64,000 nucleotides of DNA, taken from the NCBI GenBank assembly GCA_017933995.1, contig JAGBKI010000020.1:62001-126000 (forward strand), written 5' to 3'. This DNA is from Bacteroidaceae bacterium (lineage in GTDB: Bacteria; Bacteroidota; Bacteroidia; Bacteroidales; Bacteroidaceae). Shown here in pieces: positions 1 to 64,000 of this stretch. Numbering within the stretch: the stretch's first letter is position 1; each line of letters opens with the position of its first letter. The notes beneath the pieces are model-generated. The model was not told where the DNA came from. It was given only the letters and a program-made list of their open reading frames with translations, and ran no database searches. The translations under genes were made by a program, and so were the position numbers.

Positions 1-1839
1 CAGCTGCGCCGTGCCGCTGACCACAGCGAAGAGGCAGTTCATGATGCCGTTGGTGGTCAGCGTCCAGCCGGTGGCGGGCTGCGCGGCGGAGGTCTTCATA
101 CGCGAGGCTGGCGTCGTGGGCGTCTCGGGCAGCAGGTAGGAGCCGTCGGCGCGGTTCACTATGTCGTAGGTGCCGTCGGCGCGCACGGTGAACTTCCATT
201 GCGAAGCGTCGCCGGCGGGCGCGGTGGGGCCGGTCATATACTGCCCCGCGCCAGTCGACGTGGCGTAGCGCGGGCCGCGCCCCGGTGTGTAGAGGTGGTA
301 CCAGAAACAAGTGTCGGCACTCGTCATCGGTTGGCGCAGTTCGGCCAATTGGGCAGTCATGCGCCGCGCCATGGCGGGCTGTTTCGTGTATACGTTGGAG
401 CTTTCATAGCGGCTGGTGGAAATGTTGTAGAGCTGCGGCGAACTGTTGTAGCCCGTCTCGATGCCCGGCCCCCACACGGTAGCGTTGCCGTTCGACGGCT
501 CGATGTACTTCCAGCGCTTGGTGCGCAGCGACAGCGTGCGATCCTGCGCCATTTCCACCACCCAGTCGCGGCTTGTGGCATCCTCGCCCAGCCACGTCTC
601 GATGTGGTTCTGGCTGTCGTAGGCCGCGCCCACCGGCACGTCGGCCCCGATGAGGGCGGCCAGCGAGGCGATGTCGTCGATGTGCGAAATGAGTGCGTCG
701 CTCACCGCGCCTTCCTTGATGCGCGCGGGCCAGCTGACGATGAACGGCACGGCCGTGCCGGCCTCGAAGGCACTGTACTTGCCGCCACGGAAGGGGCCGC
801 CGGGCTTGTGCGTCCCCACCAGTTCCTCGGCCTGGTCCTGGTAGCCGTCGTCGAGCACGGGGCCGTTGTCGCTCGTCACGATGATGAGCGTGTTGTCGCG
901 CAGGCCCAGGCTGTCGAGGGCGTCGACGATAGCGCCCACCGTGTAGTCAAACTGCAGGATGACGTCGCCGCGCAGGCCCATCGGGCTTTGGCCACGGAAA
1001 CGGTCGGCGGGATAGCGCGGCACGTGCACGTCGTTCGTGCAGAGGTACATGAAGAACGGCTCGTCGCCGCAGCCCGCGATGAAGTCCACCGACTTGACCA
1101 CGATGGAGTCGGCCAGTATCTCGTCGCGCCACACGGCGCGCCCGCCGCCTTTCATATAGCCGATGCGCCCTATGCCGTTGACGATGCTCTGGTTGTGGCC
1201 GTGGCTTGACTTAAGTTTGGTGAGCAGTTCGGGGTTGGTGGCGCCCGTCGGCTCGCCCTCAAAGTTGCTGACGTATGAGACGTAGAGCGGGTTTTCCGGG
1301 TCGTGGTTGGCCACGCGCCCCTGCTCGATGAAAACGCACGGCACGCGGTCGGCCGTGGCCGCCATCAGGTAGTGGTAGTCGAAGCCGATGTCGCGCGGTG
1401 TCCAGTCCAGCTCGGCGTTCCAGTCCTGCTGTCCGCCCACGCTGCCCAGCCCCAGGTGCCACTTGCCAATGGCCGCCGTGCGGTAGCCCGCGCTGTGGAA
1501 CATGTCGGCCAGGGTGTACTGGTCGGGCTTGATGATCATGCCCTCGTTGCCGGGCGCGATGTCGGTGCCTGGGCGGCGGAAGGCGTACTCGCCCGTCAAC
1601 AGCGAGTAGCGCGAGGGAGTGCTGGTCGAGGCGCAGGCGTGGCAGTCGGTGAAGCGCACGCCGTGGGCGGCCAGACTGTCCACGCGGGGCGTCTCGACGC
1701 GTGTCGCACCGTAGCACGACAGGTCGCCGTAGCCCAGGTCGTCGGCCACGAGCAGGATTACGTTGGGGCGTTCCACGCTTTGCGCCAGTGCCGTGGCGGC
1801 CACGCCGAGGCAAGGCAGGAGGAGGTGTTGGGATTTCAT
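1..1839 (-). CDS. Sulfatase, serine-type, exported (partial: 3' end outside window)
   Basis: Arylsulfatase-superfamily hydrolase that removes sulfate esters from glycans or related substrates. It reads in one frame from ATG at 1839 to the window edge (613 codons), so the C-terminus is missing. A signal peptide ends near residue 20 (ATALAQ). Metal ligands are visible in VADDLGYG (D33, D34). The modification motif is S73-T-P-S-R77, so the formylglycine precursor is a serine and activation would need a radical-SAM anaerobic maturase (not in the window). GKWHLG and TSDNGP are further family motifs. After about residue 530 there is an extra region with short beta-type repeats, a probable accessory domain. 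It lies 88 nt after the PD40 lipoprotein gene on the same strand, possibly in one operon. Substrate unknown. Confidence 0.9.
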   Translation of the reverse strand, partial: MKSQHLLLPCLGVAATALAQSVERPNVILLVADDLGYGDLSCYGATRVETPRVDSLAAHGVRFTDCHACASTSTPSRYSLLTGEYAFRRPGTDIAPGNEGMIIKPDQYTLADMFHSAGYRTAAIGKWHLGLGSVGGQQDWNAELDWTPRDIGFDYHYLMAATADRVPCVFIEQGRVANHDPENPLYVSYVSNFEGEPTGATNPELLTKLKSSHGHNQSIVNGIGRIGYMKGGGRAVWRDEILADSIVVKSVDFIAGCGDEPFFMYLCTNDVHVPRYPADRFRGQSPMGLRGDVILQFDYTVGAIVDALDSLGLRDNTLIIVTSDNGPVLDDGYQDQAEELVGTHKPGGPFRGGKYSAFEAGTAVPFIVSWPARIKEGAVSDALISHIDDIASLAALIGADVPVGAAYDSQNHIETWLGEDATSRDWVVEMAQDRTLSLRTKRWKYIEPSNGNATVWGPGIETGYNSSPQLYNISTSRYESSNVYTKQPAMARRMTAQLAELRQPMTSADTCFWYHLYTPGRGPRYATSTGAGQYMTGPTAPAGDASQWKFTVRADGTYDIVNRADGSYLLPETPTTPASRMKTSAAQPATGWTLTTNGIMNCLFAVVSGTAQL

Positions 1840-1927
1840 CTGTTTATAAGTTTATCAATTTATTAAGTCGTGCTGTGTTGGTTGTCAGCAATTGTAGCAA
1901 TACCTGCGTTCGCCCGTGCTTGTTCTC

Positions 1928-3466
1928 TTAGCGGCTCAAATAGGTGGCCTGCCCGGCGACCTCGTCGTCGTAGATGACGGCGCGCAGCTGGTCGGGACTG
2001 AGCGGCACGCGCGAGCGGGTCAGTTCGGGCACGTTGTAGCTCTTGAAGAACAGGCGGTGGTATTCGGGGTCTTCCTGCGGCAGGATGAAGGCTTTGCGGG
2101 GCCGCCCGTCGCGGTCGAAATAGGCGATGGCGGGGCGGGTGAAGTTGGCGTCCTCGCGGCGGCTGGAGAAGGCAATCCACCGCCCGTTGCTGCTCCAGGT
2201 GTGGTAGCTGTCCTGCTCGGGGCTGTTGGCGGCGGTGAGGGGGTAGACGCGGCCGGTCTGAAGATCCTTGACCCACTGCTCGCTGTCGCCGTGCCAGATG
2301 TGGAACTGGCCGTAGCCGCCGAGGGTGAAGAGGAGGTAACGCCCGTCGGGGCTGACGCGCGGCACGGTGGCGCTCTGGCCTCCGCCTATCGTGTCGCAGC
2401 GCACCTCAATCTGCGGCTCGCCGAAGCGGCGCGTCGTGGGGTCGAACGTGAGGCTGTAGATGTTGTAGCGCAGGCTGTCGTGGAGTTGCATCACGATGTC
2501 GGGGCGCACGCTGTCGGGCTTGCCGACGAAACTGTCGACGTGGGCCATGCAGTAGTAGAGTTTCCGCCCGTCGGGCGCCCAGCAGGGGAAGGTCTCCATG
2601 TCGAGGTCGGTCTTGAGGATGTTGGTGAGCGTGCCGCGCTCGGCGTCGTAGAAGACGAGGTCGCTGCCGTAGTCGACCACCTCAATCTTGTTTTGGTTGC
2701 GCATCTGGAAAGCCTGGCCGGTGAGGTTGCTGGAGAAGACGACCCAGGGCTGCGTGGGGTGCCACGTGGGGTAGACGCAGTTGGAGAGCACGGAGTCGAC
2801 CTTCATGTTCATCTTGCGGACCTTGCCGTCCTGGATGAAGACGGTGCCGCCGTGCTTGGCGCGGACGTGGAAGAGCATGCGTTTCGTGTCGTATGCCTGG
2901 TAGTTGTGGCAGTTCACGCAGTGGTTGTTGTCCTCCTCGTAGTCGCGGTTGTTTTCGTAGATGGTGAACTCATCGAACGTCTCCAGGTCGCGCTGGTAGA
3001 GGCCGAGCTGGCGGTAGAGTTCGTAGCTGGGTTCGATGAGGCGGTAGGAGAGGTAGCGGTCGATGTTGTCGGGAGCGACGTCGAGCGACCAGGCGGGGAA
3101 ACTCACCCACGCGCCGTCGCGGCGGGCGTAGAGGGTGACGCTGAGCGTCTGTCCCTTGGATGCCTGCAACAGCCTGCGCCACTCGGCGGGGTCGAACTGC
3201 AATTTGGCGTCGCTGCCAGCGGCGGCCACGATTTCGCCCGCCTTGCCGCGCACGGCGGCCACGAAAGCGTCGCCCTCGTTCTCGGAGAGGAAGTTGAGCG
3301 GGGCGATGTTGGGCGGCACGGTGACGTCGATGTAGTCGGGATAGATGGCGGCCTGTTCCTTGACGGGCGTAGCGCCGTCGGGCACACGCGCCTCGGGGGC
3401 GCAGGCGGCCAGGCCGGCGAGTGCCAAGAGGGCAACGAGGAGGTATCGGGTGGGAAGGGGTTTCAT
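1928..3466 (-). CDS. TolB-like (PD40) beta-propeller lipoprotein with one c-type heme motif
   Basis: The 512-residue protein has a lipoprotein signal (LAGLAAC, Cys at about 22). An N-terminal domain is followed near residue 180 by C-V-N-C-H, a CxxCH c-type heme attachment motif. The rest has PD40/WD40-like blades, for example PTWHPTQPWVVFSSN, FPCWAPDGRKLYY, VSPDGRYLLFTLGG and TWSSNGRWIAFSSRR. It is therefore predicted to be a membrane-anchored periplasmic or surface protein. Function is unknown; the heme suggests electron transfer or sensing, but only one CxxCH is present. It follows the DUF6057-type gene by 122 nt and precedes the sulfatase by 88 nt. I recall this pairing with DUF6057 from Bacteroidales genomes but could not check it. 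Confidence 0.8.
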   Translation of the reverse strand: MKPLPTRYLLVALLALAGLAACAPEARVPDGATPVKEQAAIYPDYIDVTVPPNIAPLNFLSENEGDAFVAAVRGKAGEIVAAAGSDAKLQFDPAEWRRLLQASKGQTLSVTLYARRDGAWVSFPAWSLDVAPDNIDRYLSYRLIEPSYELYRQLGLYQRDLETFDEFTIYENNRDYEEDNNHCVNCHNYQAYDTKRMLFHVRAKHGGTVFIQDGKVRKMNMKVDSVLSNCVYPTWHPTQPWVVFSSNLTGQAFQMRNQNKIEVVDYGSDLVFYDAERGTLTNILKTDLDMETFPCWAPDGRKLYYCMAHVDSFVGKPDSVRPDIVMQLHDSLRYNIYSLTFDPTTRRFGEPQIEVRCDTIGGGQSATVPRVSPDGRYLLFTLGGYGQFHIWHGDSEQWVKDLQTGRVYPLTAANSPEQDSYHTWSSNGRWIAFSSRREDANFTRPAIAYFDRDGRPRKAFILPQEDPEYHRLFFKSYNVPELTRSRVPLSPDQLRAVIYDDEVAGQATYLSR

Positions 3467-3588
3467 CGGGATTGGGAACGGGGATATACGGGAGGCACGC
3501 TCATGTCGCTTGGCGGCGATGGCGAATTGCCAGGTAGCCAGACACGGTGCCTCTACTTTTAATTATAATATTTATTATTAATTAAAAA

Positions 3589-5367
3589 CTAGTTCACCCC
3601 CGCGCTCTCCTGCTTGCGAACCTGCTCGGGGTTGTTGTTCTCGCAATAGTAGTAGTACACATACGTGCCCAGCCACTGGTCGCGCAGTTCGCGGCGCATC
3701 GCCTCCTTGTCCTTGGCAATCGGGGCGACGTCGCGGCTGAACGCGGCGATGGTCTGCTGCACCATAGGGCTGATGCCGGGGTATCTCTTGAGGAAGTTCT
3801 CCCCGCCGTGCTTGATGCTGTAGATGACCAGTGCCTGCTGCATACACTCGGGCAGCGGCCAGCCCTTGGCCACGAACACATCCGCGCGGGGGATGAAGGC
3901 CGCAAGGTCCTTACTGTAGAGGCAGGCGGCGGCGGAGGTGCGCAGCACCTCGTCGGGACCCTCGGTGAGACCCATATTGTAGCCCAAGAAAGTGGGCTTG
4001 CGGAAATTCTGCTCGAAGCGGTGGGGGTCGCGGGGCGTGAGGCGGCGGATATGGGCGAACTCATTGTCCTCGTCCAAACGGTCGGGACGGCCCACATACT
4101 GCGCGATGCGCTCGCAGAACGCACCCTCAAAGGGGTTGGCGCCGATGACGGCCAGGTACTTGCGCACCAGGCGGTCCTCGCCGTTGAGCAGGGCGGCCTT
4201 GCACATCGTCTTGAGCCAGTGGAGACGCTGGCCGGCAATGACGGTCTGCTCGAATGCCTCGTGGTAGGCGGGGTTCAGCAAGCCGGCGGCCAGGTTGCAG
4301 TCGGGCACGAACAGGGCGTACTCGTCGGCGGGCATCTCGTGGTCGAACGTCACCTTGGGGAAGTCGAAAGGCAGGCTGAACACCTGCTCAAGCAGGGCGT
4401 CCTCGTGCTCAAGGGCGATGGCGTAGTAGGCCGCCACGGAGCGTGTGGGGTACTTCGGCCTCATCGCCACGTCGGTCATGCCCTCCCAGTCCTGCTCCTC
4501 AAGCAGACGCTGCATCTGCGCCGTGGCCAACACACTGTCCACATAGCCCACGTGCGGCGTCACCACAGCGGCGGCCACAGCCAGCACGGGGATGGCCAGC
4601 GGTGCGTACCAAGGGGCGGCATCCTCCGACCGCCGCGCCTGAAGGAGCAGCAGGGCCGACACCATATATATAATAAGGAGTCCCGTGAGCCACAACGCCG
4701 CAACGAAATGCAGCGCGGTGTACGCCCAGACGGCGGCTGAGACCGTGGCGATACCGACGGCAGCGAAGCCTACAAGACGGGCCGTGCGCGGGATAATCGG
4801 GGCGCGCTTATCGGTGAACGTCCGAACGGCGGCGAACACAGCCACCACACCGAGGACGAGCGTAGGCAGCAGCACCACCATTGACGGCTCGCTTCTGAAA
4901 TACAGGCTGAAACCGCGCCACGGCAGCCAGGCGAAAAACAGCAGCGGCAGCACATACGCCGCCCACGCCCAGCGACCTTTTAGGCGCAATCCCTGCGACA
5001 GCAGCGCGCCGGTCGCGGCAAGCACGGCGGCGAGCAGCAGGCCGCCAACAACGGGGTATCTCATCGGCAGCAGCAGCCAGCGCGCGGCGTAAAACAGCGA
5101 ACCGAAAACCCCGTCAGTGAGGAACTTCATCTGCATAGCGTTGGCGGACACGTAACTGTCCTGCTCCACACGCCACATCACGTCACCCCACAGCCACGAG
5201 GCCAGCAGCCAAAATGCCGCCAAAGCCAAACAGGCCGTTACCAGAGTTCCAGCTCGGAAAGTCTTGGCTTTAGTTTTTCCGCCCGCCTCGCGTTTCGGGA
5301 CAGCAATGGACGCAGCCGTTTTCCTTGGTGGCGCGGGGCGACTACCAGACTGCTTTTTTCTGTTCAT
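3589..5367 (-). CDS. DUF6057-like multi-pass membrane protein
   Basis: 592 residues. A basic N-terminus rich in Lys, Arg, Pro and Ala (about 45 residues) precedes roughly seven hydrophobic helices between residues 45 and 275. A soluble alpha-helical half follows, with TPR-like helices from LLEEQDWEGM onward. No catalytic motif was recognised. The architecture matches what I know as DUF6057, a Bacteroidales family found next to PD40/TolB-like lipoproteins; the family call rests on recall. The gene is first of three on this strand and no -7 box is clear upstream. A TATATAATAAGGAG motif lies inside it at 4664-4680, read in the opposite direction to the gene. Confidence 0.65.
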   Translation of the reverse strand: MNRKKQSGSRPAPPRKTAASIAVPKREAGGKTKAKTFRAGTLVTACLALAAFWLLASWLWGDVMWRVEQDSYVSANAMQMKFLTDGVFGSLFYAARWLLLPMRYPVVGGLLLAAVLAATGALLSQGLRLKGRWAWAAYVLPLLFFAWLPWRGFSLYFRSEPSMVVLLPTLVLGVVAVFAAVRTFTDKRAPIIPRTARLVGFAAVGIATVSAAVWAYTALHFVAALWLTGLLIIYMVSALLLLQARRSEDAAPWYAPLAIPVLAVAAAVVTPHVGYVDSVLATAQMQRLLEEQDWEGMTDVAMRPKYPTRSVAAYYAIALEHEDALLEQVFSLPFDFPKVTFDHEMPADEYALFVPDCNLAAGLLNPAYHEAFEQTVIAGQRLHWLKTMCKAALLNGEDRLVRKYLAVIGANPFEGAFCERIAQYVGRPDRLDEDNEFAHIRRLTPRDPHRFEQNFRKPTFLGYNMGLTEGPDEVLRTSAAACLYSKDLAAFIPRADVFVAKGWPLPECMQQALVIYSIKHGGENFLKRYPGISPMVQQTIAAFSRDVAPIAKDKEAMRRELRDQWLGTYVYYYYCENNNPEQVRKQESAGVN

Positions 5368-5543
5368 ATCAACGAAAAGGATGTCTGCAAAATGTTACAA
5401 AAGTTTCCAGCGGCGAAAATACACATTTCTTTCGTGTATGCAAGTTTCCCGTCCTTCTTTTCATGCCCGACACCCCACACAGCGTCACTTCCCGCCCACA
5501 AGTAAAGGAGTTTCCCGCTGCGCCACACCTGCTACTGCATAAG

Positions 5544-5577
5544 AAAAGGCACACCCAAAGCGGATGCGCCTTTTTTT
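5544..5577. terminator. Hairpin with flanking A and T tracts
   Basis: AAAAGGC pairs with GCCTTTT around a partly paired middle, followed by a T run on the plus strand and an A run on the other side, so it could act in either direction. It lies just past the end of the minus-strand gene 5607-6056. Confidence 0.6.
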
Positions 5578-5606
5578 ATCAAGGACATAAACATACAAGA
5601 CGAAAA

Positions 5607-6056
5607 CTACCGCTCCATCAAGTTCTCCCAAAAGGTTTCCAAGTCTTGATCTAAACCTGAAAGTAACTCCCCGTCGAGAACAATGCGGTCGCTGTCCACC
5701 ACATAGAGATCGGCCACGGTCTCGTGCTCGTAATCTTGAAGAACAATCGAAAAGGGTTGCAGGATACCCATAGCCTCGATTTCTTCGCGCAAGCTGTTTA
5801 TGGCACGTTGCAACATAAGGATGGCGGCATCATAGAAACCCTCGCGCGTGTCGCCGACCCACTCTCCGATGACACCACTGGCCACGCAGTTGTCGTTGTC
5901 ATCAAACACGCACACCTCACCATTCTCTGGCTTAAGCTGTATGGCGAGGTCGGTCACGGGGAGCGCATCCTCGCTTGCTGGAAAGTGCTGAGTAGCTTGC
6001 AGCAGCACGCTACGCAATTGGTCAATCGTTGGATTGGAAAGATCTTTCTGGGACAT
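5607..6056 (-). CDS. Small acidic conserved hypothetical protein
   Basis: 149 residues, acidic, with no signal peptide or membrane segment, so probably cytoplasmic. It looks like a two-part alpha/beta fold: an N-terminal part containing VCVFDDNDNCVASGVIG and a C-terminal part containing DLYVVDSDRIVLDGELL. No catalytic motif or known domain was recognised. It is probably monocistronic: a -7 box (TACTTTTG) lies at 6074-6081 on the same strand and a hairpin terminator at 5544-5577. Codon use looks like its neighbours. Function unknown. Confidence 0.75.
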   Translation of the reverse strand: MSQKDLSNPTIDQLRSVLLQATQHFPASEDALPVTDLAIQLKPENGEVCVFDDNDNCVASGVIGEWVGDTREGFYDAAILMLQRAINSLREEIEAMGILQPFSIVLQDYEHETVADLYVVDSDRIVLDGELLSGLDQDLETFWENLMER

Positions 6057-6073
6057 TGTTCGTCAATTTTCGC

Positions 6074-6105
6074 CAAAAGTACAAACTATCTTTTACGCAC
6101 GCAAG
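6074..6105 (-). promoter_or_regulatory. Promoter of the 5607-6056 gene
   Basis: The minus strand reads TACTTTTG at 6081-6074, an exact TAnnTTTG -7 box. A CTTG, one mismatch from TTTG, lies 20 nt upstream at 6105-6102. The start codon at 6056 leaves a short leader. Confidence 0.5.
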
Positions 6106-6222
6106 CGCAAACGCGTTATATTTTCTATCGGAGCAGCTATCCGTGCCTTCCGAGAGGTGCCACAGTGTCCCGTCTGTGAGCGAAAAAGGAGCAGAAAACT
6201 TCACCGTTTCGCGGGAACGGGC

Positions 6223-6230
6223 TATTTTTG
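6223..6230 (+). promoter_or_regulatory. Possible -7 box for the CBM9-like gene
   Basis: TATTTTTG matches TAnnTTTG about 95 nt upstream of the start at 6326. No TTTG is present at the expected -33 distance, so support is partial. Confidence 0.35.
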
Positions 6231-6325
6231 TCGGCAAAAGAGCAAATTGCTCACCAAAGACGCCATGTGGGCAAAGCCCATGCCCGTAGGCACAACCGAA
6301 TGAAAAAACTTAAACTCTAACAAGG

Positions 6326-7414
6326 ATGCGAACCACCACCTATTTGCTGACAGCCATTCTGGCCGCTTTCACTTTGTGCCTGCGCATATCCGCGCAGCCC
6401 TCAACCATGCCCGACTACACGCAGCGCTATGCCGCACGCCTCACGCCGCCGCCCGTCTATCGCTGCCAGTACACAGCTGTGCCTCCCGTCATAGACGGTT
6501 TGGCCAACGATTCTGTTTGGCTGGCCGCCGAGCCGCTGCAACCCTTGCAGGACATTCAAGGAGCTTCTATGCCCGCCCCTACCCTGCCCACGGAAATCCG
6601 TATGCTCTGGGATGAACGCAACCTATATGTCACTGCCACGCTCACAGAGCCTTTCGTCCGCGCCAAGCTCGATGAGCACGATGCCATCGTGTGGCACGAC
6701 AACGACTTCGAGGTATTCCTCGATCCCGACGGGGATGGAGAGAATTATTTTGAGATTGAAGTAAACGCGCTTGGCACGGTGTTCGAGCTCATGCTGTCGC
6801 ACCCTTATCGCAGCGGGGGCAAATTTTTCTCTGCTTGGGACTGCCCTGGGCTGCAAAGCGCCGTAAGTGTACGCGGCACGCTCAACGACAGCAGCGACCG
6901 CGACACCAGCTGGATCGTCGAGCTGGCCATTCCTCACAAAGCCCTCAGTGTGTCGTTCGACGACGCGTTGAAACAGAGCCGCCTTTGGCGCGTGAATTTC
7001 TCGCGAGTGGAGTGGCTCAAAGACGGAGGGCCAGAAGGAAACTGGGTGTGGGCACCAACTGGCATGGTGGACATCCACATGCCTGAACGTTGGGGCTATG
7101 TCTATCTGGAAGGCGGTCCAGCACCCACCGACGCACAAACGATCGTCGAAAAACCCTACAAAGACGAAGTATACAACCTTCTGTGGACGCTTTTCTATGC
7201 CCAACAAGACGCTTGGAACGCCAATCACCGTTACATCGACCGCCTGAGCGGCTTCAAACTCAAGGCCAAAGAGCTGGGTGTGCTACCAGAGGATTGGTGG
7301 CTCACCGTGAGCACAACGCGCTACAGCTTTGTATTTTCTGTTGGCCCCGACGGAGAACCCGTTTACCAACTCAACGATCGCGGGCACTTCAGCGTGATGA
7401 AAAAAACCGAATAA
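6326..7414 (+). CDS. Exported carbohydrate-binding family 9-like protein
   Basis: 362 residues with a signal peptide ending near residue 23 (RISAQ). The body matches the CBM9-like fold: YTAVPPVIDGLANDSVW, then TEIRMLWDERNLYVTATL, then HDNDFEVFLDPDGDGENYFEIEVNALG, and WRVNFSRVEW, in the usual order. The DPDGDGENY stretch is the typical acidic loop. A C-terminal region of about 90 residues follows. Proteins of this kind in Bacteroidota are stand-alone periplasmic or surface proteins that probably bind sugars; catalysis is not established. It is a single gene, convergent with the TonB receptor and separated from it by a hairpin terminator. Confidence 0.8.
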   Translation: MRTTTYLLTAILAAFTLCLRISAQPSTMPDYTQRYAARLTPPPVYRCQYTAVPPVIDGLANDSVWLAAEPLQPLQDIQGASMPAPTLPTEIRMLWDERNLYVTATLTEPFVRAKLDEHDAIVWHDNDFEVFLDPDGDGENYFEIEVNALGTVFELMLSHPYRSGGKFFSAWDCPGLQSAVSVRGTLNDSSDRDTSWIVELAIPHKALSVSFDDALKQSRLWRVNFSRVEWLKDGGPEGNWVWAPTGMVDIHMPERWGYVYLEGGPAPTDAQTIVEKPYKDEVYNLLWTLFYAQQDAWNANHRYIDRLSGFKLKAKELGVLPEDWWLTVSTTRYSFVFSVGPDGEPVYQLNDRGHFSVMKKTE

Positions 7415-7493
7415 ACACCGTTCTTTACAAGAACGGCTGAATCCTGGCTGGGCGGCATACCAGAAGCAGGCCACACAGCACATCACAAACCCC

Positions 7494-7551
7494 TGCGGGG
7501 TTGCACGGCAGAGGGACAAGGCTCCCTCGCACGTGCAACCCCGCTGGCCTT
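7494..7551. terminator. Bidirectional hairpin between convergent genes
   Basis: GGGGTTGCACG pairs with CGTGCAACCCC across about 25 nt, between the convergent ends of the CBM9-like and TonB-receptor genes. The CAACCCCGCTGG segment recurs near 62753, so this may be a dispersed repeat acting as a terminator. Confidence 0.55.
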
Positions 7552-7570
7552 TTCTACGTCGATGGTGCGC

Positions 7571-9688
7571 CTAAAACGGCACGGTAACGCGCAGAGTAAC
7601 GTTGCGTCCAGGACCGCATACGCCCATACGTCCCGTCACAGGGTTCACGCCTGCGTATTTAAGACGGCTGAGGTGGGATTGGTAGGCACGGTTGGCGAGG
7701 TTCTCGCAAATCAGCAGCACTTCGGCCACCTTACGCCCACGCAACAACACATCGCTACCTGCCGAGAGGCTCAGAAGCGTGTAGGAAGGCGTGGCCGTCT
7801 CGGTGGCATCAGCCTCATAGAAATGCCCCTGCCGCAAGTTGCATTCCAGCCCTACGGCCACGAAGGCGTTGTGTGCCGCCAGCGCACCCTTGCGCCACAA
7901 GCGTCGCGGCTCGTGAGCCACCTCCCACTTCAGCTCGCTGTTCCAGCGCGGAGCGGGTGTCAGCGGCAAGGAGCGTTCGGGTGCGGGGCGATGCAGTTGC
8001 GTAGCGCGGACAAACGCGAACGTGTTTTGGAAGTGCAGGCTGTGAATCGGGTGGAAATCAAGCCCTGCTTCGAAGCCCCGGAGGCAGGCGTCGCCGCTGG
8101 CATACTCGTAGAAGGGCAGGTCGTCAGACTCTTGGCCATTGCGACGAGCGTAGACATAGTGGTCGATGCGGCTAACGAACAAGGCGACCTGCGCTGAGAC
8201 AAAGTGCCCCACATAGTCAGCACCGAGGTCGGCTTGCAAACTGCGCTCGGCATGGAGACGGGAGTTGCCCACCTCGTAACGCACCGTACCCTCGTGCTCG
8301 CCGTTCGAGCCAAGTTCGGCTAAGTTGGGTGCCCTGAAACCGCGTGCCACGTTGAGGCGCACATCCAGTCCCCGCGCGGCGTGCCACACCGCCCCAAGAC
8401 TACCAGTAAGCCCATCGAAGTGGCGGCGGAAGTCCGTGAAACGCAAAACGCCGTCCTCGGAAAGCCCCTCGCTGTGGAGCGCTCGGCGGTCGTAGCGCAG
8501 ACCGCCACTCAAGAGGAAGGCACCAAGCCGTTGGGTGCCCGTGACAAAGAAGCCGACATCAGCGAGAGCGTAAGCGGGAATCAGATATTCGTCCCCCTTG
8601 TTGAGCGAACGCTGCCACATGCCATTGACACCCGCATGAAGCCGCGCGGCATCTGAGAGCGGGAGAGTATAGCGCAAGTCGTAGGTCAGGGTGTGCTGCT
8701 GGAAATAGAGTGCGTAGTCGCGAGGTGAATCCTCGTACTCCTGACGGCAGTTCTGCTGGTAGCCCACAATAGCAGCAAGCGTGCCGTGCCCCACGCGCTG
8801 TAAATGGTCGAGCACGGCTTTGTAGTGGGCCACTTGCTGAAAGGGTAACGACTTGCCGTAGGATCTTGCACGCCAGCCTTCGGGGGCTTCGAGTCCCCCT
8901 GTCTCCTCATCGCGCTCGCCCTCAACAATGCCGGGCGTCAAGTGGTAGTAGCCAAGTGTGAGCAACGAGTGTCCCCAGTTCCTTTGCAAGCCCAAGCGCG
9001 CACGAGCAGCCTGCTGACGAAATTGCGAGCCCGGCACATAACCGTCGCGTGGCGTCTTGTAGGCGTGAGCCAGTGTCTGCGACCAGCGCGCATCCCACAC
9101 GAAACCGCCCCGATTTCCTGCATAATTGGCCGTATAGGCCATCGCGCCGCCGTTGGTTTGGTAGGTCGCCTCCAGCGAGCCGTCCGATTGGCCCTCGGCC
9201 ATTAACGGAGCGGGGCGGAACACGATGACTCCAGCCATGGCGTCAGAGCCATACATCAGTGAGGCAGGGCCTTTGAGTATCTCCACGCTGTGAACACCCG
9301 CAGCGTCAATCTCAAGTCCGTGTTCATCGCCCCACTGCTGCCCCTCTTGCCTCACGCCGTCGGCCACGCTCACCACACGGTTGTAGCCCAGTCCCCGAAT
9401 GACGGGCTTGGCAATGCCGTTGCCAGTGGTGACTGCCGAAACACCTGGCTGGCGGGCGATTGCCGTCACGATGTTAAGGGAAGGGACATGGCGCAACTCG
9501 GCGTGGCGCACTAGGGAGGTGGGTACGGGGGTGTCTTTCAGGCGCGTGGCTCCAGCCACACCCGTGACACGCGCTTCGCCTAGTGCCACGTGACCAAAGA
9601 ACATATCGGTTGTGTCTGCCGCTTCCTGTGCGCGCAGACCAACAGTTGCCGTCAGTAACAACGGCAAGAAAAAGTTTTTTGCTGTCAT
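7571..9688 (-). CDS. TonB-dependent receptor, ZnuD-like
   Basis: 705-residue outer-membrane receptor with a signal peptide (ATVGLRAQE), a plug domain (VTAIARQPGVSAVTTGNG, VIRGLGYNRVVSVADGVRQ, GPASLMYGSDAMAGVI) and a 22-strand-type barrel ending in LRVTVPF with a terminal Phe. Near residue 450 the stretch ELGSNGEHEGTVRYEVGN resembles the zinc receptor ZnuD (NGxHxGT...GN). Unlike SusC it has no N-terminal carboxypeptidase-like domain and no SusD partner. It follows the small Cys/His-rich membrane gene at 9729-10103 by 40 nt and is probably cotranscribed with it. Zinc, another transition metal or heme is the likely ligand; this is inference. Confidence 0.85.
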   Translation of the reverse strand: MTAKNFFLPLLLTATVGLRAQEAADTTDMFFGHVALGEARVTGVAGATRLKDTPVPTSLVRHAELRHVPSLNIVTAIARQPGVSAVTTGNGIAKPVIRGLGYNRVVSVADGVRQEGQQWGDEHGLEIDAAGVHSVEILKGPASLMYGSDAMAGVIVFRPAPLMAEGQSDGSLEATYQTNGGAMAYTANYAGNRGGFVWDARWSQTLAHAYKTPRDGYVPGSQFRQQAARARLGLQRNWGHSLLTLGYYHLTPGIVEGERDEETGGLEAPEGWRARSYGKSLPFQQVAHYKAVLDHLQRVGHGTLAAIVGYQQNCRQEYEDSPRDYALYFQQHTLTYDLRYTLPLSDAARLHAGVNGMWQRSLNKGDEYLIPAYALADVGFFVTGTQRLGAFLLSGGLRYDRRALHSEGLSEDGVLRFTDFRRHFDGLTGSLGAVWHAARGLDVRLNVARGFRAPNLAELGSNGEHEGTVRYEVGNSRLHAERSLQADLGADYVGHFVSAQVALFVSRIDHYVYARRNGQESDDLPFYEYASGDACLRGFEAGLDFHPIHSLHFQNTFAFVRATQLHRPAPERSLPLTPAPRWNSELKWEVAHEPRRLWRKGALAAHNAFVAVGLECNLRQGHFYEADATETATPSYTLLSLSAGSDVLLRGRKVAEVLLICENLANRAYQSHLSRLKYAGVNPVTGRMGVCGPGRNVTLRVTVPF

Positions 9689-9728
9689 AAATAGAATGGG
9701 AAATGTGTACGTGTTGAATCAATAACTA

Positions 9729-10103
9729 TCAACTCACGGGCATTCCCATTCCTGGTGGCGCGCGCAGCGCTGGAAGATGAAACAAGCGCCTTACTGGAAC
9801 GCTCACCACAAAATGCGTGGCGGGAGCAAAGGCGGTGGCGGGAGCAGCGGCCACACTGACCGAGCCAGGCAGGTATTGCAGCGAAAGGAACTGACACACC
9901 ACGCAGTCGGCTATGCCAGGCGTAGATTGCGACAGGTGGCCAGCATGGGGCTGGTTTGACAAGCACGCGCCACACTCCACGCCGTCGGTCACCGCATGAG
10001 CGGCTGGTGCGTGCAAGTGGAACGCGGGAAATAGCACCACAGGCAGGAAAACCGCCAGCAGCGCCCAAGCCGTAAGGCATCGGTATGTCTGCTTCGACCT
10101 CAT
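9729..10103 (-). CDS. Small membrane protein with periplasmic Cys/His motifs (DUF2946-like)
   Basis: The start is set at ATG 10103, giving 124 residues: the longer frame starts upstream of the promoter and would not be transcribed. One hydrophobic helix at about residues 10-28 is followed by FHLHAPAAHAV, then C-G-A-C, HAGHL, and C-V-V-C-Q. Paired CxxC motifs and His residues after a single helix recall the DUF2946 group found beside metal-uptake receptors. It heads a two-gene unit with the TonB receptor and could bind metal in the periplasm. The C-terminal half is Pro/Ala/Val-rich and unremarkable. Family placement is tentative. Confidence 0.6.
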   Translation of the reverse strand: MRSKQTYRCLTAWALLAVFLPVVLFPAFHLHAPAAHAVTDGVECGACLSNQPHAGHLSQSTPGIADCVVCQFLSLQYLPGSVSVAAAPATAFAPATHFVVSVPVRRLFHLPALRAPPGMGMPVS

Positions 10104-10113
10104 CTCTACGCCG

Positions 10114-10144
10114 CAAAAGTACAACAAATACCCGACCACGCAAA
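10114..10144 (-). promoter_or_regulatory. Strong -33/-7 promoter of the metal-uptake operon
   Basis: The minus strand has TTTG at 10144-10141, a 19-nt spacer, and TACTTTTG at 10121-10114, an exact match to the Bacteroidota promoter. The first usable ATG is only 10 nt beyond the -7 box, so the transcript should be leaderless or nearly so. Confidence 0.7.
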
Positions 10145-10584
10145 TCCACCGCGCGACGATTTTTACCCACACCAGCGCCTCGCCTTTGCCCCGCACGGAG
10201 ATGTTGGGCGGGAAGAGTTAGGAAGAATCGTAAAAAGACCGGGTAAATGACACTTGAAGCGTCTCCCCCTCTGTAAGGAATCGTAACCACGAAGCGATTG
10301 ATTAATATCCAAGAATTATAAAGGGGCGCTCCCGAGGAAGACTCATACACACCGAACGCACGCTTTTTGAGTTTACAGCCAAACGAGTATAGCTTGACGA
10401 GGTTCAGCCCCTGGAAACTCATCGTTAAAAGACTACGTCAAGAACAAATTACTGCACCCGGGCTACTCCCTCGTCGCAAATGACCTGGACTACAAAAAGA
10501 AGCACGATTCGCACAGCTAATCAAGGCTGCGCCAAGTTCTTCGGATATCATAAAAGTGAGGGTAAAATTCCCGGGGCACAGATA
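10145..10584. other. Gene-free spacer with a decayed repeat copy
   Basis: No convincing gene. A diverged copy of the REP-like repeat seen at 21729-22137 lies at 10249-10275 (GACACTTGAAGCGTC then CCCCCTCTGTAA). The remainder shows nothing recognisable. Confidence 0.5.
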
Positions 10585-10590
10585 TACGAC

Positions 10591-10624
10591 AACAAGCCCG
10601 CTCCTTGGCGGGAGCGGGCTTGTT
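10591..10624. terminator. Strong GC hairpin downstream of the sirtuin gene
   Basis: AACAAGCCCGCTCC and GGAGCGGGCTTGTT form a perfect 14-bp stem with a 6-nt loop. It lies about 70 nt past the end of the minus-strand sirtuin gene. There is no long T run, so it may be a stabilising or attenuating hairpin. Confidence 0.6.
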
Positions 10625-10693
10625 ATTTACTGGCACAGAGGGTATGGACACCAATTATAAAAGATCATTCGTGTAATTCGTGGATAAAAATCC

Positions 10694-11401
10694 TTATGTG
10701 ATAGTCAGCCTCCTCCGCAACTCGGCCACACCCTTTGAGGCGGGGAGTCCGATTACCTCCACCTCACGACGGGCGGGGACGCGCACCTCGGCGGGGTCGA
10801 TGAGCAGCAGGCGCGCGGCGGGCGGGGCGTAGCGCACCAGCCCGGCGGCGGGATAGACGTTGAGCGACGAGCCGATGATGACGAAGATGTCGGCCTTGGC
10901 CACCTCGGCGGCGGCCTCCTCAAGCCGTGGCACGGCCTCGCCGAACCACACAATCCACGGGCGCAGCAGCGAGCCGTCGCCGGCGAGCGTGCCGGGCTGC
11001 ACCTCCCACTCGTCGTCGCGCAGCGTGCGCCAGTAGCGCGGATTGTCGGGCTGGCGCGAGGAGCACATCTTCATCAGTTCGCCGTGCAGGTGAATGACGT
11101 GCGTGCTGCCCGCCCGCTCGTGCAGGTCGTCGACGTTCTGCGTGATGACGGTCACGTCGTAGTCGCGTTCGAGCGCGGCCACGTCGAGATGCCCCTGGTT
11201 GGGACTGGCCTCCACAAGCCCCTTGCGCAGGCTGTTGTAGAACTGCGTGACAAGCGTGGGGTTGCGCGCCCAGCCTTCGGGCGTGGCCACTTCCTCCACG
11301 GGGTGTTTCTCCCACAGCCCGCCCTTGTCGCGGAACGTGCTGAAACCGCTCTCGGCACTCATCCCTGCGCCGCTGAGAATTACGAGTTTTTGCATATCCA
11401 T
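10694..11401 (-). CDS. cobB: NAD-dependent protein deacylase (sirtuin)
   Basis: 235-residue Sir2-family enzyme that removes acyl groups from lysines using NAD+. Visible motifs: LSGAGMSAESGFSTFRD (NAD binding), TQNVDDLHERAG (the TQNxDxLH motif), HLHGE (catalytic His), WFGE and IIGSSLNVYPAAGL. The four zinc-binding cysteines of most sirtuins are missing: the region reads KMCSSRQPDNPRYW with one Cys. I recall the same state in other Bacteroidales sirtuins. M3 is an alternative start. It diverges from the FKBP cluster, with its own TATTTTTG box at 11443-11436. Confidence 0.9.
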   Translation of the reverse strand: MDMQKLVILSGAGMSAESGFSTFRDKGGLWEKHPVEEVATPEGWARNPTLVTQFYNSLRKGLVEASPNQGHLDVAALERDYDVTVITQNVDDLHERAGSTHVIHLHGELMKMCSSRQPDNPRYWRTLRDDEWEVQPGTLAGDGSLLRPWIVWFGEAVPRLEEAAAEVAKADIFVIIGSSLNVYPAAGLVRYAPPAARLLLIDPAEVRVPARREVEVIGLPASKGVAELRRRLTIT

Positions 11402-11435
11402 GGTGTTTTAAGGTCTTGAAACCTCGTTCGCACAG

Positions 11436-11443
11436 CAAAAATA
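11436..11443 (-). promoter_or_regulatory. -7 box of the sirtuin gene
   Basis: The minus strand reads TATTTTTG (TAnnTTTG), 34 nt before the start at 11401. No clear -33 box. Confidence 0.45.
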
Positions 11444-11486
11444 CGAAAAAAGAAAGGCGCGCGGCGGGCGGGCGAAAGGTTTTCCT

Positions 11487-11494
11487 TACTTTTG
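11487..11494 (+). promoter_or_regulatory. -7 box of the FKBP cluster
   Basis: TACTTTTG matches the -7 consensus 53 nt upstream of the first FKBP start at 11548. It diverges from the sirtuin box 43 nt away. The -33 region is GC-rich with no TTTG. Confidence 0.5.
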
Positions 11495-11547
11495 TGCGCT
11501 TTTTCAGAACTTTACACCGAAAAACCTCAAACCTACACCTACTTCCA

Positions 11548-12141
11548 ATGAACAGACTCAGCTACGCCCTCGGTATGATAATAGGGCGTCAGTTCCGCGA
11601 AATGGGCGTGGAGGATTTCTCCGCCCCCGACTTCGCGCAGGCCGTGGCCGACATACTGGGCGGCGGCGACACCCGCCTCTCCGACATTGAGGCGCAGCAG
11701 GAAATAACCGCGTTCCAACAGCAACAGAAAGCCCGCGAGGCCGAGAAAGGCAAGGCCGCGCGCCAGGCCGGCGAGGACTTCCTGGCCGCCAACGCCAAGA
11801 AGGAGGGTGTGACCGTCACCGAGAGCGGCCTGCAGTACGTCGTCCTGCAGGAAGGCACGGGCGCGAAGCCCACCGCCGCGCAGACCGTGCGTTGCCACTA
11901 CGAGGGACGCCTCATCGACGGCACCGTCTTCGACAGCAGTTACCGCCGTGGCGTGCCCGCCGAGTTCCCCCTGAACGGCGTCATCAGCGGCTGGACCGAG
12001 GGTCTGCAACTGATGGGCGAAGGCGCCAAGTTCCGCTTCTTCATCCCCTACGACCTAGCCTACGGCGCACGCGGCGCGGGCGGCAGCATCCCCCCCTACG
12101 CTGCCCTTGTCTTCGACGTGGAACTTATCAAGGTGCTATAG
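11548..12141 (+). CDS. FKBP-type peptidyl-prolyl isomerase 1 (cytoplasmic, FklB-like)
   Basis: 197 residues starting MNRLSYALGM; the ATG at 11548 is chosen because the longer frame begins upstream of the -7 box. No signal peptide, so cytoplasmic. The N-terminal helical dimerisation segment includes YALGMIIGRQF and a Gln-rich helix (IEAQQEITAFQQQQKA). The FKBP domain runs from about residue 90, with VRCHYEGRLIDGTVFDSS, FPLNGVISGWTEGLQLM and FFIPYDLAYGARGAGG. It catalyses cis-trans isomerisation of X-Pro bonds. It is first of four consecutive FKBP genes, 26 nt before the next. Confidence 0.9.
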   Translation: MNRLSYALGMIIGRQFREMGVEDFSAPDFAQAVADILGGGDTRLSDIEAQQEITAFQQQQKAREAEKGKAARQAGEDFLAANAKKEGVTVTESGLQYVVLQEGTGAKPTAAQTVRCHYEGRLIDGTVFDSSYRRGVPAEFPLNGVISGWTEGLQLMGEGAKFRFFIPYDLAYGARGAGGSIPPYAALVFDVELIKVL

Positions 12142-12167
12142 AACTAAACAACTCAAAAAATACCACA

Positions 12168-13049
12168 ATGAAAAAGATTTTCCTTTTCGTGGCCCTCGTG
12201 GCTGCAACCGTGCTGACCTCCTGCAACGGAGGCGGCAAAACAGGCGACGGACAGATTGACTCGCTCAGTTATATGATTGGTATGGCCAGCGGCAACCCCG
12301 AGCAGATTGCGCAATATCTCGCTATGCAGGGCAGCGACTCCACCTTTGTCGAGGATTTTGTCAAAGGTCTGAAAGAAGGTATGTCCATCGGCGACAACAA
12401 GAAGAAGTTAGCCTATTTCCAAGGCGTGATGGCAGGTATGCAGACCCAGAAGCAACTCTTCAGCAACGTGGAGGCTCAGATTTTCGGATCCGACAGCACA
12501 CGCCACCTCAGCGAGACGCAGTATCTGCTCGGCCTCAGCGACGGGCTAAACCGCAAAACCAAAATTGTTATTAACGGTGTGAAATGCGGTCCCGAGCAGG
12601 CAGCCGAATATGTAGACTCCGTCTTCCGCAAACTGAGCGACGAAGCTCTGGCTCGCCAGTACGCCAAGGAGAAGAAAGCCTCCGAGGAGTATATGGCCAA
12701 GATTGCCAAGACTGCGGGAGTGAAGCCACTGGGCAACGGTGTCTACTACAAAGTCATAACCGAGGGTGCAGGTGAAAAGCTCACCGCCGACGCCACCGCC
12801 CGAGTCAAGTATGAAGGTCGCCTCATCGACGGCACCGTATTCGACCAGAGCAAGGAAGGCGAGCCCTCTGATCTACGCGTGGGCGGCGTAGTGCCTGGCT
12901 TCAAGGCCGCACTGCTCGCTATGCCCGTCGGCTCTGTTTGGGAGGTCTACATTCCCTACGATCAGGCATACGGCGCCAACCCCATGGGCGATCGTCTACC
13001 CGCTTTCTCTACCCTCATCTTCAAGATTGAACTGGTGGGGAAGAAGTGA
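12168..13049 (+). CDS. FKBP-type peptidyl-prolyl isomerase 2 (lipoprotein)
   Basis: 293 residues starting MKKIFLFVALVAATVLTSC, a lipoprotein signal with Cys19. The N-terminal helical domain begins IDSLSYMIGM, and a charged helix precedes the C-terminal FKBP domain (about residues 200-293: VKYEGRLIDGTVFDQS, VVPGFKAALLAMPVG, YIPYDQAYGANPMG). It is probably a periplasm-facing folding factor. Codon use is less GC-rich than its neighbours (ATT, TAT, AAG frequent). It is followed by a large inverted repeat (13053-13166) before the third paralogue. Confidence 0.9.
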   Translation: MKKIFLFVALVAATVLTSCNGGGKTGDGQIDSLSYMIGMASGNPEQIAQYLAMQGSDSTFVEDFVKGLKEGMSIGDNKKKLAYFQGVMAGMQTQKQLFSNVEAQIFGSDSTRHLSETQYLLGLSDGLNRKTKIVINGVKCGPEQAAEYVDSVFRKLSDEALARQYAKEKKASEEYMAKIAKTAGVKPLGNGVYYKVITEGAGEKLTADATARVKYEGRLIDGTVFDQSKEGEPSDLRVGGVVPGFKAALLAMPVGSVWEVYIPYDQAYGANPMGDRLPAFSTLIFKIELVGKK

Positions 13050-13052
13050 ATG

Positions 13053-13166
13053 AAAAGGTTTAATGAAGTTTAAGAGGTTTAAGAGGTTTAAGCCTTGCGG
13101 AACGAGGCTGGACGGATTAAACCTCTTAAACCTCATTAAACCTCTTAAACCTCTTAAAAAAACCTT
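13053..13166. repeat. Inverted repeat with 9-bp-repeat arms and GC-rich core (copy A)
   Basis: The left arm (about 13053-13091) is tandem AGGTTTAAG, and the right arm (about 13117-13166) is tandem TTAAACCTC with one 10-nt unit. They flank a core that starts GCCTTGCGGAACGAGGC. The core matches the reverse complement of the core in copy C (26880-27001). It would form a long hairpin between FKBP 2 and FKBP 3. Confidence 0.8.
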
Positions 13167-13172
13167 TCAACC

Positions 13173-14093
13173 GTGAAACGTCTCATTCTCCTCGCCCTGC
13201 CCCTGCTGCTCGGTCTCGCGGCTTGTCAGCACAAGGAAATTCCGCAGGCGCGCCTGAAGACGAAACTCGACACGCTGGCCTACTGCCTCGGTGCCAGCCA
13301 GGCGCCCGACAGGGTCGGCATCGGGCAGATGCTGGCCAACGTGCACAGCGACAGCACCCGCATCGAGGACTTCCTCAGCGGCCTCTACGAAGGGCTTTCC
13401 AAAGGCGCGGAAGCCTACGAGGCGAACAAGACCGACGCCGCGTCGCTGGCCTACAACCAGGGCATCAGTATCGGCATCGAACTGCTCGACCGCTCCATAG
13501 CCCGCACCGAGCACTACCTGCAACTCGGCGACAGCCTCCACCTGCCCGTAGACGAGTTCGCGGCGGCTTTCGCCGACGTCGTACACGGCAAAATCTCCCT
13601 CCTCGTGGGCGGTAAGCCTGCCACACGCGAGCAACTCTCCGACATCGGCGGGCGGCTGATGGAAACCGTCGCCGACGAACGCGCCGAGGCACTCTACGGC
13701 GCACAGAAGCGAGCCGGACTGGACTACATCGCCCAAAAAACCAAGGAAGAGGGCGTCCGTCCGCTCCAGGACGGCATATATTATAAGGAGTTGCAGACCG
13801 GCCACGGCGCCAAGCCCACAGCCAGCAGCACCGTGCAGGTGCGCTACGAGGGGCGCTTCATCGACGGCAAGGTGTTCGACGCCACCGCCAACCACGGCAC
13901 GAACGAGTACGACGAGTTCAAGGTGGGCCAGGTCATAAAAGGCTGGCAGAAAGCCCTCGCGCAGATGCCCGTCGGCGCCAAGTGGGAGGTCTACATCCCC
14001 TACGACCAAGCCTACGGCCCCGCCGGCAACCCGCCCGACATGCCCCCCTACTCCACCCTCATCTTCACGATGGAACTAATTGCAATCAAGTAA
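13173..14093 (+). CDS. FKBP-type peptidyl-prolyl isomerase 3 (lipoprotein)
   Basis: 306 residues starting MKRLILLALPLLLGLAAC, a lipoprotein signal with Cys18. The N-terminal helical domain starts LDTLAYCLGASQ. The C-terminal FKBP domain (about 210-306) has VRYEGRFIDGKVFDAT, QVIKGWQKALAQMPVG and YIPYDQAYGPAGN. Same fold and order as its neighbours, with a longer insert before the FKBP domain. It contains the CATATATTATAAGGAG motif at 13775-13790 (encoding IYYKE), strikingly AT-rich for this GC-rich gene. The next paralogue follows after 30 nt. Confidence 0.9.
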   Translation: MKRLILLALPLLLGLAACQHKEIPQARLKTKLDTLAYCLGASQAPDRVGIGQMLANVHSDSTRIEDFLSGLYEGLSKGAEAYEANKTDAASLAYNQGISIGIELLDRSIARTEHYLQLGDSLHLPVDEFAAAFADVVHGKISLLVGGKPATREQLSDIGGRLMETVADERAEALYGAQKRAGLDYIAQKTKEEGVRPLQDGIYYKELQTGHGAKPTASSTVQVRYEGRFIDGKVFDATANHGTNEYDEFKVGQVIKGWQKALAQMPVGAKWEVYIPYDQAYGPAGNPPDMPPYSTLIFTMELIAIK

Positions 14094-14123
14094 ATAATAA
14101 AGACTCTAGAACCCCCAGCCCCA

Positions 14124-15038
14124 ATGAAACTCCGCATCATTCTCCTTTTCTGCGCCGCCGCGCTCATCGCCCCCACGGCCAGCGCACAGCGCAAAGGCGG
14201 CAAGTCGCGCCGCCAGCAGCAGACCGAAGCCACACAGTTGGCCACGGCCATCGCCTCCCTCGACACCATCATCACCTCCACCCCCGTCGCCGCCGACAGT
14301 TTCAGCATAGCCGCCGGTGCCGCTCTCGCACCCAGCCTGCGCCAGTACGCCGTGATGCAGATGGGCGTGGACGAGAAGTATATGGAAGACTTCATCCGCG
14401 GCCTGCGCACTGCCCCCGATGCCGAATACGCCAAGAAGATGAGCGCCTTCGCCGCCGGTCTGACCATCGGCCAGCAGAACCAGAACAACGTCATCCCCGG
14501 CCTCAACCGCAGCGCCACGGGCAACGACACCACCGCCTACCTCGTCGAGCCGCTCTTCCTTGACGCCTTGGCGCAGGGCGTCGAGGGCACCGGCGCACTC
14601 ACCGCCGACCAGGGCCGCGCCATCGTAGACCGCCAGGTGGCCTACCAGTCGCAGGTGTACAACTACGCCAACGCCCGCTTCCTCGTCGAGAACGCCGTGC
14701 GCGACAGCGTCGTCACCCTTCCCAGCGGTATGCAGTACAAAGTGCTACAGCGCGGCCAGGGTGCCGTGGCCACCGACAGCAGCACCGTCGAGGTGAACTA
14801 CGAAGGCCACCTCATCGACGGCACCGTGTTCGACAGCAGCTACCAGCGCGGGCAGACCGCCTCCTTCAAGCCCACGCAGGTCATCAAGGGCTGGACCGAG
14901 GCACTCACCATGATGCCCGAAGGCAGCGTCTGGGAACTCTACATCCCCTACAACCTCGCATACGGCGAGCAGGGCAACCGCAACATCCCCGGCTTCAGCA
15001 CCCTTATCTTCAAGGTTGAGGTCGTCAAAGTTAATTGA
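14124..15038 (+). CDS. FKBP-type peptidyl-prolyl isomerase 4 (periplasmic)
   Basis: 304 residues with a signal-peptidase-I type leader (MKLRIILLFCAAALIAPTASAQ) and no lipobox. A basic RKGGKSRRQQQ stretch follows the cleavage site. The N-terminal helical domain differs most from the other three. The FKBP domain at about 210-304 has VNYEGHLIDGTVFDSS, QVIKGWTEALTMMPEG and YIPYNLAYGEQGN. It is probably soluble in the periplasm. It is followed by a core-and-arm inverted repeat and then cysS. Confidence 0.9.
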   Translation: MKLRIILLFCAAALIAPTASAQRKGGKSRRQQQTEATQLATAIASLDTIITSTPVAADSFSIAAGAALAPSLRQYAVMQMGVDEKYMEDFIRGLRTAPDAEYAKKMSAFAAGLTIGQQNQNNVIPGLNRSATGNDTTAYLVEPLFLDALAQGVEGTGALTADQGRAIVDRQVAYQSQVYNYANARFLVENAVRDSVVTLPSGMQYKVLQRGQGAVATDSSTVEVNYEGHLIDGTVFDSSYQRGQTASFKPTQVIKGWTEALTMMPEGSVWELYIPYNLAYGEQGNRNIPGFSTLIFKVEVVKVN

Positions 15039-15135
15039 CCATTGAACATTGACCATTGACCATTGGCTGTCGCGACGAAACACGTGCCGGAAGGCAACGG
15101 TCAATGGTCAATCATCAATGGTCAATGTTCAATAA
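15031..15135. repeat. Inverted repeat with 7-bp-repeat arms (copy B)
   Basis: The left arm repeats ATTGACC/ATTGAAC (15031-15067) and the right arm repeats its complement (GGTCAAT; about 15101-15135). The loop contains CGTGCCGGAAGGCA, shared with copy C (CGTGCCGCAAGGCA). The left arm overlaps the last codons of FKBP 4, and the repeat ends 15 nt before cysS. Confidence 0.8.
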
Positions 15136-15149
15136 ATACACCTCTTGAA

Positions 15150-16622
15150 ATGCTAACCATCTACAACACCCTCTCCCGCCGCAAGGAGGTGTTCCGCCCG
15201 CTGGTGGAAGGGCACGTGGGCATGTACGTCTGCGGCCCCACCGTCTACGGCGACGCCCACCTGGGCCACGCACGCCCCGCCGTGACGTTCGACACCCTCT
15301 TCCGCTACCTCCGCCACCTCGGCTATAAAGTGCGCTACGTCCGCAACATCACCGACGTAGGCCACCTCGAACACGACGCCGACGAGGGCGAAGACAAGAT
15401 AGCCAAAAAGGCACGCCTCGAACAACTGGAGCCGATGGAAGTGGCACAGTACTACACCAACCGCTTCCACGACGCCATGGCCGCCCTCGGCTGCCTGCCG
15501 CCCAGCATCGAGCCGCACGCCAGCGGACACATCATCGAGCAGATAGCTCTCGTACAGCAGATTCTCGACGCGGGCTACGCCTACGTCTCCAACGGCTCCG
15601 TCTATTTCGACGTCGAGAAATACAGCCGCGACCACCACTACGGCAAACTCTCCGGGCGCAACCTGGACGACGTCATCAACGCCAGCCGAGAACTCGACGG
15701 CGTGGGCGAGAAGCGCAACCAGGTGGACTTCGCCCTGTGGAAGAAAGCCCAGCCCGAGCACATCATGCGCTGGCCCTCGCCCTGGAGCGACGGCTTCCCC
15801 GGCTGGCACTGCGAATGCACCGCCATGGGGCGCAAGTATCTCGGCGAGCACTTCGACATACACGGCGGAGGCATGGACCTCGTCTTCCCCCACCACGAGT
15901 GCGAGATTGCGCAGGCCGTGGCCAGCCAGGGCGACGAAGCCGTGCGCTACTGGATGCACAACAACATGGTCACCATCGGCGGGCAGAAGATGGGAAAGAG
16001 CCTCGGCAACTTCATCACGCTGTCGCAGTTCTTCAGCGGCCAGCATCCGATGCTCACCCAGGCTTTCAGCCCCATGACCATCCGCTTCTTCATCCTCCAG
16101 GCCCACTACCGCTCCACGCTCGACTTCTCCAACGATGCCCTCATCGCCTCCGGCAAAGGGCTGGAACGCCTGTTCGAGGCGATGAAACAACTGGAGCGCA
16201 TCGACGTCGTGGCCGACGCGCAAATCACCGAGCAATACGCGCAGGATTTGTCCGACAAGTGCCGCGAGGCTATGGACGACGACCTCAACACCCCCATCGT
16301 CATCAGCCACCTCTTCGACGCCTGCCGCCTCATCAACCAGCTGGCCGACCGCAAGGCCAGCATCTCGCCCGCCGGACTGGAAGCCCTCGCCGCCACGATG
16401 AAGACCATCGTCGGCGACATCCTCGGCCTGCGCAGCGAGGCCGAGCAGGGCAACGCCGAACGTGAAAAGAGTTTCGCCGGCGCCGTCGACCTCCTGCTCG
16501 ACGTGCGCGCCCAGGCCAAGGCCGCCAAGGACTGGGCCACCAGCGACCGCATCCGCGACAGCCTCGCCGCCCTCGGCTTCCAAATCAAGGACACCAAGGA
16601 AGGCGCCACCTGGAAACTCTGA
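15150..16622 (+). CDS. cysS: Cysteine--tRNA ligase
   Basis: 490 residues; the start at ATG 15150 ([15 protein letters not shown]) is set by family alignment, since the longer frame would translate the preceding inverted repeat. It charges tRNA-Cys with cysteine in the cytoplasm. Motifs: [17 protein letters not shown] (zinc Cys and the HxGH signature), [17 protein letters not shown] (zinc ligands) and KMGKSLGNF (the KMSKS loop). Length is normal for the family. It may be read through from the FKBP cluster, with the hairpin between them modulating expression. Confidence 0.97.
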
Positions 16623-16649
16623 AGACAATACACGTTATACAATATCCAT

Positions 16650-16708
16650 TAGACAATAAACGTTGGCGGCGCTCCAAACATGGGGACACGGCCAACGTTT
16701 ATTGTCTA
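16650..16708. repeat. 18-bp perfect inverted repeat after cysS
   Basis: TAGACAATAAACGTTGGC (16650-16667) and its exact reverse complement (16691-16708) flank a 23-nt loop. It may serve as the cysS terminator. An extra ACAATA-type unit just upstream suggests the left arm is also built from short repeats. Confidence 0.7.
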
Positions 16709-16734
16709 TAAACCCTTCCGTCCGCCACAAACGA

Positions 16735-16776
16735 CTTCGCGCCGCCTTCTCGTTTATAAGAGGAGGCGGCGCGAAG
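16735..16776. terminator. GC-rich hairpin between convergent genes
   Basis: CTTCGCGCCGCCTTCTC pairs with GGAGGCGGCGCGAAG around a TTTATAAGA loop, between cysS (plus) and the barrel protein gene (minus). Confidence 0.6.
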
Positions 16777-16804
16777 CGTATTGGAAAGCGCGCGAGGCGA
16801 CGGG

Positions 16805-17356
16805 TCAGAAACGGTAGAAGATGCCGAAGGTGAGGTCGTTGCGGCTGATGTCGAAGCCGAAACCGTCGCGATAGAGCCCCACTTCGCTATCGGCATAGCC
16901 CAAGAAACCGGTGTGCGCCACAGCATAGAACGACTTGCCCAGCGCCACGCTTACACCAGGACGAAAACCGACGCGGAAGCTGTTGCGCGACTGTTGCGCG
17001 GTGGTTTTGCTGGTGGCGAAGCCCACAGTGAAGTCTGTAAAGAGTTCCACAGGGCCTGCCTGCAGCGCAGTGTAGCGCACATAGGGCGAAAGCTCGAACG
17101 AACGCGTCGTGGTGGCATCGTCGCCGGGCAGCGGATTTTCTTTGACGCGCGGACTGCGGTCGTTGTAGTATCCGAACAAGGCGCCAAAGGTCAATTCTTC
17201 GTTCCATTGGTAGCCCACCTCGGGCTGTATGGTGAAGCGCTTGTGGTGCGTGTCGCCGTCGCGCCACCATCCCAAGCGGCCACCGGCATAGAACTGCGCG
17301 CTGGCACCGAGTGTGGAGGTCAGCAGCACAAGGGCTGTGAGCAGGGTTCTTTTCAT
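16805..17356 (-). CDS. Outer-membrane beta-barrel protein (porin-like)
   Basis: 183 residues with a signal peptide (LTSTLGASAQ). Mature sequence starts FYAGGRLGWWRDG and continues as alternating amphipathic strands ending FGIFYRF, with a C-terminal Phe typical of barrels inserted by BAM. About eight strands can be counted, resembling the small OmpA/OmpX-like barrel family. No peptidoglycan-binding domain. A TACTTTTG box lies at 17398-17391. Substrate or role unknown. Confidence 0.8.
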   Translation of the reverse strand: MKRTLLTALVLLTSTLGASAQFYAGGRLGWWRDGDTHHKRFTIQPEVGYQWNEELTFGALFGYYNDRSPRVKENPLPGDDATTTRSFELSPYVRYTALQAGPVELFTDFTVGFATSKTTAQQSRNSFRVGFRPGVSVALGKSFYAVAHTGFLGYADSEVGLYRDGFGFDISRNDLTFGIFYRF

Positions 17357-17390
17357 CGTTCGTTTTCGATTGGTTTGCGATTAACGGCTG

Positions 17391-17398
17391 CAAAAGTA
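17391..17398 (-). promoter_or_regulatory. -7 box of the barrel protein gene
   Basis: TACTTTTG on the minus strand, 34 nt before the start at 17356; no TTTG at the usual -33 position. Confidence 0.45.
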
Positions 17399-17471
17399 GC
17401 AACAAAACCGATAATACTCCCTATGGTTTTGGTTTTTTTGCGCGCCGGGAGTGCAAACGCGCCCCTTGGCT

Positions 17472-18566
17472 TCAGGCGGTTTCGGGGAGCGTGTCGGCGG
17501 TCCCTACCACATACCGTTTATAATAACTGATGATGAGCGTCGTGACGGGCAGGGCGATGATAAGGCCGATGATGCCCAGCAGATAGCCCCACACGGACAA
17601 GGCCAGCAGCACGATGGCCGCGTTCAGGCCCATAATCTGTCCCATGATGCGCGGCGTGAAGATGGTGTCCTGCAAAATCTGCACCACCACGTACACCAGC
17701 ACCACACCGCCGATGAGCACCCAGAAGTTGTCGCCCGTCTCGGCGGCACGCAGCAGCGCCAGCACGACAGCGGGGAGGAAACCCACAAGCTGGAGGTAGG
17801 GCACGAAGCTGATGACGCCGATAAACAACCCCAGCGCCACGGGCAGCGGGAAACCGATGAGCAGGAAGCCCACGCTGAACATCACACAGTTCGAAAGTGC
17901 CACCAGGGCCTGTCCGCGAAAGTAGCGACTCATGCCCTGCATGACGTCGCCCACCAGCTGCCGCACGAACGGCCTGCGGCGCCGGGGCACAAAGGCCACC
18001 CATCCGTGGGCAAAGCGTTCGTAGTCCATCAGAAGGAAGAACAGATAGAGCAGGCCGATGAGCGACGAGAGCACGCCCACCACAATGCCCACCGTGCTCC
18101 ACAGCACGCTCCACACCTTCGGCACCAGTGTTTTCAGAGCGCTCTGCACGTCCTGCTGCCGCAACAGGCGGTCGAGCTGCAACTCGTTGGCGTGTTCGGT
18201 GAAAAACTCTTGCACCGCCGGGGGTATGGTCGAGTTGGTCGCACCGTGCTCAATGTAGCCAATGGCCACCTCTTTGACGTGCGCAAACTCGCCTACGAAG
18301 GCCGGGACAAACAAGTAGCCGATGCCCGTCAGCACGCCGACAACGAGCACCAGCGTCACCACGATGCTCAGCAGGCGGCTGCGCAGGCGGCACTTGCGCT
18401 CGAAGAACACTACAAGCGGATAGAGCATGTACGCCAGCAGCCAAGCCACGAAGAAAGGCAGCAGCACAGCGCTCAAGTAGTTTATAAGATAGCACGCCGC
18501 GCCCACCACGATGAGGAAGAGCGCGCCGCGCACGAAGCGGTCGAAGGTTATTTCTTTCTGCAACAT
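17472..18566 (-). CDS. AI-2E family (PerM-like) transporter
   Basis: 364 residues. Two N-terminal helices (FVRGALFLIVVGAACYLINYL, written here in part; and AVLLPFFVAWLLAYMLYPLV) precede a third, then a soluble segment of about 120 residues, then further helices including LGLFIGVISFVPYLQLVGFLPAV and GLIIALPVTTLIISYY. This order matches the AI-2E exporter-like family, whose substrates are mostly unproven. The C-terminal motifs PYxxxxGxxP and ALPVTT are typical. The start lies 7 nt from the 191-bp hairpin element (18574-18764), so that element sits in the promoter region. Confidence 0.88.
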   Translation of the reverse strand: MLQKEITFDRFVRGALFLIVVGAACYLINYLSAVLLPFFVAWLLAYMLYPLVVFFERKCRLRSRLLSIVVTLVLVVGVLTGIGYLFVPAFVGEFAHVKEVAIGYIEHGATNSTIPPAVQEFFTEHANELQLDRLLRQQDVQSALKTLVPKVWSVLWSTVGIVVGVLSSLIGLLYLFFLLMDYERFAHGWVAFVPRRRRPFVRQLVGDVMQGMSRYFRGQALVALSNCVMFSVGFLLIGFPLPVALGLFIGVISFVPYLQLVGFLPAVVLALLRAAETGDNFWVLIGGVVLVYVVVQILQDTIFTPRIMGQIMGLNAAIVLLALSVWGYLLGIIGLIIALPVTTLIISYYKRYVVGTADTLPETA

Positions 18567-18573
18567 TGTCTAA

Positions 18574-18764
18574 AGGTAGGTTCTATAAATTAGTTGTTTC
18601 CTCCATTATATGGCAAGCTCCCTGCTTGGCTGCTTTGCCAATCTTTTTGGTCTTTTCCTTTTTATCTTCTTGAAGCGTAGCCCGCTACGCATCGGCGAAG
18701 ATAAAAAGGAAAATCCTCAAAAATCTTTGGCAAACCATCACAAGCTAATTTATAGAACCTACCT
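18574..18764. mobile_element. 191-bp MITE-like inverted-repeat element
   Basis: Perfect 20-bp terminal inverted repeats (AGGTAGGTTCTATAAATTAG at 18574-18593 and its complement at 18745-18764) bound an element that folds as one long hairpin. The inner arms GGTCTTTTCCTTTTTATCTTC and GAAGATAAAAAGGAAAA also pair, tipped by GCGTAGC-CC-GCTACGC. No gene inside and no clear target-site duplication. It is a non-autonomous transposon remnant or similar. Confidence 0.7.
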
Positions 18765-18842
18765 AAACAAGATTCGTGTGGCTACCGACGGCAAAATTAG
18801 GCTTTTTTAAATAAGGAAAGTGGGCGTATTGGGATTTATGCT

Positions 18843-18850
18843 TACTTTTG
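18843..18850 (+). promoter_or_regulatory. -7 box of rsmI
   Basis: TACTTTTG, 21 nt upstream of the rsmI start at 18872. No good -33 TTTG. Confidence 0.45.
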
Positions 18851-18871
18851 GCCGTCAAAAGGCCACAACAA

Positions 18872-19591
18872 ATGGGAAAACTCTACCTCGTGCCCACGCC
18901 TGTGGGCAATATGGACGACATCACGCTGCGTGCCATTCGCGTGCTTCGCGAGGTTGGCCTCGTCCTTGCCGAGGACACGCGACGCGCCGGCCTTTTGCTG
19001 AAACACCATGCCATTGAAGCGCGTCTCCTCTCCCACCACAAGTTCAACGAACACCGCACCGCCGAGATGCTCGCCGCGCGCATCGCTGCTGGCGAGGACA
19101 TGGCGCTCGTCACCGACGCGGGCACGCCAGGCATCAGCGACCCCGGATTCCTGCTTGTGCGCGCCGCTGTCGAAGCTGGCGCCGAGGTGGAATGCCTGCC
19201 CGGCGCCACGGCCTTCGTCCCCGCCTTGGTATGCTCCGCCCTGCCCTGCGAACGCTTCGCCTTCGAGGGTTTCCTGCCGCAGAAGAAAGGGCGGCACACA
19301 CGCATCGTGGCCTTGCAGGACGAGCCGCGCACCATGATATTCTACGAGTCACCCCACCGCCTCGTCCGTCTGCTCGCCGAACTCGCCGACGTCTTCGGGG
19401 CAGAACGCCGCGCCAGCGTCTCGCGCGAAATCAGCAAGCTCCACGAAGACACGCAGCGCGGCACGCTCGCACAGCTCGCCGACCACTTCACCGCCACGCC
19501 CCCCAAGGGCGAGATTGTCGTTGTCGTAGAAGGCCGGGGCGGCGAGGACGCGCGTCAGCGGAAAGCACAGCGACAAACCCACACCGACTAA
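18872..19591 (+). CDS. rsmI: 16S rRNA (cytidine(1402)-2'-O)-methyltransferase
   Basis: 239 residues from ATG 18872 (MGKLYLVPTPVGN); the upstream in-frame start lies next to the -7 box and is unlikely. RsmI adds the 2'-O-methyl group to C1402 in the decoding centre, using S-adenosylmethionine. Motifs: LVPTPVGNMDDITLRA, AEDTRRAGLLLKHH, SHHKFNEH, VTDAGTPGISDPGF, LPGATAFVPALVCSALP and FYESPHRL, all characteristic of this tetrapyrrole-methylase-fold family. Length is slightly above typical because of a basic C-terminal tail. Two lipoprotein genes follow, the first after 109 nt. Confidence 0.95.
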   Translation: MGKLYLVPTPVGNMDDITLRAIRVLREVGLVLAEDTRRAGLLLKHHAIEARLLSHHKFNEHRTAEMLAARIAAGEDMALVTDAGTPGISDPGFLLVRAAVEAGAEVECLPGATAFVPALVCSALPCERFAFEGFLPQKKGRHTRIVALQDEPRTMIFYESPHRLVRLLAELADVFGAERRASVSREISKLHEDTQRGTLAQLADHFTATPPKGEIVVVVEGRGGEDARQRKAQRQTHTD

Positions 19592-19700
19592 ACCAAACGC
19601 CACCAAGGCCATCAAAACCAACAGAACCCTTAAAAGAAACCCGGAACCCTATAGCCAACAGGATTCCAAAAGACCACAGAAAAAACTAAACACCACAACA

Positions 19701-20645
19701 ATGAAAAAGACATCCCTTCTCATCATGGCCATCTGCGCCCTGCTCGCCGTCGCCTGCCAGCCCAAGAAAGGCAGCGACCAGACCGACGCCACCATCGACT
19801 CCCTGCGCCAAGCCCTGGCACAGTCAAAGAGCGAGTCGAGCGACCTTATGGGCACCATCGACCAAATCCAGGAAGGCTTTCGCAAGATTAGCGAAGCCGA
19901 GGGCGAGGTTGTGGAACTCAATACCGAGGGCGGCACCAGCCGCGAGGACATCGTAAAGAAAATGACGGCACTCCAGGAACGTCTGCAACAAAACCGCGAA
20001 CTCATCAACAGCCTGCAAGAACAGCTGCGCTCCTCCTCCCAGCTGAACGACAACACGCGCCGCACGTTCGAAAACATGATAGCCCAGTTCGAACAGCAGC
20101 TGGCCGAAAAACAGCAGACCATCGAAACGCTCCAGCGCACCATCGAGCAACGCGAAGCCACCATAGCCAGCCAGGCCGGGCAGATAAGCGACCTCAACAC
20201 CAGTGTGCAGCAACAGCAGTCGCAGATAAACGACCTCCAAGAGAGCACCGAGCGGCAGAGCCAGCAGATACAGCAGCAGCAGACCGCCATAGCCGAAGGC
20301 CAGCGCACCGCAGCCGAACAGAGCCAGCGCATAGCCCAGCAGGAAGCCGAGATGAACACGGCCTACTACGTATTCGGCACCAAGAGTGAACTCAAGAAGC
20401 AAGGCATCCTGCAACGCGGCGACGTGCTGCGCTCGTCGTCCTACAACCGCGACTACTTCACAAAAATCGACATCCGCGTAACGAAACTCATCAAACTCTA
20501 CTCCAAGCGCGCCGAACTCCTCACCAACCACCCCGCAGGCTCCTACGTGCTCGAGCGCGACGCGCAGAAACAATACTCGCTGCGCATCACCGACCCCCAG
20601 GCATTCTGGAGAACGAGCAAGCACCTTGTGATTGAAGTCAAATAA
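19701..20645 (+). CDS. Coiled-coil lipoprotein, Cbp1 (collagen-binding adhesin)-like
   Basis: 314 residues. Lipoprotein signal (MKKTSLLIMAICALLAVAC, Cys19), then a long Gln/Glu-rich coiled coil from about 25 to 215, then a compact C-terminal domain starting NTAYYVFGTKSELKKQGIL and including DIRVTKLIKLYSKRAELLT. The layout and the YYVFGTKxELxxxGIL segment match a Bacteroidales lipoprotein family known to me as Cbp1-type; the adhesin function comes from one described member and may not hold here. It is 26 nt before the glycine-zipper lipoprotein gene, probably in one operon. Confidence 0.75.
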   Translation: MKKTSLLIMAICALLAVACQPKKGSDQTDATIDSLRQALAQSKSESSDLMGTIDQIQEGFRKISEAEGEVVELNTEGGTSREDIVKKMTALQERLQQNRELINSLQEQLRSSSQLNDNTRRTFENMIAQFEQQLAEKQQTIETLQRTIEQREATIASQAGQISDLNTSVQQQQSQINDLQESTERQSQQIQQQQTAIAEGQRTAAEQSQRIAQQEAEMNTAYYVFGTKSELKKQGILQRGDVLRSSSYNRDYFTKIDIRVTKLIKLYSKRAELLTNHPAGSYVLERDAQKQYSLRITDPQAFWRTSKHLVIEVK

Positions 20646-20671
20646 GCCAACACGAAAACTCACCCACCCCT

Positions 20672-21307
20672 ATGAAAAAGACCCTAAGCATCCTCGCAGC
20701 CTCCGCCCTGCTTCTGAGCAGCTGCGGAGTGGGCGAATACTACGGTGTGGCCACAGGCAGCAGCCTCGGCGGCATGTTTGGCTCGGCCATCGGCGGCCTG
20801 ATGGGCGGCCCGCGCGGTTCCGACACCGGCGCGATTGTCGGAATGGTGGCCGGAGGCGTGCTGGGCGCAGCCGCCACGAGCGAGCGCAGCACCAGTAGCA
20901 CACAAAGCGAACGCTACAGCCACAACGACGTGGTCTACGACTACACCCCGCAGCGCAACTACGTAGCCAGCTCCTACGGAAACCTCACCGTGCGCAACGT
21001 AACGTTCAACGACGAGAACGGCAACCACTGCCTCGACAGCCGCGAGCGCGCCTACATCATCCTCGACATCTACAACGAAGGCCGCAGCGACGCCTACGAC
21101 GTGGCGCCCGTCATTTCGTGCGACAACAAGCGCATCGTCATCTCCCCCACAGCCATCATCAGCAGGCTGCCCAGCGGACGCGGCGCACGCTACAAGGCCG
21201 CCGTCGCCACGCGCGGCAACCTCAAGAACGGCCAAGCACGCTTCACCGTCACCTTCGACAACGGACGCACGCTGGCCAAGAGCTTCACCATCCAGACGCG
21301 CCGCTGA
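20672..21307 (+). CDS. Glycine-zipper lipoprotein
   Basis: 211 residues with a lipoprotein signal ending LLLSSC. Residues about 25-75 are Gly-rich (GSSLGGMFGSAIGGLMGG, GAIVGMVAGGVLGAAAT), a glycine-zipper segment that can pack into or against membranes. The C-terminal half has an Ig-like or beta-sandwich appearance (LTVRNVTFNDENGNHCLD, AYIILDIYNEGRSDAYDV). It probably sits in the cell envelope with the preceding coiled-coil lipoprotein. A hairpin terminator follows at 21430-21460. No enzymatic motif. Confidence 0.8.
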   Translation: MKKTLSILAASALLLSSCGVGEYYGVATGSSLGGMFGSAIGGLMGGPRGSDTGAIVGMVAGGVLGAAATSERSTSSTQSERYSHNDVVYDYTPQRNYVASSYGNLTVRNVTFNDENGNHCLDSRERAYIILDIYNEGRSDAYDVAPVISCDNKRIVISPTAIISRLPSGRGARYKAAVATRGNLKNGQARFTVTFDNGRTLAKSFTIQTRR

Positions 21308-21429
21308 CTCGGCCATTCCCACCTGCGGAGGCAACCCTCACCCGTTGCGGACGCGCGCCGTTCCATTGCGGACGCAACCCATCCCGTAGCAGACACAGCG
21401 GCACGCCGCCCACACCCCTACCCCATCAG

Positions 21430-21460
21430 AAGCCACGACGAAACCTCGCCGTGGCTTTTC
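21430..21460 (+). terminator. Rho-independent-type terminator
   Basis: AAGCCACG and CGTGGCTT flank a 12-nt loop and are followed by TTCTTTTCC. It ends the rsmI/lipoprotein unit. Confidence 0.7.
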
Positions 21461-21499
21461 TTTTCCACCTCGTGCCACGAAAATCGCCGCGAGCGCGGA

Positions 21500-21599
21500 C
21501 TAATTCTGCAAATTAAGGCTTAATTTCGCCAAACTAAGGCTTAATTTGGCGAAACTTAGGCTTAGTTTGTACAAATTAAGCCTTAATTTGCAGAATTAG
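21500..21599. repeat. 100-bp array of five 21-bp near-palindromes (array 1)
   Basis: Units have the form CTTAATTT-core-AAACTTAGG with 4-bp cores CTGC, CGCC, GGCG, GTAC, GCAG in order. The end segments form a perfect 27-bp inverted repeat (CTAATTCTGC... / ...GCAGAATTAG). A second element of the same length and layout is at 62527-62626. It is not a CRISPR: there are no unique 30-nt spacers. Confidence 0.8.
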
Positions 21600-21728
21600 C
21601 CCACAACAGGAACGATTTGTGTGGGAGCGGGCGGGATTCGTGTGCCCTTAGGCAAGTTTTTTATGGGGGAGCGTTAATATTATTATGGGTGTCGGCTAAA
21701 ACTTTTTAGACGATGAAGCCAGAGTAGT

Positions 21729-22137
21729 GACGCTGAAAGCGTCGCCCCCACTGTAACCGCAGGTGCGCGAAGTGCAACGGAGCGCACCTGCGGCAGGCAG
21801 CACACCACCAAATGCACGCCATTGCGTGCCCCACCCGCGATAAGAGCCACTCCGTCCCGTCGTGGGGGACGCTGCCAGCGTCCGTAGCACGCCACATCCT
21901 TGCCGCAGGTGCGCTCCGTTGCACTTCGCGTACCTGCGGTTACAGAAAGGGAGACGCTGCCAGCGTCTTACACACAACGATGAACAAGGAAACAAGGTGC
22001 TATATAAGCAAACGGACGAGGCTATGACGCTGAAAGCGTCGCCCCCTCTGTAACCGCAGGTACGCGAAGTGCAACGGAGCGCACCTGCGGCTGGCAGCAC
22101 ACCACCGAATGCACGCTGGAAGCGTGCCCCACTCGCG
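21729..22137. repeat. REP/BIME-like cluster of palindromic repeats
   Basis: Three related modules. Copies at 21729-21793 and 22026-22090 share GACGCTGAAAGCGTC, then CCGCAGGTGCGC...GCGCACCTGCGG. The middle copy at 21868-21967 is inverted and bounded by two GACGCTGCCAGCGTC palindromes. There are also GCACGC/GCGTGC segments after each. No gene is supported between 21461 and 22345. A diverged solo copy is at 10249. Confidence 0.75.
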
Positions 22138-22304
22138 CTAAAAGTTATTTCCACCCGCCGCGTGGGGGTACGCAAAGGCGTCCCACACACGGCGACGGCC
22201 AAGATAGCATAGTGTTTCCCCACTTTCGACCTGCGCAACTCGCGATTGGCACGTTCTGCCAAAAAGTTGGCGCGCTTTTGCGTGCAGAACAGAACAAAAC
22301 GGGC

Positions 22305-22312
22305 TAATTTTG
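22305..22312 (+). promoter_or_regulatory. -7 box of the coupled three-gene operon
   Basis: TAATTTTG matches TAnnTTTG, 33 nt before the start at 22346. The nearest TTTG is 24 nt upstream (22277-22280), longer than the usual 19-21 nt. Confidence 0.45.
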
Positions 22313-22345
22313 CACCTCCGAAAACCAACGGTAAACTTTACGGAC

Positions 22346-22855
22346 ATGGACATCCTCAACTACAGCCTCGACTGGGCGCGCGGCGAGGTCTTTTCGGACA
22401 AAATCATCGCCCTCATTTCTGTTTTTGTATTGGCCTGCGCAGCGGGCTTCTACTTTCTGGGCCGCACGCAAATGGCGCGCGCCTATTGGCTGCCGCTGTG
22501 CGTGAGCGGCGTGCTGCTCCTGGTCGTGGCGGGCGGCCTCTTCGCCGCCAACCATCCCCGCATAGCCTCGTTCGAGCGGCAGTACAACGAAAATCCGGCG
22601 GCTTTCGTCGAGGCTGAACTGGCACGGACGGCTACCAGCGAGCACGACCTCAACCTCATCGTCTACACCGTGCTGCCCATAGCGGTCATCGTCTGCGCCG
22701 CACTGGTCATAGGCTTCAAGGAATCAATCCACGTGCGCGCTTGGCTCATTGTGCTGATGGTGCTTGGCTCTTTTCTGATGATTGTGGACAGCAACACGCG
22801 GGCGCGCAACGCCGCCTATCGTGCTGAACTGGAGAAAAACGCACCGCTGCCGTGA
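22346..22855 (+). CDS. Four-helix membrane protein of unknown function
   Basis: 169 residues from ATG 22346 (MDILNYSLDW); an upstream in-frame start overlaps the -7 box. Four hydrophobic helices are visible: KIIALISVFVLACAAGFYFL, YWLPLCVSGVLLLVVAGGLF, LIVYTVLPIAVIVCAALVIG and AWLIVLMVLGSFLMIVDS. The loop after helix 2 is polar (ASFERQYNENPAAF). No motif recognised. Its stop overlaps the GTG start of the AraC gene (GTGA), so the two are translationally coupled. Confidence 0.8.
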   Translation: MDILNYSLDWARGEVFSDKIIALISVFVLACAAGFYFLGRTQMARAYWLPLCVSGVLLLVVAGGLFAANHPRIASFERQYNENPAAFVEAELARTATSEHDLNLIVYTVLPIAVIVCAALVIGFKESIHVRAWLIVLMVLGSFLMIVDSNTRARNAAYRAELEKNAPLP

Positions 22856-23871
22856 GATATTTGTTCGATCGCAACTACGGGCGCCTTCTCTCCTCGGCGG
22901 GGATTGACATGGGGCGCGCCTTCGCCTCGGCGGGGTTGCCCGAGGATTTCCTGAGCCGCCGCGAGCCGATGGTGACCAAGGAGGAAATTTTTGCGCTGAT
23001 GGAAAGCGTCGGTCGGCAGGCGGCACCAGGCGCGTCGCTGCTGGTCGGGACGGGCGACGGCATCGAAACCTTTTCGCCGCCCATCTTTGCTGCCTATTGC
23101 AGCAGCGACGGGCGGGAGTTCCTGATGCGTCTGGCGCACTACAAGAGTATCATCTGCCCCTTGCGCTTCATCATTGAGGAAAGCCCAGAGACGCTACGGG
23201 TCGAGGTGCGCGGCACAGAAATCGATGACACCGTGCCTTCGTTCTGGGTGGAAGCCGAGATGGCATTTTTTCTCAACCTCATACGCAAGGCCACAGGGGT
23301 TTACGTTGTGCCCCTTGCGGTGACGATGGAACACGCTTCGCGCTCGGAACTCGATGCCTACTTCGGCACGGCGGCTACGCTGGGTATGCACAACACCATA
23401 TTGTTTTCCGCCGCCGACATGCGCCTGCCCTTCACATCGCGCAACGACCAGATGTGGCAGTACATCGAACCCGAACTGCGACGCAGGCTTTCTGAAATGC
23501 AGGTTGACGACACCATGGGCGCGCGGGTGTGCAGCGCGCTGGTGGAACTGCTTCCTGCGGGCAAGAGTAGCATTGACGATGTGGCCGAGCGCCTTTGTAT
23601 GGGTCGCCGCACCTTGCAGCGCAAACTCTCTGCCGAGGACACAACTTTCCAGCGCCTGCTGGCGCATACGCGCTTCCTGCTGGCGCGCCACTACCTGCAC
23701 ATCGAGGGACGCAGCAGCCACGACGTGGCCTTCCTGCTGGGCTATCAGGACACCACATCGTTCCTGCGCGCCTTCAGCCACTGGACAGGGCAGACCGTGA
23801 CAGCCTTTCGCCAAGACACGGCAAGGCAACAGGCCGCGCGCGCACGCCAAGAAAAACGAACCAAACCATGA
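22852..23871 (+). CDS. AraC-family transcriptional regulator
   Basis: 339 residues beginning with GTG, which overlaps the stop of the preceding gene. The N-terminal domain resembles the arabinose-binding-like domain of OruR-type AraC regulators (FSPPIFAAYCSSDGREFLMRLAHYK, in part). The C-terminal HTH pair covers about residues 240-325: SIDDVAERLCMGRRTLQRKL (first helix-turn-helix) and DVAFLLGYQDTTSFLRAFSH (second). It probably senses a small effector and controls its own operon. Its stop overlaps the hydrolase start (ATGA). Confidence 0.9.
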   Translation: MRYLFDRNYGRLLSSAGIDMGRAFASAGLPEDFLSRREPMVTKEEIFALMESVGRQAAPGASLLVGTGDGIETFSPPIFAAYCSSDGREFLMRLAHYKSIICPLRFIIEESPETLRVEVRGTEIDDTVPSFWVEAEMAFFLNLIRKATGVYVVPLAVTMEHASRSELDAYFGTAATLGMHNTILFSAADMRLPFTSRNDQMWQYIEPELRRRLSEMQVDDTMGARVCSALVELLPAGKSSIDDVAERLCMGRRTLQRKLSAEDTTFQRLLAHTRFLLARHYLHIEGRSSHDVAFLLGYQDTTSFLRAFSHWTGQTVTAFRQDTARQQAARARQEKRTKP

Positions 23872-24992
23872 AACGAAAAATGCTATACGGTCTTCTCACC
23901 GCACTGGCCTTGCTACTCGCCTGGCAAGGCTGGGAGTTCTGGCAAGCCGTGGGGCGGCAGCCTCGCGGGGAGCGCCTGCAACGATGCCAAAACTCGCCGC
24001 AATGGAAAGACGGCGAGTTTGTGAACCGCCACGAAACGCCGACGCTCACGGGCGACGAGGGTTTCTTCGGACAGATGCGCAAGTTCCTCTTTCAGAAAGT
24101 GGCCAACCTGCGGCCTGCAAGCGACATACCCGTGGTCAAAACCGACCTGCACGCCATCAGGCCCAGCGAGGAAGTGTGCGTGTGGCTCGGCCACAGTACG
24201 CTCTTCATACAAACGGCGGGCAAACGCTTTCTGTTCGACCCTGTGCTGACCAACAAACTGCCTGTGTGGTGGTTTATGCGCCCGTTCAAGGGCACCGACG
24301 TCTACACGCCCGAAGACATTCCGGCGGTGGACTACCTGGTCATCACCCACGACCATTGGGACCACCTTGACTGGAAGACGGTCACGGCGCTGCGCGACCG
24401 CGTGGGCACCGTGGTCTGTGCCCTGGGCATCGGCGAGCACTTTGAGTATTGGGGCTACGACCCTAAGAAAATCGTAGACCTTGACTGGGGCGAGAGTCTG
24501 CCCATCAGCACCGCCGCTACGGCCACTGCGGACAACGCGGGGGACAGCGCCACACTCTCACTGCGCTGCCTGCCCACGCGCCACTTCTCTGGGCGCATGG
24601 GGCAACACAAGACGCTTTGGGCCAGCTACCTCATCGACGGGCCGCGCCGCATTTTCGTGTCGGGCGACGGGGGCTACGACGAACGTTTCAAGGAGTTCGG
24701 CAAGCAATATCCCGGCATAGACCTCGCCGTGATGGAAAACGGGCAGTACGACGAGGGCTGGCACTACATCCACACCCTGCCCAGCGAACTGCCGACGGCC
24801 ATCGGCGAACTCGGCGCGCGCCGCGTGCTGACCTATCACCACGGCAAATACGCCTTGGCCAACCACGCTTGGACCGAGCCGCTCGACAGCATCTACAAAC
24901 ACGCTGAGGGCCGACCGTGGCAGCTGCTTACGCCGCGCATCGGACAGCCCGTGTGGCTCGACAAGGAGCAAGAGTTCTCCAAGTGGTGGTAA
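23868..24992 (+). CDS. Membrane-anchored metallo-beta-lactamase-fold hydrolase (NAPE-PLD-like)
   Basis: 374 residues; ATG at 23868 overlaps the AraC stop. One N-terminal hydrophobic helix (LYGLLTALALLLAWQGW) acts as anchor. The metal motif T-H-D-H-W-D-H (about residue 160) binds two metal ions. WLGHSTLFIQ, LPTRHFSGR and YLIDGPRRIFVSGDGGY match the group that includes N-acyl-phosphatidylethanolamine phospholipase D and UlaG. It may act on a phospholipid-like or other phosphodiester substrate; the true one is unknown. It is third in the coupled operon. Confidence 0.85.
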   Translation: MKRKMLYGLLTALALLLAWQGWEFWQAVGRQPRGERLQRCQNSPQWKDGEFVNRHETPTLTGDEGFFGQMRKFLFQKVANLRPASDIPVVKTDLHAIRPSEEVCVWLGHSTLFIQTAGKRFLFDPVLTNKLPVWWFMRPFKGTDVYTPEDIPAVDYLVITHDHWDHLDWKTVTALRDRVGTVVCALGIGEHFEYWGYDPKKIVDLDWGESLPISTAATATADNAGDSATLSLRCLPTRHFSGRMGQHKTLWASYLIDGPRRIFVSGDGGYDERFKEFGKQYPGIDLAVMENGQYDEGWHYIHTLPSELPTAIGELGARRVLTYHHGKYALANHAWTEPLDSIYKHAEGRPWQLLTPRIGQPVWLDKEQEFSKWW

Positions 24993-25037
24993 GGGAATAA
25001 GACGGAAGGGGAAGCCGCCGCCCTATGCGCCACCGAG

Positions 25038-25697
25038 TCACTCTCCGTAACAAATGCGGAGGGTGCGCTCGCCTGCGTAGGTGGTCACGGTGAAATAGAC
25101 GGAGTCCGTACCGGCGCGCAGGACGTCGGCATAGTGGAAGAGGGGGCACGAGAGGTAGGTTTCGCGCGTGTAGTATTCGGGATTGCCGCCCCGGTCGTGG
25201 TAGAGGTGCAGACGCAGGCGGCGCGTGCCGTCGGGCAGGTTGTCCGTGCCCTCCTCCACAAAGGTGAAGGCGTGCGGCTCGGTGGCGGTGCGCAGCGCGA
25301 GGCGCATATTGACGTAACGCCCCGTGCTCCACAGCGCCAGCACGTCTACGGGGTCATAGCGGCGCTTGTCCTCTGCCACCTCGCGGGGGAAAGGCGAAAG
25401 CACGGCGGCGAGTTGGCGCACAGCGGCACCGCCCTCGTTGTCGGGCAGGATGAGTGCCTGCACGCGATAGAGGCTGTCGCGCACGAGGCCGGACACCTTG
25501 TTGGTGACGCGCAACGCTGAACCGCCGTCGGGCGTGACGGTGGCGGCCTGCCCGCTGGCGTCGGTGGTGACCTCGGCCAGCGTGCGCACATAGGCCGCCA
25601 GCGGCTCGCCGTCGTCGTCGGAACACGCGGCAAGGGTAAAGACGAGGATGCTGCACAGGGCGGCAAGGCGGCCAAGCGTAACGAAGCGGCGGGACAT
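25038..25697 (-). CDS. NigD-like lipoprotein
   Basis: 219 residues starting at ATG 25697 with a lipoprotein signal (LVFTLAACSDDDGE). The acidic residues after the Cys (SDDD) resemble the surface-export signal of Bacteroides lipoproteins. Two beta-rich halves follow, as in the NigD-like OB and C-terminal domains (TVTPDGGSALRVTN, RYDPVDVLALWSTGRYVNMRL in part, LRLHLYHDRGGNPEYY). Proteins of this family are widespread in Bacteroidales with no settled function. The start lies 10 nt after the acyltransferase stop, so they are cotranscribed. Confidence 0.8.
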   Translation of the reverse strand: MSRRFVTLGRLAALCSILVFTLAACSDDDGEPLAAYVRTLAEVTTDASGQAATVTPDGGSALRVTNKVSGLVRDSLYRVQALILPDNEGGAAVRQLAAVLSPFPREVAEDKRRYDPVDVLALWSTGRYVNMRLALRTATEPHAFTFVEEGTDNLPDGTRRLRLHLYHDRGGNPEYYTRETYLSCPLFHYADVLRAGTDSVYFTVTTYAGERTLRICYGE

Positions 25698-25707
25698 AGG
25701 CGGGGGA

Positions 25708-26862
25708 TTATTGCGCGGCGAGTTGGTTGCGCAGCGGGTTAGCGTACATCGTAAGGATGCGCTCCGTGAGGAACGGCGCGTCGGCATTGGGCAGGTCGAC
25801 AAGGGCGACGCGGCTTTGCACATACTTCTCAAACGCCGCGCGCTCGGCGTCGGTGTAGCCGCCCAGGTGCGTGCCGTCGAGCAGGTCGAGCGCGATGCGG
25901 TTGGTGGCGTAGATGCGGTAGTTGCGGTGTATCTCGCGGTCGATGTGGCGCGCCAGGGCGGGGAAGAAGTCGGCCTTGGGCAGGTCGCGGTGCGAAGCGA
26001 GCCAAGCGTCGAGCGGCGCGGCGATGTGGTAGTACACTTGGCCTTTGTAGCCGAAGATGCCGGTGCGCATGTTGTCGAGGTCGTCCTGGCGCGACTTCTT
26101 GTGGGCGGGGTTGTCGCGCTTCTGCTGGAACTCCTTGGCCTTGAGGTAGTCGCACGGGTCGTACTCGTAGGAGATGCTTAGCGGCGTGAGCCCCAGCGCG
26201 GCGATGCGGTCGGCGGGCGCGCCCTCGCCGCCCATGCACATCATCTTCAGGAGTGCCTCCTGCGTGCGGTCGTTGCTGTCCTTGGCGCGCCCCTCGCGCT
26301 GCGCAATCCAGATGTTCTGCCGCTTCGCGGTGACGGCGAAGTGCATGTACTCGCCCAACAGGCGGCTGGCGGCCAGCGTCTCGCGCAGCGACAGGCCGCG
26401 CCTGACGATGAACGCCTTGTTGAGCCGCACCAGCGTCTCAATCCAGGGGTAGGCCAGGAGGTTGTCGCCGATGGCAATCTCAACAGTGTCGGGGAAACCG
26501 GCGCCGATGAGCAGGAAGGCGAGCAGCGCGCTGTCCAGCACGATGTCGCGGTGGTTAGAGATGAACGTGTGGGGCTGCGCCTTGTCGGCAATGGCGTCGG
26601 CGTCGATGGTCAGCCCCGTGGTGAGGCGCGCGGCCAGTTGCTCGACAAGCGGGTAGATGAACGTCTTCTGGAAGTCAAGGTTGGTGCGCACGGCGGGTAT
26701 GGCGGCGCGTATGGCCTCGGGCGTAAGGGCGGGCGCACCCGTGGCAGGGAGGGAGGCCAGCGCAGCGAGGAACAGCGGGTCGGCAGCCAGCGACGCCAGC
26801 GCCTGGCCGATTTCTTCCGGCTCTATCGGGCGGATGGGGTCGAAGCGGGAGGGGACTTGCAT
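25708..26862 (-). CDS. 1-acyl-sn-glycerol-3-phosphate acyltransferase-like protein
   Basis: 384 residues from ATG 26862 (MQVPSRFDP). The acyltransferase core starts near residue 85: FISNHRDIVLDSALL (motif I), then NKAFIVRRGLSLRETL (motif II) and IWIAQREGRAKD (motif III). Motif I has five residues between His and the second Asp rather than the usual HX4D, so His-Arg-Asp may serve instead; this seems to be a Bacteroidota variant. It probably transfers acyl chains in membrane lipid synthesis, at the inner membrane. It is 136 nt after ddl (with an inverted repeat between) and 10 nt before the NigD-like gene. Confidence 0.8.
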   Translation of the reverse strand: MQVPSRFDPIRPIEPEEIGQALASLAADPLFLAALASLPATGAPALTPEAIRAAIPAVRTNLDFQKTFIYPLVEQLAARLTTGLTIDADAIADKAQPHTFISNHRDIVLDSALLAFLLIGAGFPDTVEIAIGDNLLAYPWIETLVRLNKAFIVRRGLSLRETLAASRLLGEYMHFAVTAKRQNIWIAQREGRAKDSNDRTQEALLKMMCMGGEGAPADRIAALGLTPLSISYEYDPCDYLKAKEFQQKRDNPAHKKSRQDDLDNMRTGIFGYKGQVYYHIAAPLDAWLASHRDLPKADFFPALARHIDREIHRNYRIYATNRIALDLLDGTHLGGYTDAERAAFEKYVQSRVALVDLPNADAPFLTERILTMYANPLRNQLAAQ

Positions 26863-26879
26863 AAACCTTATTCTTAGTG

Positions 26880-27001
26880 GGGAATTAGGAGTTAGGAATT
26901 GGGCTGCGCGTAATTGGAATGAGAAATTAGGAGTTGGGCTGCGCGGAAAAACGTCGCGCCCCGTGCCGCAAGGCAATTCCTAATTCCTAACTCCTAATTC
27001 A
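26880..27001. repeat. Inverted repeat with 7-bp-repeat arms and GC-rich core (copy C)
   Basis: The right arm (26974-27000) is tandem TAATTCC/TAACTCC. The left arm is its complement (AATTAGG, AGTTAGG, AATTGGG), present twice, each followed by GGCTGCGCG. The core contains CGTGCCGCAAGGCA. The right arm overlaps the ddl stop codon. The core matches the reverse complement of the core in copy A. Confidence 0.8.
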
Positions 27002-27988
27002 ATCCTTGAGCCGTCCCTCGATGATGTCGGTGAGGACGTCCTTGATGTCGAGACCGGCGGCGCGCACCTGCTGGGGGATGAAGCTGGTGGCGGTCATGCC
27101 GGGCGTGGTGTTGATTTCGAGCAGGCAGATTTCCTCCTGCCCGGGCTCGCCGCGCAGGATGTAGTCGGTGCGCGTGATGCCGTAGCAGCCGAGGCGGCGG
27201 TAGACGGCGCGGGTCAGTTCCTGCACGCGGCGGGCGGTGTCGGGATGGATGCGGGCGGGGGTTATCTCGTCGACCTTGCCGTTGTACTTGGCGTCGTAGT
27301 CGAAGAACTCCTGGTCGGTGACAACCTCGGTGATGGGGAAGGTGACAAGTTCGCCCGCGCCACGGTAGCAGCCGCAGGTGACCTCGGTGCCGGTCATCAT
27401 GGCCTCGACCATCACCTCGTCGTCCTCGGCCAGCGCGGCGTCGATGGCGGCTGCGAGCTGGTCGGCGGTCTTCACCTTGGTGACGCCGAAACTGCTGCCG
27501 CCGGCGTTGGGCTTGACGAAGCAGGGCAGGCCGAGACGCTCCACGATGGCCTCGTCCGTGGGGCGCGCCTCGCCCTTGCGCAGCAGCAGGCTGTCGGAGA
27601 CGGTGAGGCCGGGCTGCGTGCGCAGCAGGGAGCAGAGGGCGTGTTTGTTGAACGTCAGGGCCTCGACAAGCACGCCGCTGGTGGAATAGGGCATACGGAT
27701 GAGGTCGAAGTAGCCTTGCAGCAGGCCGTTCTCGCCGGGCGTGCCGTGGATGGTGATGTAGGCGAAGTCGAAGGCGTGGTGGCCGTCGGGGGCATTGAAA
27801 CTGAAGTCGTTGCGGTCGATGGGGTACTCGCCGCCCTCGTAGCGGGCGTGCCAGTCCTGGCCGTGCAGCACGACGACAACGGGCTGGTACTTCGTCTTGT
27901 CGAGGAAGGAGAGGATGCCCTCGGCGCTGCGCAGGGAGACGTGGTATTCGGAGGAGTCGCCGCCGGCGACGATTGCGATGGTTTTCAT
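26999..27988 (-). CDS. ddl: D-alanine--D-alanine ligase
   Basis: 329-residue ATP-grasp ligase that joins two D-alanines for peptidoglycan precursors in the cytoplasm. Motifs: IVAGGDSSEYHVSLRSA, HGTPGENGLLQGYFDL, LPCFVKPNAGGSSFGVTKV, EDDEVMVEAMMTGTEVTCG, RTDYILRG and LLEINTTPGMTATSFIPQQ. Length is typical. It lies downstream of rluD (45-nt gap) in a minus-strand operon. Its last codons are part of inverted repeat copy C. Confidence 0.95.
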   Translation of the reverse strand: MKTIAIVAGGDSSEYHVSLRSAEGILSFLDKTKYQPVVVVLHGQDWHARYEGGEYPIDRNDFSFNAPDGHHAFDFAYITIHGTPGENGLLQGYFDLIRMPYSTSGVLVEALTFNKHALCSLLRTQPGLTVSDSLLLRKGEARPTDEAIVERLGLPCFVKPNAGGSSFGVTKVKTADQLAAAIDAALAEDDEVMVEAMMTGTEVTCGCYRGAGELVTFPITEVVTDQEFFDYDAKYNGKVDEITPARIHPDTARRVQELTRAVYRRLGCYGITRTDYILRGEPGQEEICLLEINTTPGMTATSFIPQQVRAAGLDIKDVLTDIIEGRLKD

Positions 27989-28033
27989 TGGGGTTCGGTT
28001 TGTGTTTTTATAGGGCTGGCGCGCGCGTAGTTT

Positions 28034-29056
28034 TCAGGCGCGGCGCCGCCAGCGTTCGATGAGGCTTTGTAGGTCGGCGGGCAGGGGGCTGTCGAAGTCC
28101 ATCTCCTGTCCGCTGACGGGGTGCTTGAAGCCCAGCGTGCGCGCGTGGAGCGCCTGGCGCGGGCAGAGGTCGAAGCAGTGGTGTACGAATGTTTTGTAGG
28201 CCGCGCCGGGCTGTCCGCGCAGCACCTGCGTGCCGCCGTAGCGCTCGTCGCCGAAGAGGGGGTGGCCGATGTGGGAGAGGTGGGCGCGTATCTGGTGGGT
28301 GCGCCCGGTCTCCAGGCGGCACTCGATGAGCGAGACGTAGCCGAATCGCTCGGTGACGCGGTAGTGGGTGACGGCGGGCTTTCCCTGGTCGCTGTCGGGC
28401 GGATAGACGGCCATCTTGAGGCGGTCGCGCACGTCGCGCCCGATGTTGCCCTCGATACGTCCCTCGTCGGCGGGGTTGCCCCATACGAGGGCAGTGTAGA
28501 GGCGGCGCGACGTCTTGTGGAAGAACTGCAGGGCGAGGCGTGTCTTGGCGTCGGGCGTCTTGGCCACGACGAGCAGGCCGCTGGTGTCCTTGTCAATGCG
28601 GTGGACGAGACCCACGGCGGGGTCGTTGGGGTCGTACTTGGGGTCGTGGCGCAGGTGCCAGGCGATGGCGTGTACCAGCGTGCCGCTGAAGTTGCCCGCG
28701 CCGGGGTGAACCACCATGCCGGCCTCCTTGTCGACAACGAGCAGGGCGTCGTCCTCATATATAATACGGAGTGGGATGTCCTCGGGCACGATGGTGGTGT
28801 CGTGGCGCGGGCGGTCGAGTTGCAGGGTGGCGACGTCGCCGGGCTTGACGCGGTAGCCCTTCTTGACGGGCTGGCCGTTGACGTGGATGAACCCGGCGCG
28901 GGCGGCGGCCTGGATGCGGGCGCGCGAAGTGTTGGGCAGGTGCTCCATCAGGAACTTGTCCACACGCAGGGGTTCCTGCCCCCGGTCGGCCACGACGCGC
29001 AGGTGCTCGTAGAGTTCGTCGGAGCCGCAATCGATAAGAGCGTCGTCGGTCGTCAT
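28034..29056 (-). CDS. rluD: RluA-family pseudouridine synthase (RluD-like)
   Basis: 340 residues. An N-terminal S4 RNA-binding domain (LRVDKFLMEHLPNTSRARIQ) is followed by the synthase domain with the catalytic motif GLVHRIDKDTSGLLVVAKT, in which Asp is the nucleophile, and the later motif ETGRTHQIRAHLSHIGHPLFG. It converts uridines of 23S rRNA to pseudouridine. Its ATG overlaps the stop of the PASTA gene by 4 nt (ATGA), so the two are coupled. It contains CATATATAATACGGAG at 28756-28771 on the opposite strand. Confidence 0.92.
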   Translation of the reverse strand: MTTDDALIDCGSDELYEHLRVVADRGQEPLRVDKFLMEHLPNTSRARIQAAARAGFIHVNGQPVKKGYRVKPGDVATLQLDRPRHDTTIVPEDIPLRIIYEDDALLVVDKEAGMVVHPGAGNFSGTLVHAIAWHLRHDPKYDPNDPAVGLVHRIDKDTSGLLVVAKTPDAKTRLALQFFHKTSRRLYTALVWGNPADEGRIEGNIGRDVRDRLKMAVYPPDSDQGKPAVTHYRVTERFGYVSLIECRLETGRTHQIRAHLSHIGHPLFGDERYGGTQVLRGQPGAAYKTFVHHCFDLCPRQALHARTLGFKHPVSGQEMDFDSPLPADLQSLIERWRRRA

Positions 29057-29766
29057 CGGTCACTACCGTCAATAGGCTCTTCTACAAGAATTTCGGGATT
29101 GTCGAGCACGATGTCGCCATCGCGCAGTTTGCCCAACTCGCTTTCAGGAATCGTGTCGGTGACGTACTCCGTCACCTCGCCGTTTACGGTCTCGGCATTA
29201 TAGGCATCGACCAACTGGCCGTTGCCCACTACAATTGAAATAGGAGTGTCAGTGGACAGGGGCGTGCCGACAGCCACTTCCTTGCCCGCCGCCTTCACCT
29301 TGTAGACCCAGTTCTTGTCGCCTTTCATCGTTTCGACTTTCACGTTCTTGAATCCGAGCGAAGCCAACAGGGCTTGCGCTTCGCGGGTTGAGGAATTATC
29401 TGCAATGTCGGGCAAAGGGACTGGCAGGGGATGGGCAGCATTTATTGTGAGATGAACCACGCGTTCGGGCTTAACGGTCATACCGGCAGCAAGCGACTGT
29501 TCCAAGATGATGTCGGCGCGTTTGGCAGCCACATAGTCCGTATCGCTCACCTCAACACCCAGTCCTGCATCGCGCAGGAGGCGCTCGGCCTCCTTTACAC
29601 TCTTTCCGCGTACATCAGGAACAACGACAGTCTCGCCGTGATGGGTGTAGGATTGCAGGGCGTAGTAGCCCACCGCCAACAGCACGGCGCTGAGCAGCAG
29701 CATTCCGAGACAGTTGGCTCCGACGAAGAGGCCAGGTATTTTGTTGAGGTATTTGGAAAGTCGCAT
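29053..29766 (-). CDS. PASTA-domain membrane protein
   Basis: 237 residues. One membrane helix (about 14-38: FVGANCLGMLLLSAVLLAVGYY, in part), then PASTA domains: VVVPDVRGKSVKEAERLLRD, then PLPDIADNSSTREAQALLAS, with a third weaker unit. An acidic tail ends EEPIDGSDR. PASTA domains usually bind peptidoglycan or muropeptides; here there is no kinase domain. It lies in the operon with rluD and ddl, consistent with a cell-wall link. A TACTTTTG box lies at 29805-29798. Confidence 0.88.
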   Translation of the reverse strand: MRLSKYLNKIPGLFVGANCLGMLLLSAVLLAVGYYALQSYTHHGETVVVPDVRGKSVKEAERLLRDAGLGVEVSDTDYVAAKRADIILEQSLAAGMTVKPERVVHLTINAAHPLPVPLPDIADNSSTREAQALLASLGFKNVKVETMKGDKNWVYKVKAAGKEVAVGTPLSTDTPISIVVGNGQLVDAYNAETVNGEVTEYVTDTIPESELGKLRDGDIVLDNPEILVEEPIDGSDR

Positions 29767-29797
29767 CGTAATTACAGAATTAGCGGTATAACACGGG

Positions 29798-29805
29798 CAA
29801 AAGTA
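29798..29805 (-). promoter_or_regulatory. -7 box of the PASTA-rluD-ddl operon
   Basis: TACTTTTG on the minus strand, 31 nt before the PASTA start. No TTTG at the usual -33 distance. Confidence 0.45.
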
Positions 29806-29817
29806 GTAAAATAAAAA

Positions 29818-29856
29818 AGAGAAAAGCCATCTTGCTTGTGCAAATGGTCTTTTCTC
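29818..29856. terminator. Terminator of rpmH
   Basis: GAGAAAAGCCAT and ATGGTCTTTTCTC pair around a loop of about 14 nt, just beyond the end of rpmH, with A/T-rich flanks. Confidence 0.65.
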
Positions 29857-29892
29857 CTTAGAAATTCAGCGCAAGCGCGGCACCAGGGGGCT

Positions 29893-30054
29893 TTACTTCT
29901 TGCGTCCGTTGAACTCGTCCGATACGGTGAGCTTCTTGCGACCCTTGGCGCGGCGGCTGGCCAGCACGCGACGGCCATTGGCAGTGGTCATACGTTCACG
30001 GAAACCGTGCTTGTTCTTTCTCTTGCGGTTGTGGGGCTGGAAAGTCCTTTTCAT
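29893..30054 (-). CDS. rpmH: 50S ribosomal protein L34
   Basis: 53 residues, starting [18 protein letters not shown] at ATG 30054. The RRxRxxHGF-type N-terminus and [21 protein letters not shown] are diagnostic of L34. Small basic ribosomal protein of the large subunit. It stands alone here, without the rnpA or dnaA neighbours found in many bacteria, as is usual in Bacteroidales. Leader of about 115 nt from the promoter at 30179-30211. Confidence 0.97.
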
Positions 30055-30178
30055 TGCTATATCTTTTTTTGTTTCGTTTCGCTTGCTTGCCATTCGCGCC
30101 TTTCGGCAGACACTGGCAAATGATTTGGGAAAACGGCGGAGGACGTAGAAAAAAGCCCACCAACCGATTTTGCGGCTG

Positions 30179-30211
30179 CAAAGGTAAGCATAAAAATCCT
30201 AAACGGCCAAA
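30179..30211 (-). promoter_or_regulatory. Promoter of rpmH
   Basis: Minus strand: TTTG at 30211-30208, a 21-nt spacer, and TACCTTTG at 30186-30179. Both boxes match the Bacteroidota consensus. Confidence 0.65.
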
Positions 30212-30309
30212 AAACAAGCGGTTAAAGTAAAAAACAGCTCTTTATGCCGTCGTTTCCGCAAGTACGGCGAGGTATTTCACTGATGCTAACAGGCAGTTTG
30301 GCAACGCGC

Positions 30310-30430
30310 AAAAACTTTTCCAATTTGGAACACTTTCGATTTGTTAAAAATAAAAAGTTTTCCAATTCAACATACGTTATATCTGATTTTCAATGAATTA
30401 AAATTTCTGCCGTTTTAAAAAGTTTTCCAA
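30310..30430 (+). promoter_or_regulatory. Three AAAAAsTTTTCCAA repeats upstream of nrdD
   Basis: AAAAACTTTTCCAA at 30310-30323 and AAAAAGTTTTCCAA at 30352-30365 and 30417-30430. The first extends into TTCCAATTTGGAA, a palindrome. The last copy ends 6 nt before the -33 box. They are candidate operator sites; the consensus differs from the NrdR box. Confidence 0.45.
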
Positions 30431-30435
30431 AATGT

Positions 30436-30466
30436 TTTGCGAAAGTAAAAAGCCGTATTACTTTTG
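30436..30466 (+). promoter_or_regulatory. Promoter of nrdD
   Basis: TTTG at 30436-30439, a 19-nt spacer, and TACTTTTG at 30459-30466: a perfect Bacteroidota promoter. It gives a leader of about 80 nt before ATG 30552. Confidence 0.75.
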
Positions 30467-30551
30467 TGCGCCGTTTGAGACGGAAAAAGGATTGTTGCTT
30501 CAAACGGCATTTGTTCCTTTATTATTTATTTTTCAATACAAGTTTGTTATA

Positions 30552-32786
30552 ATGATTCAGACCGTAGTGAAGCGCGACGGACGTATCGTCGGCTTCAATG
30601 AGCAGAAAATCATGGCCGCCATCCGCAAGGCCATGCTCCACACGGAAAAGGGTGAGGACGAAAGTCTCGTCCGCCAAATCACCGACCGCATCACGGCGCT
30701 GGGCGAGCCTCAGATGACCGTCGAAGCCATTCAGGACGCTGTAGAGAATGAACTTATGCGCAGCGCGCGCCGCGACGTGGCCAAGCTGTACATCACCTAC
30801 CGCAACCAGCGCAGCATAGCCCGCAAAGCCAAGACGCGCGAGGTGTTCCTCGACATCGTGAACGTCAAGAACAACGACATCACCCGCGAGAACGCCAACA
30901 TGAACGCCGACACCCCGGCGGGCATGATGATGAAGTTTTCCAGCGAGACGACCAAGCCCTTCGTCGACGACTACCTGCTGAGCGAGGAGACGCGCGACGC
31001 CGTGGAGCACAACTACATCCACATCCACGACAAGGACTACTACCCCACGAAGTCGCTCACGTGCTGCCAGCACCCGCTCGACAACATCCTGCAGAACGGC
31101 TTCACGGCGGGCCACGGCGCCAGCCGCGCGGCCAAGCGCATCGAGACGGCGAGCGTGCTGGCCTGCATCAGTCTGGAATGCGCGCAGAACGAGATGCACG
31201 GCGGCCAGGCCATCCCCGCCTTCGACTTCTACCTGGCTCCCTTCGTGCGCCTCAGTTTCATCGAGGAAGTGAAGAACATGGAGGCCATCACCGGCGAAGA
31301 CCACTCCGCTTTATATAATAAGGAACTTGCGGACTACCTCCACCGCCCCCTGGACGGCCTGAAGGGCGAGGAGCGCATTCTACAGCACGCCATGAACCGC
31401 ACGGTGGCGCGTGTCTACCAAGCCATGGAGGCGTTCATCCACAACATGAACACCATCCACTCGCGCGGCGGCAACCAGGTGGTGTTCTCGTCCATCAACT
31501 ACGGCACGGACACCAGTGCCGAGGGCCGCTGCGTGATGCGCGAACTGCTCCGCGCCACCTACGACGGCGTGGGCGACGGCGAGACGGCCATCTTCCCCAT
31601 ACAGATATGGAAGAAGAAGCGCGGCGTGAACTACCTGCCCGGCGACCCCAACTACGACCTCTACAAGCAGGCGTGCAAGGTCACCGCGCGGCGTTTCTTC
31701 CCCAACTTCCTCAACCTCGACGCCACGTTCAACCAGAGCGAGGAGTGGCGCGCCGACGACCCCAAGCGCTACCTGCACGAGGTGGCCACGATGGGCTGCC
31801 GCACGCGCGTGTTCGAGAACCGCTTCGGCCCCAAGACCAGCGTGGGTCGCGGCAACCTCTCGTTCACGACCGTCAACATCGTGCGCCTGGCCATCGAGTG
31901 CCGCCACATCAGCGACCGCGAAGAGCGCGTGGCGGCCTTCTTCGCCAAACTTGACAGCGTGCTCGAAACCGCCGCGCGCCAGCTGCACGAGCGCTACGAG
32001 TTCCAGAAGACCGCCCTGGCCAAACAGTTCCCGCTGCTGATGAACTGCCTGTGGATTGGCGGCGACAAACTAGCCCCTGAGGACACCATCGAGAGCGTCA
32101 TCAACCAGGGCACGCTGGGCATCGGCTTCATCGGCCTGGCCGAGTGCCTCGTGGCTCTCATCGGCAAGCACCACGGCGAGAGCGAGGAGGCGCAGGAACT
32201 GGGCCTGAAGATTGTGGGCTACATCCGCGACCGCGCCAACGATTTCAGCGAGCAGTACCACCACAACTACAGCTGCCTGGCCACGCCCGCCGAGGGACTG
32301 GCCGGCAAGTTCACCAAAAAAGACCGCAAGGAGTTCGGCCCCCTGCGCGGCATCACCGACCGTGACTATTACACGAACTCCAACCACGTGCCCGTCTACT
32401 ACAAGTGCTCTGCGCGCCACAAGGCCGAGGTCGAGGCGCCCTACCACGACCTGACGCGCGGCGGCCACATCTTCTACGTCGAGATTGACGGCGACGCCAC
32501 CCACAACCCCGAGGTGATTATGAACGTCGTCGACATGATGGACGCCCTGAACATCGGCTACGGCAGCGTGAACCACAACCGCAACCGCTGCATGGACTGC
32601 GGCTACGAGAACGCCGAACCCGGCCTGGAGGTTTGCCCCAAGTGCGGCGGACGCCACATCGACCGCCTGCAGCGCATCACGGGCTACCTCGTTGGCACCA
32701 CCGACCGCTGGAACGGCGGCAAACTGGCCGAGCTCAACGACCGCGTGACCCACGTCGACAAGGAGTTCCCCGTCGGGAAGGACTGA
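30552..32786 (+). CDS. nrdD: Anaerobic ribonucleoside-triphosphate reductase
   Basis: 744 residues from ATG 30552 (MIQTVVKRDGRIVGF); a longer frame starts upstream of the promoter and is rejected. Class III reductase that makes deoxynucleotides without oxygen. An N-terminal ATP-cone (residues about 3-95) gives allosteric control. The C-terminal zinc site is CMDC...CPKC, and the glycyl-radical loop is RITGYLVGTTDRWNGGK. The activase gene nrdG, often adjacent, is not next to it. A TTTATATAATAAGGAAC motif lies at 31310-31325. A strong hairpin follows the stop. Confidence 0.95.
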   Translation: MIQTVVKRDGRIVGFNEQKIMAAIRKAMLHTEKGEDESLVRQITDRITALGEPQMTVEAIQDAVENELMRSARRDVAKLYITYRNQRSIARKAKTREVFLDIVNVKNNDITRENANMNADTPAGMMMKFSSETTKPFVDDYLLSEETRDAVEHNYIHIHDKDYYPTKSLTCCQHPLDNILQNGFTAGHGASRAAKRIETASVLACISLECAQNEMHGGQAIPAFDFYLAPFVRLSFIEEVKNMEAITGEDHSALYNKELADYLHRPLDGLKGEERILQHAMNRTVARVYQAMEAFIHNMNTIHSRGGNQVVFSSINYGTDTSAEGRCVMRELLRATYDGVGDGETAIFPIQIWKKKRGVNYLPGDPNYDLYKQACKVTARRFFPNFLNLDATFNQSEEWRADDPKRYLHEVATMGCRTRVFENRFGPKTSVGRGNLSFTTVNIVRLAIECRHISDREERVAAFFAKLDSVLETAARQLHERYEFQKTALAKQFPLLMNCLWIGGDKLAPEDTIESVINQGTLGIGFIGLAECLVALIGKHHGESEEAQELGLKIVGYIRDRANDFSEQYHHNYSCLATPAEGLAGKFTKKDRKEFGPLRGITDRDYYTNSNHVPVYYKCSARHKAEVEAPYHDLTRGGHIFYVEIDGDATHNPEVIMNVVDMMDALNIGYGSVNHNRNRCMDCGYENAEPGLEVCPKCGGRHIDRLQRITGYLVGTTDRWNGGKLAELNDRVTHVDKEFPVGKD

Positions 32787-32810
32787 CGTTCCTCCCCGTC
32801 CCACAAAACG

Positions 32811-32845
32811 CGCCACCCCTGCCCGGACGACGGGCAGGGGTGGCG
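32811..32845. terminator. Strong hairpin between nrdD and the convergent regulator
   Basis: CGCCACCCCTGCCCG and CGGGCAGGGGTGGCG form a perfect 15-bp stem with a 5-nt loop, followed on the plus strand by TGCGTTGTACCCCTTTT. Confidence 0.7.
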
Positions 32846-32864
32846 TGCGTTGTACCCCTTTTCC

Positions 32865-35714
32865 TCACTTGAAAGTGACGAGAAACTCCACGATATTCTG
32901 GTCGGATGTCAGCCCCAGTTTACGGCGCAGGCGCAAGCGCGCACTCTCAACACCACGTACAGAGAGTGACGTGTAATTCGCGATTTCCTTCGTACTCAAG
33001 TTAAGGCGCAGCAAGCCGCAAAGTTTCAAATCGTTCTGCGTAAGGTTTGGATAGCGCTCCTTGAGGTTGCGGAAGAAGTGCTCGTGGATGAAATCAAAGT
33101 TCTGCATGAACAATTGCCACGTGGTATTTCCGTCGGCCGTTGAACCAATCTGTAGCGGTTCCGTCTTGATGTGCTTAGGGATTGCGCCTTTCTCCTGATG
33201 CTCCTTCAGCGTTTCGGAAAATTCTTTTAAGGCATTGTTTGCCACCGCCGTTTCAAGCGAGATGGCAGCAAGGTCTTTCGACTTTTCTTTTAGCTGACTT
33301 TCCAGCAGTTCCTGCCTCTGCTGGTCAATGATGCGCTGCTGCTCCAGCACGACAAGTCTGTTGCGGGAAGCCTGACGGCGCAAACGGAAGCGTGAAATGG
33401 CAACGCTGGCAAAAACAAAGAGCACCACATACGCAAGCAAAGCCCACCAGCGCAGATACCACGGACGTGGCACGCTGAACTCGACCTCGTTCACCGCCAG
33501 CACGCCACCGCCAGCATCCAGTGCCTCAGCCTTTATCGTGAAATGCCCAGCGGGAAGGTTTGGCAGGATAAGGCTTGGCGTTCCCCGCTCAATTACCATG
33601 TCGCCACGCCCATGAACCGTGAAGCGGAAACGAATGTCCTCCTGCGAAAAAGCAGGAAAGCTGTACTCAATCTCGATGTTGCCACCCGCCTCGGCTTCAC
33701 CATTCCGCAAATCGTCGAGCGAAATCGGAAGCCAGTCGCCGTGTTTGTCAGTATAACTGGCACGGGCAGGGTACAACCGTACATCCAGCCGACGCACCTC
33801 TGCATGCGTATCCAAACGCACAATACCATCTGCGAAGTTGAAATAGACAAAACGTCCCTGCTCAAAGACGGTAGCCCCCATATCATTACAGCGCATACCG
33901 AACACTGCTGGACGAACACGCCTACTCACGCGCCAATCATTGCCCTTGTTTACGAGATAAGTGTAGCCTGTCTTTGTGCACACCCAATAATTTCTATCCG
34001 ACGTCCGCACAAGGCGCAATACACCCTTAGCATCGTCCTTCAAGACCTCTGTCAATTTTTTGCAAGGAACAAAGCCACCCGTCTCGCTATCGAAATAGAA
34101 CAATCCGCTTCCGTCCGAGAAAACTACACGCCCCTCGAACGAAGTGATGAAGCAAGGCACATCGGCCGAATCAACTCGCTCATAGTAATCCACATGCTCC
34201 GCACGGGTCACATCCTTGTCCAGACGAATGCGATACACACCGCAATTCATATCCGCCCCCCACAGTGTTCCATCCGCATCCACCTCAAGTCCCCGCAGCG
34301 GATGGCCGAAGCCACCGAGCGTATACGGCTCTTTCCAACCGCCACTTCCCCAGCGGTAAACACGCAGCGCATGATAACTGGACTCAAAGAGCAGCGGTTC
34401 GCCACTTGGTAACACTGTGCGAACTGCCCAGGTGCTGCTCTCTGTGTCAGCCACGCGCTGGAAACCGCCGCCTGCATAACGGAGCGTTCCCCTATTGTTC
34501 CCCGCTATGAGCGTCCCGTCAAAAACGGAGAGAAACCAGTTGTGTTCCTCCGTGCCTGGGAACATCATGAAATCATCGTCAGCCGAATCCATATCTGTTC
34601 CATATATTCCCTGATTTGTCGCAACTAAGAAACGTCTGTCCCAGATGTTCAGTGCATAAGGCGTGCCCAGCCCCGAAGCCCTATATCCCACTTGCATTCC
34701 CAATGTACTGAAAGAACCGCCCGCCCGAATGAGTGCTAAACCACCGTCAAGACAAGCCCAGATGTTGTCATACTTGTCCCGCCGGAGCCTCAACACGCAG
34801 TTGCCCGGAAGACCCGACGCTGCATCATAACGCCACGCCAAATCCCCCTGCTTCCCAATGCAGAAAATCCCGCTGCGGATTGTACCCACCACGACCTCCC
34901 CCTGCGCCGTGAGGCACGCTCGATTCACCACGCCACGTGCCAGCAGTCCGTCCATCTGCGTCACCCACCGCGTCACATGCCCAGACTCATCCAGCGTAAA
35001 GAAACCGCTGCGTACCGTGAGCAACAGCAAACGGCCACCCCTTTCCGATGCAGGGAATATACCCACCACATCATCGCCGTTTACGCCAGCACGCGCCACG
35101 ACGCGCACCCAGCGCGCCCCATCCAGACGGAAGAGGTCGCCTCCCGTGGCTTGAGCATAAAGTCTACCCGCACATGTCGTTATGGAAAGTACGCCGCCCC
35201 CGCCTGGAAGGGGAAGCCGCATTAGGGAAGTGTGCCCGTCGTAGAGGTAAACAGCAGAAAAAGTCTGAAGGTAGAGCCGAGTGCCTATCGCCACCATGTT
35301 CCAGACCTCCTCGTCACCCCGCAGCAATGCCCCACCACTGCGTCGTCCTGCGATAGGATGGTACGTATAATTGCCATAAGCATCGCGCAACATATAACCG
35401 AACTCCCCATGGCCACCCACATAGAGTGTATCGCCCCGCACACACACGCAACGCACAGCGCGCCCCGTGGGAACATGCTGCCAAAAATATCCGTCAAAGC
35501 GAAGCACCCCCGTGTTATTCCCGAAAAGCATCACACCATCGGCATCACCCGTAGCGTCCCAATTCTGTCCGCCCGCTGCGTCGCCATATTCCGTCTGGGT
35601 GAAACCTGTCAAAAGAGGACGGAAGCCCACAGCACGCCCCGAGGCAGGTAGCAGCAGAAGAAGAAGAAGAAGGAGGAACGCCCATAGGCGACAAGATATG
35701 CGAAGAATTTTCAT
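32865..35714 (-). CDS. Membrane-spanning propeller/Y_Y_Y regulator with LuxR-type HTH, no kinase
   Basis: 949 residues from ATG 35714. Signal/anchor, then about 13 propeller repeats (for example DKYDNIWACLDGGLALI, VDADGTLWGADMNCGVYRI), a Y_Y_Y-type domain (about 645-740), one membrane helix (WALLAYVVLFVFASVAIS), a coiled coil, and a C-terminal LuxR-like HTH: LTQNDLKLCGLLRLNLSTKE then IANYTSLSVRGVESARLRLR. Hybrid two-component systems of PULs share the sensor half, but here there is no histidine kinase or receiver. It probably senses an oligosaccharide in the periplasm and acts directly on DNA. It is last in the PUL with its own probable promoter (TACCTTTG at 35746-35739). Confidence 0.88.
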   Translation of the reverse strand: MKILRISCRLWAFLLLLLLLLLPASGRAVGFRPLLTGFTQTEYGDAAGGQNWDATGDADGVMLFGNNTGVLRFDGYFWQHVPTGRAVRCVCVRGDTLYVGGHGEFGYMLRDAYGNYTYHPIAGRRSGGALLRGDEEVWNMVAIGTRLYLQTFSAVYLYDGHTSLMRLPLPGGGGVLSITTCAGRLYAQATGGDLFRLDGARWVRVVARAGVNGDDVVGIFPASERGGRLLLLTVRSGFFTLDESGHVTRWVTQMDGLLARGVVNRACLTAQGEVVVGTIRSGIFCIGKQGDLAWRYDAASGLPGNCVLRLRRDKYDNIWACLDGGLALIRAGGSFSTLGMQVGYRASGLGTPYALNIWDRRFLVATNQGIYGTDMDSADDDFMMFPGTEEHNWFLSVFDGTLIAGNNRGTLRYAGGGFQRVADTESSTWAVRTVLPSGEPLLFESSYHALRVYRWGSGGWKEPYTLGGFGHPLRGLEVDADGTLWGADMNCGVYRIRLDKDVTRAEHVDYYERVDSADVPCFITSFEGRVVFSDGSGLFYFDSETGGFVPCKKLTEVLKDDAKGVLRLVRTSDRNYWVCTKTGYTYLVNKGNDWRVSRRVRPAVFGMRCNDMGATVFEQGRFVYFNFADGIVRLDTHAEVRRLDVRLYPARASYTDKHGDWLPISLDDLRNGEAEAGGNIEIEYSFPAFSQEDIRFRFTVHGRGDMVIERGTPSLILPNLPAGHFTIKAEALDAGGGVLAVNEVEFSVPRPWYLRWWALLAYVVLFVFASVAISRFRLRRQASRNRLVVLEQQRIIDQQRQELLESQLKEKSKDLAAISLETAVANNALKEFSETLKEHQEKGAIPKHIKTEPLQIGSTADGNTTWQLFMQNFDFIHEHFFRNLKERYPNLTQNDLKLCGLLRLNLSTKEIANYTSLSVRGVESARLRLRRKLGLTSDQNIVEFLVTFK

Positions 35715-35738
35715 TTGTATTGGGATTGGGAGAGGGGG

Positions 35739-35746
35739 CAAAGGTA
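35739..35746 (-). promoter_or_regulatory. -7 box of the PUL regulator
   Basis: TACCTTTG on the minus strand, 25 nt before the start at 35714. Confidence 0.45.
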
Positions 35747-35752
35747 TGAAAA

Positions 35753-35781
35753 ATCCCCCAAACACAGGGTGATTGGGGGAT
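35753..35781. terminator. Hairpin between the GH3 fusion and regulator genes
   Basis: ATCCCCCAA pairs with TTGGGGGAT around a loop of about 10 nt. It could end or attenuate the PUL transcript before the regulator. Confidence 0.5.
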
Positions 35782-35813
35782 AAAGGTAGGGGTGAGACAT
35801 TTTTAGACTTTTC

Positions 35814-38800
35814 TCACGGCTGGCCACCAACAAGTTCCGTACAGGCTTGATAAGCGGCTTGACGCGCGAAGGCGGCCTGCTGAGCCGAAACGCCTTCGGG
35901 ATGCCAGCCGACCTGCCGGACATCAATGCCCAAGAGGGTACCAGCCCAAGTGAGCGCGACACAATAACGTCCGACGGGGCTCAAGTGGAAACCGTCTCGG
36001 CAAAGTGTATCGCCGAGAGGAGTGGAGCGAGCGTACTGCACAGCAGCTCCTGCTGGGACAACCCGGGCGAAGGCGTGGGGAAGGACGGCCTGACGCAGAG
36101 CGTGTTGTATACTGTCATACATCTGTCGTTGGGAGTTTCCGTAAGCTGCAAAGCCGCCATGATTGGAGTCTTCGGCATAGGCCCAAGTGGCGTGCCAGAC
36201 AAGGCGGGCGGAAGTGGCGCTACGCACGGTGTCAATGACCTCGCTAAGGAAAGGCTCATAGGTGGAGGGCTGGCCGCTGAAGTGGGAGGCCTGCTGTAGA
36301 GACACATAGTCCCAAGGCTCGTCGGTCAAAGCGCGGGAAACGGTATAGGCACGGGCGCTCTGTTTCACTCCACCGACAATTTTGCGGTAGTCGTAATCGG
36401 CGGAATCGCTGCGCACGTTGGCGGCATGACGTTCAAGGGAACAGCCGGGATGGCAGACGTTGCCTATGGTGAGGTCGTAGCCACGGTCGCGGGCGATTTC
36501 CCAGAGGTTCTGCTCCACAGCGTCTTCGCTGAAAGAGTTACCGATGGCAAGGATACTGAGGCGGCGAGGCCCTGTGAGCTGGAATGTGGCAGACTTCAGG
36601 TCTTCACTGCTTGAACCAATCATGACTTGGAACTCGCCGGGTTCGGCAACAAGTTCCATCGCGTCGGGCGAGGCGGGATTCGGCCGATAAAAGCGCAGTA
36701 AATCCGCCGAGATGTCAAAGGTAACGTCCCGGCTTTCGCCCGGGGCAAGCGCTATACGCTGGAAGCCCTTCAGTTCCTTGACGGGGCGCACGACACTTCC
36801 GACCACATCGCGCAGATACATCTGCACGACTTCTTCGGCAGCACGGCTGCCGGTGTTGGTAACCGTGACAGTGGCACGCAGAGTGTCGGCCTCGTCCATC
36901 TCGGTGGCAGAGAGACGGACGGGGCTGTAGCCGAACGTGGTGTAGCTAAGGCCATAGCCAAAGGGATAGAGGGGACTGTTGGGGGAGTCGAGGTAGTTGC
37001 TCTTGAATTTGACAAACTTGTCGTCCTGCTGCGGACGCCCAGTATTAAAGTGGCTATAGTTGAAAGGCAACTGCCCTACGGAACGGGGGAACTGGGTGGT
37101 AAGTTTTCCCGAAGGACTCACCTCACCGAAAACTACGTCGCAAATGGCATCGGCTGCCTCGCTTCCGCCAAACCACACTTGAAGAATAGCAGGAAGATGC
37201 TCTGCCTCCCAATTCAGCACGACGGGACGTCCCGAGAAATTAAGCAGCACAATGGGCTTTCCCGTGGCCAAGAGCTGTTCGAGTAGATCGCGCTGGGCAT
37301 CGGGCATTTCAAGATTTGTGCGACAGGAACTTTCGCCTGTCATTTCACTCGATTCGCCCCCCGCAAAGACTATCACATCGGCCTTGCGGGCTATTTTGAG
37401 TGCTTCTTTCCTCATTTCATCGGCGGGACGATCGGTGCGCATCTCCCGCCCGAACATGGTCGCATTAGCTTCGTAGTCGGCATCGTACATCAGGTTGCAG
37501 CCTTTTGCATAAAGGAGGTTGCCACTTCCTACAGCTTCGGCCATGGCCTCGCGCAGGGTACGGTACTTGTCGCTCACGGCTGCGACGCTCCACGTGCCGG
37601 GCATGTTGGCACGTGTGTCGGCCAGCGGGCCGATAAGGGCTATCTTCTGTGAACGGCTAAGGGGGAGAAGCGACTTTTCGTTCTTCAATAGGACGAAACT
37701 CTCGGCAGCGAGGCGGCGCGCCTCCTTGCGATGTTCCGCTGTGTAGATGTCACGCTCTGGACGCTGGAGGTCGATGTAGCGGTAAGGATCTGCAAAGAGT
37801 CCCAGTTTGTATTTGGCTTCCAGTATACGTCTACAAGCTTGGTCTATCTCCTCCAAACTGATCTTGCCATCTTCCAGGGAGGCTTTCAGTGTGCTGACAA
37901 AGCCACTGGTCACCATATCCATATCCACACCTGCTCGGAGTGCCATCGCACTGTTCTGGCTAAGGTCTCCCGTGCCGTGAGCGGCCATCTCTTCGATGCC
38001 AGTATAGTCCGTCACGACGAAGCCGCCGAATCCCCACTGGTTTCGCAGCACCTCGGTCTGTAGCCAGCGGTTGCCTGTTGCCGGTATACCATCCACTATG
38101 TTGAAACTAGCCATAACACTGCCCACCCCAGCATCGACCGCAGCCTTGTAGGGCGGGAAGTATTCATTGTACATACGCCAATGGCTCATGTCAACCGTGT
38201 TATAGTCGCGTCCAGCATCGGGGGCACCATATAGGGCAAAATGCTTCACGCAGGCCATCATAGAGAGGGGGGAAGAGAGGTCTTGCTGCTGGTATCCGCG
38301 CACCATAGCCTCAGCAATCCGGCTACCCAAGAAGGGATCTTCGCCGTTCCCCTCGGATATGCGGCCCCATCTGGCGTCATAGCAGACATCGACCATTGGG
38401 GAGAATGTCCAAGAAATACCGTCGGACGTTGCCTCTTTCGCCGCAATCCGCGCGGAAAGCTCTATGCCAGGAATATCCCAAGTGCACGACAGCCCCAGGG
38501 GAATAGGAAAGACGGTCTCATAGCCATGAATCACGTCCATTCCGAACAGTAATGGGATGCCGAGGCGGCTTTCTTCTACTGCAATGCGCTGCACCTCGCG
38601 GACTTTCTTCACTCCTTTAATATTAAAGAGACCGCCGAGCGAGCCCTCCCTTATCAGAGAAGCAACATTGCTGCTTTTGGCCTCGCCCGTCACGATGTCG
38701 CCACCGGCTGGGAGGTTCAGCTGGCCAATCTTTTCCTCAAGCGTCATGCGCTCCATCAGACTGCTGACGAAAGCGTCCATTCCCGTTTCGGGTGTTGCGG

Positions 38801-38870
38801 ATCGTTCCTGAGCTAAAGAAACGACGTTTGTAAATAGTGATAAGAGAATAAAGGAAACAAATCGTAGCAT
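35814..38870 (-). CDS. GH3 beta-glucosidase fused to a DUF4886 SGNH-like domain
   Basis: 1018 residues with a signal peptide (TNVVSLAQ). The GH3 part covers about 25-750: LPLxGMD region, GRISEGNGEDPFLGSRI, catalytic nucleophile D288 in GFVVTDYTGIEEM, the C-terminal alpha/beta sandwich (VIVFAGGESSEMTGES) and a fibronectin-like domain (EEVVQMYLRD). From residue 767 a second enzyme-like domain begins: LSILAIGNSFSEDAVEQ (Ser of SGNH) to RDGFHLSPVGRY (Asp/His). That domain is known as DUF4886 and is usually a separate protein. GH3 in this context suggests hydrolysis of beta-linked gluco-oligosaccharides such as sophorose. It is 14 nt after the GH144-type gene. Confidence 0.88.
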   Translation of the reverse strand: MLRFVSFILLSLFTNVVSLAQERSATPETGMDAFVSSLMERMTLEEKIGQLNLPAGGDIVTGEAKSSNVASLIREGSLGGLFNIKGVKKVREVQRIAVEESRLGIPLLFGMDVIHGYETVFPIPLGLSCTWDIPGIELSARIAAKEATSDGISWTFSPMVDVCYDARWGRISEGNGEDPFLGSRIAEAMVRGYQQQDLSSPLSMMACVKHFALYGAPDAGRDYNTVDMSHWRMYNEYFPPYKAAVDAGVGSVMASFNIVDGIPATGNRWLQTEVLRNQWGFGGFVVTDYTGIEEMAAHGTGDLSQNSAMALRAGVDMDMVTSGFVSTLKASLEDGKISLEEIDQACRRILEAKYKLGLFADPYRYIDLQRPERDIYTAEHRKEARRLAAESFVLLKNEKSLLPLSRSQKIALIGPLADTRANMPGTWSVAAVSDKYRTLREAMAEAVGSGNLLYAKGCNLMYDADYEANATMFGREMRTDRPADEMRKEALKIARKADVIVFAGGESSEMTGESSCRTNLEMPDAQRDLLEQLLATGKPIVLLNFSGRPVVLNWEAEHLPAILQVWFGGSEAADAICDVVFGEVSPSGKLTTQFPRSVGQLPFNYSHFNTGRPQQDDKFVKFKSNYLDSPNSPLYPFGYGLSYTTFGYSPVRLSATEMDEADTLRATVTVTNTGSRAAEEVVQMYLRDVVGSVVRPVKELKGFQRIALAPGESRDVTFDISADLLRFYRPNPASPDAMELVAEPGEFQVMIGSSSEDLKSATFQLTGPRRLSILAIGNSFSEDAVEQNLWEIARDRGYDLTIGNVCHPGCSLERHAANVRSDSADYDYRKIVGGVKQSARAYTVSRALTDEPWDYVSLQQASHFSGQPSTYEPFLSEVIDTVRSATSARLVWHATWAYAEDSNHGGFAAYGNSQRQMYDSIQHALRQAVLPHAFARVVPAGAAVQYARSTPLGDTLCRDGFHLSPVGRYCVALTWAGTLLGIDVRQVGWHPEGVSAQQAAFARQAAYQACTELVGGQP

Positions 38871-38884
38871 AGTTTATTGTGGTT

Positions 38885-40243
38885 TTAGTTTTCGTTCGAG
38901 ATTGTGAACCCCAAGTTTTTCAGCCCCGTCTGAACCTCTGGGCAAGACATGAACAGACGCCAAAGCAGACCTGTGCGGTAGTTTTCTATCATGGGGGCGA
39001 TGGTCAGCTGGTCTATGGCCAAATAGCGAGGAACGGTCCAGGACGGATTGAGAGAAAAAGCGTCATAAAAACCGTATTTCCCAAGAATCCAAGTCTTCTG
39101 GCTGTAGAAGTAACGTAAGGCCGCCAGCGACGACTCGGGTGCATAGGGCATTGAGGACAAAGCAGCTGTAGGCGTAATCACTCCCAAGTCATTGTTAGGA
39201 GCATGGGCGGAATAACCGCCCGGAGAGTAACTGGCCGTCAGGCCCCAGCACTCTGGACCATAGCCTTTGTAACGCTTGGGATTTTGGATGCAATAGTCTC
39301 GGTTTGCCAATACATGATTCACCATGGCTTGCCAATAGTCAGCATATTGGTCTTTCAGACCTTTGGGGCAAAGTCCTATCCAAGAGTAATGTGCCCAAAA
39401 GAGCGGGCCACCCTTCTCAGCGGCACCGTTGTGGTGCAGAAGCAGGGGGTGTCCGTAAGGAGCACTTTCCGACCTTATGTCACCACTGCGTGCCCACCCC
39501 TTTTCGTACACGCTTTTCTCGATGCTGTGTGTGGGCGAGGAGGCGGCCAGGACGTATGTAATCATACATTCGTTATACCCCCTTATGGGAAGGTTCATCT
39601 CCCATTCATAAGTGGGCGACCAGTGCCAATACAGCACGTCCTCTCCACGGGTGTACCAATCGAACTCCACTTCTTTCCAGAGTTTGTCGATGCCCTCCGC
39701 TATCAAACGCTCTGTCTCGTCAGAACGGTTCATATATTGACGGGCACAGAGCAGACCTTCCAAGAGGAAAGACGTTTCAACGAGATCGCCTCCATCGTCC
39801 TTTGTACTAAAGGGAGAGACTCTGCCTGTCGAAGCGTTAAGCCAATGCGGCCACGCTCCATGAAAACGGTCTGCCTCTGCAAGGAAATCCACAATCTTTT
39901 TCAACCGCAGGACCCCCTCGGAACGTTCAATCCACCCGCGCTCCATAGCAACGATGAGTCCGGCTATGCCAAAGCCAGTTCCACCCGTTGTCAATACGGT
40001 CTGATTGCTACCAGCATTATCCAGATGTATCCGTTCGTACGCCATCCCAGAGTTCTTGTCCGCCCCCTCCCACATATAATCAAGCGAGGCTTTCTGGGTG
40101 AAGTCCAGCAAATCGTCGTCGGTTATTTCTATTTGCGGCTCTACTGGGTCGGCGGGTGGGTCGATGGGAGTCTCCGAACTGCCACATGAGAAGAAAGGGA
40201 ATAGCGAGAATATCAAAAGGAGGGGAATCCTAAACTGTTTCAT
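38885..40243 (-). CDS. GH144-type (glucoamylase-like, PF10091) lipoprotein, probable beta-1,2-glucanase
   Basis: 452 residues with a lipoprotein signal (LFPFFSCGSSETP) followed by a Pro/Asp linker, so it is membrane-anchored and possibly at the surface. The (alpha/alpha)6-type domain has DDGGDLVETSFLLEG, WHWSPTYEWEMNLPIRGYNE, CMITYVLAASSP and GLTASYSPGGYSAHAP, the pattern of the glucoamylase-like family from which GH144 was founded. Characterised GH144 members act on beta-1,2-glucan. The activity assignment is inference from family. An array of 22-bp repeats lies just upstream (40281-40380). Confidence 0.8.
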   Translation of the reverse strand: MKQFRIPLLLIFSLFPFFSCGSSETPIDPPADPVEPQIEITDDDLLDFTQKASLDYMWEGADKNSGMAYERIHLDNAGSNQTVLTTGGTGFGIAGLIVAMERGWIERSEGVLRLKKIVDFLAEADRFHGAWPHWLNASTGRVSPFSTKDDGGDLVETSFLLEGLLCARQYMNRSDETERLIAEGIDKLWKEVEFDWYTRGEDVLYWHWSPTYEWEMNLPIRGYNECMITYVLAASSPTHSIEKSVYEKGWARSGDIRSESAPYGHPLLLHHNGAAEKGGPLFWAHYSWIGLCPKGLKDQYADYWQAMVNHVLANRDYCIQNPKRYKGYGPECWGLTASYSPGGYSAHAPNNDLGVITPTAALSSMPYAPESSLAALRYFYSQKTWILGKYGFYDAFSLNPSWTVPRYLAIDQLTIAPMIENYRTGLLWRLFMSCPEVQTGLKNLGFTISNEN

Positions 40244-40280
40244 ACCTGTTTCCGGTTTTTTTGAGGTTATATTTTAATGA

Positions 40281-40380
40281 AAGTATTTCCAAGGAGATAC
40301 TTTTGTATTTCCAGCAAAATACTTTTGTATCTCCAAGGAGATACTTTTGTATTTTCAAGGAAATACTTTTGTATATATAC
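40281..40380. repeat. Array of 22-bp near-palindromes carrying TACTTTTG (array 4)
   Basis: Four units of AAGGARATACTTTTGTATTTCC-like sequence, 22 nt apart, preceded by a partial unit. Each contains TACTTTTG, identical to the -7 promoter consensus, on the plus strand (opposite to the flanking genes). It fills the gap between the GH97 and GH144-type genes. Confidence 0.75.
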
Positions 40381-40381
40381 G

Positions 40382-42565
<2,184 letters not shown>

Positions 42566-42593
42566 TCAGAGCATGGGTGAGTTTTTTTAAGAC

Positions 42594-42677
42594 TTTTAGG
42601 TTCTTAGGTCTTTAGGCTTGAGGGAACCTGCATTCTCGGCAGCAACTCCCAAAACCTACAAACCTAAGAACCTAAAA
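42594..42677. repeat. Inverted repeat with 8-bp-repeat arms (copy D)
   Basis: The left arm TTTTAGG-TTCTTAGG-TCTTTAGG (42594-42616) pairs with CCTACAAA-CCTAAGAA-CCTAAAA (42654-42677). The loop is itself a hairpin (GGGAACCTGCATTCTCGGCAG). It lies between susD and GH97. Confidence 0.75.
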
Positions 42678-42691
42678 TTTATCTGCTATTT

Positions 42692-44233
42692 TCAAATGGG
42701 ATCTTCAGCCAATTCTGGCGTTGTCAGTACATGGGAGCTGGGGATATCGACAAAGCGCTTGCTTTCCGTCCAGCCATACTTACCGAGAACGGACTTGGCC
42801 AGCCCCGTCCGGCAAAGATCGGTATAGCGCAGTCCCCATTCGGAGCAGAGTTCCATACGGCGCTCGTCCAGGATGTCATCAACCGTCACGTTTGTGATGC
42901 GGGGCATTTCCGCACGCTGACGCACTTCGTTGAAAGGAGCGTCACCATTCTGCCCCAAGCGTACTTTTGCCTCGGCATTCATCAGCAGCACCTCGGCGTA
43001 GCGGATGACGCGGACGTTGTTGTTGCGTCCCCACGTCGTGGCCGTACCTGTCATCTGGTTGATCGGCAGATAAGCTTTGCCGTTGTAAATTTGGGGAATG
43101 TCGGCAGAAGTTGCCGCTTCAACATTAAGGCGACCGTCGGCATCACGCTTTGGAGGCGTGCCGTTGATGATGTACTGCTCACGGGTATATTCACCGGCAA
43201 CGAGGAAACTCGTCTCACGGCGCACCGTCTCACCACGGTCATCAGCCCATTGCAGGAAAGCGGGGTGGTATCTCATGAACAACCAACCAGCCGTCGACTT
43301 GTTGTTCACGAGATCTTTTACAGAGGCTCCTTGGTAGTTGAACCATTGGTCAATACCAATGTAATCGCCCATGGCGTTGCCAAAATCAGAGACTTGGACT
43401 TCCATCAGAGATTCGTCACAGAGCTTGCCGGGAATCTTGAACAGTTGGTAATAGTCACTATAGAGACTGAAGCCACCGTTATTGATGATGTCATCCGTAA
43501 AGTCTTTTACCTTTGCGTAATCGCCCTTGAGCAAAGCCACGCGGGCGGCCAGTGCTTCGGCGGTATACTTGGTGTAAGCACCCATGTGTTCCATCTGGTT
43601 GGGACGCTTGGCCTCCATAAAGGGGATGGCTGATTCAAGGTCGGCTATGATGTAGTCGTACACCTTCTCCACCGTACTGCGACGGAACGAGGTCTGGTCG
43701 GAAGAAGCATAGATAACACAAGGGCCGAAGAAGGTAGCCAAGTGGTAGTAAGCCCAAGCGCGAATGGTCTTGATTTCACCGATGTAGCTCAAATACTTGT
43801 TGTGATCGGCCGTGCCGGGTGTCAGATTCTCGCCAAAGCGATCCAGCGTGGCAAGGTTGCTGTTGCAGTCAAAGATGATGTTGTACATGTTAGTCCACAT
43901 CAGCGGTACAGACCAGAAGACAGTGGGGTTCTGATAACCTCCGTGGTAGCCGAACTTCAGCGCGTCAGCCTGGTCATTTGTGCGACCCGAACACATATCG
44001 TCGTCGCGTCCCGACCACAGCATTCCTAAAGCCCAGTGGATGCCCGTCGACCTCATCCGTCCGTAGCAACCGATGACGGGCTTGTACATATCGTCCGCTA
44101 TCGTGTAGTCAATCTCATCGACGGCGAGTGTGTTCTCCACGTCAATGTCTATATAGTCGTTGCAGCCAGTCCCCATAAAGAGCATTGCTCCCGAGGCAAG
44201 TGCAAGAACTAACGTTTTCTTGAACAGTTTCAT
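42692..44233 (-). CDS. susD: SusD/RagB-type nutrient-binding lipoprotein
   Basis: 513 residues. Lipoprotein signal MLFMGTGCNDYIDID. The TPR-rich SusD fold is seen in LGMLWSGRDDDMCSGR, YIGEIKTIRAWAYYHLATFF, AALEAL-like helices (EALAARVALLKGDYAKVKDF), and the C-terminal VRVIRYAEVLLMNAEAKVR plus DILDERRMELCSEWGLRYTD motifs. It forms a lid on the SusC transporter at the cell surface and binds the glycan. Symbol is used generically for the role. Gap to susC is 42 nt. Confidence 0.95.
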   Translation of the reverse strand: MKLFKKTLVLALASGAMLFMGTGCNDYIDIDVENTLAVDEIDYTIADDMYKPVIGCYGRMRSTGIHWALGMLWSGRDDDMCSGRTNDQADALKFGYHGGYQNPTVFWSVPLMWTNMYNIIFDCNSNLATLDRFGENLTPGTADHNKYLSYIGEIKTIRAWAYYHLATFFGPCVIYASSDQTSFRRSTVEKVYDYIIADLESAIPFMEAKRPNQMEHMGAYTKYTAEALAARVALLKGDYAKVKDFTDDIINNGGFSLYSDYYQLFKIPGKLCDESLMEVQVSDFGNAMGDYIGIDQWFNYQGASVKDLVNNKSTAGWLFMRYHPAFLQWADDRGETVRRETSFLVAGEYTREQYIINGTPPKRDADGRLNVEAATSADIPQIYNGKAYLPINQMTGTATTWGRNNNVRVIRYAEVLLMNAEAKVRLGQNGDAPFNEVRQRAEMPRITNVTVDDILDERRMELCSEWGLRYTDLCRTGLAKSVLGKYGWTESKRFVDIPSSHVLTTPELAEDPI

Positions 44234-44275
44234 AATATCTCTTTTATAAGTTATACAAAGTTAAGTGGAAGTGGG

Positions 44276-47200
44276 TCAGAACGTAATCTGCACACCAAAA
44301 GTGTAAGTGGAAGTAAGCGGGTATACCTGCGTGTCCCAACCTTCCGGGTCAGAGAGTTCCGGGGTGAAGCTGTGAGCCTTGAAGGTAGTCCAGGGACGGT
44401 CGGCCGTAGCGCTGAGGCGGAGGCGCGGCAGCGTGTAGTTACCGATGCGCAGGTTCTCGAACGTGTAGCCAATGTTGATATTCTGAATACGGAAGTAGTC
44501 AGAGCTTTCAACAAAGTAGGAAGCGTTGTTGCTGTCGCCGATGTTCCAGGACTTCATAAGTGCAGCGGCGGAGGGGTTGCTGTTGGTCGAACCCGGTCCC
44601 GTCCAGCGGTCTTTGTACTGGGCATAGTCAAAGTTGTAGCTCTGGGAAGCATAACGCAAAGCGCGCTTGCGGTTCCATAGTTCACCGCCAGCCTGGCCGT
44701 AGAAACTGATGCTAAAGTCAAGTCCCTTCCATTGCAGACCCACGTTGAAGCCGTAAGTCAGGTCGGGTACATACGAACCCAGAATCTGCTTGTCCATTGC
44801 GTCAATCTTGCCGTCGCCATTAACATCTTCGTAAATAAAGTCACCAGGCACGAGGTTGTTGGCCACTGCGATGGGATCTGCGTCAACTTGCTCCTGCGTC
44901 TGGTAAACGCCGATGACTTTCAGGCCATAGTAGCTGTTCATCTTCTCGCCGACCATCTGCACTGTCTTGCCGCCCTTAATCATCTTCACACCGTCGCGCA
45001 GCGAGCGGACTTCATTGTGAAGGAAGCTGAAGTTAGCGCCAATCTGATAGGAGAAGTCCTTGCCCACACGGTCGTTCCAGGCAATCGTCAAGTCTACACC
45101 ACGGTTGAGTATCTTACCCCAGTTGCCAGCCACAGAAACATTACGCATGGGGAGCAACGGAGCTACAATGGCGTCTTCCGTCATACGGTTGTAGAAGTCG
45201 AAATCAACCTTCAAGCGGCTCTGGAGCGTGGCCAGGCTGAAGCCGAGGTTCGTCTCGTTCACGATTTCCCAGCCCAGCCAGGAGAACGTGTTGTTATTCA
45301 CATAGCCGTCAAAGGCTGTGTTGGTGCCGAATACGGAACGGTAGTTCGTCACGGTAGCAGTACCAGCGCTGGCACTTCCACGGTCGTTACCGAGCTTACC
45401 CCAGCTAGCACGGAGTTTCAGGTAGTCGATGAAACGCACCTTTTCCATAAACGGCTCGTCGGTAACCACCCAGGCGGCACCCACGGAGGGGAAGTAGCCC
45501 CACTTGTCGTTATACTTGGAGCTGCCGTCGGCACGGAACGTCACTGTTAAGAGATAGCGATGCTTCCAGTTGTATTGCAAACGACCGAAGTACGACAGGC
45601 CGCGATAGCGATAGCCATTGTCGCCCAGCGTAATGCCAGCCTTGTCGCCCAAACTGAGGTATTTCCAAGCATCCTTACCCTCGGGAACGTTCTGTGCCGT
45701 GCCCGACAGCCAGTCATAACGCGTTTGGCGCATCGAAGAGCCGACCATGGCCGTGAGGTTATGACCGCCCCAAGAGTCCTTATACGTCAACGTATTGTCC
45801 CAGATGTAGTTGTTGAAGATTGTCGTGCTCTTCGTCAGGGAAGTCGTGGCGTTCTTCTGGTTCGTGCCGATATCGTAGGCCGGGCGGAAAGTTGTTGCCC
45901 GCAGGCCGGTGTAGTCATAGCTGTAGCTGGTGCGGAACGAAAGCTTCTCGGGCAGTATCTGGAAGTCCGCATAGAAGTTGCTCATCACCTGGTATGAACG
46001 GTTCTGCGCATCATAGAGTTTGGCCGTCGCCACGGGATTATAGAAGTTGCTCGTGAAACCCAGCGTGTTGGGCGAGGTGTAACCGTCCGTATATTGGTCA
46101 GCCGTCGAAGCGTCGTATACGGGGAATATGCCTGGCATGTTGAAAGCCTGCTGCCATGCCGCATTGTTGGGCAACTGCCAGAAGTTCCTGCTGAAGACGG
46201 CGTTCATACCCACATTCAGCCAATTCGTAGCTTGATAGTCAAGATTACCACGGAAGTTCATGCGGCTGTACTCGTTGTCAGACTTCAGGATACCGTTCTG
46301 GTAGAGATAGCTCATACCTACACCATAGGACGCACGCTCTGTGCCGCCCGTGATGTTAAGGGCATGGTTTGTCATAAATGCGCTACGCGTCAGTTCGTCA
46401 TACCAATTGGTGTTGGAGCCATAGACGTTGTTCTCAAAGTCGCCACCGTAAAGTTCGACACTCTTCTTCAAGTTTTCGTCATAGGCGGTGATGCCCGTCT
46501 CGCGCAGCATCTGTGCGTACTGGCTCGAGTTGGCCATCTTCAGCACATTCGAAGCCGACTGCACACCTACATAACCCTCGTAGGTCACCTTGGCCTTTTC
46601 GTTTTTCTTTCCCTTCTTCGTCGTGATAATTACCACGCCGTTGGCTGCGCGCACACCGTATATAGCTGCCGCCGAAGCATCCTTCAGCACGGCGATTTCC
46701 TCGATGTCCGCATTGTTCAGGAAGTTGATGTTGTCGTAGAACATTCCATCAACAACATAAAGCGGTGTCGTGCTGCCAAAGCTGCCCAAACCGCGAATGG
46801 TCACTGTAGGACCGGCACCCGGCACACCGCTATTAACAATATTCAGACCAGCCACCTTTCCCTGCAAAGCCGCCATCGGCGTGTTCGAGGGGATGTTGGC
46901 CAATTTCTCTGCCTTTACCGTTTCAATGAAAGCGGTTAGGTCTTTCGACTTTGTGGTGCCATAGCCCACCACAACAGCCGATTCAAGGTCGAGTACGTCC
47001 TCCTTGAGCGTAACGTCCACGTTCCCCTGCCCGACTTTGACCGTCTGGGATTTCATCCCAAGGCAGGAATAAGTTAGTTCGTCGCCAGCTTTCGCGCTCG
47101 GAAGCTGGTAATTGCCATTAGCGTCAGTAAGCACCGTGGCATTCGTACCATTCACACGCACCACGACACCGGAAACGGGTTCGCCGGCCTCGTTAAGCAC

Positions 47201-47284
47201 GCGTCCTTTCACTCCGCCCGATTGAGCCAAAGCCGCCATCGGAAGTAGCAGAGCAAATGAAAGACTCATCACAAGTTTTTTCAT
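44276..47284 (-). CDS. susC: SusC/RagA-type TonB-linked outer-membrane transporter
   Basis: 1002 residues: signal peptide, N-terminal carboxypeptidase-like domain (VKGRVLNEAGEPVSGVVVRV), plug with the SusC signatures VVVGYGTTKSKDLT and NTPMAALQGKVAGLNI and GVRAANGVVIITTKKGK, then a 22-strand barrel ending TYTFGVQITF. It imports oligosaccharides using the TonB system, with SusD as partner. It is the first gene of the main PUL transcript; the promoter is at 47360-47392. Symbol generic. Confidence 0.96.
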   Translation of the reverse strand: MKKLVMSLSFALLLPMAALAQSGGVKGRVLNEAGEPVSGVVVRVNGTNATVLTDANGNYQLPSAKAGDELTYSCLGMKSQTVKVGQGNVDVTLKEDVLDLESAVVVGYGTTKSKDLTAFIETVKAEKLANIPSNTPMAALQGKVAGLNIVNSGVPGAGPTVTIRGLGSFGSTTPLYVVDGMFYDNINFLNNADIEEIAVLKDASAAAIYGVRAANGVVIITTKKGKKNEKAKVTYEGYVGVQSASNVLKMANSSQYAQMLRETGITAYDENLKKSVELYGGDFENNVYGSNTNWYDELTRSAFMTNHALNITGGTERASYGVGMSYLYQNGILKSDNEYSRMNFRGNLDYQATNWLNVGMNAVFSRNFWQLPNNAAWQQAFNMPGIFPVYDASTADQYTDGYTSPNTLGFTSNFYNPVATAKLYDAQNRSYQVMSNFYADFQILPEKLSFRTSYSYDYTGLRATTFRPAYDIGTNQKNATTSLTKSTTIFNNYIWDNTLTYKDSWGGHNLTAMVGSSMRQTRYDWLSGTAQNVPEGKDAWKYLSLGDKAGITLGDNGYRYRGLSYFGRLQYNWKHRYLLTVTFRADGSSKYNDKWGYFPSVGAAWVVTDEPFMEKVRFIDYLKLRASWGKLGNDRGSASAGTATVTNYRSVFGTNTAFDGYVNNNTFSWLGWEIVNETNLGFSLATLQSRLKVDFDFYNRMTEDAIVAPLLPMRNVSVAGNWGKILNRGVDLTIAWNDRVGKDFSYQIGANFSFLHNEVRSLRDGVKMIKGGKTVQMVGEKMNSYYGLKVIGVYQTQEQVDADPIAVANNLVPGDFIYEDVNGDGKIDAMDKQILGSYVPDLTYGFNVGLQWKGLDFSISFYGQAGGELWNRKRALRYASQSYNFDYAQYKDRWTGPGSTNSNPSAAALMKSWNIGDSNNASYFVESSDYFRIQNINIGYTFENLRIGNYTLPRLRLSATADRPWTTFKAHSFTPELSDPEGWDTQVYPLTSTYTFGVQITF

Positions 47285-47359
47285 GGTGTTCTGTTTTTAA
47301 TTAAACATAGAATTGAGTTCAAACCACATTTTGCAACACAGAGTTGGCGAAATGCGGTG

Positions 47360-47392
47360 CAAAGGTCACGCTTTATTGTTAAGATTTCCAAA
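47360..47392 (-). promoter_or_regulatory. Promoter of the susCD operon
   Basis: Minus strand: TTTG at 47392-47389, a 21-nt spacer, and GACCTTTG at 47367-47360 (one mismatch to TAnnTTTG). Leader of about 70 nt. The surrounding 47393-47700 contains no gene. Confidence 0.55.
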
Positions 47393-47717
47393 ACAGCAAC
47401 TACGCTAACAGTACGCTTTACGCTAAAAACAACTACGCTACGCAGCGTGTCAGAAGCAATTCAGGCCGCATAAAACCTATGGGAGTGGGCCGACAGTGGG
47501 AATCCGGCAAGCAGACCCAATTTTTCAATAAAATATCAGTCCGACAAGAAAAATTATATTTTTGACACCTGACACTCCACTCTCGCTTTTGCGTGCAATG
47601 ATACGAATTTAGCCAGCCTTGCGCAAACAAAACACAAGCGTAATGTCCTTTTAAGATGTTTTTTACTAATTCAGCGACGAATAAACGCCTCGCTCAACCC
47701 TACAAAATCGCAAATAC

Positions 47718-47762
47718 AAAAAAGTCCGGCAAAGCGTGTGGACGCGTCGCCGAACTTTTTAG
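47718..47762 (-). terminator. Terminator of the GH31 gene
   Basis: AAAAAGTCCGGC pairs with GCCGAACTTTTT, with an A/T run on each side, 26 nt beyond the GH31 stop. It separates the tetR-GH31 unit from susC. Confidence 0.7.
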
Positions 47763-47787
47763 AGACGAATGGATTCCTCTATAGGAT

Positions 47788-50700
47788 TTAGAGCGGATCC
47801 ACCGTGCCGAGGTTGCGGTCGATGAGCAGGCCGTCCTGCGGGGCGAGGCGGTAGGTGCCGGCCTTGCGCGCGCGGAACTTCAGCACGAAGAGCGTGGGCG
47901 CGCCCTCGTCGAGCAGGAAGTCGTTGCCACGGTTCACGAACGTGGGGTAGAGTTGCTTCGTGCCGTCGCTGTGCAGGCGGTCGTAGGTGAGGTTCACCAT
48001 GCTCTTCATCCCAACGGCTTCGAGACCCGTGTACTCCAGTTCGGTGGCGTCGTAGGGCAGGGCGAAGCTTAGACCGTTGACGTAGTGCAGGCAGTCGCCG
48101 CTGACGGTGATGCGGATTTCGTCGCCGGGCTGGTAGGTGGTCTTGTTGGGCGTCAGGATGAGGCGTCCGGCGACGTGGTCGTTCGACTCGCGCACGCCGC
48201 CGTCCAGCTGCGTGGTGACGACGCTGATGTCGTAGCCGTCGATGAGGCCGTTGCCGTTGATGTCGCCGATGCTCACGTAGTCGAAGTCGCCGTCGCCACG
48301 GCGCAGGCCGGTGTAGTTCATGTAGCTGGTCAGGTCGTTCTCGTCGATGCGCTTGTCGCGGTTGATGTCGCCCTGCAGCAGGCTCTCGGTGCCTTCCTTC
48401 TTGAAGACGTAGAGTTCGCGTCCGCTGGCGAAACCGCCCACGGCCTCGCCCACGTTGAGGCGGATGTAGCGTGCGCTCTCACCGCCGGTAAAGGCGATGG
48501 TCTTGGGCTGTCCGTCGCGTGCCCAGGTGAAGGCCACGGGCGGAGTCCAGGTGAGTTTGTCGGTGCTGAGGCTGATGGTGCCGGCGGTGATGGTGCCGTT
48601 GCCGGCGTCCTCGCGCGGCAGGTAGACCAGGGCGTCGAGTTCGTTCACGCTGTGGAGGTCGATGGTCAGCGTGCCGCCCACGGCGTCGTGGGTGCTCCAG
48701 TTGCTGTGCCACATCGACTTCTCGTCGCGGTCGAAGAGTTTGTTCACGCCCTGTCCGCCCTGGTTCTGGAACGACGTGATGCCGGTCAGTCCGCTGACGG
48801 CCCACTTGAGCGGGTCGGCCTCGGTGCGCACATTGACGGTCTGCCAGGGCGACACGGCGTCGGCGCCGACGGCGCGCACGCGGAAGGTGTAGGTGGTTTC
48901 GGGGGTGAGGTCGTCGAGGGTGAACTGGCGGGCGCGGATGGTGCTCTCGACGGTGCCTTCGCGCTCAATCTCGTAGAACAGCGCGCCGTCCACGGCCGTC
49001 CACTGCGGGGTCACCTCGTAGGCGCCGGTCTGCTTCATCGTGACGGCGGGCTTGGCCAGCGTCTGCGGCAGGCCGTCGGTCTCGGGAACGCTCAGGGCGA
49101 GCGGGGCGAAGCCGCTGACGGTGACGCTCACGGCGTTCTGGGCGGTGTTGGTCTTGGGCAGTTTGACAAGGATGCGCGGGTTGGTGGTCAGCCCCTCGAC
49201 GGGCGAGGGCTGTCCCTCGGTCATGTACATGTCGAGCGGGGCGACGTCGGTGACGTAGGCCCAGCCCTGCGTGGCCTCGGCCAGTTTGGCGGCGGTGAGG
49301 CGGCGCAATTTCACCTTCTTGCCGCCGACAGTGGCGGTCACCTTCTTGGGCGCGGCGGAGGTGTTGATGACGAGGTCGGTCTGCTTCAGCGGCTCGAAGC
49401 CGTCGAACGTGCCGGCGGTGGGGGCGATGTCGACGGTGAGCGCGCCGTCGGCCTGCACGCAGGTGGCGACGTGGGTGGTGGTGTGCGCGCCGTCAAGGTA
49501 AGCCTGTGTGCGCCCGTCGTCGTCGTACTCGTCGAACGTGGTGCCCTGGAGGGCGTAGACGACGTACTTGCGGTAGTCGGCGGGAGCCTCGACGGGCGTG
49601 TTGTGGGCGACGGTCATGGGGATGATGGCGTCGGCGCTGACCAGCACGGGCAGTTTCCACAGCGGGGCGTCGAAGTGGTTGAGCACGCGCCCGCCGGGAT
49701 AGGTCTCGCCGGTGTAGAGGTCCGTCCAGCGGCCCTCGGGCAGGTAGATGCCGTGGCGTATGTCGTTGCCCAGGGCGTCGGCGGCGGTGTTCTTGTAGAC
49801 GGGGGCCACGAGCATGTAGGGGCCGAACATGAACTGGTACTGCGTCTTCGTGCCGAGGGTGTAGGCGTTGGGGTAGTCGAGGAACATGGCGCGGATGATG
49901 GGCTTGCCGTCGACGGCCTGGCGTGCCACGCTGTAGGCGTAGGGCATCAGCGCGGCCTTGAGCTTGAGGTACGTGCGGTTGAGGCTCGTGGCGGGCTCGC
50001 CCAGTGCCTGCGGGTATTTGGGGTTGGCACCCCAGCCGTCCATGTTGAGTTCCATGGGGGTGAACGTCTTCCACTGGAAGTCGCGCACGTTCACGGGCAG
50101 GTTCTTGCCGCCGAAAATGCCGTCGAGGTCGTCGGTGATGTTGGGCTGGCCGGAGAGGCCCGAGCCGATGAACGTGGGGATGTGGAAGCGAATGTACTCC
50201 CAGTCGCCGCCGGTCTGGTCGCCGGTCCAGATGCCGGCGTAGCGCTGCGTGCCGGCCCAGCCGTCGAGCGAGATGATGAAGGGGCGGGCGTTGTTGCCGT
50301 AGCGGGGCATAATCTCGCCCACGTCGGCCACGCCGTTCAGGCCGAAACTGTAGCCCGCGCCCACCCAGGCCACGTCGGTCTTGAGCACGCGCACGCCGGC
50401 GGTGCCCACCTCGGCCACGATGTCGCGCTGCAGCAGCGGCTCGATGCCGTCCTTGGGGTGGAGGTCGCTCTGCGTCCAGAGGCCGATTTCCACACCCTTG
50501 CTGCGGGCGTATTCGCCGAACTGGCGCAGGTTCTCGATGTTGCCCGCCAGGGTGCTGGTCTGTCCGTAGCCGGCGCCGTAGCCGTCGTTGGGCAGGAACC
50601 AGCCCAGCGGCATGTCGGCGGCCAGGTAGCGGTCGATGGCGGCGCGGGCCGAGAACTGGTAGTTGCCGGGCAGTTCGCCGTTGAGGCTCTCGTGGATGCC

Positions 50701-51606
50701 GCCGTTGTCCTTCTGGCTCTCGTTGTAGCGCTTGCCGTCCTCGAAGGCCATGAAGCCGTTCTCGGCGGGCGTCCAGTAGTCGCGGTTGTAGGCGTTGAGG
50801 TGGCCTTCGTAGAAGCCGAACTTGGGCAGCAGCACGGGGTTGCCCGTCAGCTGGTAGAAGTCGTTGAGCAGGGCGGTGGGCTCGGCGTCGACCATCAGGA
50901 ACACGTCGAGGTAGGCTTCGTTGTGCGACAGTTCGGTGACGCCCGCCGTGGCTGCGCCGAAGTCGTAGCGTCCGGCCTTGAACGTGTGCCACATCAGGCC
51001 GTAGCCCGCCGTGGTCCAGTAGAACGGGGTGGGGGAGGCCACGCCGCCGTCCACCCAGTTGTTGGTGTTCTCGATGGCGATGCTCTTGCCACGGTGCGAG
51101 AAGCGTCCGTTCTGCACGCCGCCGCCGTAGGCGTACTCGTCCTGGGCCAGGGCGAAGCGCAGCGTGGTTTTCGTCGTGCCGAACTCGGCTGCTGCGGTCT
51201 CCTGCACGACGGTGCGCCCGGTGCGCAGGTCGACGGCACTCATCAGGCCGCGCGCCTTGTTGAACGTCAGTCGGAGGTCGGCGGTGGCGACAGTGTAGGC
51301 CGTGCCGATGTCTTCAAGTTTCACGGTCCCGGCAGCCTTGCGGGGGTTGGCCACGAGGATGCTGGCGGGGGGCTGTGCCTCGGGACCCCGCACGGCGCCG
51401 CCCTGCGGGTCGCTGAACAGGCGCACGATGTTGGGGCCGTAGAAGTCGAGCGTCAGCACGCGCCCGCTCTCGTAGGTCAGCACGACGGTGCCGGCGCCCA
51501 CGGCCTTGGCGTCCTTGATGCCCTCGGCGCGCGCGGGGGTGAACGGCGCGGTCAAGGCCGCCGCCATGAGCAACAAGGCGGCCAAGATTTTTTTAGTCAT
51601 TTCCAT
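47788..51606 (-). CDS. GH31 alpha-glucosidase-family enzyme with Fn3, F5/8C-like, dockerin and cohesin-like domains
   Basis: 1272 residues with a signal peptide (TAPFTPARA). N-terminal GH31 domain, then the barrel with nucleophile D411 (RVLKTDVAWVG) and the acid/base region GIWTGDQTGGDWEYIRF, then DUF5110-like and C-terminal beta domains. From about 855 a fibronectin III domain, then a discoidin (F5/8C)-like domain (LFDRDEKSMWHSNWSTHD), then at 1078-1135 a type I dockerin with two calcium loops (GDINRDKRIDENDL, GDINGNGLIDGYDI), then at 1145-1272 a cohesin-like beta domain (LTPNKTTYQPGDEIRITVSG). It removes alpha-linked sugars; exact linkage unknown. It is 18 nt after tetR. Confidence 0.88.
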   Translation of the reverse strand: MEMTKKILAALLLMAAALTAPFTPARAEGIKDAKAVGAGTVVLTYESGRVLTLDFYGPNIVRLFSDPQGGAVRGPEAQPPASILVANPRKAAGTVKLEDIGTAYTVATADLRLTFNKARGLMSAVDLRTGRTVVQETAAAEFGTTKTTLRFALAQDEYAYGGGVQNGRFSHRGKSIAIENTNNWVDGGVASPTPFYWTTAGYGLMWHTFKAGRYDFGAATAGVTELSHNEAYLDVFLMVDAEPTALLNDFYQLTGNPVLLPKFGFYEGHLNAYNRDYWTPAENGFMAFEDGKRYNESQKDNGGIHESLNGELPGNYQFSARAAIDRYLAADMPLGWFLPNDGYGAGYGQTSTLAGNIENLRQFGEYARSKGVEIGLWTQSDLHPKDGIEPLLQRDIVAEVGTAGVRVLKTDVAWVGAGYSFGLNGVADVGEIMPRYGNNARPFIISLDGWAGTQRYAGIWTGDQTGGDWEYIRFHIPTFIGSGLSGQPNITDDLDGIFGGKNLPVNVRDFQWKTFTPMELNMDGWGANPKYPQALGEPATSLNRTYLKLKAALMPYAYSVARQAVDGKPIIRAMFLDYPNAYTLGTKTQYQFMFGPYMLVAPVYKNTAADALGNDIRHGIYLPEGRWTDLYTGETYPGGRVLNHFDAPLWKLPVLVSADAIIPMTVAHNTPVEAPADYRKYVVYALQGTTFDEYDDDGRTQAYLDGAHTTTHVATCVQADGALTVDIAPTAGTFDGFEPLKQTDLVINTSAAPKKVTATVGGKKVKLRRLTAAKLAEATQGWAYVTDVAPLDMYMTEGQPSPVEGLTTNPRILVKLPKTNTAQNAVSVTVSGFAPLALSVPETDGLPQTLAKPAVTMKQTGAYEVTPQWTAVDGALFYEIEREGTVESTIRARQFTLDDLTPETTYTFRVRAVGADAVSPWQTVNVRTEADPLKWAVSGLTGITSFQNQGGQGVNKLFDRDEKSMWHSNWSTHDAVGGTLTIDLHSVNELDALVYLPREDAGNGTITAGTISLSTDKLTWTPPVAFTWARDGQPKTIAFTGGESARYIRLNVGEAVGGFASGRELYVFKKEGTESLLQGDINRDKRIDENDLTSYMNYTGLRRGDGDFDYVSIGDINGNGLIDGYDISVVTTQLDGGVRESNDHVAGRLILTPNKTTYQPGDEIRITVSGDCLHYVNGLSFALPYDATELEYTGLEAVGMKSMVNLTYDRLHSDGTKQLYPTFVNRGNDFLLDEGAPTLFVLKFRARKAGTYRLAPQDGLLIDRNLGTVDPL

Positions 51607-51624
51607 GATATGTTTCGTAAAGTT

Positions 51625-52275
51625 TTAATTGTTCGCAGGTATGGCCAACGCGTCTTTGCGGTAGGCGTCGACCAGTCGGCGGCCTTTCTCGGTGGTGCAG
51701 CCGCGGATGTGGAGGAGCACGGAGTTGCAGAAAATCTCTTCGATGGTGCGCCGGGGCGTGAACGTCGTGGAGAAAATCGCTTCGGCGAGGTAGGTGCCGA
51801 TGCGGTAGAACACTTCAAAATCGATGCCCGGCTCGAATACGCCTTCGCCCACGCCACGTTGCAAGAACTGCACGGCGTCGAGCAACTGCGCTTCGCGCTG
51901 CGCGGCGAAGTACTCTTGCGCCACTTTATAGGAACGCAGCTCGGCGATGAACACGGGGTTGATGTGGTGGGACTCCTCAAGGCGCAAGCGGAACAGGCGA
52001 AGCATGGCCTCCAACACATTGGCGCTTGCGGCGACGATGCTGCGCATCTCTTCGCGATCGGCATCGGACTTGGCTTTGAGGCAATCGAGCAGCAGTTGTT
52101 CCTTGGTGTCATAAATTTCGTAGAGCGTGCGTTTGGACATGCGCAGCTCCGATGAAATCTGGCTCATCGTGACTCCGCGTATGCCGCGCTCGTGGAAATC
52201 GGCGATGGCCTGGCGTATGATGGCCGACTTGTCGCGCGTTGTGGCGCGCTGGATGGCGTTGCGGTCGTTTTCCAT
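51625..52275 (-). CDS. TetR-family transcriptional regulator
   Basis: 216 residues from ATG 52275 (MENDRNAIQRATTR); a longer frame begins upstream of the -7 box. The N-terminal HTH is seen in IIRQAIADFHERGIRGVTM, SQISSELRMSKRTLYEIYDTK. The C-terminal ligand domain is not assignable. It is upstream of and probably cotranscribed with GH31 (18-nt gap), so it may control the GH31 or the whole locus, in addition to the propeller regulator at the other end. Ligand unknown. Confidence 0.88.
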   Translation of the reverse strand: MENDRNAIQRATTRDKSAIIRQAIADFHERGIRGVTMSQISSELRMSKRTLYEIYDTKEQLLLDCLKAKSDADREEMRSIVAASANVLEAMLRLFRLRLEESHHINPVFIAELRSYKVAQEYFAAQREAQLLDAVQFLQRGVGEGVFEPGIDFEVFYRIGTYLAEAIFSTTFTPRRTIEEIFCNSVLLHIRGCTTEKGRRLVDAYRKDALAIPANN

Positions 52276-52308
52276 CGGGGAAAGAGTTCTTTTTTGTATC
52301 AGACAGCG

Positions 52309-52316
52309 CAAAAGTA
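52309..52316 (-). promoter_or_regulatory. -7 box of tetR-GH31
   Basis: TACTTTTG on the minus strand, 33 nt before the tetR start. No TTTG at the -33 position. Confidence 0.45.
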
Positions 52317-52493
52317 CAGAAACTTTCGGGTGCGTGCGCAGTTTTGCACTTTTTTTCCTGCCAAGTGGAGGAAACGGGCGGCGAAGCGGAAAGCGACGGC
52401 ATCCGCACAGCGTCATTCCCGAAGCGTCTGCGACGAAACGCCTGGCGCTTTAGAATCCCCACGGGAACGGGTTCAAAGTTTTTTTTTCGGGGC

Positions 52494-52622
52494 GAATAAA
52501 ATTTTCTTTGGCCTAAATAAAATTTTCTTTGGCCTAAATAAAATTTTCTTTGGCTTAAATAAAATTTTCTTTGGCTTAAATAAAATTTTCTTTGGCTTAA
52601 AGAATTTTTTCTTTGGCTTGAA
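52494..52622. repeat. Array of six 21-bp repeats (array 3)
   Basis: Unit TTAAATAAAATTTTCTTTGGC (last copy diverged), 21 nt apart, six copies. The AAATAAAATTTTCTTT part is nearly palindromic. Same unit length and TTAA...GGC ends as arrays 1 and 2. It lies in the gene-free stretch between tetR and dnaX. Confidence 0.8.
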
Positions 52623-52629
52623 AAAAAAT

Positions 52630-53171
52630 TCGCGAAGCGCTGATAGGAAATCCGCAAACCCAGTGTAAGCCGTCGGCACGGGATGCGCGTGTTTTTGCAA
52701 AGGGCGGTGTGCACTTTAGGGGTGGCTGTGGACAAAGCGCAAAGGGAAAACGAACTTTTTTATACCGTATATATAATAATAGCACATGGAAAAGCGTTTA
52801 TAAGATAGACGGTGCGCGCACGGCGACAATGCCTCCGCACACCGGCAGCGGCTTTTTGTAAAACGCAACGAACGTGCTTATGGTGCATTCTACCCCCCAC
52901 CCTACCCCCCGCCCCGACGTCCTGCAATATCTGCGTGCCTTTGCCCGCTCCTATCAGCCCAGCAAGCAGGAGGAAGCACCCGCTTGGCCCGTCGCCACAT
53001 GCTGACGGACAAGGACGACTTGCATCTTAGTTTTTTCATTTATCGGGAACGCCAGTTCCCAAGCAACCGAACGCGCGAAAGAACCGAAGAACCTAAGAAC
53101 TGAGAAGCCCAAAAACCAGTCTCCCCCCACCCGAAATCCCCGCCAAGGCACACGCCAGGGGCGCAAAACAC
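52630..53171. other. Gene-free spacer upstream of dnaX
   Basis: No supported gene. It contains an AT-rich GTATATATAATAATAG segment at 52768-52783 and, at 53079-53102, a lone AGAACCTAAGAAC-type stretch resembling one arm of inverted repeat copy D. Confidence 0.5.
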
Positions 53172-53201
53172 TTTGCGCCTCGTTTTTTTTGCGTAAATTT
53201 G
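53172..53201 (+). promoter_or_regulatory. Promoter of dnaX
   Basis: TTTG at 53172-53175, an 18-nt spacer, and TAAATTTG at 53194-53201. Leader of about 85 nt before ATG 53291. Confidence 0.65.
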
Positions 53202-53290
53202 CGCCGCATCAGCGGGGTGACACCACGCCGATGCCCACAAGCGTGCGCCGTGGAAGCCAGCAGCACGCCCCACACCCCCTCCCCCTCAAA

Positions 53291-55075
53291 ATGGAAAACT
53301 ACATCGTCTCCGCCCGCAAGTATCGCCCACGCACGTTCGACAGCGTAGTCGGTCAGGCGGCGCTCACCACCACGCTCAAAAACGCGGTGGCCAGCGGCAA
53401 ATTGGCTCACGCCTACCTTTTCTGCGGCCCGCGCGGCGTGGGAAAGACCACCTGCGCGCGTATCTTTGCCAAGGCCATCAACTGCATGAATCCCGGCCCG
53501 GGCGGCGAGCCGTGCGACGCGTGCGAAAGCTGCCGCGCTTTCAACGAAAGCCGTTCGTTCAACATCGTGGAGCTTGACGCTGCGTCCAACAACTCCGTCG
53601 AGGACATCCGCAGCCTCATCGAGCAGGCGCAGATGCCCCCGCAAGTGGGCAAGTACAAGGTGTTTATCATCGACGAGGTACACATGCTCTCATCGGGGGC
53701 TTTCAACGCCTTCCTCAAGACCCTTGAGGAGCCGCCTGCCCACGACATTTTCATCCTTGCCACCACCGAGAAGCACAAGCTCCTGCCTACGATTCTGAGC
53801 CGTTGCCAGATATACGACTTCAAGCGCATGGAGGTGCCCGACATCGTGAACCACCTCAAATTCGTGGCCCAGGACGCAGGCGTGCAATACGAAGACGCCG
53901 CACTCAACGTCATCGCGCAGAAAGCCGACGGCGGTATGCGCGACGCGCTGAGCATCTTCGACCAGGTGGTGGGCTTCAGCGGTGGCAACGTGACCTATGC
54001 CAAAGTTATTGAGGACCTCAACGTGCTCGATTACGAGTACTACTTCCGCCTCACGGACAGCCTGCTGAAAGCCGACGTGCCCGCTGCCCTGCTCACGCTC
54101 GACGAGATCCTAAGCAAGGGCTTCAGCGGACAGCACTTCGTGGCTGGGCTGGCCACCCACTTCCGCGACTTGCTCGTCAGTCGCGACGCCACCACATTGC
54201 CGCTGCTCGACGTGGCCGACAGTGTGCGCAGCCGCTATCAAGAACAGGCTGCGCGCTGCACGCCGCGCTTCCTCTTTTCCGCCCTGCGCCTATGCAACGA
54301 CTGCGACCTGCAATATCGCACGGCGGGCAACAAGCGTCTGCTTGTCGAACTGGCGCTCATCCGCACCGCGCAGCTCAATGCGCCAGCGGACGAGGCGCCT
54401 GGCTCTGGGCTTGGCCCTACGCAGACACTTAAACCCCTAACACCCGCGCAGCCCGCGCCCAAGGCCGCCGGCGCGCCCCCCGCCACGCCCGTTTCCACGC
54501 CCGCCACGCCCGTCGCTCCTGCTGCGGCTACGACTGCAATGCAGCCGTCCCACGAAGCCCTCACCGCTTCGCCCGCCGCTGCCTCCGAGCCAACACCTGC
54601 CTACACCGCCCCGCGCCCAGCAAACCGCCTGCGCACCCTCTCGCTCTCGCAACCGGTCCCCGTGCAGGCCGCACAGCAGCAAACCGCCGCGCAACAACAG
54701 ACCTTTGGCGAAAAGCCCTATACCAACGCCGACATACGCTTGCTGTGGCGGCAGTTCGCCGAAAGCCTGCCGCAAGAAGAACGCGCCATGAGCGAACGCA
54801 TGAAAGCCATGGAACCCCTCGGCGAAGACAACGCGGCGGCAGAAGTCGTGGTGGAAAACCAATTGGTGCTCGAGCAGTTCAACGCCATGAAGCCAAGGCT
54901 GATGACTTTCATCCGAAAGGGTCTCGACAACGCCAAGGCCGAAATCACCTTCCGCGTGCGCGAACAGAGCGAAAAGCACCGCGCCTTCAGCAGCAAGGAA
55001 AAGCTGGAAGCCATGCTGGCCAAAAACCCATCCTTCGCACAGTTGCGCGAAAACCTCAGTCTGGAACTGGCTTGA
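53291..55075 (+). CDS. dnaX: DNA polymerase III subunit gamma/tau
   Basis: 594 residues from ATG 53291 (MENYIVSARKYRPRTF). Clamp-loader ATPase that loads the sliding clamp at the replication fork. Walker A is GPRGVGKTT, zinc-module cysteines lie in CMNPGPGGEPCDACESC, Walker B is VFIIDEVHML, and the sensor 1 region is LATTEKHKLLPTILSRC. After about residue 375 there is an Ala/Pro/Gln-rich linker of about 100 residues, then a C-terminal tau-like domain. No frameshift signal was identified. The downstream gene follows after 129 nt. Confidence 0.96.
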   Translation: MENYIVSARKYRPRTFDSVVGQAALTTTLKNAVASGKLAHAYLFCGPRGVGKTTCARIFAKAINCMNPGPGGEPCDACESCRAFNESRSFNIVELDAASNNSVEDIRSLIEQAQMPPQVGKYKVFIIDEVHMLSSGAFNAFLKTLEEPPAHDIFILATTEKHKLLPTILSRCQIYDFKRMEVPDIVNHLKFVAQDAGVQYEDAALNVIAQKADGGMRDALSIFDQVVGFSGGNVTYAKVIEDLNVLDYEYYFRLTDSLLKADVPAALLTLDEILSKGFSGQHFVAGLATHFRDLLVSRDATTLPLLDVADSVRSRYQEQAARCTPRFLFSALRLCNDCDLQYRTAGNKRLLVELALIRTAQLNAPADEAPGSGLGPTQTLKPLTPAQPAPKAAGAPPATPVSTPATPVAPAAATTAMQPSHEALTASPAAASEPTPAYTAPRPANRLRTLSLSQPVPVQAAQQQTAAQQQTFGEKPYTNADIRLLWRQFAESLPQEERAMSERMKAMEPLGEDNAAAEVVVENQLVLEQFNAMKPRLMTFIRKGLDNAKAEITFRVREQSEKHRAFSSKEKLEAMLAKNPSFAQLRENLSLELA

Positions 55076-55204
55076 GCATAACGCCCGCGCATCGGACGGC
55101 GACCAACCACCGTGCGCCACCGTCCAGCATCCACATCCCCGAAATAACGAAAACTTTAAGAAACGAGGGTTCTGAAACCACTGGAACCCATAACCCAAAC
55201 ACCT

Positions 55205-55768
55205 ATGAACAAGTTTATCATCGTCAGCTACACCCTCGAAGGGCTTAACGACGACGGCACCGTGTTCCACCGCGAAACAGAAGCTACCGTCGAGGCCCCT
55301 ATGAAATTCGTCAGCGGAATGGGCTACGCGCTCGACGCTTTCGAAGAGCGTATCGTGGAGCTGAACGAGGGCGACACGTTCGACTTCACGCTCGAACCCG
55401 AGGAAGCCTACGGCCCCTACGACGAAAACCACGTGGTGAACATCCCCCGCGAACATTTCACGGGACTCGACGCCACCCAGTTGCGCCCGGGCGCCAATAT
55501 TCCCCTTGTGAACGAGGACGGAATGCAGTTTGTCGGCCATGTGCTCGAAGTAGGCGACGAAAGCGTGCGCCTCGACCTCAACGACATCCTGGCGGGAAAG
55601 CGCGTGCGCTTCACGGGACAAATCATCGTTTCACGCCCAGCCACCAACAAGGAAATAGAAGGCATGGCCAACCTGCTGGCCCACGAAGGATGCGGATGCG
55701 GTTGTGAACACGACCACAAGGACTGCCACTGCCACGACGGAAACTGCTGCCACCACCACGACCATTAA
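55205..55768 (+). CDS. slyD: SlyD-like FKBP-type peptidyl-prolyl isomerase with metal-binding tail
   Basis: 187 residues. The FKBP core (about 1-70 and 125-150) is interrupted by the insert-in-flap domain typical of SlyD. It starts MNKFIIVSYTLEGLNDDGTV. The C-terminus is Cys/His-rich: HEGCGCGCEHDHKDCHCHDG then CCHHHDH, comparable to the nickel/zinc-binding tail of SlyD. Cytoplasmic folding factor that may also deliver metal. It is the fifth FKBP gene of the window, unlinked to the cluster of four. It precedes the RNA methyltransferase gene by 15 nt. Confidence 0.9.
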   Translation: MNKFIIVSYTLEGLNDDGTVFHRETEATVEAPMKFVSGMGYALDAFEERIVELNEGDTFDFTLEPEEAYGPYDENHVVNIPREHFTGLDATQLRPGANIPLVNEDGMQFVGHVLEVGDESVRLDLNDILAGKRVRFTGQIIVSRPATNKEIEGMANLLAHEGCGCGCEHDHKDCHCHDGNCCHHHDH

Positions 55769-55783
55769 GCAGACAACGACCGT

Positions 55784-57481
55784 ATGGAAGAACAACAACT
55801 TATTGCCAAGACTTTCCGTGGACTGGAGGAAGTCTTGGCGGGCGAACTTGTCGAACTCGGGGCTAACAACGTGCAGATTGGCTGCCGTATGGTTTCGTTC
55901 ACCGGCGACAAGGAAATGCTCTACCGCGCCAACTTCTGCCTCCGCACCGCCGTGCGCATTTTGAAACCCATACTACAGTTCCGCGCGGACACCCCCGACG
56001 ACATCTACGAGGCCGTGAAAGCCTACGAGTGGGACACGCTCATCGCCGACGGGCGCACGTTCAGTGTCGACAGCGTGACGAGCGGCGAGGACTTCTCGCA
56101 CTCGCGTTTTATCACCTACCGCGTGAAGGACGCCATCGTCGACTATTTCCGCGAGAAGACCGGCAAGCGCCCCTCCGTGAGCATCAGCAACCCCGACATC
56201 CGCCTCAACCTCCACGCCACCGCCGACGGCGACTGCACCCTGTCGCTCGACAGCAGCGGCGAGAGCCTCCACCAGCGCGGCTACCGCGTGGCCACCGTCG
56301 ACGCGCCGCTCAACGAGGTGCTTGCCGCCGGCCTCATCCTGCTCAGCGGCTGGCGCGGCGAGACCGACCTCTACGACCCCTTCTGCGGCAGCGGCACGCT
56401 GCTCGTCGAGGCAGCCCTCATCGCCAAGGGCATGGCGCCGGGCCTATTCCGCAAGAAGTTCGCCTTCGAGAGCTGGCCGGACTTCGACGCCGACCTGCTC
56501 AGCGAAATCTACGACGACGACAGCCGCGAGCGCGAGTTCACGCACCACATCTACGGTTTCGACCGCGACATCGCCGCCGTCAAGGCCGCCGAAGCCAACG
56601 CCAAGAGTGCCGGTGTGGCCGACTGCGTGACGGTCAAGGAGCGCGACGTGCGCGACTTCGAGGCACCCGCCGAACCCGCCTTTATGGTCACCAACCCGCC
56701 CTACGGCGACCGTCTGCCCTCCCAGGGGCTGCTCGACCTCTACGCCTCGCTGGGCGAACGCCTCAAGAACGCCTTCACAGGCGGCACGGCCTGGGTCATC
56801 AGCAGCCGTGAGGAACTGCTACGTAAGATAGGGATGCGCCACAGCACGCGCATGCCCCTGTTCAACGGCAAGATTGACTGCGACTTCCGCAAGTACCAGG
56901 TGTTCGACGGCAAGTTGCGCGACTTCCGCGCCGAGGGCGGCGAGGTGAAGACTGGCGACGAACTGCGCCGCAACGCCGAAGGTCACGGCGACCGCCGCGA
57001 GCGCGAACAGTTCCGGCGCCGCTTCGACGAAAACGAAGAGCGTCCCGCCCGTTCGCCCCGCTCCGACTTCGCCGACCGCGACTTTGTGGAGGAGAACCCC
57101 GACTACATCGCCCTGCGCAACCGCCACCGCGACTTCAGCGCGCAACTGGCCCGCCGCGAGCGCCGCCTGGAGCGCGAGGAGCGTTTCCGCGACCGCCCGC
57201 GCTACGACGCTGGCCGCCCGCGCCGCGAAGGCGACTTCCAAGGCAAGTCCCGCTTTGGCGGTGATTTCCGCGACCGTCCGCGCCGTGACGGCGATTTCCA
57301 CGGACGCTTCCGCCGCGACGACCGATACGGCGACCGCGACCGCAACCAAGACCGCTACAGCGACCGCCGCTTCAACCGTGATGGCGACCGCCGCTTCAAC
57401 CGCGACGACCGTAATGCCGACCGATACGGCGACAAGCCCCGATTCCAAAAGCCCAACGACCCTAATACCGACGAACAATGA
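55784..57481 (+). CDS. RlmL-type THUMP/RNA methyltransferase with Arg/Asp-rich tail
   Basis: 565 residues. THUMP RNA-binding domain (about 1-160), then a methyltransferase domain with YDPFCGSGTLLVEAALIA and the NPPY motif in VTNPPYGDRLPSQG, as in RlmL/RlmK N2-guanine methyltransferases of 23S rRNA. From about residue 385 the protein becomes a disordered-looking tail of about 180 residues, made of Arg, Asp, Gly, Phe and Asn (RDRPRRDGDFHGRFRRDDRY, RRFNRDDRNADRYGD). Its codon use matches its neighbours. The stop overlaps the DPP IV start (ATGA), so translation is coupled. Confidence 0.9.
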   Translation: MEEQQLIAKTFRGLEEVLAGELVELGANNVQIGCRMVSFTGDKEMLYRANFCLRTAVRILKPILQFRADTPDDIYEAVKAYEWDTLIADGRTFSVDSVTSGEDFSHSRFITYRVKDAIVDYFREKTGKRPSVSISNPDIRLNLHATADGDCTLSLDSSGESLHQRGYRVATVDAPLNEVLAAGLILLSGWRGETDLYDPFCGSGTLLVEAALIAKGMAPGLFRKKFAFESWPDFDADLLSEIYDDDSREREFTHHIYGFDRDIAAVKAAEANAKSAGVADCVTVKERDVRDFEAPAEPAFMVTNPPYGDRLPSQGLLDLYASLGERLKNAFTGGTAWVISSREELLRKIGMRHSTRMPLFNGKIDCDFRKYQVFDGKLRDFRAEGGEVKTGDELRRNAEGHGDRREREQFRRRFDENEERPARSPRSDFADRDFVEENPDYIALRNRHRDFSAQLARRERRLEREERFRDRPRYDAGRPRREGDFQGKSRFGGDFRDRPRRDGDFHGRFRRDDRYGDRDRNQDRYSDRRFNRDGDRRFNRDDRNADRYGDKPRFQKPNDPNTDEQ

Positions 57482-59646
57482 AAAGACTACTCTCGCTGGC
57501 ACTCCTCGCAGTGCTCACCCTCCCGCTTATGGCACAACAGAAACGACAGTTCACGCTCGAACAGCTCATCTACGGCGGCACCGAGTATTGGAACTACGCA
57601 CCCGAATACCAGCAGTACGGCTTCTGGGGCGACTGCCTCGTGCGCCTCGACGTCGAGGCAGCCGTGATGCTCCAGGACGAGAAAGGCAAACCCGTCGAGC
57701 AGACGCTCTTCACCGCCGACGACCTCTCGGCAGCGGGTTTCGGGCGCGCGCTCAACATTATGGCCGCCACCTTCCCCGACGGCGCGAAGCCCCAGGCACT
57801 GGTCTACACCACCGAGGGCACGATGCTCTACGACTGGCAGACGAAGCAGGCCGTTTGGACGCTGCCGCGCGTGGAGGGCGAACTGGAGTTCTGCCTCGCC
57901 TCGCGCAGCACGGCCTTCGAACGCGACCACAACCTCTTTGTCCGCACCGCCGACGGACGCGACCACCAAGTGAGCCGCGACGGCTCGCGCGAGCTGGTCT
58001 ACGGCAAGAGTGTGCACCGCGACGAGTTCGGCATCAGCAAGGGCACCTTCTGGAGTCCCAAGGGCAACCTGCTGGCCTTCTACCGCATGGACCAGTCGAT
58101 GGTCACGGACTATCCGCAGGTGAACATCGCCCTGCCCAACCTGGAGGGCAAGGACGGCAGCCGCATCGCACAACTGGAGCCGGACAAGTACCCCATGGCG
58201 GGCGAAACCAGCCACAAGGTCACCGTGGGCATCTTCGACCCCGCCACCGACCGCACCGTCTACCTGCAGGCCGGCGACCCCACCGACCGCTATTTCACCA
58301 ACATTGCCTGGTCGCCCGACGAGGCCACTGTCTATATGATTGAACTGCCCCGCACGCAGGACAAGGCCGAACTCGTGGCCTACGACGCGCGTACGGGCGC
58401 ACGCCTGCGCGTATTATATACGGAGACGAACCCCAAGTACGTCCACCCCGTCCACCCCATCACCTTCCTGCCCTGGGACGACACCAAGTTCATCTACCAG
58501 AGCGAGCGCGACGGCTACAACCACCTCTACCTCTTCGACGTCGAGAGGGGCGAACAGCGCCAACTCACCAGCGGCGCCTTCGTCGTGACCGACATACTCG
58601 GCTTCAACGCCAAGGATAAGAGCGTCGTCATTGCCAGCCACGAGAACTCGCCTGTGCGCACCAACTTCTGGACTGTCAGCGTCAAGAACGGCAAGCGCCA
58701 GATGCTCGACGGCGGCGAGGGCGTACACAGCGGCGTGCTTAGCCAGGGCGGTGCCTTCATTGCCGACCGCTGGGCCTCGCCTGACGTCGTGCGCCGCTAC
58801 GACGTACTCAACGTGACCCATCCCGAACGCCTCCGCACCCTCCACGACTGCCCCGACCCGTGGGCCGGCTTCGAAGTGCCGGAAATCACCGGCGGTTCCA
58901 TCAAGGCCGCCGACGGCACCACCGACCTCTACTACCGCCTCATCAAACCCACCGGCTTCGATCCTGCCAAGAAATACCCCGCCATTGTCTACGTCTACGG
59001 TGGCCCCGGCGTGCGCAACGTCGAGGAGACGCGCAACTGGGACGCGCGCGGATGGGAAATCTATATGGCACAGCTCGGCTACGTCGTCTTTGTGCTTGAC
59101 AACCGTGGCAGCAGCGACCGAGGCTTTGCCTTCGAGACCGCCACGTTCCGCCACCTCGGCGACCAGGAGATGGCAGACCAGATGCAGGGCGTGGCCTACC
59201 TCAAGAGCCTGCCCTACGTCGACGCCGACCGCCTCGGCGTACACGGCTGGAGTTTCGGCGGCTTCATGACCACCAACCTGATGCTCACCTACCCCGACGT
59301 CTTCAAGGTGGGCGTGGCCGGAGGCCCCGTAATCGACTGGCGCTACTACGAGGTGATGTACGGCGAGCGCTATATGGACACCCCGCAGGAGAACCCCGAG
59401 GGCTACGAGCAAAGTTCGCTGCTGCGCAAGGCCGGCAACCTCAAAGGCCGCCTACAGGTCATCATCGGCTACAACGACCCCGTCTGCGTGCCGCAGCACT
59501 CGCTGGCCTTTATGCGCGCCTGTGAGGACGCCGGCACACAGCCCGACTTCTTCCTCTATCCCGGCGACGGCCACAACATGATGGGCCGCGACCGCGTACA
59601 CCTCCACGAGCGCATCACCCGCTACTTTGAAGACTACTTGAAATAA
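57478..59646 (+). CDS. Dipeptidyl peptidase IV-like S9 family peptidase
   Basis: 722 residues with a signal peptide (LPLMAQQ). N-terminal eight-bladed propeller (about 40-470: YWNYAPEYQQYGFWG, FYRMDQSMVTDYPQVN), then the alpha/beta hydrolase domain with the catalytic triad S592 (HGWSFGGF), D667 (GYNDPVC) and H699 (GDGHNMMG). It releases dipeptides from N-termini with Pro or Ala in position two, in the periplasm or at the surface. GTATTATATACGGAG lies at 58411-58425. RidA follows after 1 nt. Confidence 0.93.
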   Translation: MKRLLSLALLAVLTLPLMAQQKRQFTLEQLIYGGTEYWNYAPEYQQYGFWGDCLVRLDVEAAVMLQDEKGKPVEQTLFTADDLSAAGFGRALNIMAATFPDGAKPQALVYTTEGTMLYDWQTKQAVWTLPRVEGELEFCLASRSTAFERDHNLFVRTADGRDHQVSRDGSRELVYGKSVHRDEFGISKGTFWSPKGNLLAFYRMDQSMVTDYPQVNIALPNLEGKDGSRIAQLEPDKYPMAGETSHKVTVGIFDPATDRTVYLQAGDPTDRYFTNIAWSPDEATVYMIELPRTQDKAELVAYDARTGARLRVLYTETNPKYVHPVHPITFLPWDDTKFIYQSERDGYNHLYLFDVERGEQRQLTSGAFVVTDILGFNAKDKSVVIASHENSPVRTNFWTVSVKNGKRQMLDGGEGVHSGVLSQGGAFIADRWASPDVVRRYDVLNVTHPERLRTLHDCPDPWAGFEVPEITGGSIKAADGTTDLYYRLIKPTGFDPAKKYPAIVYVYGGPGVRNVEETRNWDARGWEIYMAQLGYVVFVLDNRGSSDRGFAFETATFRHLGDQEMADQMQGVAYLKSLPYVDADRLGVHGWSFGGFMTTNLMLTYPDVFKVGVAGGPVIDWRYYEVMYGERYMDTPQENPEGYEQSSLLRKAGNLKGRLQVIIGYNDPVCVPQHSLAFMRACEDAGTQPDFFLYPGDGHNMMGRDRVHLHERITRYFEDYLK

Positions 59647-59647
59647 A

Positions 59648-60025
59648 ATGAAAAAAAACATCTCCACCCCCAACGCCCCCGCCGCAATCGGCCCCTACAG
59701 CCAGGCCATCGAGGCTGGCGGCCTCGTGTTCGTCAGCGGGCAGATTCCCGTTGACCCCGCCACCGGCGAAATCGTCAGCGGCGGCATCGCCGACCTCACC
59801 GCCCGCTGCCTCAACAACGCCGCAGCCATCCTCAAGGAGGCCGGCCTCACGCTCGCCGACGTCGTGAAGACCACCGTCTTCCTCGCCGATATGGCCGACT
59901 TCGCCGAGATGAACGCCGAGTACGCCAAGTTCTTCCCCGCTCCAGCTCCAGCCCGCTCCGCCGTGGCCGTCAAGACCCTCCCCAAGGGCGTCCGCGTCGA
60001 AATCGAGTGCATTGCCGCGCGGTAG
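59648..60025 (+). CDS. ridA: RidA family protein
   Basis: 125 residues. Hydrolyses reactive enamine/imine intermediates released by PLP enzymes such as threonine dehydratase. Motifs: PAAIGPYSQAIEAGGLVFVSGQIPVDP, in part, and the substrate-binding Arg in PARSAVAVKTLPKGVRVEIE. Cytoplasmic trimer in the family. The start lies 1 nt after the DPP IV stop. A strong terminator follows. Confidence 0.95.
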   Translation: MKKNISTPNAPAAIGPYSQAIEAGGLVFVSGQIPVDPATGEIVSGGIADLTARCLNNAAAILKEAGLTLADVVKTTVFLADMADFAEMNAEYAKFFPAPAPARSAVAVKTLPKGVRVEIECIAAR

Positions 60026-60049
60026 ACTACTGCGTGGAACCGCCAGAAC

Positions 60050-60090
60050 CAACTCGCCCCGAACCGTCACTGGTTCGGGGCGAGTTTTTT
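60050..60090 (+). terminator. Rho-independent terminator of the dnaX-to-ridA side
   Basis: AACTCGCCCCGAACC and GGTTCGGGGCGAGTT form a perfect 15-bp stem with a 6-nt loop, followed by a T run. Confidence 0.85.
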
Positions 60091-60110
60091 GCAAAGAGCC
60101 GTGCGAGCCG

Positions 60111-60416
60111 CTACGCTTCTAAGTGTTCGCCGGGCTTCACAGTTTCGCCGTCCGTGTGGACGAGCCCCATTGACTTGGCCTTGCCCAGCAGCACGTGGGC
60201 CATCTTTTCGCCCACATGGAGCCTGGCCTTTAGTTCTTTAATGAGACGATTGTGCGAAATGACTGGCTTCTTCACTTCAGTGAAGATGTCACGAAGCACA
60301 GCCTCCAGGCGGTCACGGTCGGAGGCAAGCGAATGGTGCGTGCGGTGCTTGAACAGATAGAGGCACACCAGCAGCGCCACGACAACAAGCACAATGATAA
60401 TCGAAGTAGTTTTCAT
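60111..60416 (-). CDS. Small single-span membrane protein with winged-helix-like domain
   Basis: 101 residues from ATG 60416 (MKTTSIIIVL). One N-terminal helix (IIIVLVVVALLVCLYLF), then a soluble part of about 75 residues: LEAVLRDIFTEVKKPVI, NRLIKELKARLHVGEKMAH and VLLGKAKSMGLVHTDGETV, which looks like a helical or winged-helix fold. No known family recognised. It is convergent with ridA and divergent from the SLC13 gene. Confidence 0.7.
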   Translation of the reverse strand: MKTTSIIIVLVVVALLVCLYLFKHRTHHSLASDRDRLEAVLRDIFTEVKKPVISHNRLIKELKARLHVGEKMAHVLLGKAKSMGLVHTDGETVKPGEHLEA

Positions 60417-60512
60417 AGCAGTTAGGTAAGGTTTAAGTGTCAGTCTGTTACATTTTGATTGCAAATATAAACATTCCGATAAAAACAAATGCCATTTGAG
60501 CGAAAAAAGCGT

Positions 60513-60520
60513 TACTTTTG
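60513..60520 (+). promoter_or_regulatory. -7 box of the SLC13 transporter gene
   Basis: TACTTTTG, 54 nt before ATG 60575. A TTTG at 60495-60498 is only 14 nt upstream, shorter than usual. Confidence 0.45.
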
Positions 60521-60574
60521 CTGCGCAATCGCACCGCTTTTAAGACAACGCAAAAACCAATAAAACAACGCTTT

Positions 60575-62134
60575 ATGGCTGACGAACTAAAGACCGCCCC
60601 CGAAATCAGCGAGGACGAGCTGACGGGCGACAACTCCTTTGACCGCTGGCGCCGCATCATCGGTGCTATAGGCGCACCGCTGTGCGCACTGCTTGTTTGG
60701 CTCACCGACATCCCCGGTCTGGAAGCCAACGCCCACACGCTTTTGGCCATTATGACGCTCGTCGCCTTGTGGTGGATCACGGAGCCGGTGCCCATACCCG
60801 TGACTTCACTCATTGGCCCCACGCTTTGCGTGCTGTTCGGCGTGGTCAGCATGAAGGAAGCCTTCGCCGCTTTCGGCAACCCCATGATTTTCCTTTTTAT
60901 GGGCGGTTTCATCATAGCCAAGGGCATGATGGTCAACGGCCTGGACAAACGCATCGCCTACGGCATCATCTCCATGCCGTGGGTCGGCGACAGCCCGCGC
61001 CGCATCTTCCTCGCCATCGGCTTGGCCTGCATGGTCTGCTCTGGCTGGATAAGCAACACGGCCACAGCCGCCATGATGTTCCCCATCGCCCTCGGCCTGC
61101 TCGAAGCCATACGCGAGATGATGGCCGCCAACGGCAGGGAAATCAACCTCCATTCGTATAAATACGCCACGGGTCTGATGCTCATGACAGCCTATTCGTG
61201 TTCCATCGGCGGCGTGCTGACCCCCATCGGAACGCCCCCCAACATCATGATGATAGGCTTCCTCAGCGAAAAGAGCGCAGACTTCAGCATCACGTTCTTC
61301 CAGTGGATGACGTGGGGCTTTGTCGCCATGATCGTTTACTTCATCATAGCCTACATCGTGCTGTGGCGCATGTTCCCCGCCGACGTAGACCACATCGACG
61401 GCGCGCAAGACTTCATCCGCAGCAAGAAACGCGAACTCGGCGGCTGGACGCCCGCCCAGCGCAACACGCTGCTGGCCTTCCTCGTGGCCGTGGTGCTGTG
61501 GGTAACGCCTGGCGTGCTCAGTGTCATCTACGGCAACGACAGCGAAGTGGTCAAAACCTACAACAAAGTATTCCCCGAAGCCGTCGTAGCCATGATAGGC
61601 GGCCTGCTGCTCTTCTTCCTCCCCGTCAATAAGAACTTCACCCGCACCACGCTGCGTTGGAAAGATGCCGTGAAGGGCATTGAGTGGGGCACGCTGCTGC
61701 TCTTCGGCGGCGGTTTGGCTATGGGTGGCATGATGTACAGCACGGGCCTCTCTGGCTGGATTGGCGATCAAATCGTAGCCCTTATGGGCGGCCAGCCCTC
61801 CGAGGTCGTTTTCGTCGCCGTGTTCTGCGTCGCCGCACTGCTCATGTCCGAACTCACCTCCCACACCGCCGCCGTCGGCATGATAGGCCCCTTGGCCGTC
61901 GGTGCCGCCCTCAGCGCAGGCTTCAGCCCCATCCCCGTGGCCGTCGGCATTGCCCTGAGTTCCAGCCTCGGCTTCATGATGCCCGTCTCCACCCCTCCCA
62001 ACGCCATCGTCTATGCCAGCGGCTACATACCCATCACCAAAATGATCAAGAGCGGTGCCATCATCGACGCCATCGGCATCGCCCTCGTCACCATCCCGCT
62101 CGTCATCTACATGGTAGGCTGGGTGATGGGCTGA
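60575..62134 (+). CDS. SLC13/DASS-family sodium:anion symporter
   Basis: 519 residues from ATG 60575 (MADELKTAPE); the longer frame starts inside the -7 box. About 11-12 membrane helices. The two SNT-type sodium/substrate motifs are visible as WISNTATAAMM and, in the second half, MPVSTPPNAIVY, along with GGVLTPIGTPPNIMMIG. Family members carry dicarboxylates, citrate, sulfate or phosphate with sodium. Substrate here is unknown. It stands alone and is followed by a strong terminator. Confidence 0.92.
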   Translation: MADELKTAPEISEDELTGDNSFDRWRRIIGAIGAPLCALLVWLTDIPGLEANAHTLLAIMTLVALWWITEPVPIPVTSLIGPTLCVLFGVVSMKEAFAAFGNPMIFLFMGGFIIAKGMMVNGLDKRIAYGIISMPWVGDSPRRIFLAIGLACMVCSGWISNTATAAMMFPIALGLLEAIREMMAANGREINLHSYKYATGLMLMTAYSCSIGGVLTPIGTPPNIMMIGFLSEKSADFSITFFQWMTWGFVAMIVYFIIAYIVLWRMFPADVDHIDGAQDFIRSKKRELGGWTPAQRNTLLAFLVAVVLWVTPGVLSVIYGNDSEVVKTYNKVFPEAVVAMIGGLLLFFLPVNKNFTRTTLRWKDAVKGIEWGTLLLFGGGLAMGGMMYSTGLSGWIGDQIVALMGGQPSEVVFVAVFCVAALLMSELTSHTAAVGMIGPLAVGAALSAGFSPIPVAVGIALSSSLGFMMPVSTPPNAIVYASGYIPITKMIKSGAIIDAIGIALVTIPLVIYMVGWVMG

Positions 62135-62161
62135 TACCCCCGCACCGTTTCTCCAAAATCG

Positions 62162-62200
62162 CATCATCAAGGCCGGGCAGCACTCCCGGCCTTGATGATG
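62162..62200 (+). terminator. Terminator of the SLC13 gene
   Basis: CATCATCAAGGCCGGG pairs with CCCGGCCTTGATGATG, a 16-bp perfect stem with a 7-nt loop. Confidence 0.75.
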
Positions 62201-62238
62201 TCCTCCCACAGGAATTTGTACACCCACACACAAAGTGA

Positions 62239-62271
62239 GGCGGCCCGCACTGGAAAAGAGTGCGGGCCGCC
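62239..62271. terminator. Second GC hairpin after the SLC13 gene
   Basis: GGCGGCCCGCACT and AGTGCGGGCCGCC, a 13-bp stem with a 7-nt loop, 40 nt after the first hairpin. Confidence 0.55.
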
Positions 62272-62526
62272 TGCGAACATAGACATAACAATTTAATCTT
62301 TCACTTTAACTGTGTGTACTTCCGGCCAAGTGCGTCATCGCGACGTGTGGCCGACACATCAGCGCCTCGCGGCGCCGTGGTTTGTAATTCCGCTGCAAAA
62401 GTACGGCGGCGCCCCTCCCCCGGCAATACCCAAAAGTAGGTATTTTGCCGCCCCGCCACCCTAACCCCTTGTTTTTTAAGCGTTTCCGAATCCTTTCGAA
62501 AGCACACAAAAACCAGCGCGCGGCCT

Positions 62527-62626
62527 TTAATTCTGCAAACTTAGGCTTAATTTGTACAAACTTAGGCTTGATTTCGCCAAATTTAGGCTTAGTTTGTAGA
62601 AACTTAGGCTTAATTTGCAGAATTAG
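62527..62626. repeat. 100-bp array of five 21-bp near-palindromes (array 2)
   Basis: Same layout and length as array 1 at 21500-21599. Core tetramers in order are CTGC, GTAC, CGCC, GTAG, GCAG, inside CTTAATTT-core-AAACTTAGG units; the end segments TTAATTCTGC and GCAGAATTA are the same. It lies in the gene-free stretch 62272-63244. Confidence 0.8.
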
Positions 62627-62749
62627 TCCGCGCAAAAAAGTTTTTAAATGGGATCGCGGGCAATTTGTGGGGCAGAAAGCAAGAAACAAAAGCCAAGAGG
62701 AAGCAGGTCTCGGCTTCGCGTTTCTATAAGTGGATGTGCGGACGTTTGT

Positions 62750-62835
62750 GCAACCCCGCTGGGATTGATTTTAGGGGCGGTTTGAACCGGGGCGCAGCCC
62801 CGGCCTAACCTCTGTAACCCCCGCTGGGGGTATCT
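62750..62835. repeat. GC-rich palindromic repeats before the 86-bp repeats
   Basis: Contains CAACCCCGCTGGG (also near 7538), a GGGGCGCAGCCCCGG hairpin and CCCCCGCTGGGGG. No gene is supported. Confidence 0.5.
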
Positions 62836-63069
62836 GGCGGCTCGGCAGTGAAAATGAAAAAACTGCGTTTTTCCTTTTTCACTGCGCTCGCCTTGCACCA
62901 CTTTGCTTCGCGAAGATAGGCGGCGGCTCGGCAGTGAAAATGAAAAAACTGTGTTTTTCCTTTTTCACTGCGCTCGCCTTGCACCACTTTGCTTCGCGAA
63001 GATAGGCGGCGGCTCGGCAGTGAAAACGAAAAAACTGCGTTTTTCCTTTTTCACTGCGCTCGCCTTGCA
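62836..63069. repeat. Three 86-bp direct repeats upstream of metK
   Basis: Units start at 62836, 62922 and 63008 with GGCGGCTCGGCAGTGAAAA. Each has a hairpin (GCAGTGAAAA...TTTTTCACTGC). The first two are complete to GCTTCGCGAAGATA; the third ends at CTCGCCTTGCAC and then continues into the metK -7 box. Only single-base differences between copies. Confidence 0.85.
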
Positions 63070-63070
63070 C

Positions 63071-63078
63071 TATCTTTG
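63071..63078 (+). promoter_or_regulatory. -7 box of metK
   Basis: TATCTTTG matches TAnnTTTG right after the third 86-bp repeat. The two earlier copies have CCACTTTG in the same place. Confidence 0.5.
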
Positions 63079-63084
63079 CACCCG

Positions 63085-63244
63085 AAAATATTTGTGGACA
63101 GATTTGGCTGCTTGCAACCACGGTAAAAAATGCTAAAACTTGGTCAGAACAAGGGGGCGACGCGCCCCGCACCACAGTTCAACGCATACGAGAGGAATGG
63201 CAGAGCCGAGGAAGTCCGCCATTCCTTATTATATATACACGCGT
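63085..63244 (+). promoter_or_regulatory. Long, possibly structured metK leader
   Basis: About 160 nt between promoter and start, with a GGGGCGACGCGCCCC hairpin (about 63155-63170) and GGAATGGC...GCCATTCC (about 63195-63226) directly before an AT-rich TTATTATATATAC stretch and the ATG. It does not match any SAM riboswitch I can recognise. Confidence 0.4.
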
Positions 63245-64000
63245 ATGTACCTGTTTACTTCCGAATCGGTGTCCGAAGGACACCCCGACAAAGTGGCCGA
63301 CCAAATTTCGGACGCTATCCTCGACGAATTTCTGTCGAAAGACCCTAACTCCAAAGTAGCCTGCGAAACGCTCGTGACCACCGGCCAGGTAGTCGTGGCG
63401 GGCGAGGTGAAAAGCGAGGCGTATGTGGACCTGCCCACTGTGGCGCGCCGCACCATCCGCCGCATTGGCTACACCAAGGACGAATACCTGTTCAGCGCCG
63501 ACTCATGCGGCATTCTGAGCGCCATCCACGAGCAGAGCCCCGACATCAACCGTGGCGTGGACCGCGCCCAGCCCGAGGAGCAGGGCGCGGGCGACCAGGG
63601 CATGATGTTCGGCTACGCCAACAACGAGACCGACACCTACATGCCCCTGCCGCTGGCCCTGGCGCACGACCTCGTGGAAGTGCTAGCCGAGATACGCCGT
63701 GAGGGCAAGGAGATGACCTACCTGCGCCCCGACTCCAAGAGCCAGGTGACCATCGAATACGACGACAACCACCGCGCGCGCCGCATCGACACCATCGTGG
63801 TCAGCACGCAGCACGACGACTTCATCAGTGCCGCCGAGGCGGGCTCGCAGGAGGAGGCCGACCGCCGTATGCTGGCGCGCATACGCCGCGACGTGGAGGA
63901 GGTACTCGTGCCGCGCGTGCTGCGCGAGCGCGTCAAGACGCCCGAAGTGCGCGCCCTCTTCGAGCAGGGCGGCATCAACTACTTCGTGAACCCCACGGGC
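63245..64000 (+). CDS. metK: S-adenosylmethionine synthase (partial: 3' end outside window)
   Basis: 252 codons from ATG 63245 ([20 protein letters not shown]), open to the window edge; the full enzyme would be about 390-430 residues. It makes S-adenosylmethionine from methionine and ATP. Motifs: [51 protein letters not shown] in part, and the PDSKSQVT segment. The sequence ends at [11 protein letters not shown], just after the middle domain. It uses a long leader and a promoter placed at the end of 86-bp repeats. Confidence 0.97.

Follow-up and report, generated by a model that had tools for sequence, protein, structure and literature searches.

Foldback (FB) transposons of Drosophila and similar elements have inverted arms in which short repeats stand in tandem, with a variable middle between the arms; they are eukaryotic and much larger than the ones described here. 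Among bacteria, the Rickettsia palindromic elements are short palindromes that occur in several families per genome, many of them in frame within unrelated genes to which they add a peptide (PMC10969869, PMC3733652). REP and REPIN sequences are likewise many short palindromes, situated mostly between genes (PMC3733652). Within the Bacteroidales, Porphyromonas gingivalis has a MITE named BrickBuilt in which tandem repeats and inverted ends occur together, with 19 copies in one genome; it is reported to consist of one 23-nt direct-repeat array between a leader and a tail, with small inverted ends, and to be always intergenic (PMC4596501). Lastly, direct repeats of the heptamer TAACTGA are found between genes in some Bacteroidetes, Cyanobacteria and Beggiatoaceae (PMC4679880), and the introduction of that paper mentions an earlier survey in which heptanucleotides were the commonest long simple repeats of most genomes, with slippage proposed as their origin.

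Here we describe the inverted repeat at position 13053 (copy A) of the window, by which we mean the whole stretch of 64,000 nucleotides that was analysed, together with its relatives in the same genome and in other Bacteroidales. We conclude that copy A probably belongs to a set of palindromic repeats of the foldback type, which would spread as whole elements and persist at places where they are harmless. The original prediction had described copies A, B and C as inverted repeats with complementary tandem arms and a common GC core. Indeed, these copies are real and above chance. The tandem arms of copy A and their complementarity were confirmed, with units of 9-10 nt of the AGGTTTAAG type and pairing that spans positions 13053-13155, and so were the 7-nt arms of copies B and C. 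Copy A begins after a gap of only 3 nt from the end of the upstream FKBP gene, and the called start of the second FKBP gene follows 17 nt past its paired arms, both genes being co-directional. The stop codon of the third FKBP gene (TGA, 15036-15038) is located within the first ATTGACC unit of copy B, and the ddl stop codon is overlapped by a paired arm of copy C. A fourth element, copy D, is flanked by a SusD gene and a GH97 gene, both on the minus strand. By eye, no T run of an intrinsic terminator follows the stem in the sense strand of copies A, B and C. When the whole window was scanned, no Rfam match above the gathering score was obtained at copies A, B, C or D; the sole match was a SAM-II riboswitch at 63088-63146.

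Coordinates of copies A to D and of the genes that border them (positions in the window; genes as called by our own gene caller)
Feature	Position	Strand	Details
FKBP-type peptidyl-prolyl isomerase gene	12168..13049	+	upstream of copy A; Pfam FKBP_C, FKBP_N
Copy A, left arm	13053..13094	+	AGGTTTAAG-type tandem units, 9-10 nt
Core GCCTTGCGGAACGAGGC of the original prediction in copy A	13092-13108		extends into the left arm
Copy A, unpaired GC core	13095..13113	+	
Copy A, right arm	13114..13155	+	CTTAAACCT-type tandem units
Second FKBP-type isomerase gene	13173..14093	+	downstream of copy A
Third FKBP-type isomerase gene	14124..15038	+	upstream of copy B
Copy B	15034..15126	+	ATTGACC 7-nt arms, 15034-15068 and 15092-15126
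Cysteinyl-tRNA synthetase gene	15150..16622	+	downstream of copy B; Pfam tRNA-synt_1e, DALR_2, CysS_C
Copy C	26882..27000	-	7-nt AATTAGG/TAATTCC arms, 26882-26903 and 26979-27000
Core GCCTTGCGGCACGGGGC of copy C	26958-26974	-	
D-alanine-D-alanine ligase (ddl) gene	26999..27988	-	upstream of copy C in transcription sense; Pfam
GH97 gene	40382-42559	-	flanks copy D
Copy D	42594..42677	-	8-nt TTAGGTTT-type arms
SusD gene	42692-44233	-	flanks copy D

The host assembly, labelled G000 in our genome comparisons, is a draft of 66 contigs that is 83.7% complete and probably comes from near the Prevotellaceae. To detect tandem-arm hairpins, we searched 464 kb of it (the window plus 20 stretches of large contigs, all fetched stretches carrying L-numbers) for paired arms that are each tandemly periodic. 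This gave 35 hairpins, of which two were GC-rich palindromes that were dropped later, leaving 33. At the same threshold, hairpins of any kind were absent from one second-order Markov resampling of the 464 kb. By adding 338 kb fetched around AGGTTTAAG matches, the total rose to 66 hairpins in 802 kb, and removal of the two GC-rich palindromes without tandem arms (L095 and L097) resulted in 64 curated elements, with a median arm of 39.5 nt and a median core of 54 nt. Nine arm families could be named: 30 elements had AGGTTTAAG arms, 13 AAAAGTT, four AATTAGG, three TTAGGTTT, three AGTTAATC, two ATTGACC, two GGGGAGTTA, two ATCTCAGTT and one ACAATAA, while four had other arms; the copy A family is over-represented here, given that AGGTTTAAG matches had guided the choice of 20 of the 41 stretches. 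The idea that arm sequence changes from copy to copy thus stands for differences between families and fails within the copy A family, whose arms recur in 30 of the 64 elements. Across the host genome there were 157 matches to copy A, a figure that covers both strands, single arms and copy A itself, and the three-unit AGGTTTAAG pattern was present in one of 201 family genomes, namely that of the window. In relatives, the same hairpin scan gave two hits in 200 kb of G004 and none in 171 kb of G019, so that in these samples the density of elements differs much between relatives. The two ATCTCAGTT palindromes (L105 11861-12038 and L130 18999-19179) pair without mismatch along their arms, and their middle is long and AT-rich, in contrast to the GC cores of other families.

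Other repeats were also noted in the window. Palindromes of 21-nt units around CAAACTTAGGCTTAATTTG, at 21500-21599 and 62528-62625 and also in L086-L088, L090-L093 and L102-L104, form another repeat family with several copies in the host genome. A long GC-rich inverted repeat at 21902-22091 has arms like CCGCAGGTGCGC...GGTTACAG, and similar repeats are present in L086, L087, L092, L095 and L104. A 21-nt tandem repeat with the unit AATAAAATTTTCTTTGGCTTA occupies 52495-52630 (6.4 copies, 93% match), and an 86-nt tandem repeat (2.8 copies, 62836-63079) directly precedes the SAM-II riboswitch.

The core proved to be shared to a lesser extent than had been proposed. The pattern GCCTTNCGGNACGNGGC matches copies A and C with no mismatches (C on the minus strand) and copy B with two, and the core of copy B has GCCTTCCGGCACG on the minus strand. 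Across the 64 elements, an exact GCCTTSCGG was found in the core region of seven (five AGGTTTAAG, one ATTGACC and one AATTAGG), as opposed to a mean of 0.1 and a largest value of 1 in 40 rounds with shuffled cores. The overlap of cores across three families is therefore real and above chance for A, B and C, but it involves a minority of the elements, and a core common to all arm families was rejected as a rule. A k-mer search over the cores detected weak common motifs only, and the main core motif of the copy A family, CCGTCCGGC, was present in 19 of its 30 copies. In the whole host genome, GCCTTNCGGNACG had ten exact matches, seven of them in tandem-arm hairpins and three elsewhere, as judged from their surroundings. 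With one mismatch allowed, the counts on the two strands were 51 and 74, which is not far above the 46 and 50 of a reversed control.

Since complementary arms within each copy had been taken as a sign that one arm is copied onto the other, we compared arms within and between copies. In the AGGTTTAAG family, the mean alignment score was 29.2 within a copy and 30.3 between copies (permutation p = 0.92, n = 30); the AAAAGTT family scored 22.5 and 20.9, respectively (p = 0.10, n = 13). The in-gene copies of the ATTGACC family, which are described below, have a change in the third unit of the left arm, counted from the core, that removes an in-frame TGA. The mirror of this change was seen in the right arm of none of 38 copies (four of the 42 in-gene copies, which lack a third unit on the left or its partner on the right, were left out). 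A left arm without a stop follows from how the in-gene copies were chosen; the failure of the right arm to follow is not explained in this way. In the AGGTTTAAG and ATTGACC families, the two arms of a copy thus show no sign of one having been copied onto the other and are independent. In the 62 elements located between co-directional genes, the arms matched at 88.5% of 2606 aligned positions; on the sense strand, the 299 mismatches comprised 50 G-U, 87 A-C and 162 others. G-U was below A-C (p = 0.002), so the transcript has no excess of wobble pairs.

Corresponding junctions were inspected in other genomes, with G012 and G019 as the closest relatives found. The spacer between the third FKBP gene and cysS, which contains copy B in G000, is 20 nt long in G012 and 25 nt long in G019, with no hairpin in either. 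The ddl junction, where copy C is part of a spacer of ~136 nt, measures 9 and 31 nt without a hairpin in G012 and G019, the Ddl proteins of which are each 82% identical to that of G000. When 30 of 53 matching genomes were sampled at this junction, two were positive in the hairpin scan: G000 and, with a different 7-nt unit, G246. Weaker tandem arms were seen by eye in G254 and G104. The copy A junction of G012 and G019 is occupied by a smaller hairpin of AGGTCTTAT units, and that of G003 has TAAGGTTT-type units by eye. No target-site duplication was seen by eye at ddl, cysS, alaS or pulA, where the compared sites are highly divergent; in alaS and pulA, the insert seems to have taken the place of a few host codons instead of being added to them.

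The ATTGACC palindrome of copy B was followed in a collection of 84,980 species genomes. The pattern ATTGACCATTGACC-N20-50-GGTCAATGGTCAAT matched 59 loci, all titled Prevotella, Prevotellaceae, Bacteroidaceae, Bacteroides or Bacteroidales, and by our own count these represent 30 accession prefixes or assemblies. A four-unit ATTGACC-type pattern with at most one mismatch was present in 25 of 399 family genomes including G000, which represent 8 of 30 genera. Coding stretches lie on both sides of the palindrome at 42 of the 59 loci, the other 17 not being scored as in-gene. For all 42 in-gene copies, the net length is a multiple of three and no stop occurs, and their left arm is read in one common phase in the 42 peptides; counted by flanking peptides, they represent about 27 distinct sites. 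In addition, there are two in-frame cases in the host genome: an AATTAGG element interrupts the gene of a phospholipase-D-type protein, and a GGAGTTA element that of a 4Fe-4S protein.

We scanned 23 of the 42 in-gene host proteins, and all 23 could be assigned to a family, in some cases with a score under the curated threshold. Hosts above the curated NCBIfam cut-off were alaS, topA, purL, glpK, pulA, asnB, rsmH, carB, mfd, rlmD, a RecQ-family helicase and an RND permease; purM, rapZ, a dihydroorotate dehydrogenase subunit, a beta-glucuronidase-like and a GlcD-like protein were below it, and six further hosts were identified by Pfam. The insert in glycerol kinase constitutes extra residues compared to the solved glycerol kinases, while the structure match of AlaRS stops short of the insert. 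In alaS, four separate records share the in-frame palindrome at an identical place. Among relatives of G304, the short form was seen there in 27 of the 29 that were readable (of 57 matching genomes, 30 were fetched, and the reading pattern missed or misread one of these loci); G461 has a short insert of CAATTGA-type units there and G445 another insert. For pulA, 18 of 23 readable relatives were uninterrupted and five had inserts of different kinds (five of 28 loci, which the reading pattern missed or misread, were left out): the ATTGACC palindrome in G304, a palindrome of TCAGTTC-type units in G458, a GC-rich palindrome in G462, a short hairpin in G467 and a 9-nt tandem insert that hardly folds in G469. 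The pulA gene of G458 may be broken, since there is one stop codon in the matched range. The in-frame palindromic or tandem inserts of this type I pullulanase segment vary by species (L262 to L289, L205, L207 and L226).

The location of the elements relative to genes in the host genome was strongly biased. As many as 62 of the 64 lie between co-directional genes, compared to 47 of the 94 hairpins without tandem arms from these stretches (Fisher p about 2e-11; 3 of 97 such hairpins, lying inside genes, were left out), and 262 of 370 gaps of at least 80 nt were co-directional. In transcription sense, these 62 elements start a median of 4 nt past the stop codon and end a median of 14.5 nt before the next start, and for 51 of the 64 both gene neighbours are at most 60 nt away; single gene borders may be off, since the calls stem from our own simple hexamer model. 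Mere tolerance of the elements would predict many copies between convergent genes and does not explain this bias, so that the elements may act in the operon transcript or insert in a targeted manner.

The host draft genome (83.7% complete) had five matches to Y1 transposases, with no tandem-arm hairpin in their flanks of ~1.5 kb, and it had no match to the reverse transcriptase family RVT_1. A RAYT-like transposase or a reverse transcriptase was rejected as the mover, as nothing of the kind was linked to the elements in this incomplete draft. Spread by viruses was likewise rejected, a viral contig collection having 0 ATTGACC palindromes; three stretches in it match an 18-nt AGGTTTAAG pattern.

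Several explanations can be weighed against these data. The original prediction favored a rewriting of arms, in which one strand is copied onto the other by hairpin-primed synthesis or template switching so that pairing is kept while the sequence changes. Arms that are unrelated across families and paired within each copy would be expected in that case, as would the different units that relatives have at the same junction or gene segment (ddl, pulA). The long copy at L105 10313-10531, in which irregular units near the core are closely mirrored by eye, and the slightly higher within-copy similarity of AAAAGTT arms also point that way. However, AGGTTTAAG arms are no more alike within a copy than between copies, the stop-avoiding change of the left arm is never mirrored, and 299 of 2606 aligned positions are mismatched. 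Moreover, the prediction itself had named other copies with the same arms as the result that would refute rewriting, and such copies make up the largest family. We therefore regard rewriting as very unlikely. The original prediction had also considered strong selection for an RNA hairpin, and a protection or separation of cistrons in operon mRNA has been hypothesised for REP sequences. A stem after the stop codon that protects or separates cistrons, with an arm sequence that hardly matters, would fit the close distance to stop and start codons, the position between co-directional genes, which only half of the non-tandem hairpins have, and the hairpins of other units at the same junctions of some relatives. 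The types of mismatch give this no support, the difference between G-U and A-C going the opposite way, and mirrored variants are lacking in the AGGTTTAAG family. In addition, the B and C junctions of close relatives do without a hairpin, and the same kind of element is present inside coding frames, where a junction function cannot apply. We therefore consider selection for RNA hairpins doubtful.

Alternatively, polymerase slippage and template switching could create each hairpin in situ, with no movement between sites. Different units at one place across species (pulA, alaS, ddl) would be in agreement with such a local birth, as would the prevalent heptanucleotide repeats of the earlier survey, for which the introduction of PMC4679880 relates the proposal of slippage. 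A local process would not yield one unit each time, though, while one unit is found at dozens of loci in a single genome, and the ATTGACC palindrome in 30 assemblies and at about 27 in-gene sites. This makes a local origin unlikely, if somewhat less so than rewriting. That the elements are artefacts of assembly or binning is barely credible: the host is an incomplete draft and most of the named matches are titled as metagenome assemblies, but 51 of the 64 elements fit tightly between two called genes and the alaS insert has an identical in-frame place in its four records.

The spread of whole elements is the reading we prefer. It builds on the recurrence and family structure of the elements, the element-free sites at B, C, alaS and pulA, the in-frame insertions and the independence of arms in two families, all of which were observed directly. 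Short repeats of about 70-260 bp would have spread through Prevotella-like Bacteroidales genomes as whole, non-autonomous elements, presumably moved by an enzyme acting in trans. Each family has its own unit of 7-11 nt, running in opposite directions in the two arms, and a core that is usually GC-rich. The arms would pair as both are built of the family unit; this unit structure pairs arms of any length, and copying between arms is needless. Arm length and unit order presumably drift separately, most simply by slippage. The new copies that survive would be those at the stop-codon edge between co-directional genes, such as A-D, or those in frame in length-variable segments of conserved proteins, segments that may be surface loops and in which the inserts would be translated. 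Several observations count against the spread of whole elements: neither a mover nor a target duplication was found in the searches described above, host codons are seemingly replaced, the bias for co-directional genes goes beyond tolerance, different units at pulA and ddl could mean local birth, the AAAAGTT comparison gave p = 0.10, and the copy A junction is not empty in G012 and G019. It is also conceivable, albeit doubtful, that these are bacterial foldback elements with exchangeable arms that are directed to translation-compatible places, i.e. stop-codon operon junctions and protein segments in which in-frame palindromes of different arm families come to lie from species to species. If so, there would be a dedicated, transcription- or translation-linked mode of placing them, with a steady supply of new peptide segments in essential enzymes.

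The preferred reading, that of repeats spreading as whole elements, has implications for both genes and proteins. If it is right, the elements change operon junctions, can supply the stop codon of a gene and extend enzymes, alanyl-tRNA synthetase and topoisomerase I among them, by in-frame peptides. They would then offer a tractable system to study the movement of non-autonomous palindromes and the ability of proteins to cope with foreign peptides inserted again and again at a single place. Neither a description of these elements nor a paper containing their encoded peptide strings was found in the open-licence full texts of PubMed Central, a body of literature outside which most subscription journals fall. 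The initial view that no named element has this layout was nevertheless too strong, since Rickettsia palindromic elements, BrickBuilt and Foldback elements share parts of it. As in the Foldback elements, inverted tandem-repeat arms surround a variable middle; in contrast, the present elements are bacterial and much smaller, with no transposase link or target duplication found at the sites inspected. BrickBuilt similarly joins tandem and inverted parts in a Bacteroidales repeat, but its arms are not complementary tandem arrays, whereas our elements have units of 7-11 nt and mutually complementary arms. REPs are 20-40 bp long and linked to RAYTs, unlike the longer, tandem-built stems in this study, for which no linked Y1 transposase was found in the host draft genome. 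The heptamer repeats share the 7-nt tandem units and the intergenic location, yet they are described as direct repeats, while ours are paired inverted arrays around a core. Like the Rickettsia palindromic elements, the families described here are palindromic and present at many unrelated loci, and at the sequence level all 42 in-gene copies keep the frame, 23 of them in genes that could be assigned to a protein family. They differ in their arms, which are tandem arrays of 7-11-nt units, and in their Bacteroidales host, the comparison being one of descriptions only. If our reading is right, Prevotella-like gut and rumen bacteria would own a counterpart of the Rickettsia palindromic elements, one whose tandem-built arms are unusual and of which a genome has several families.
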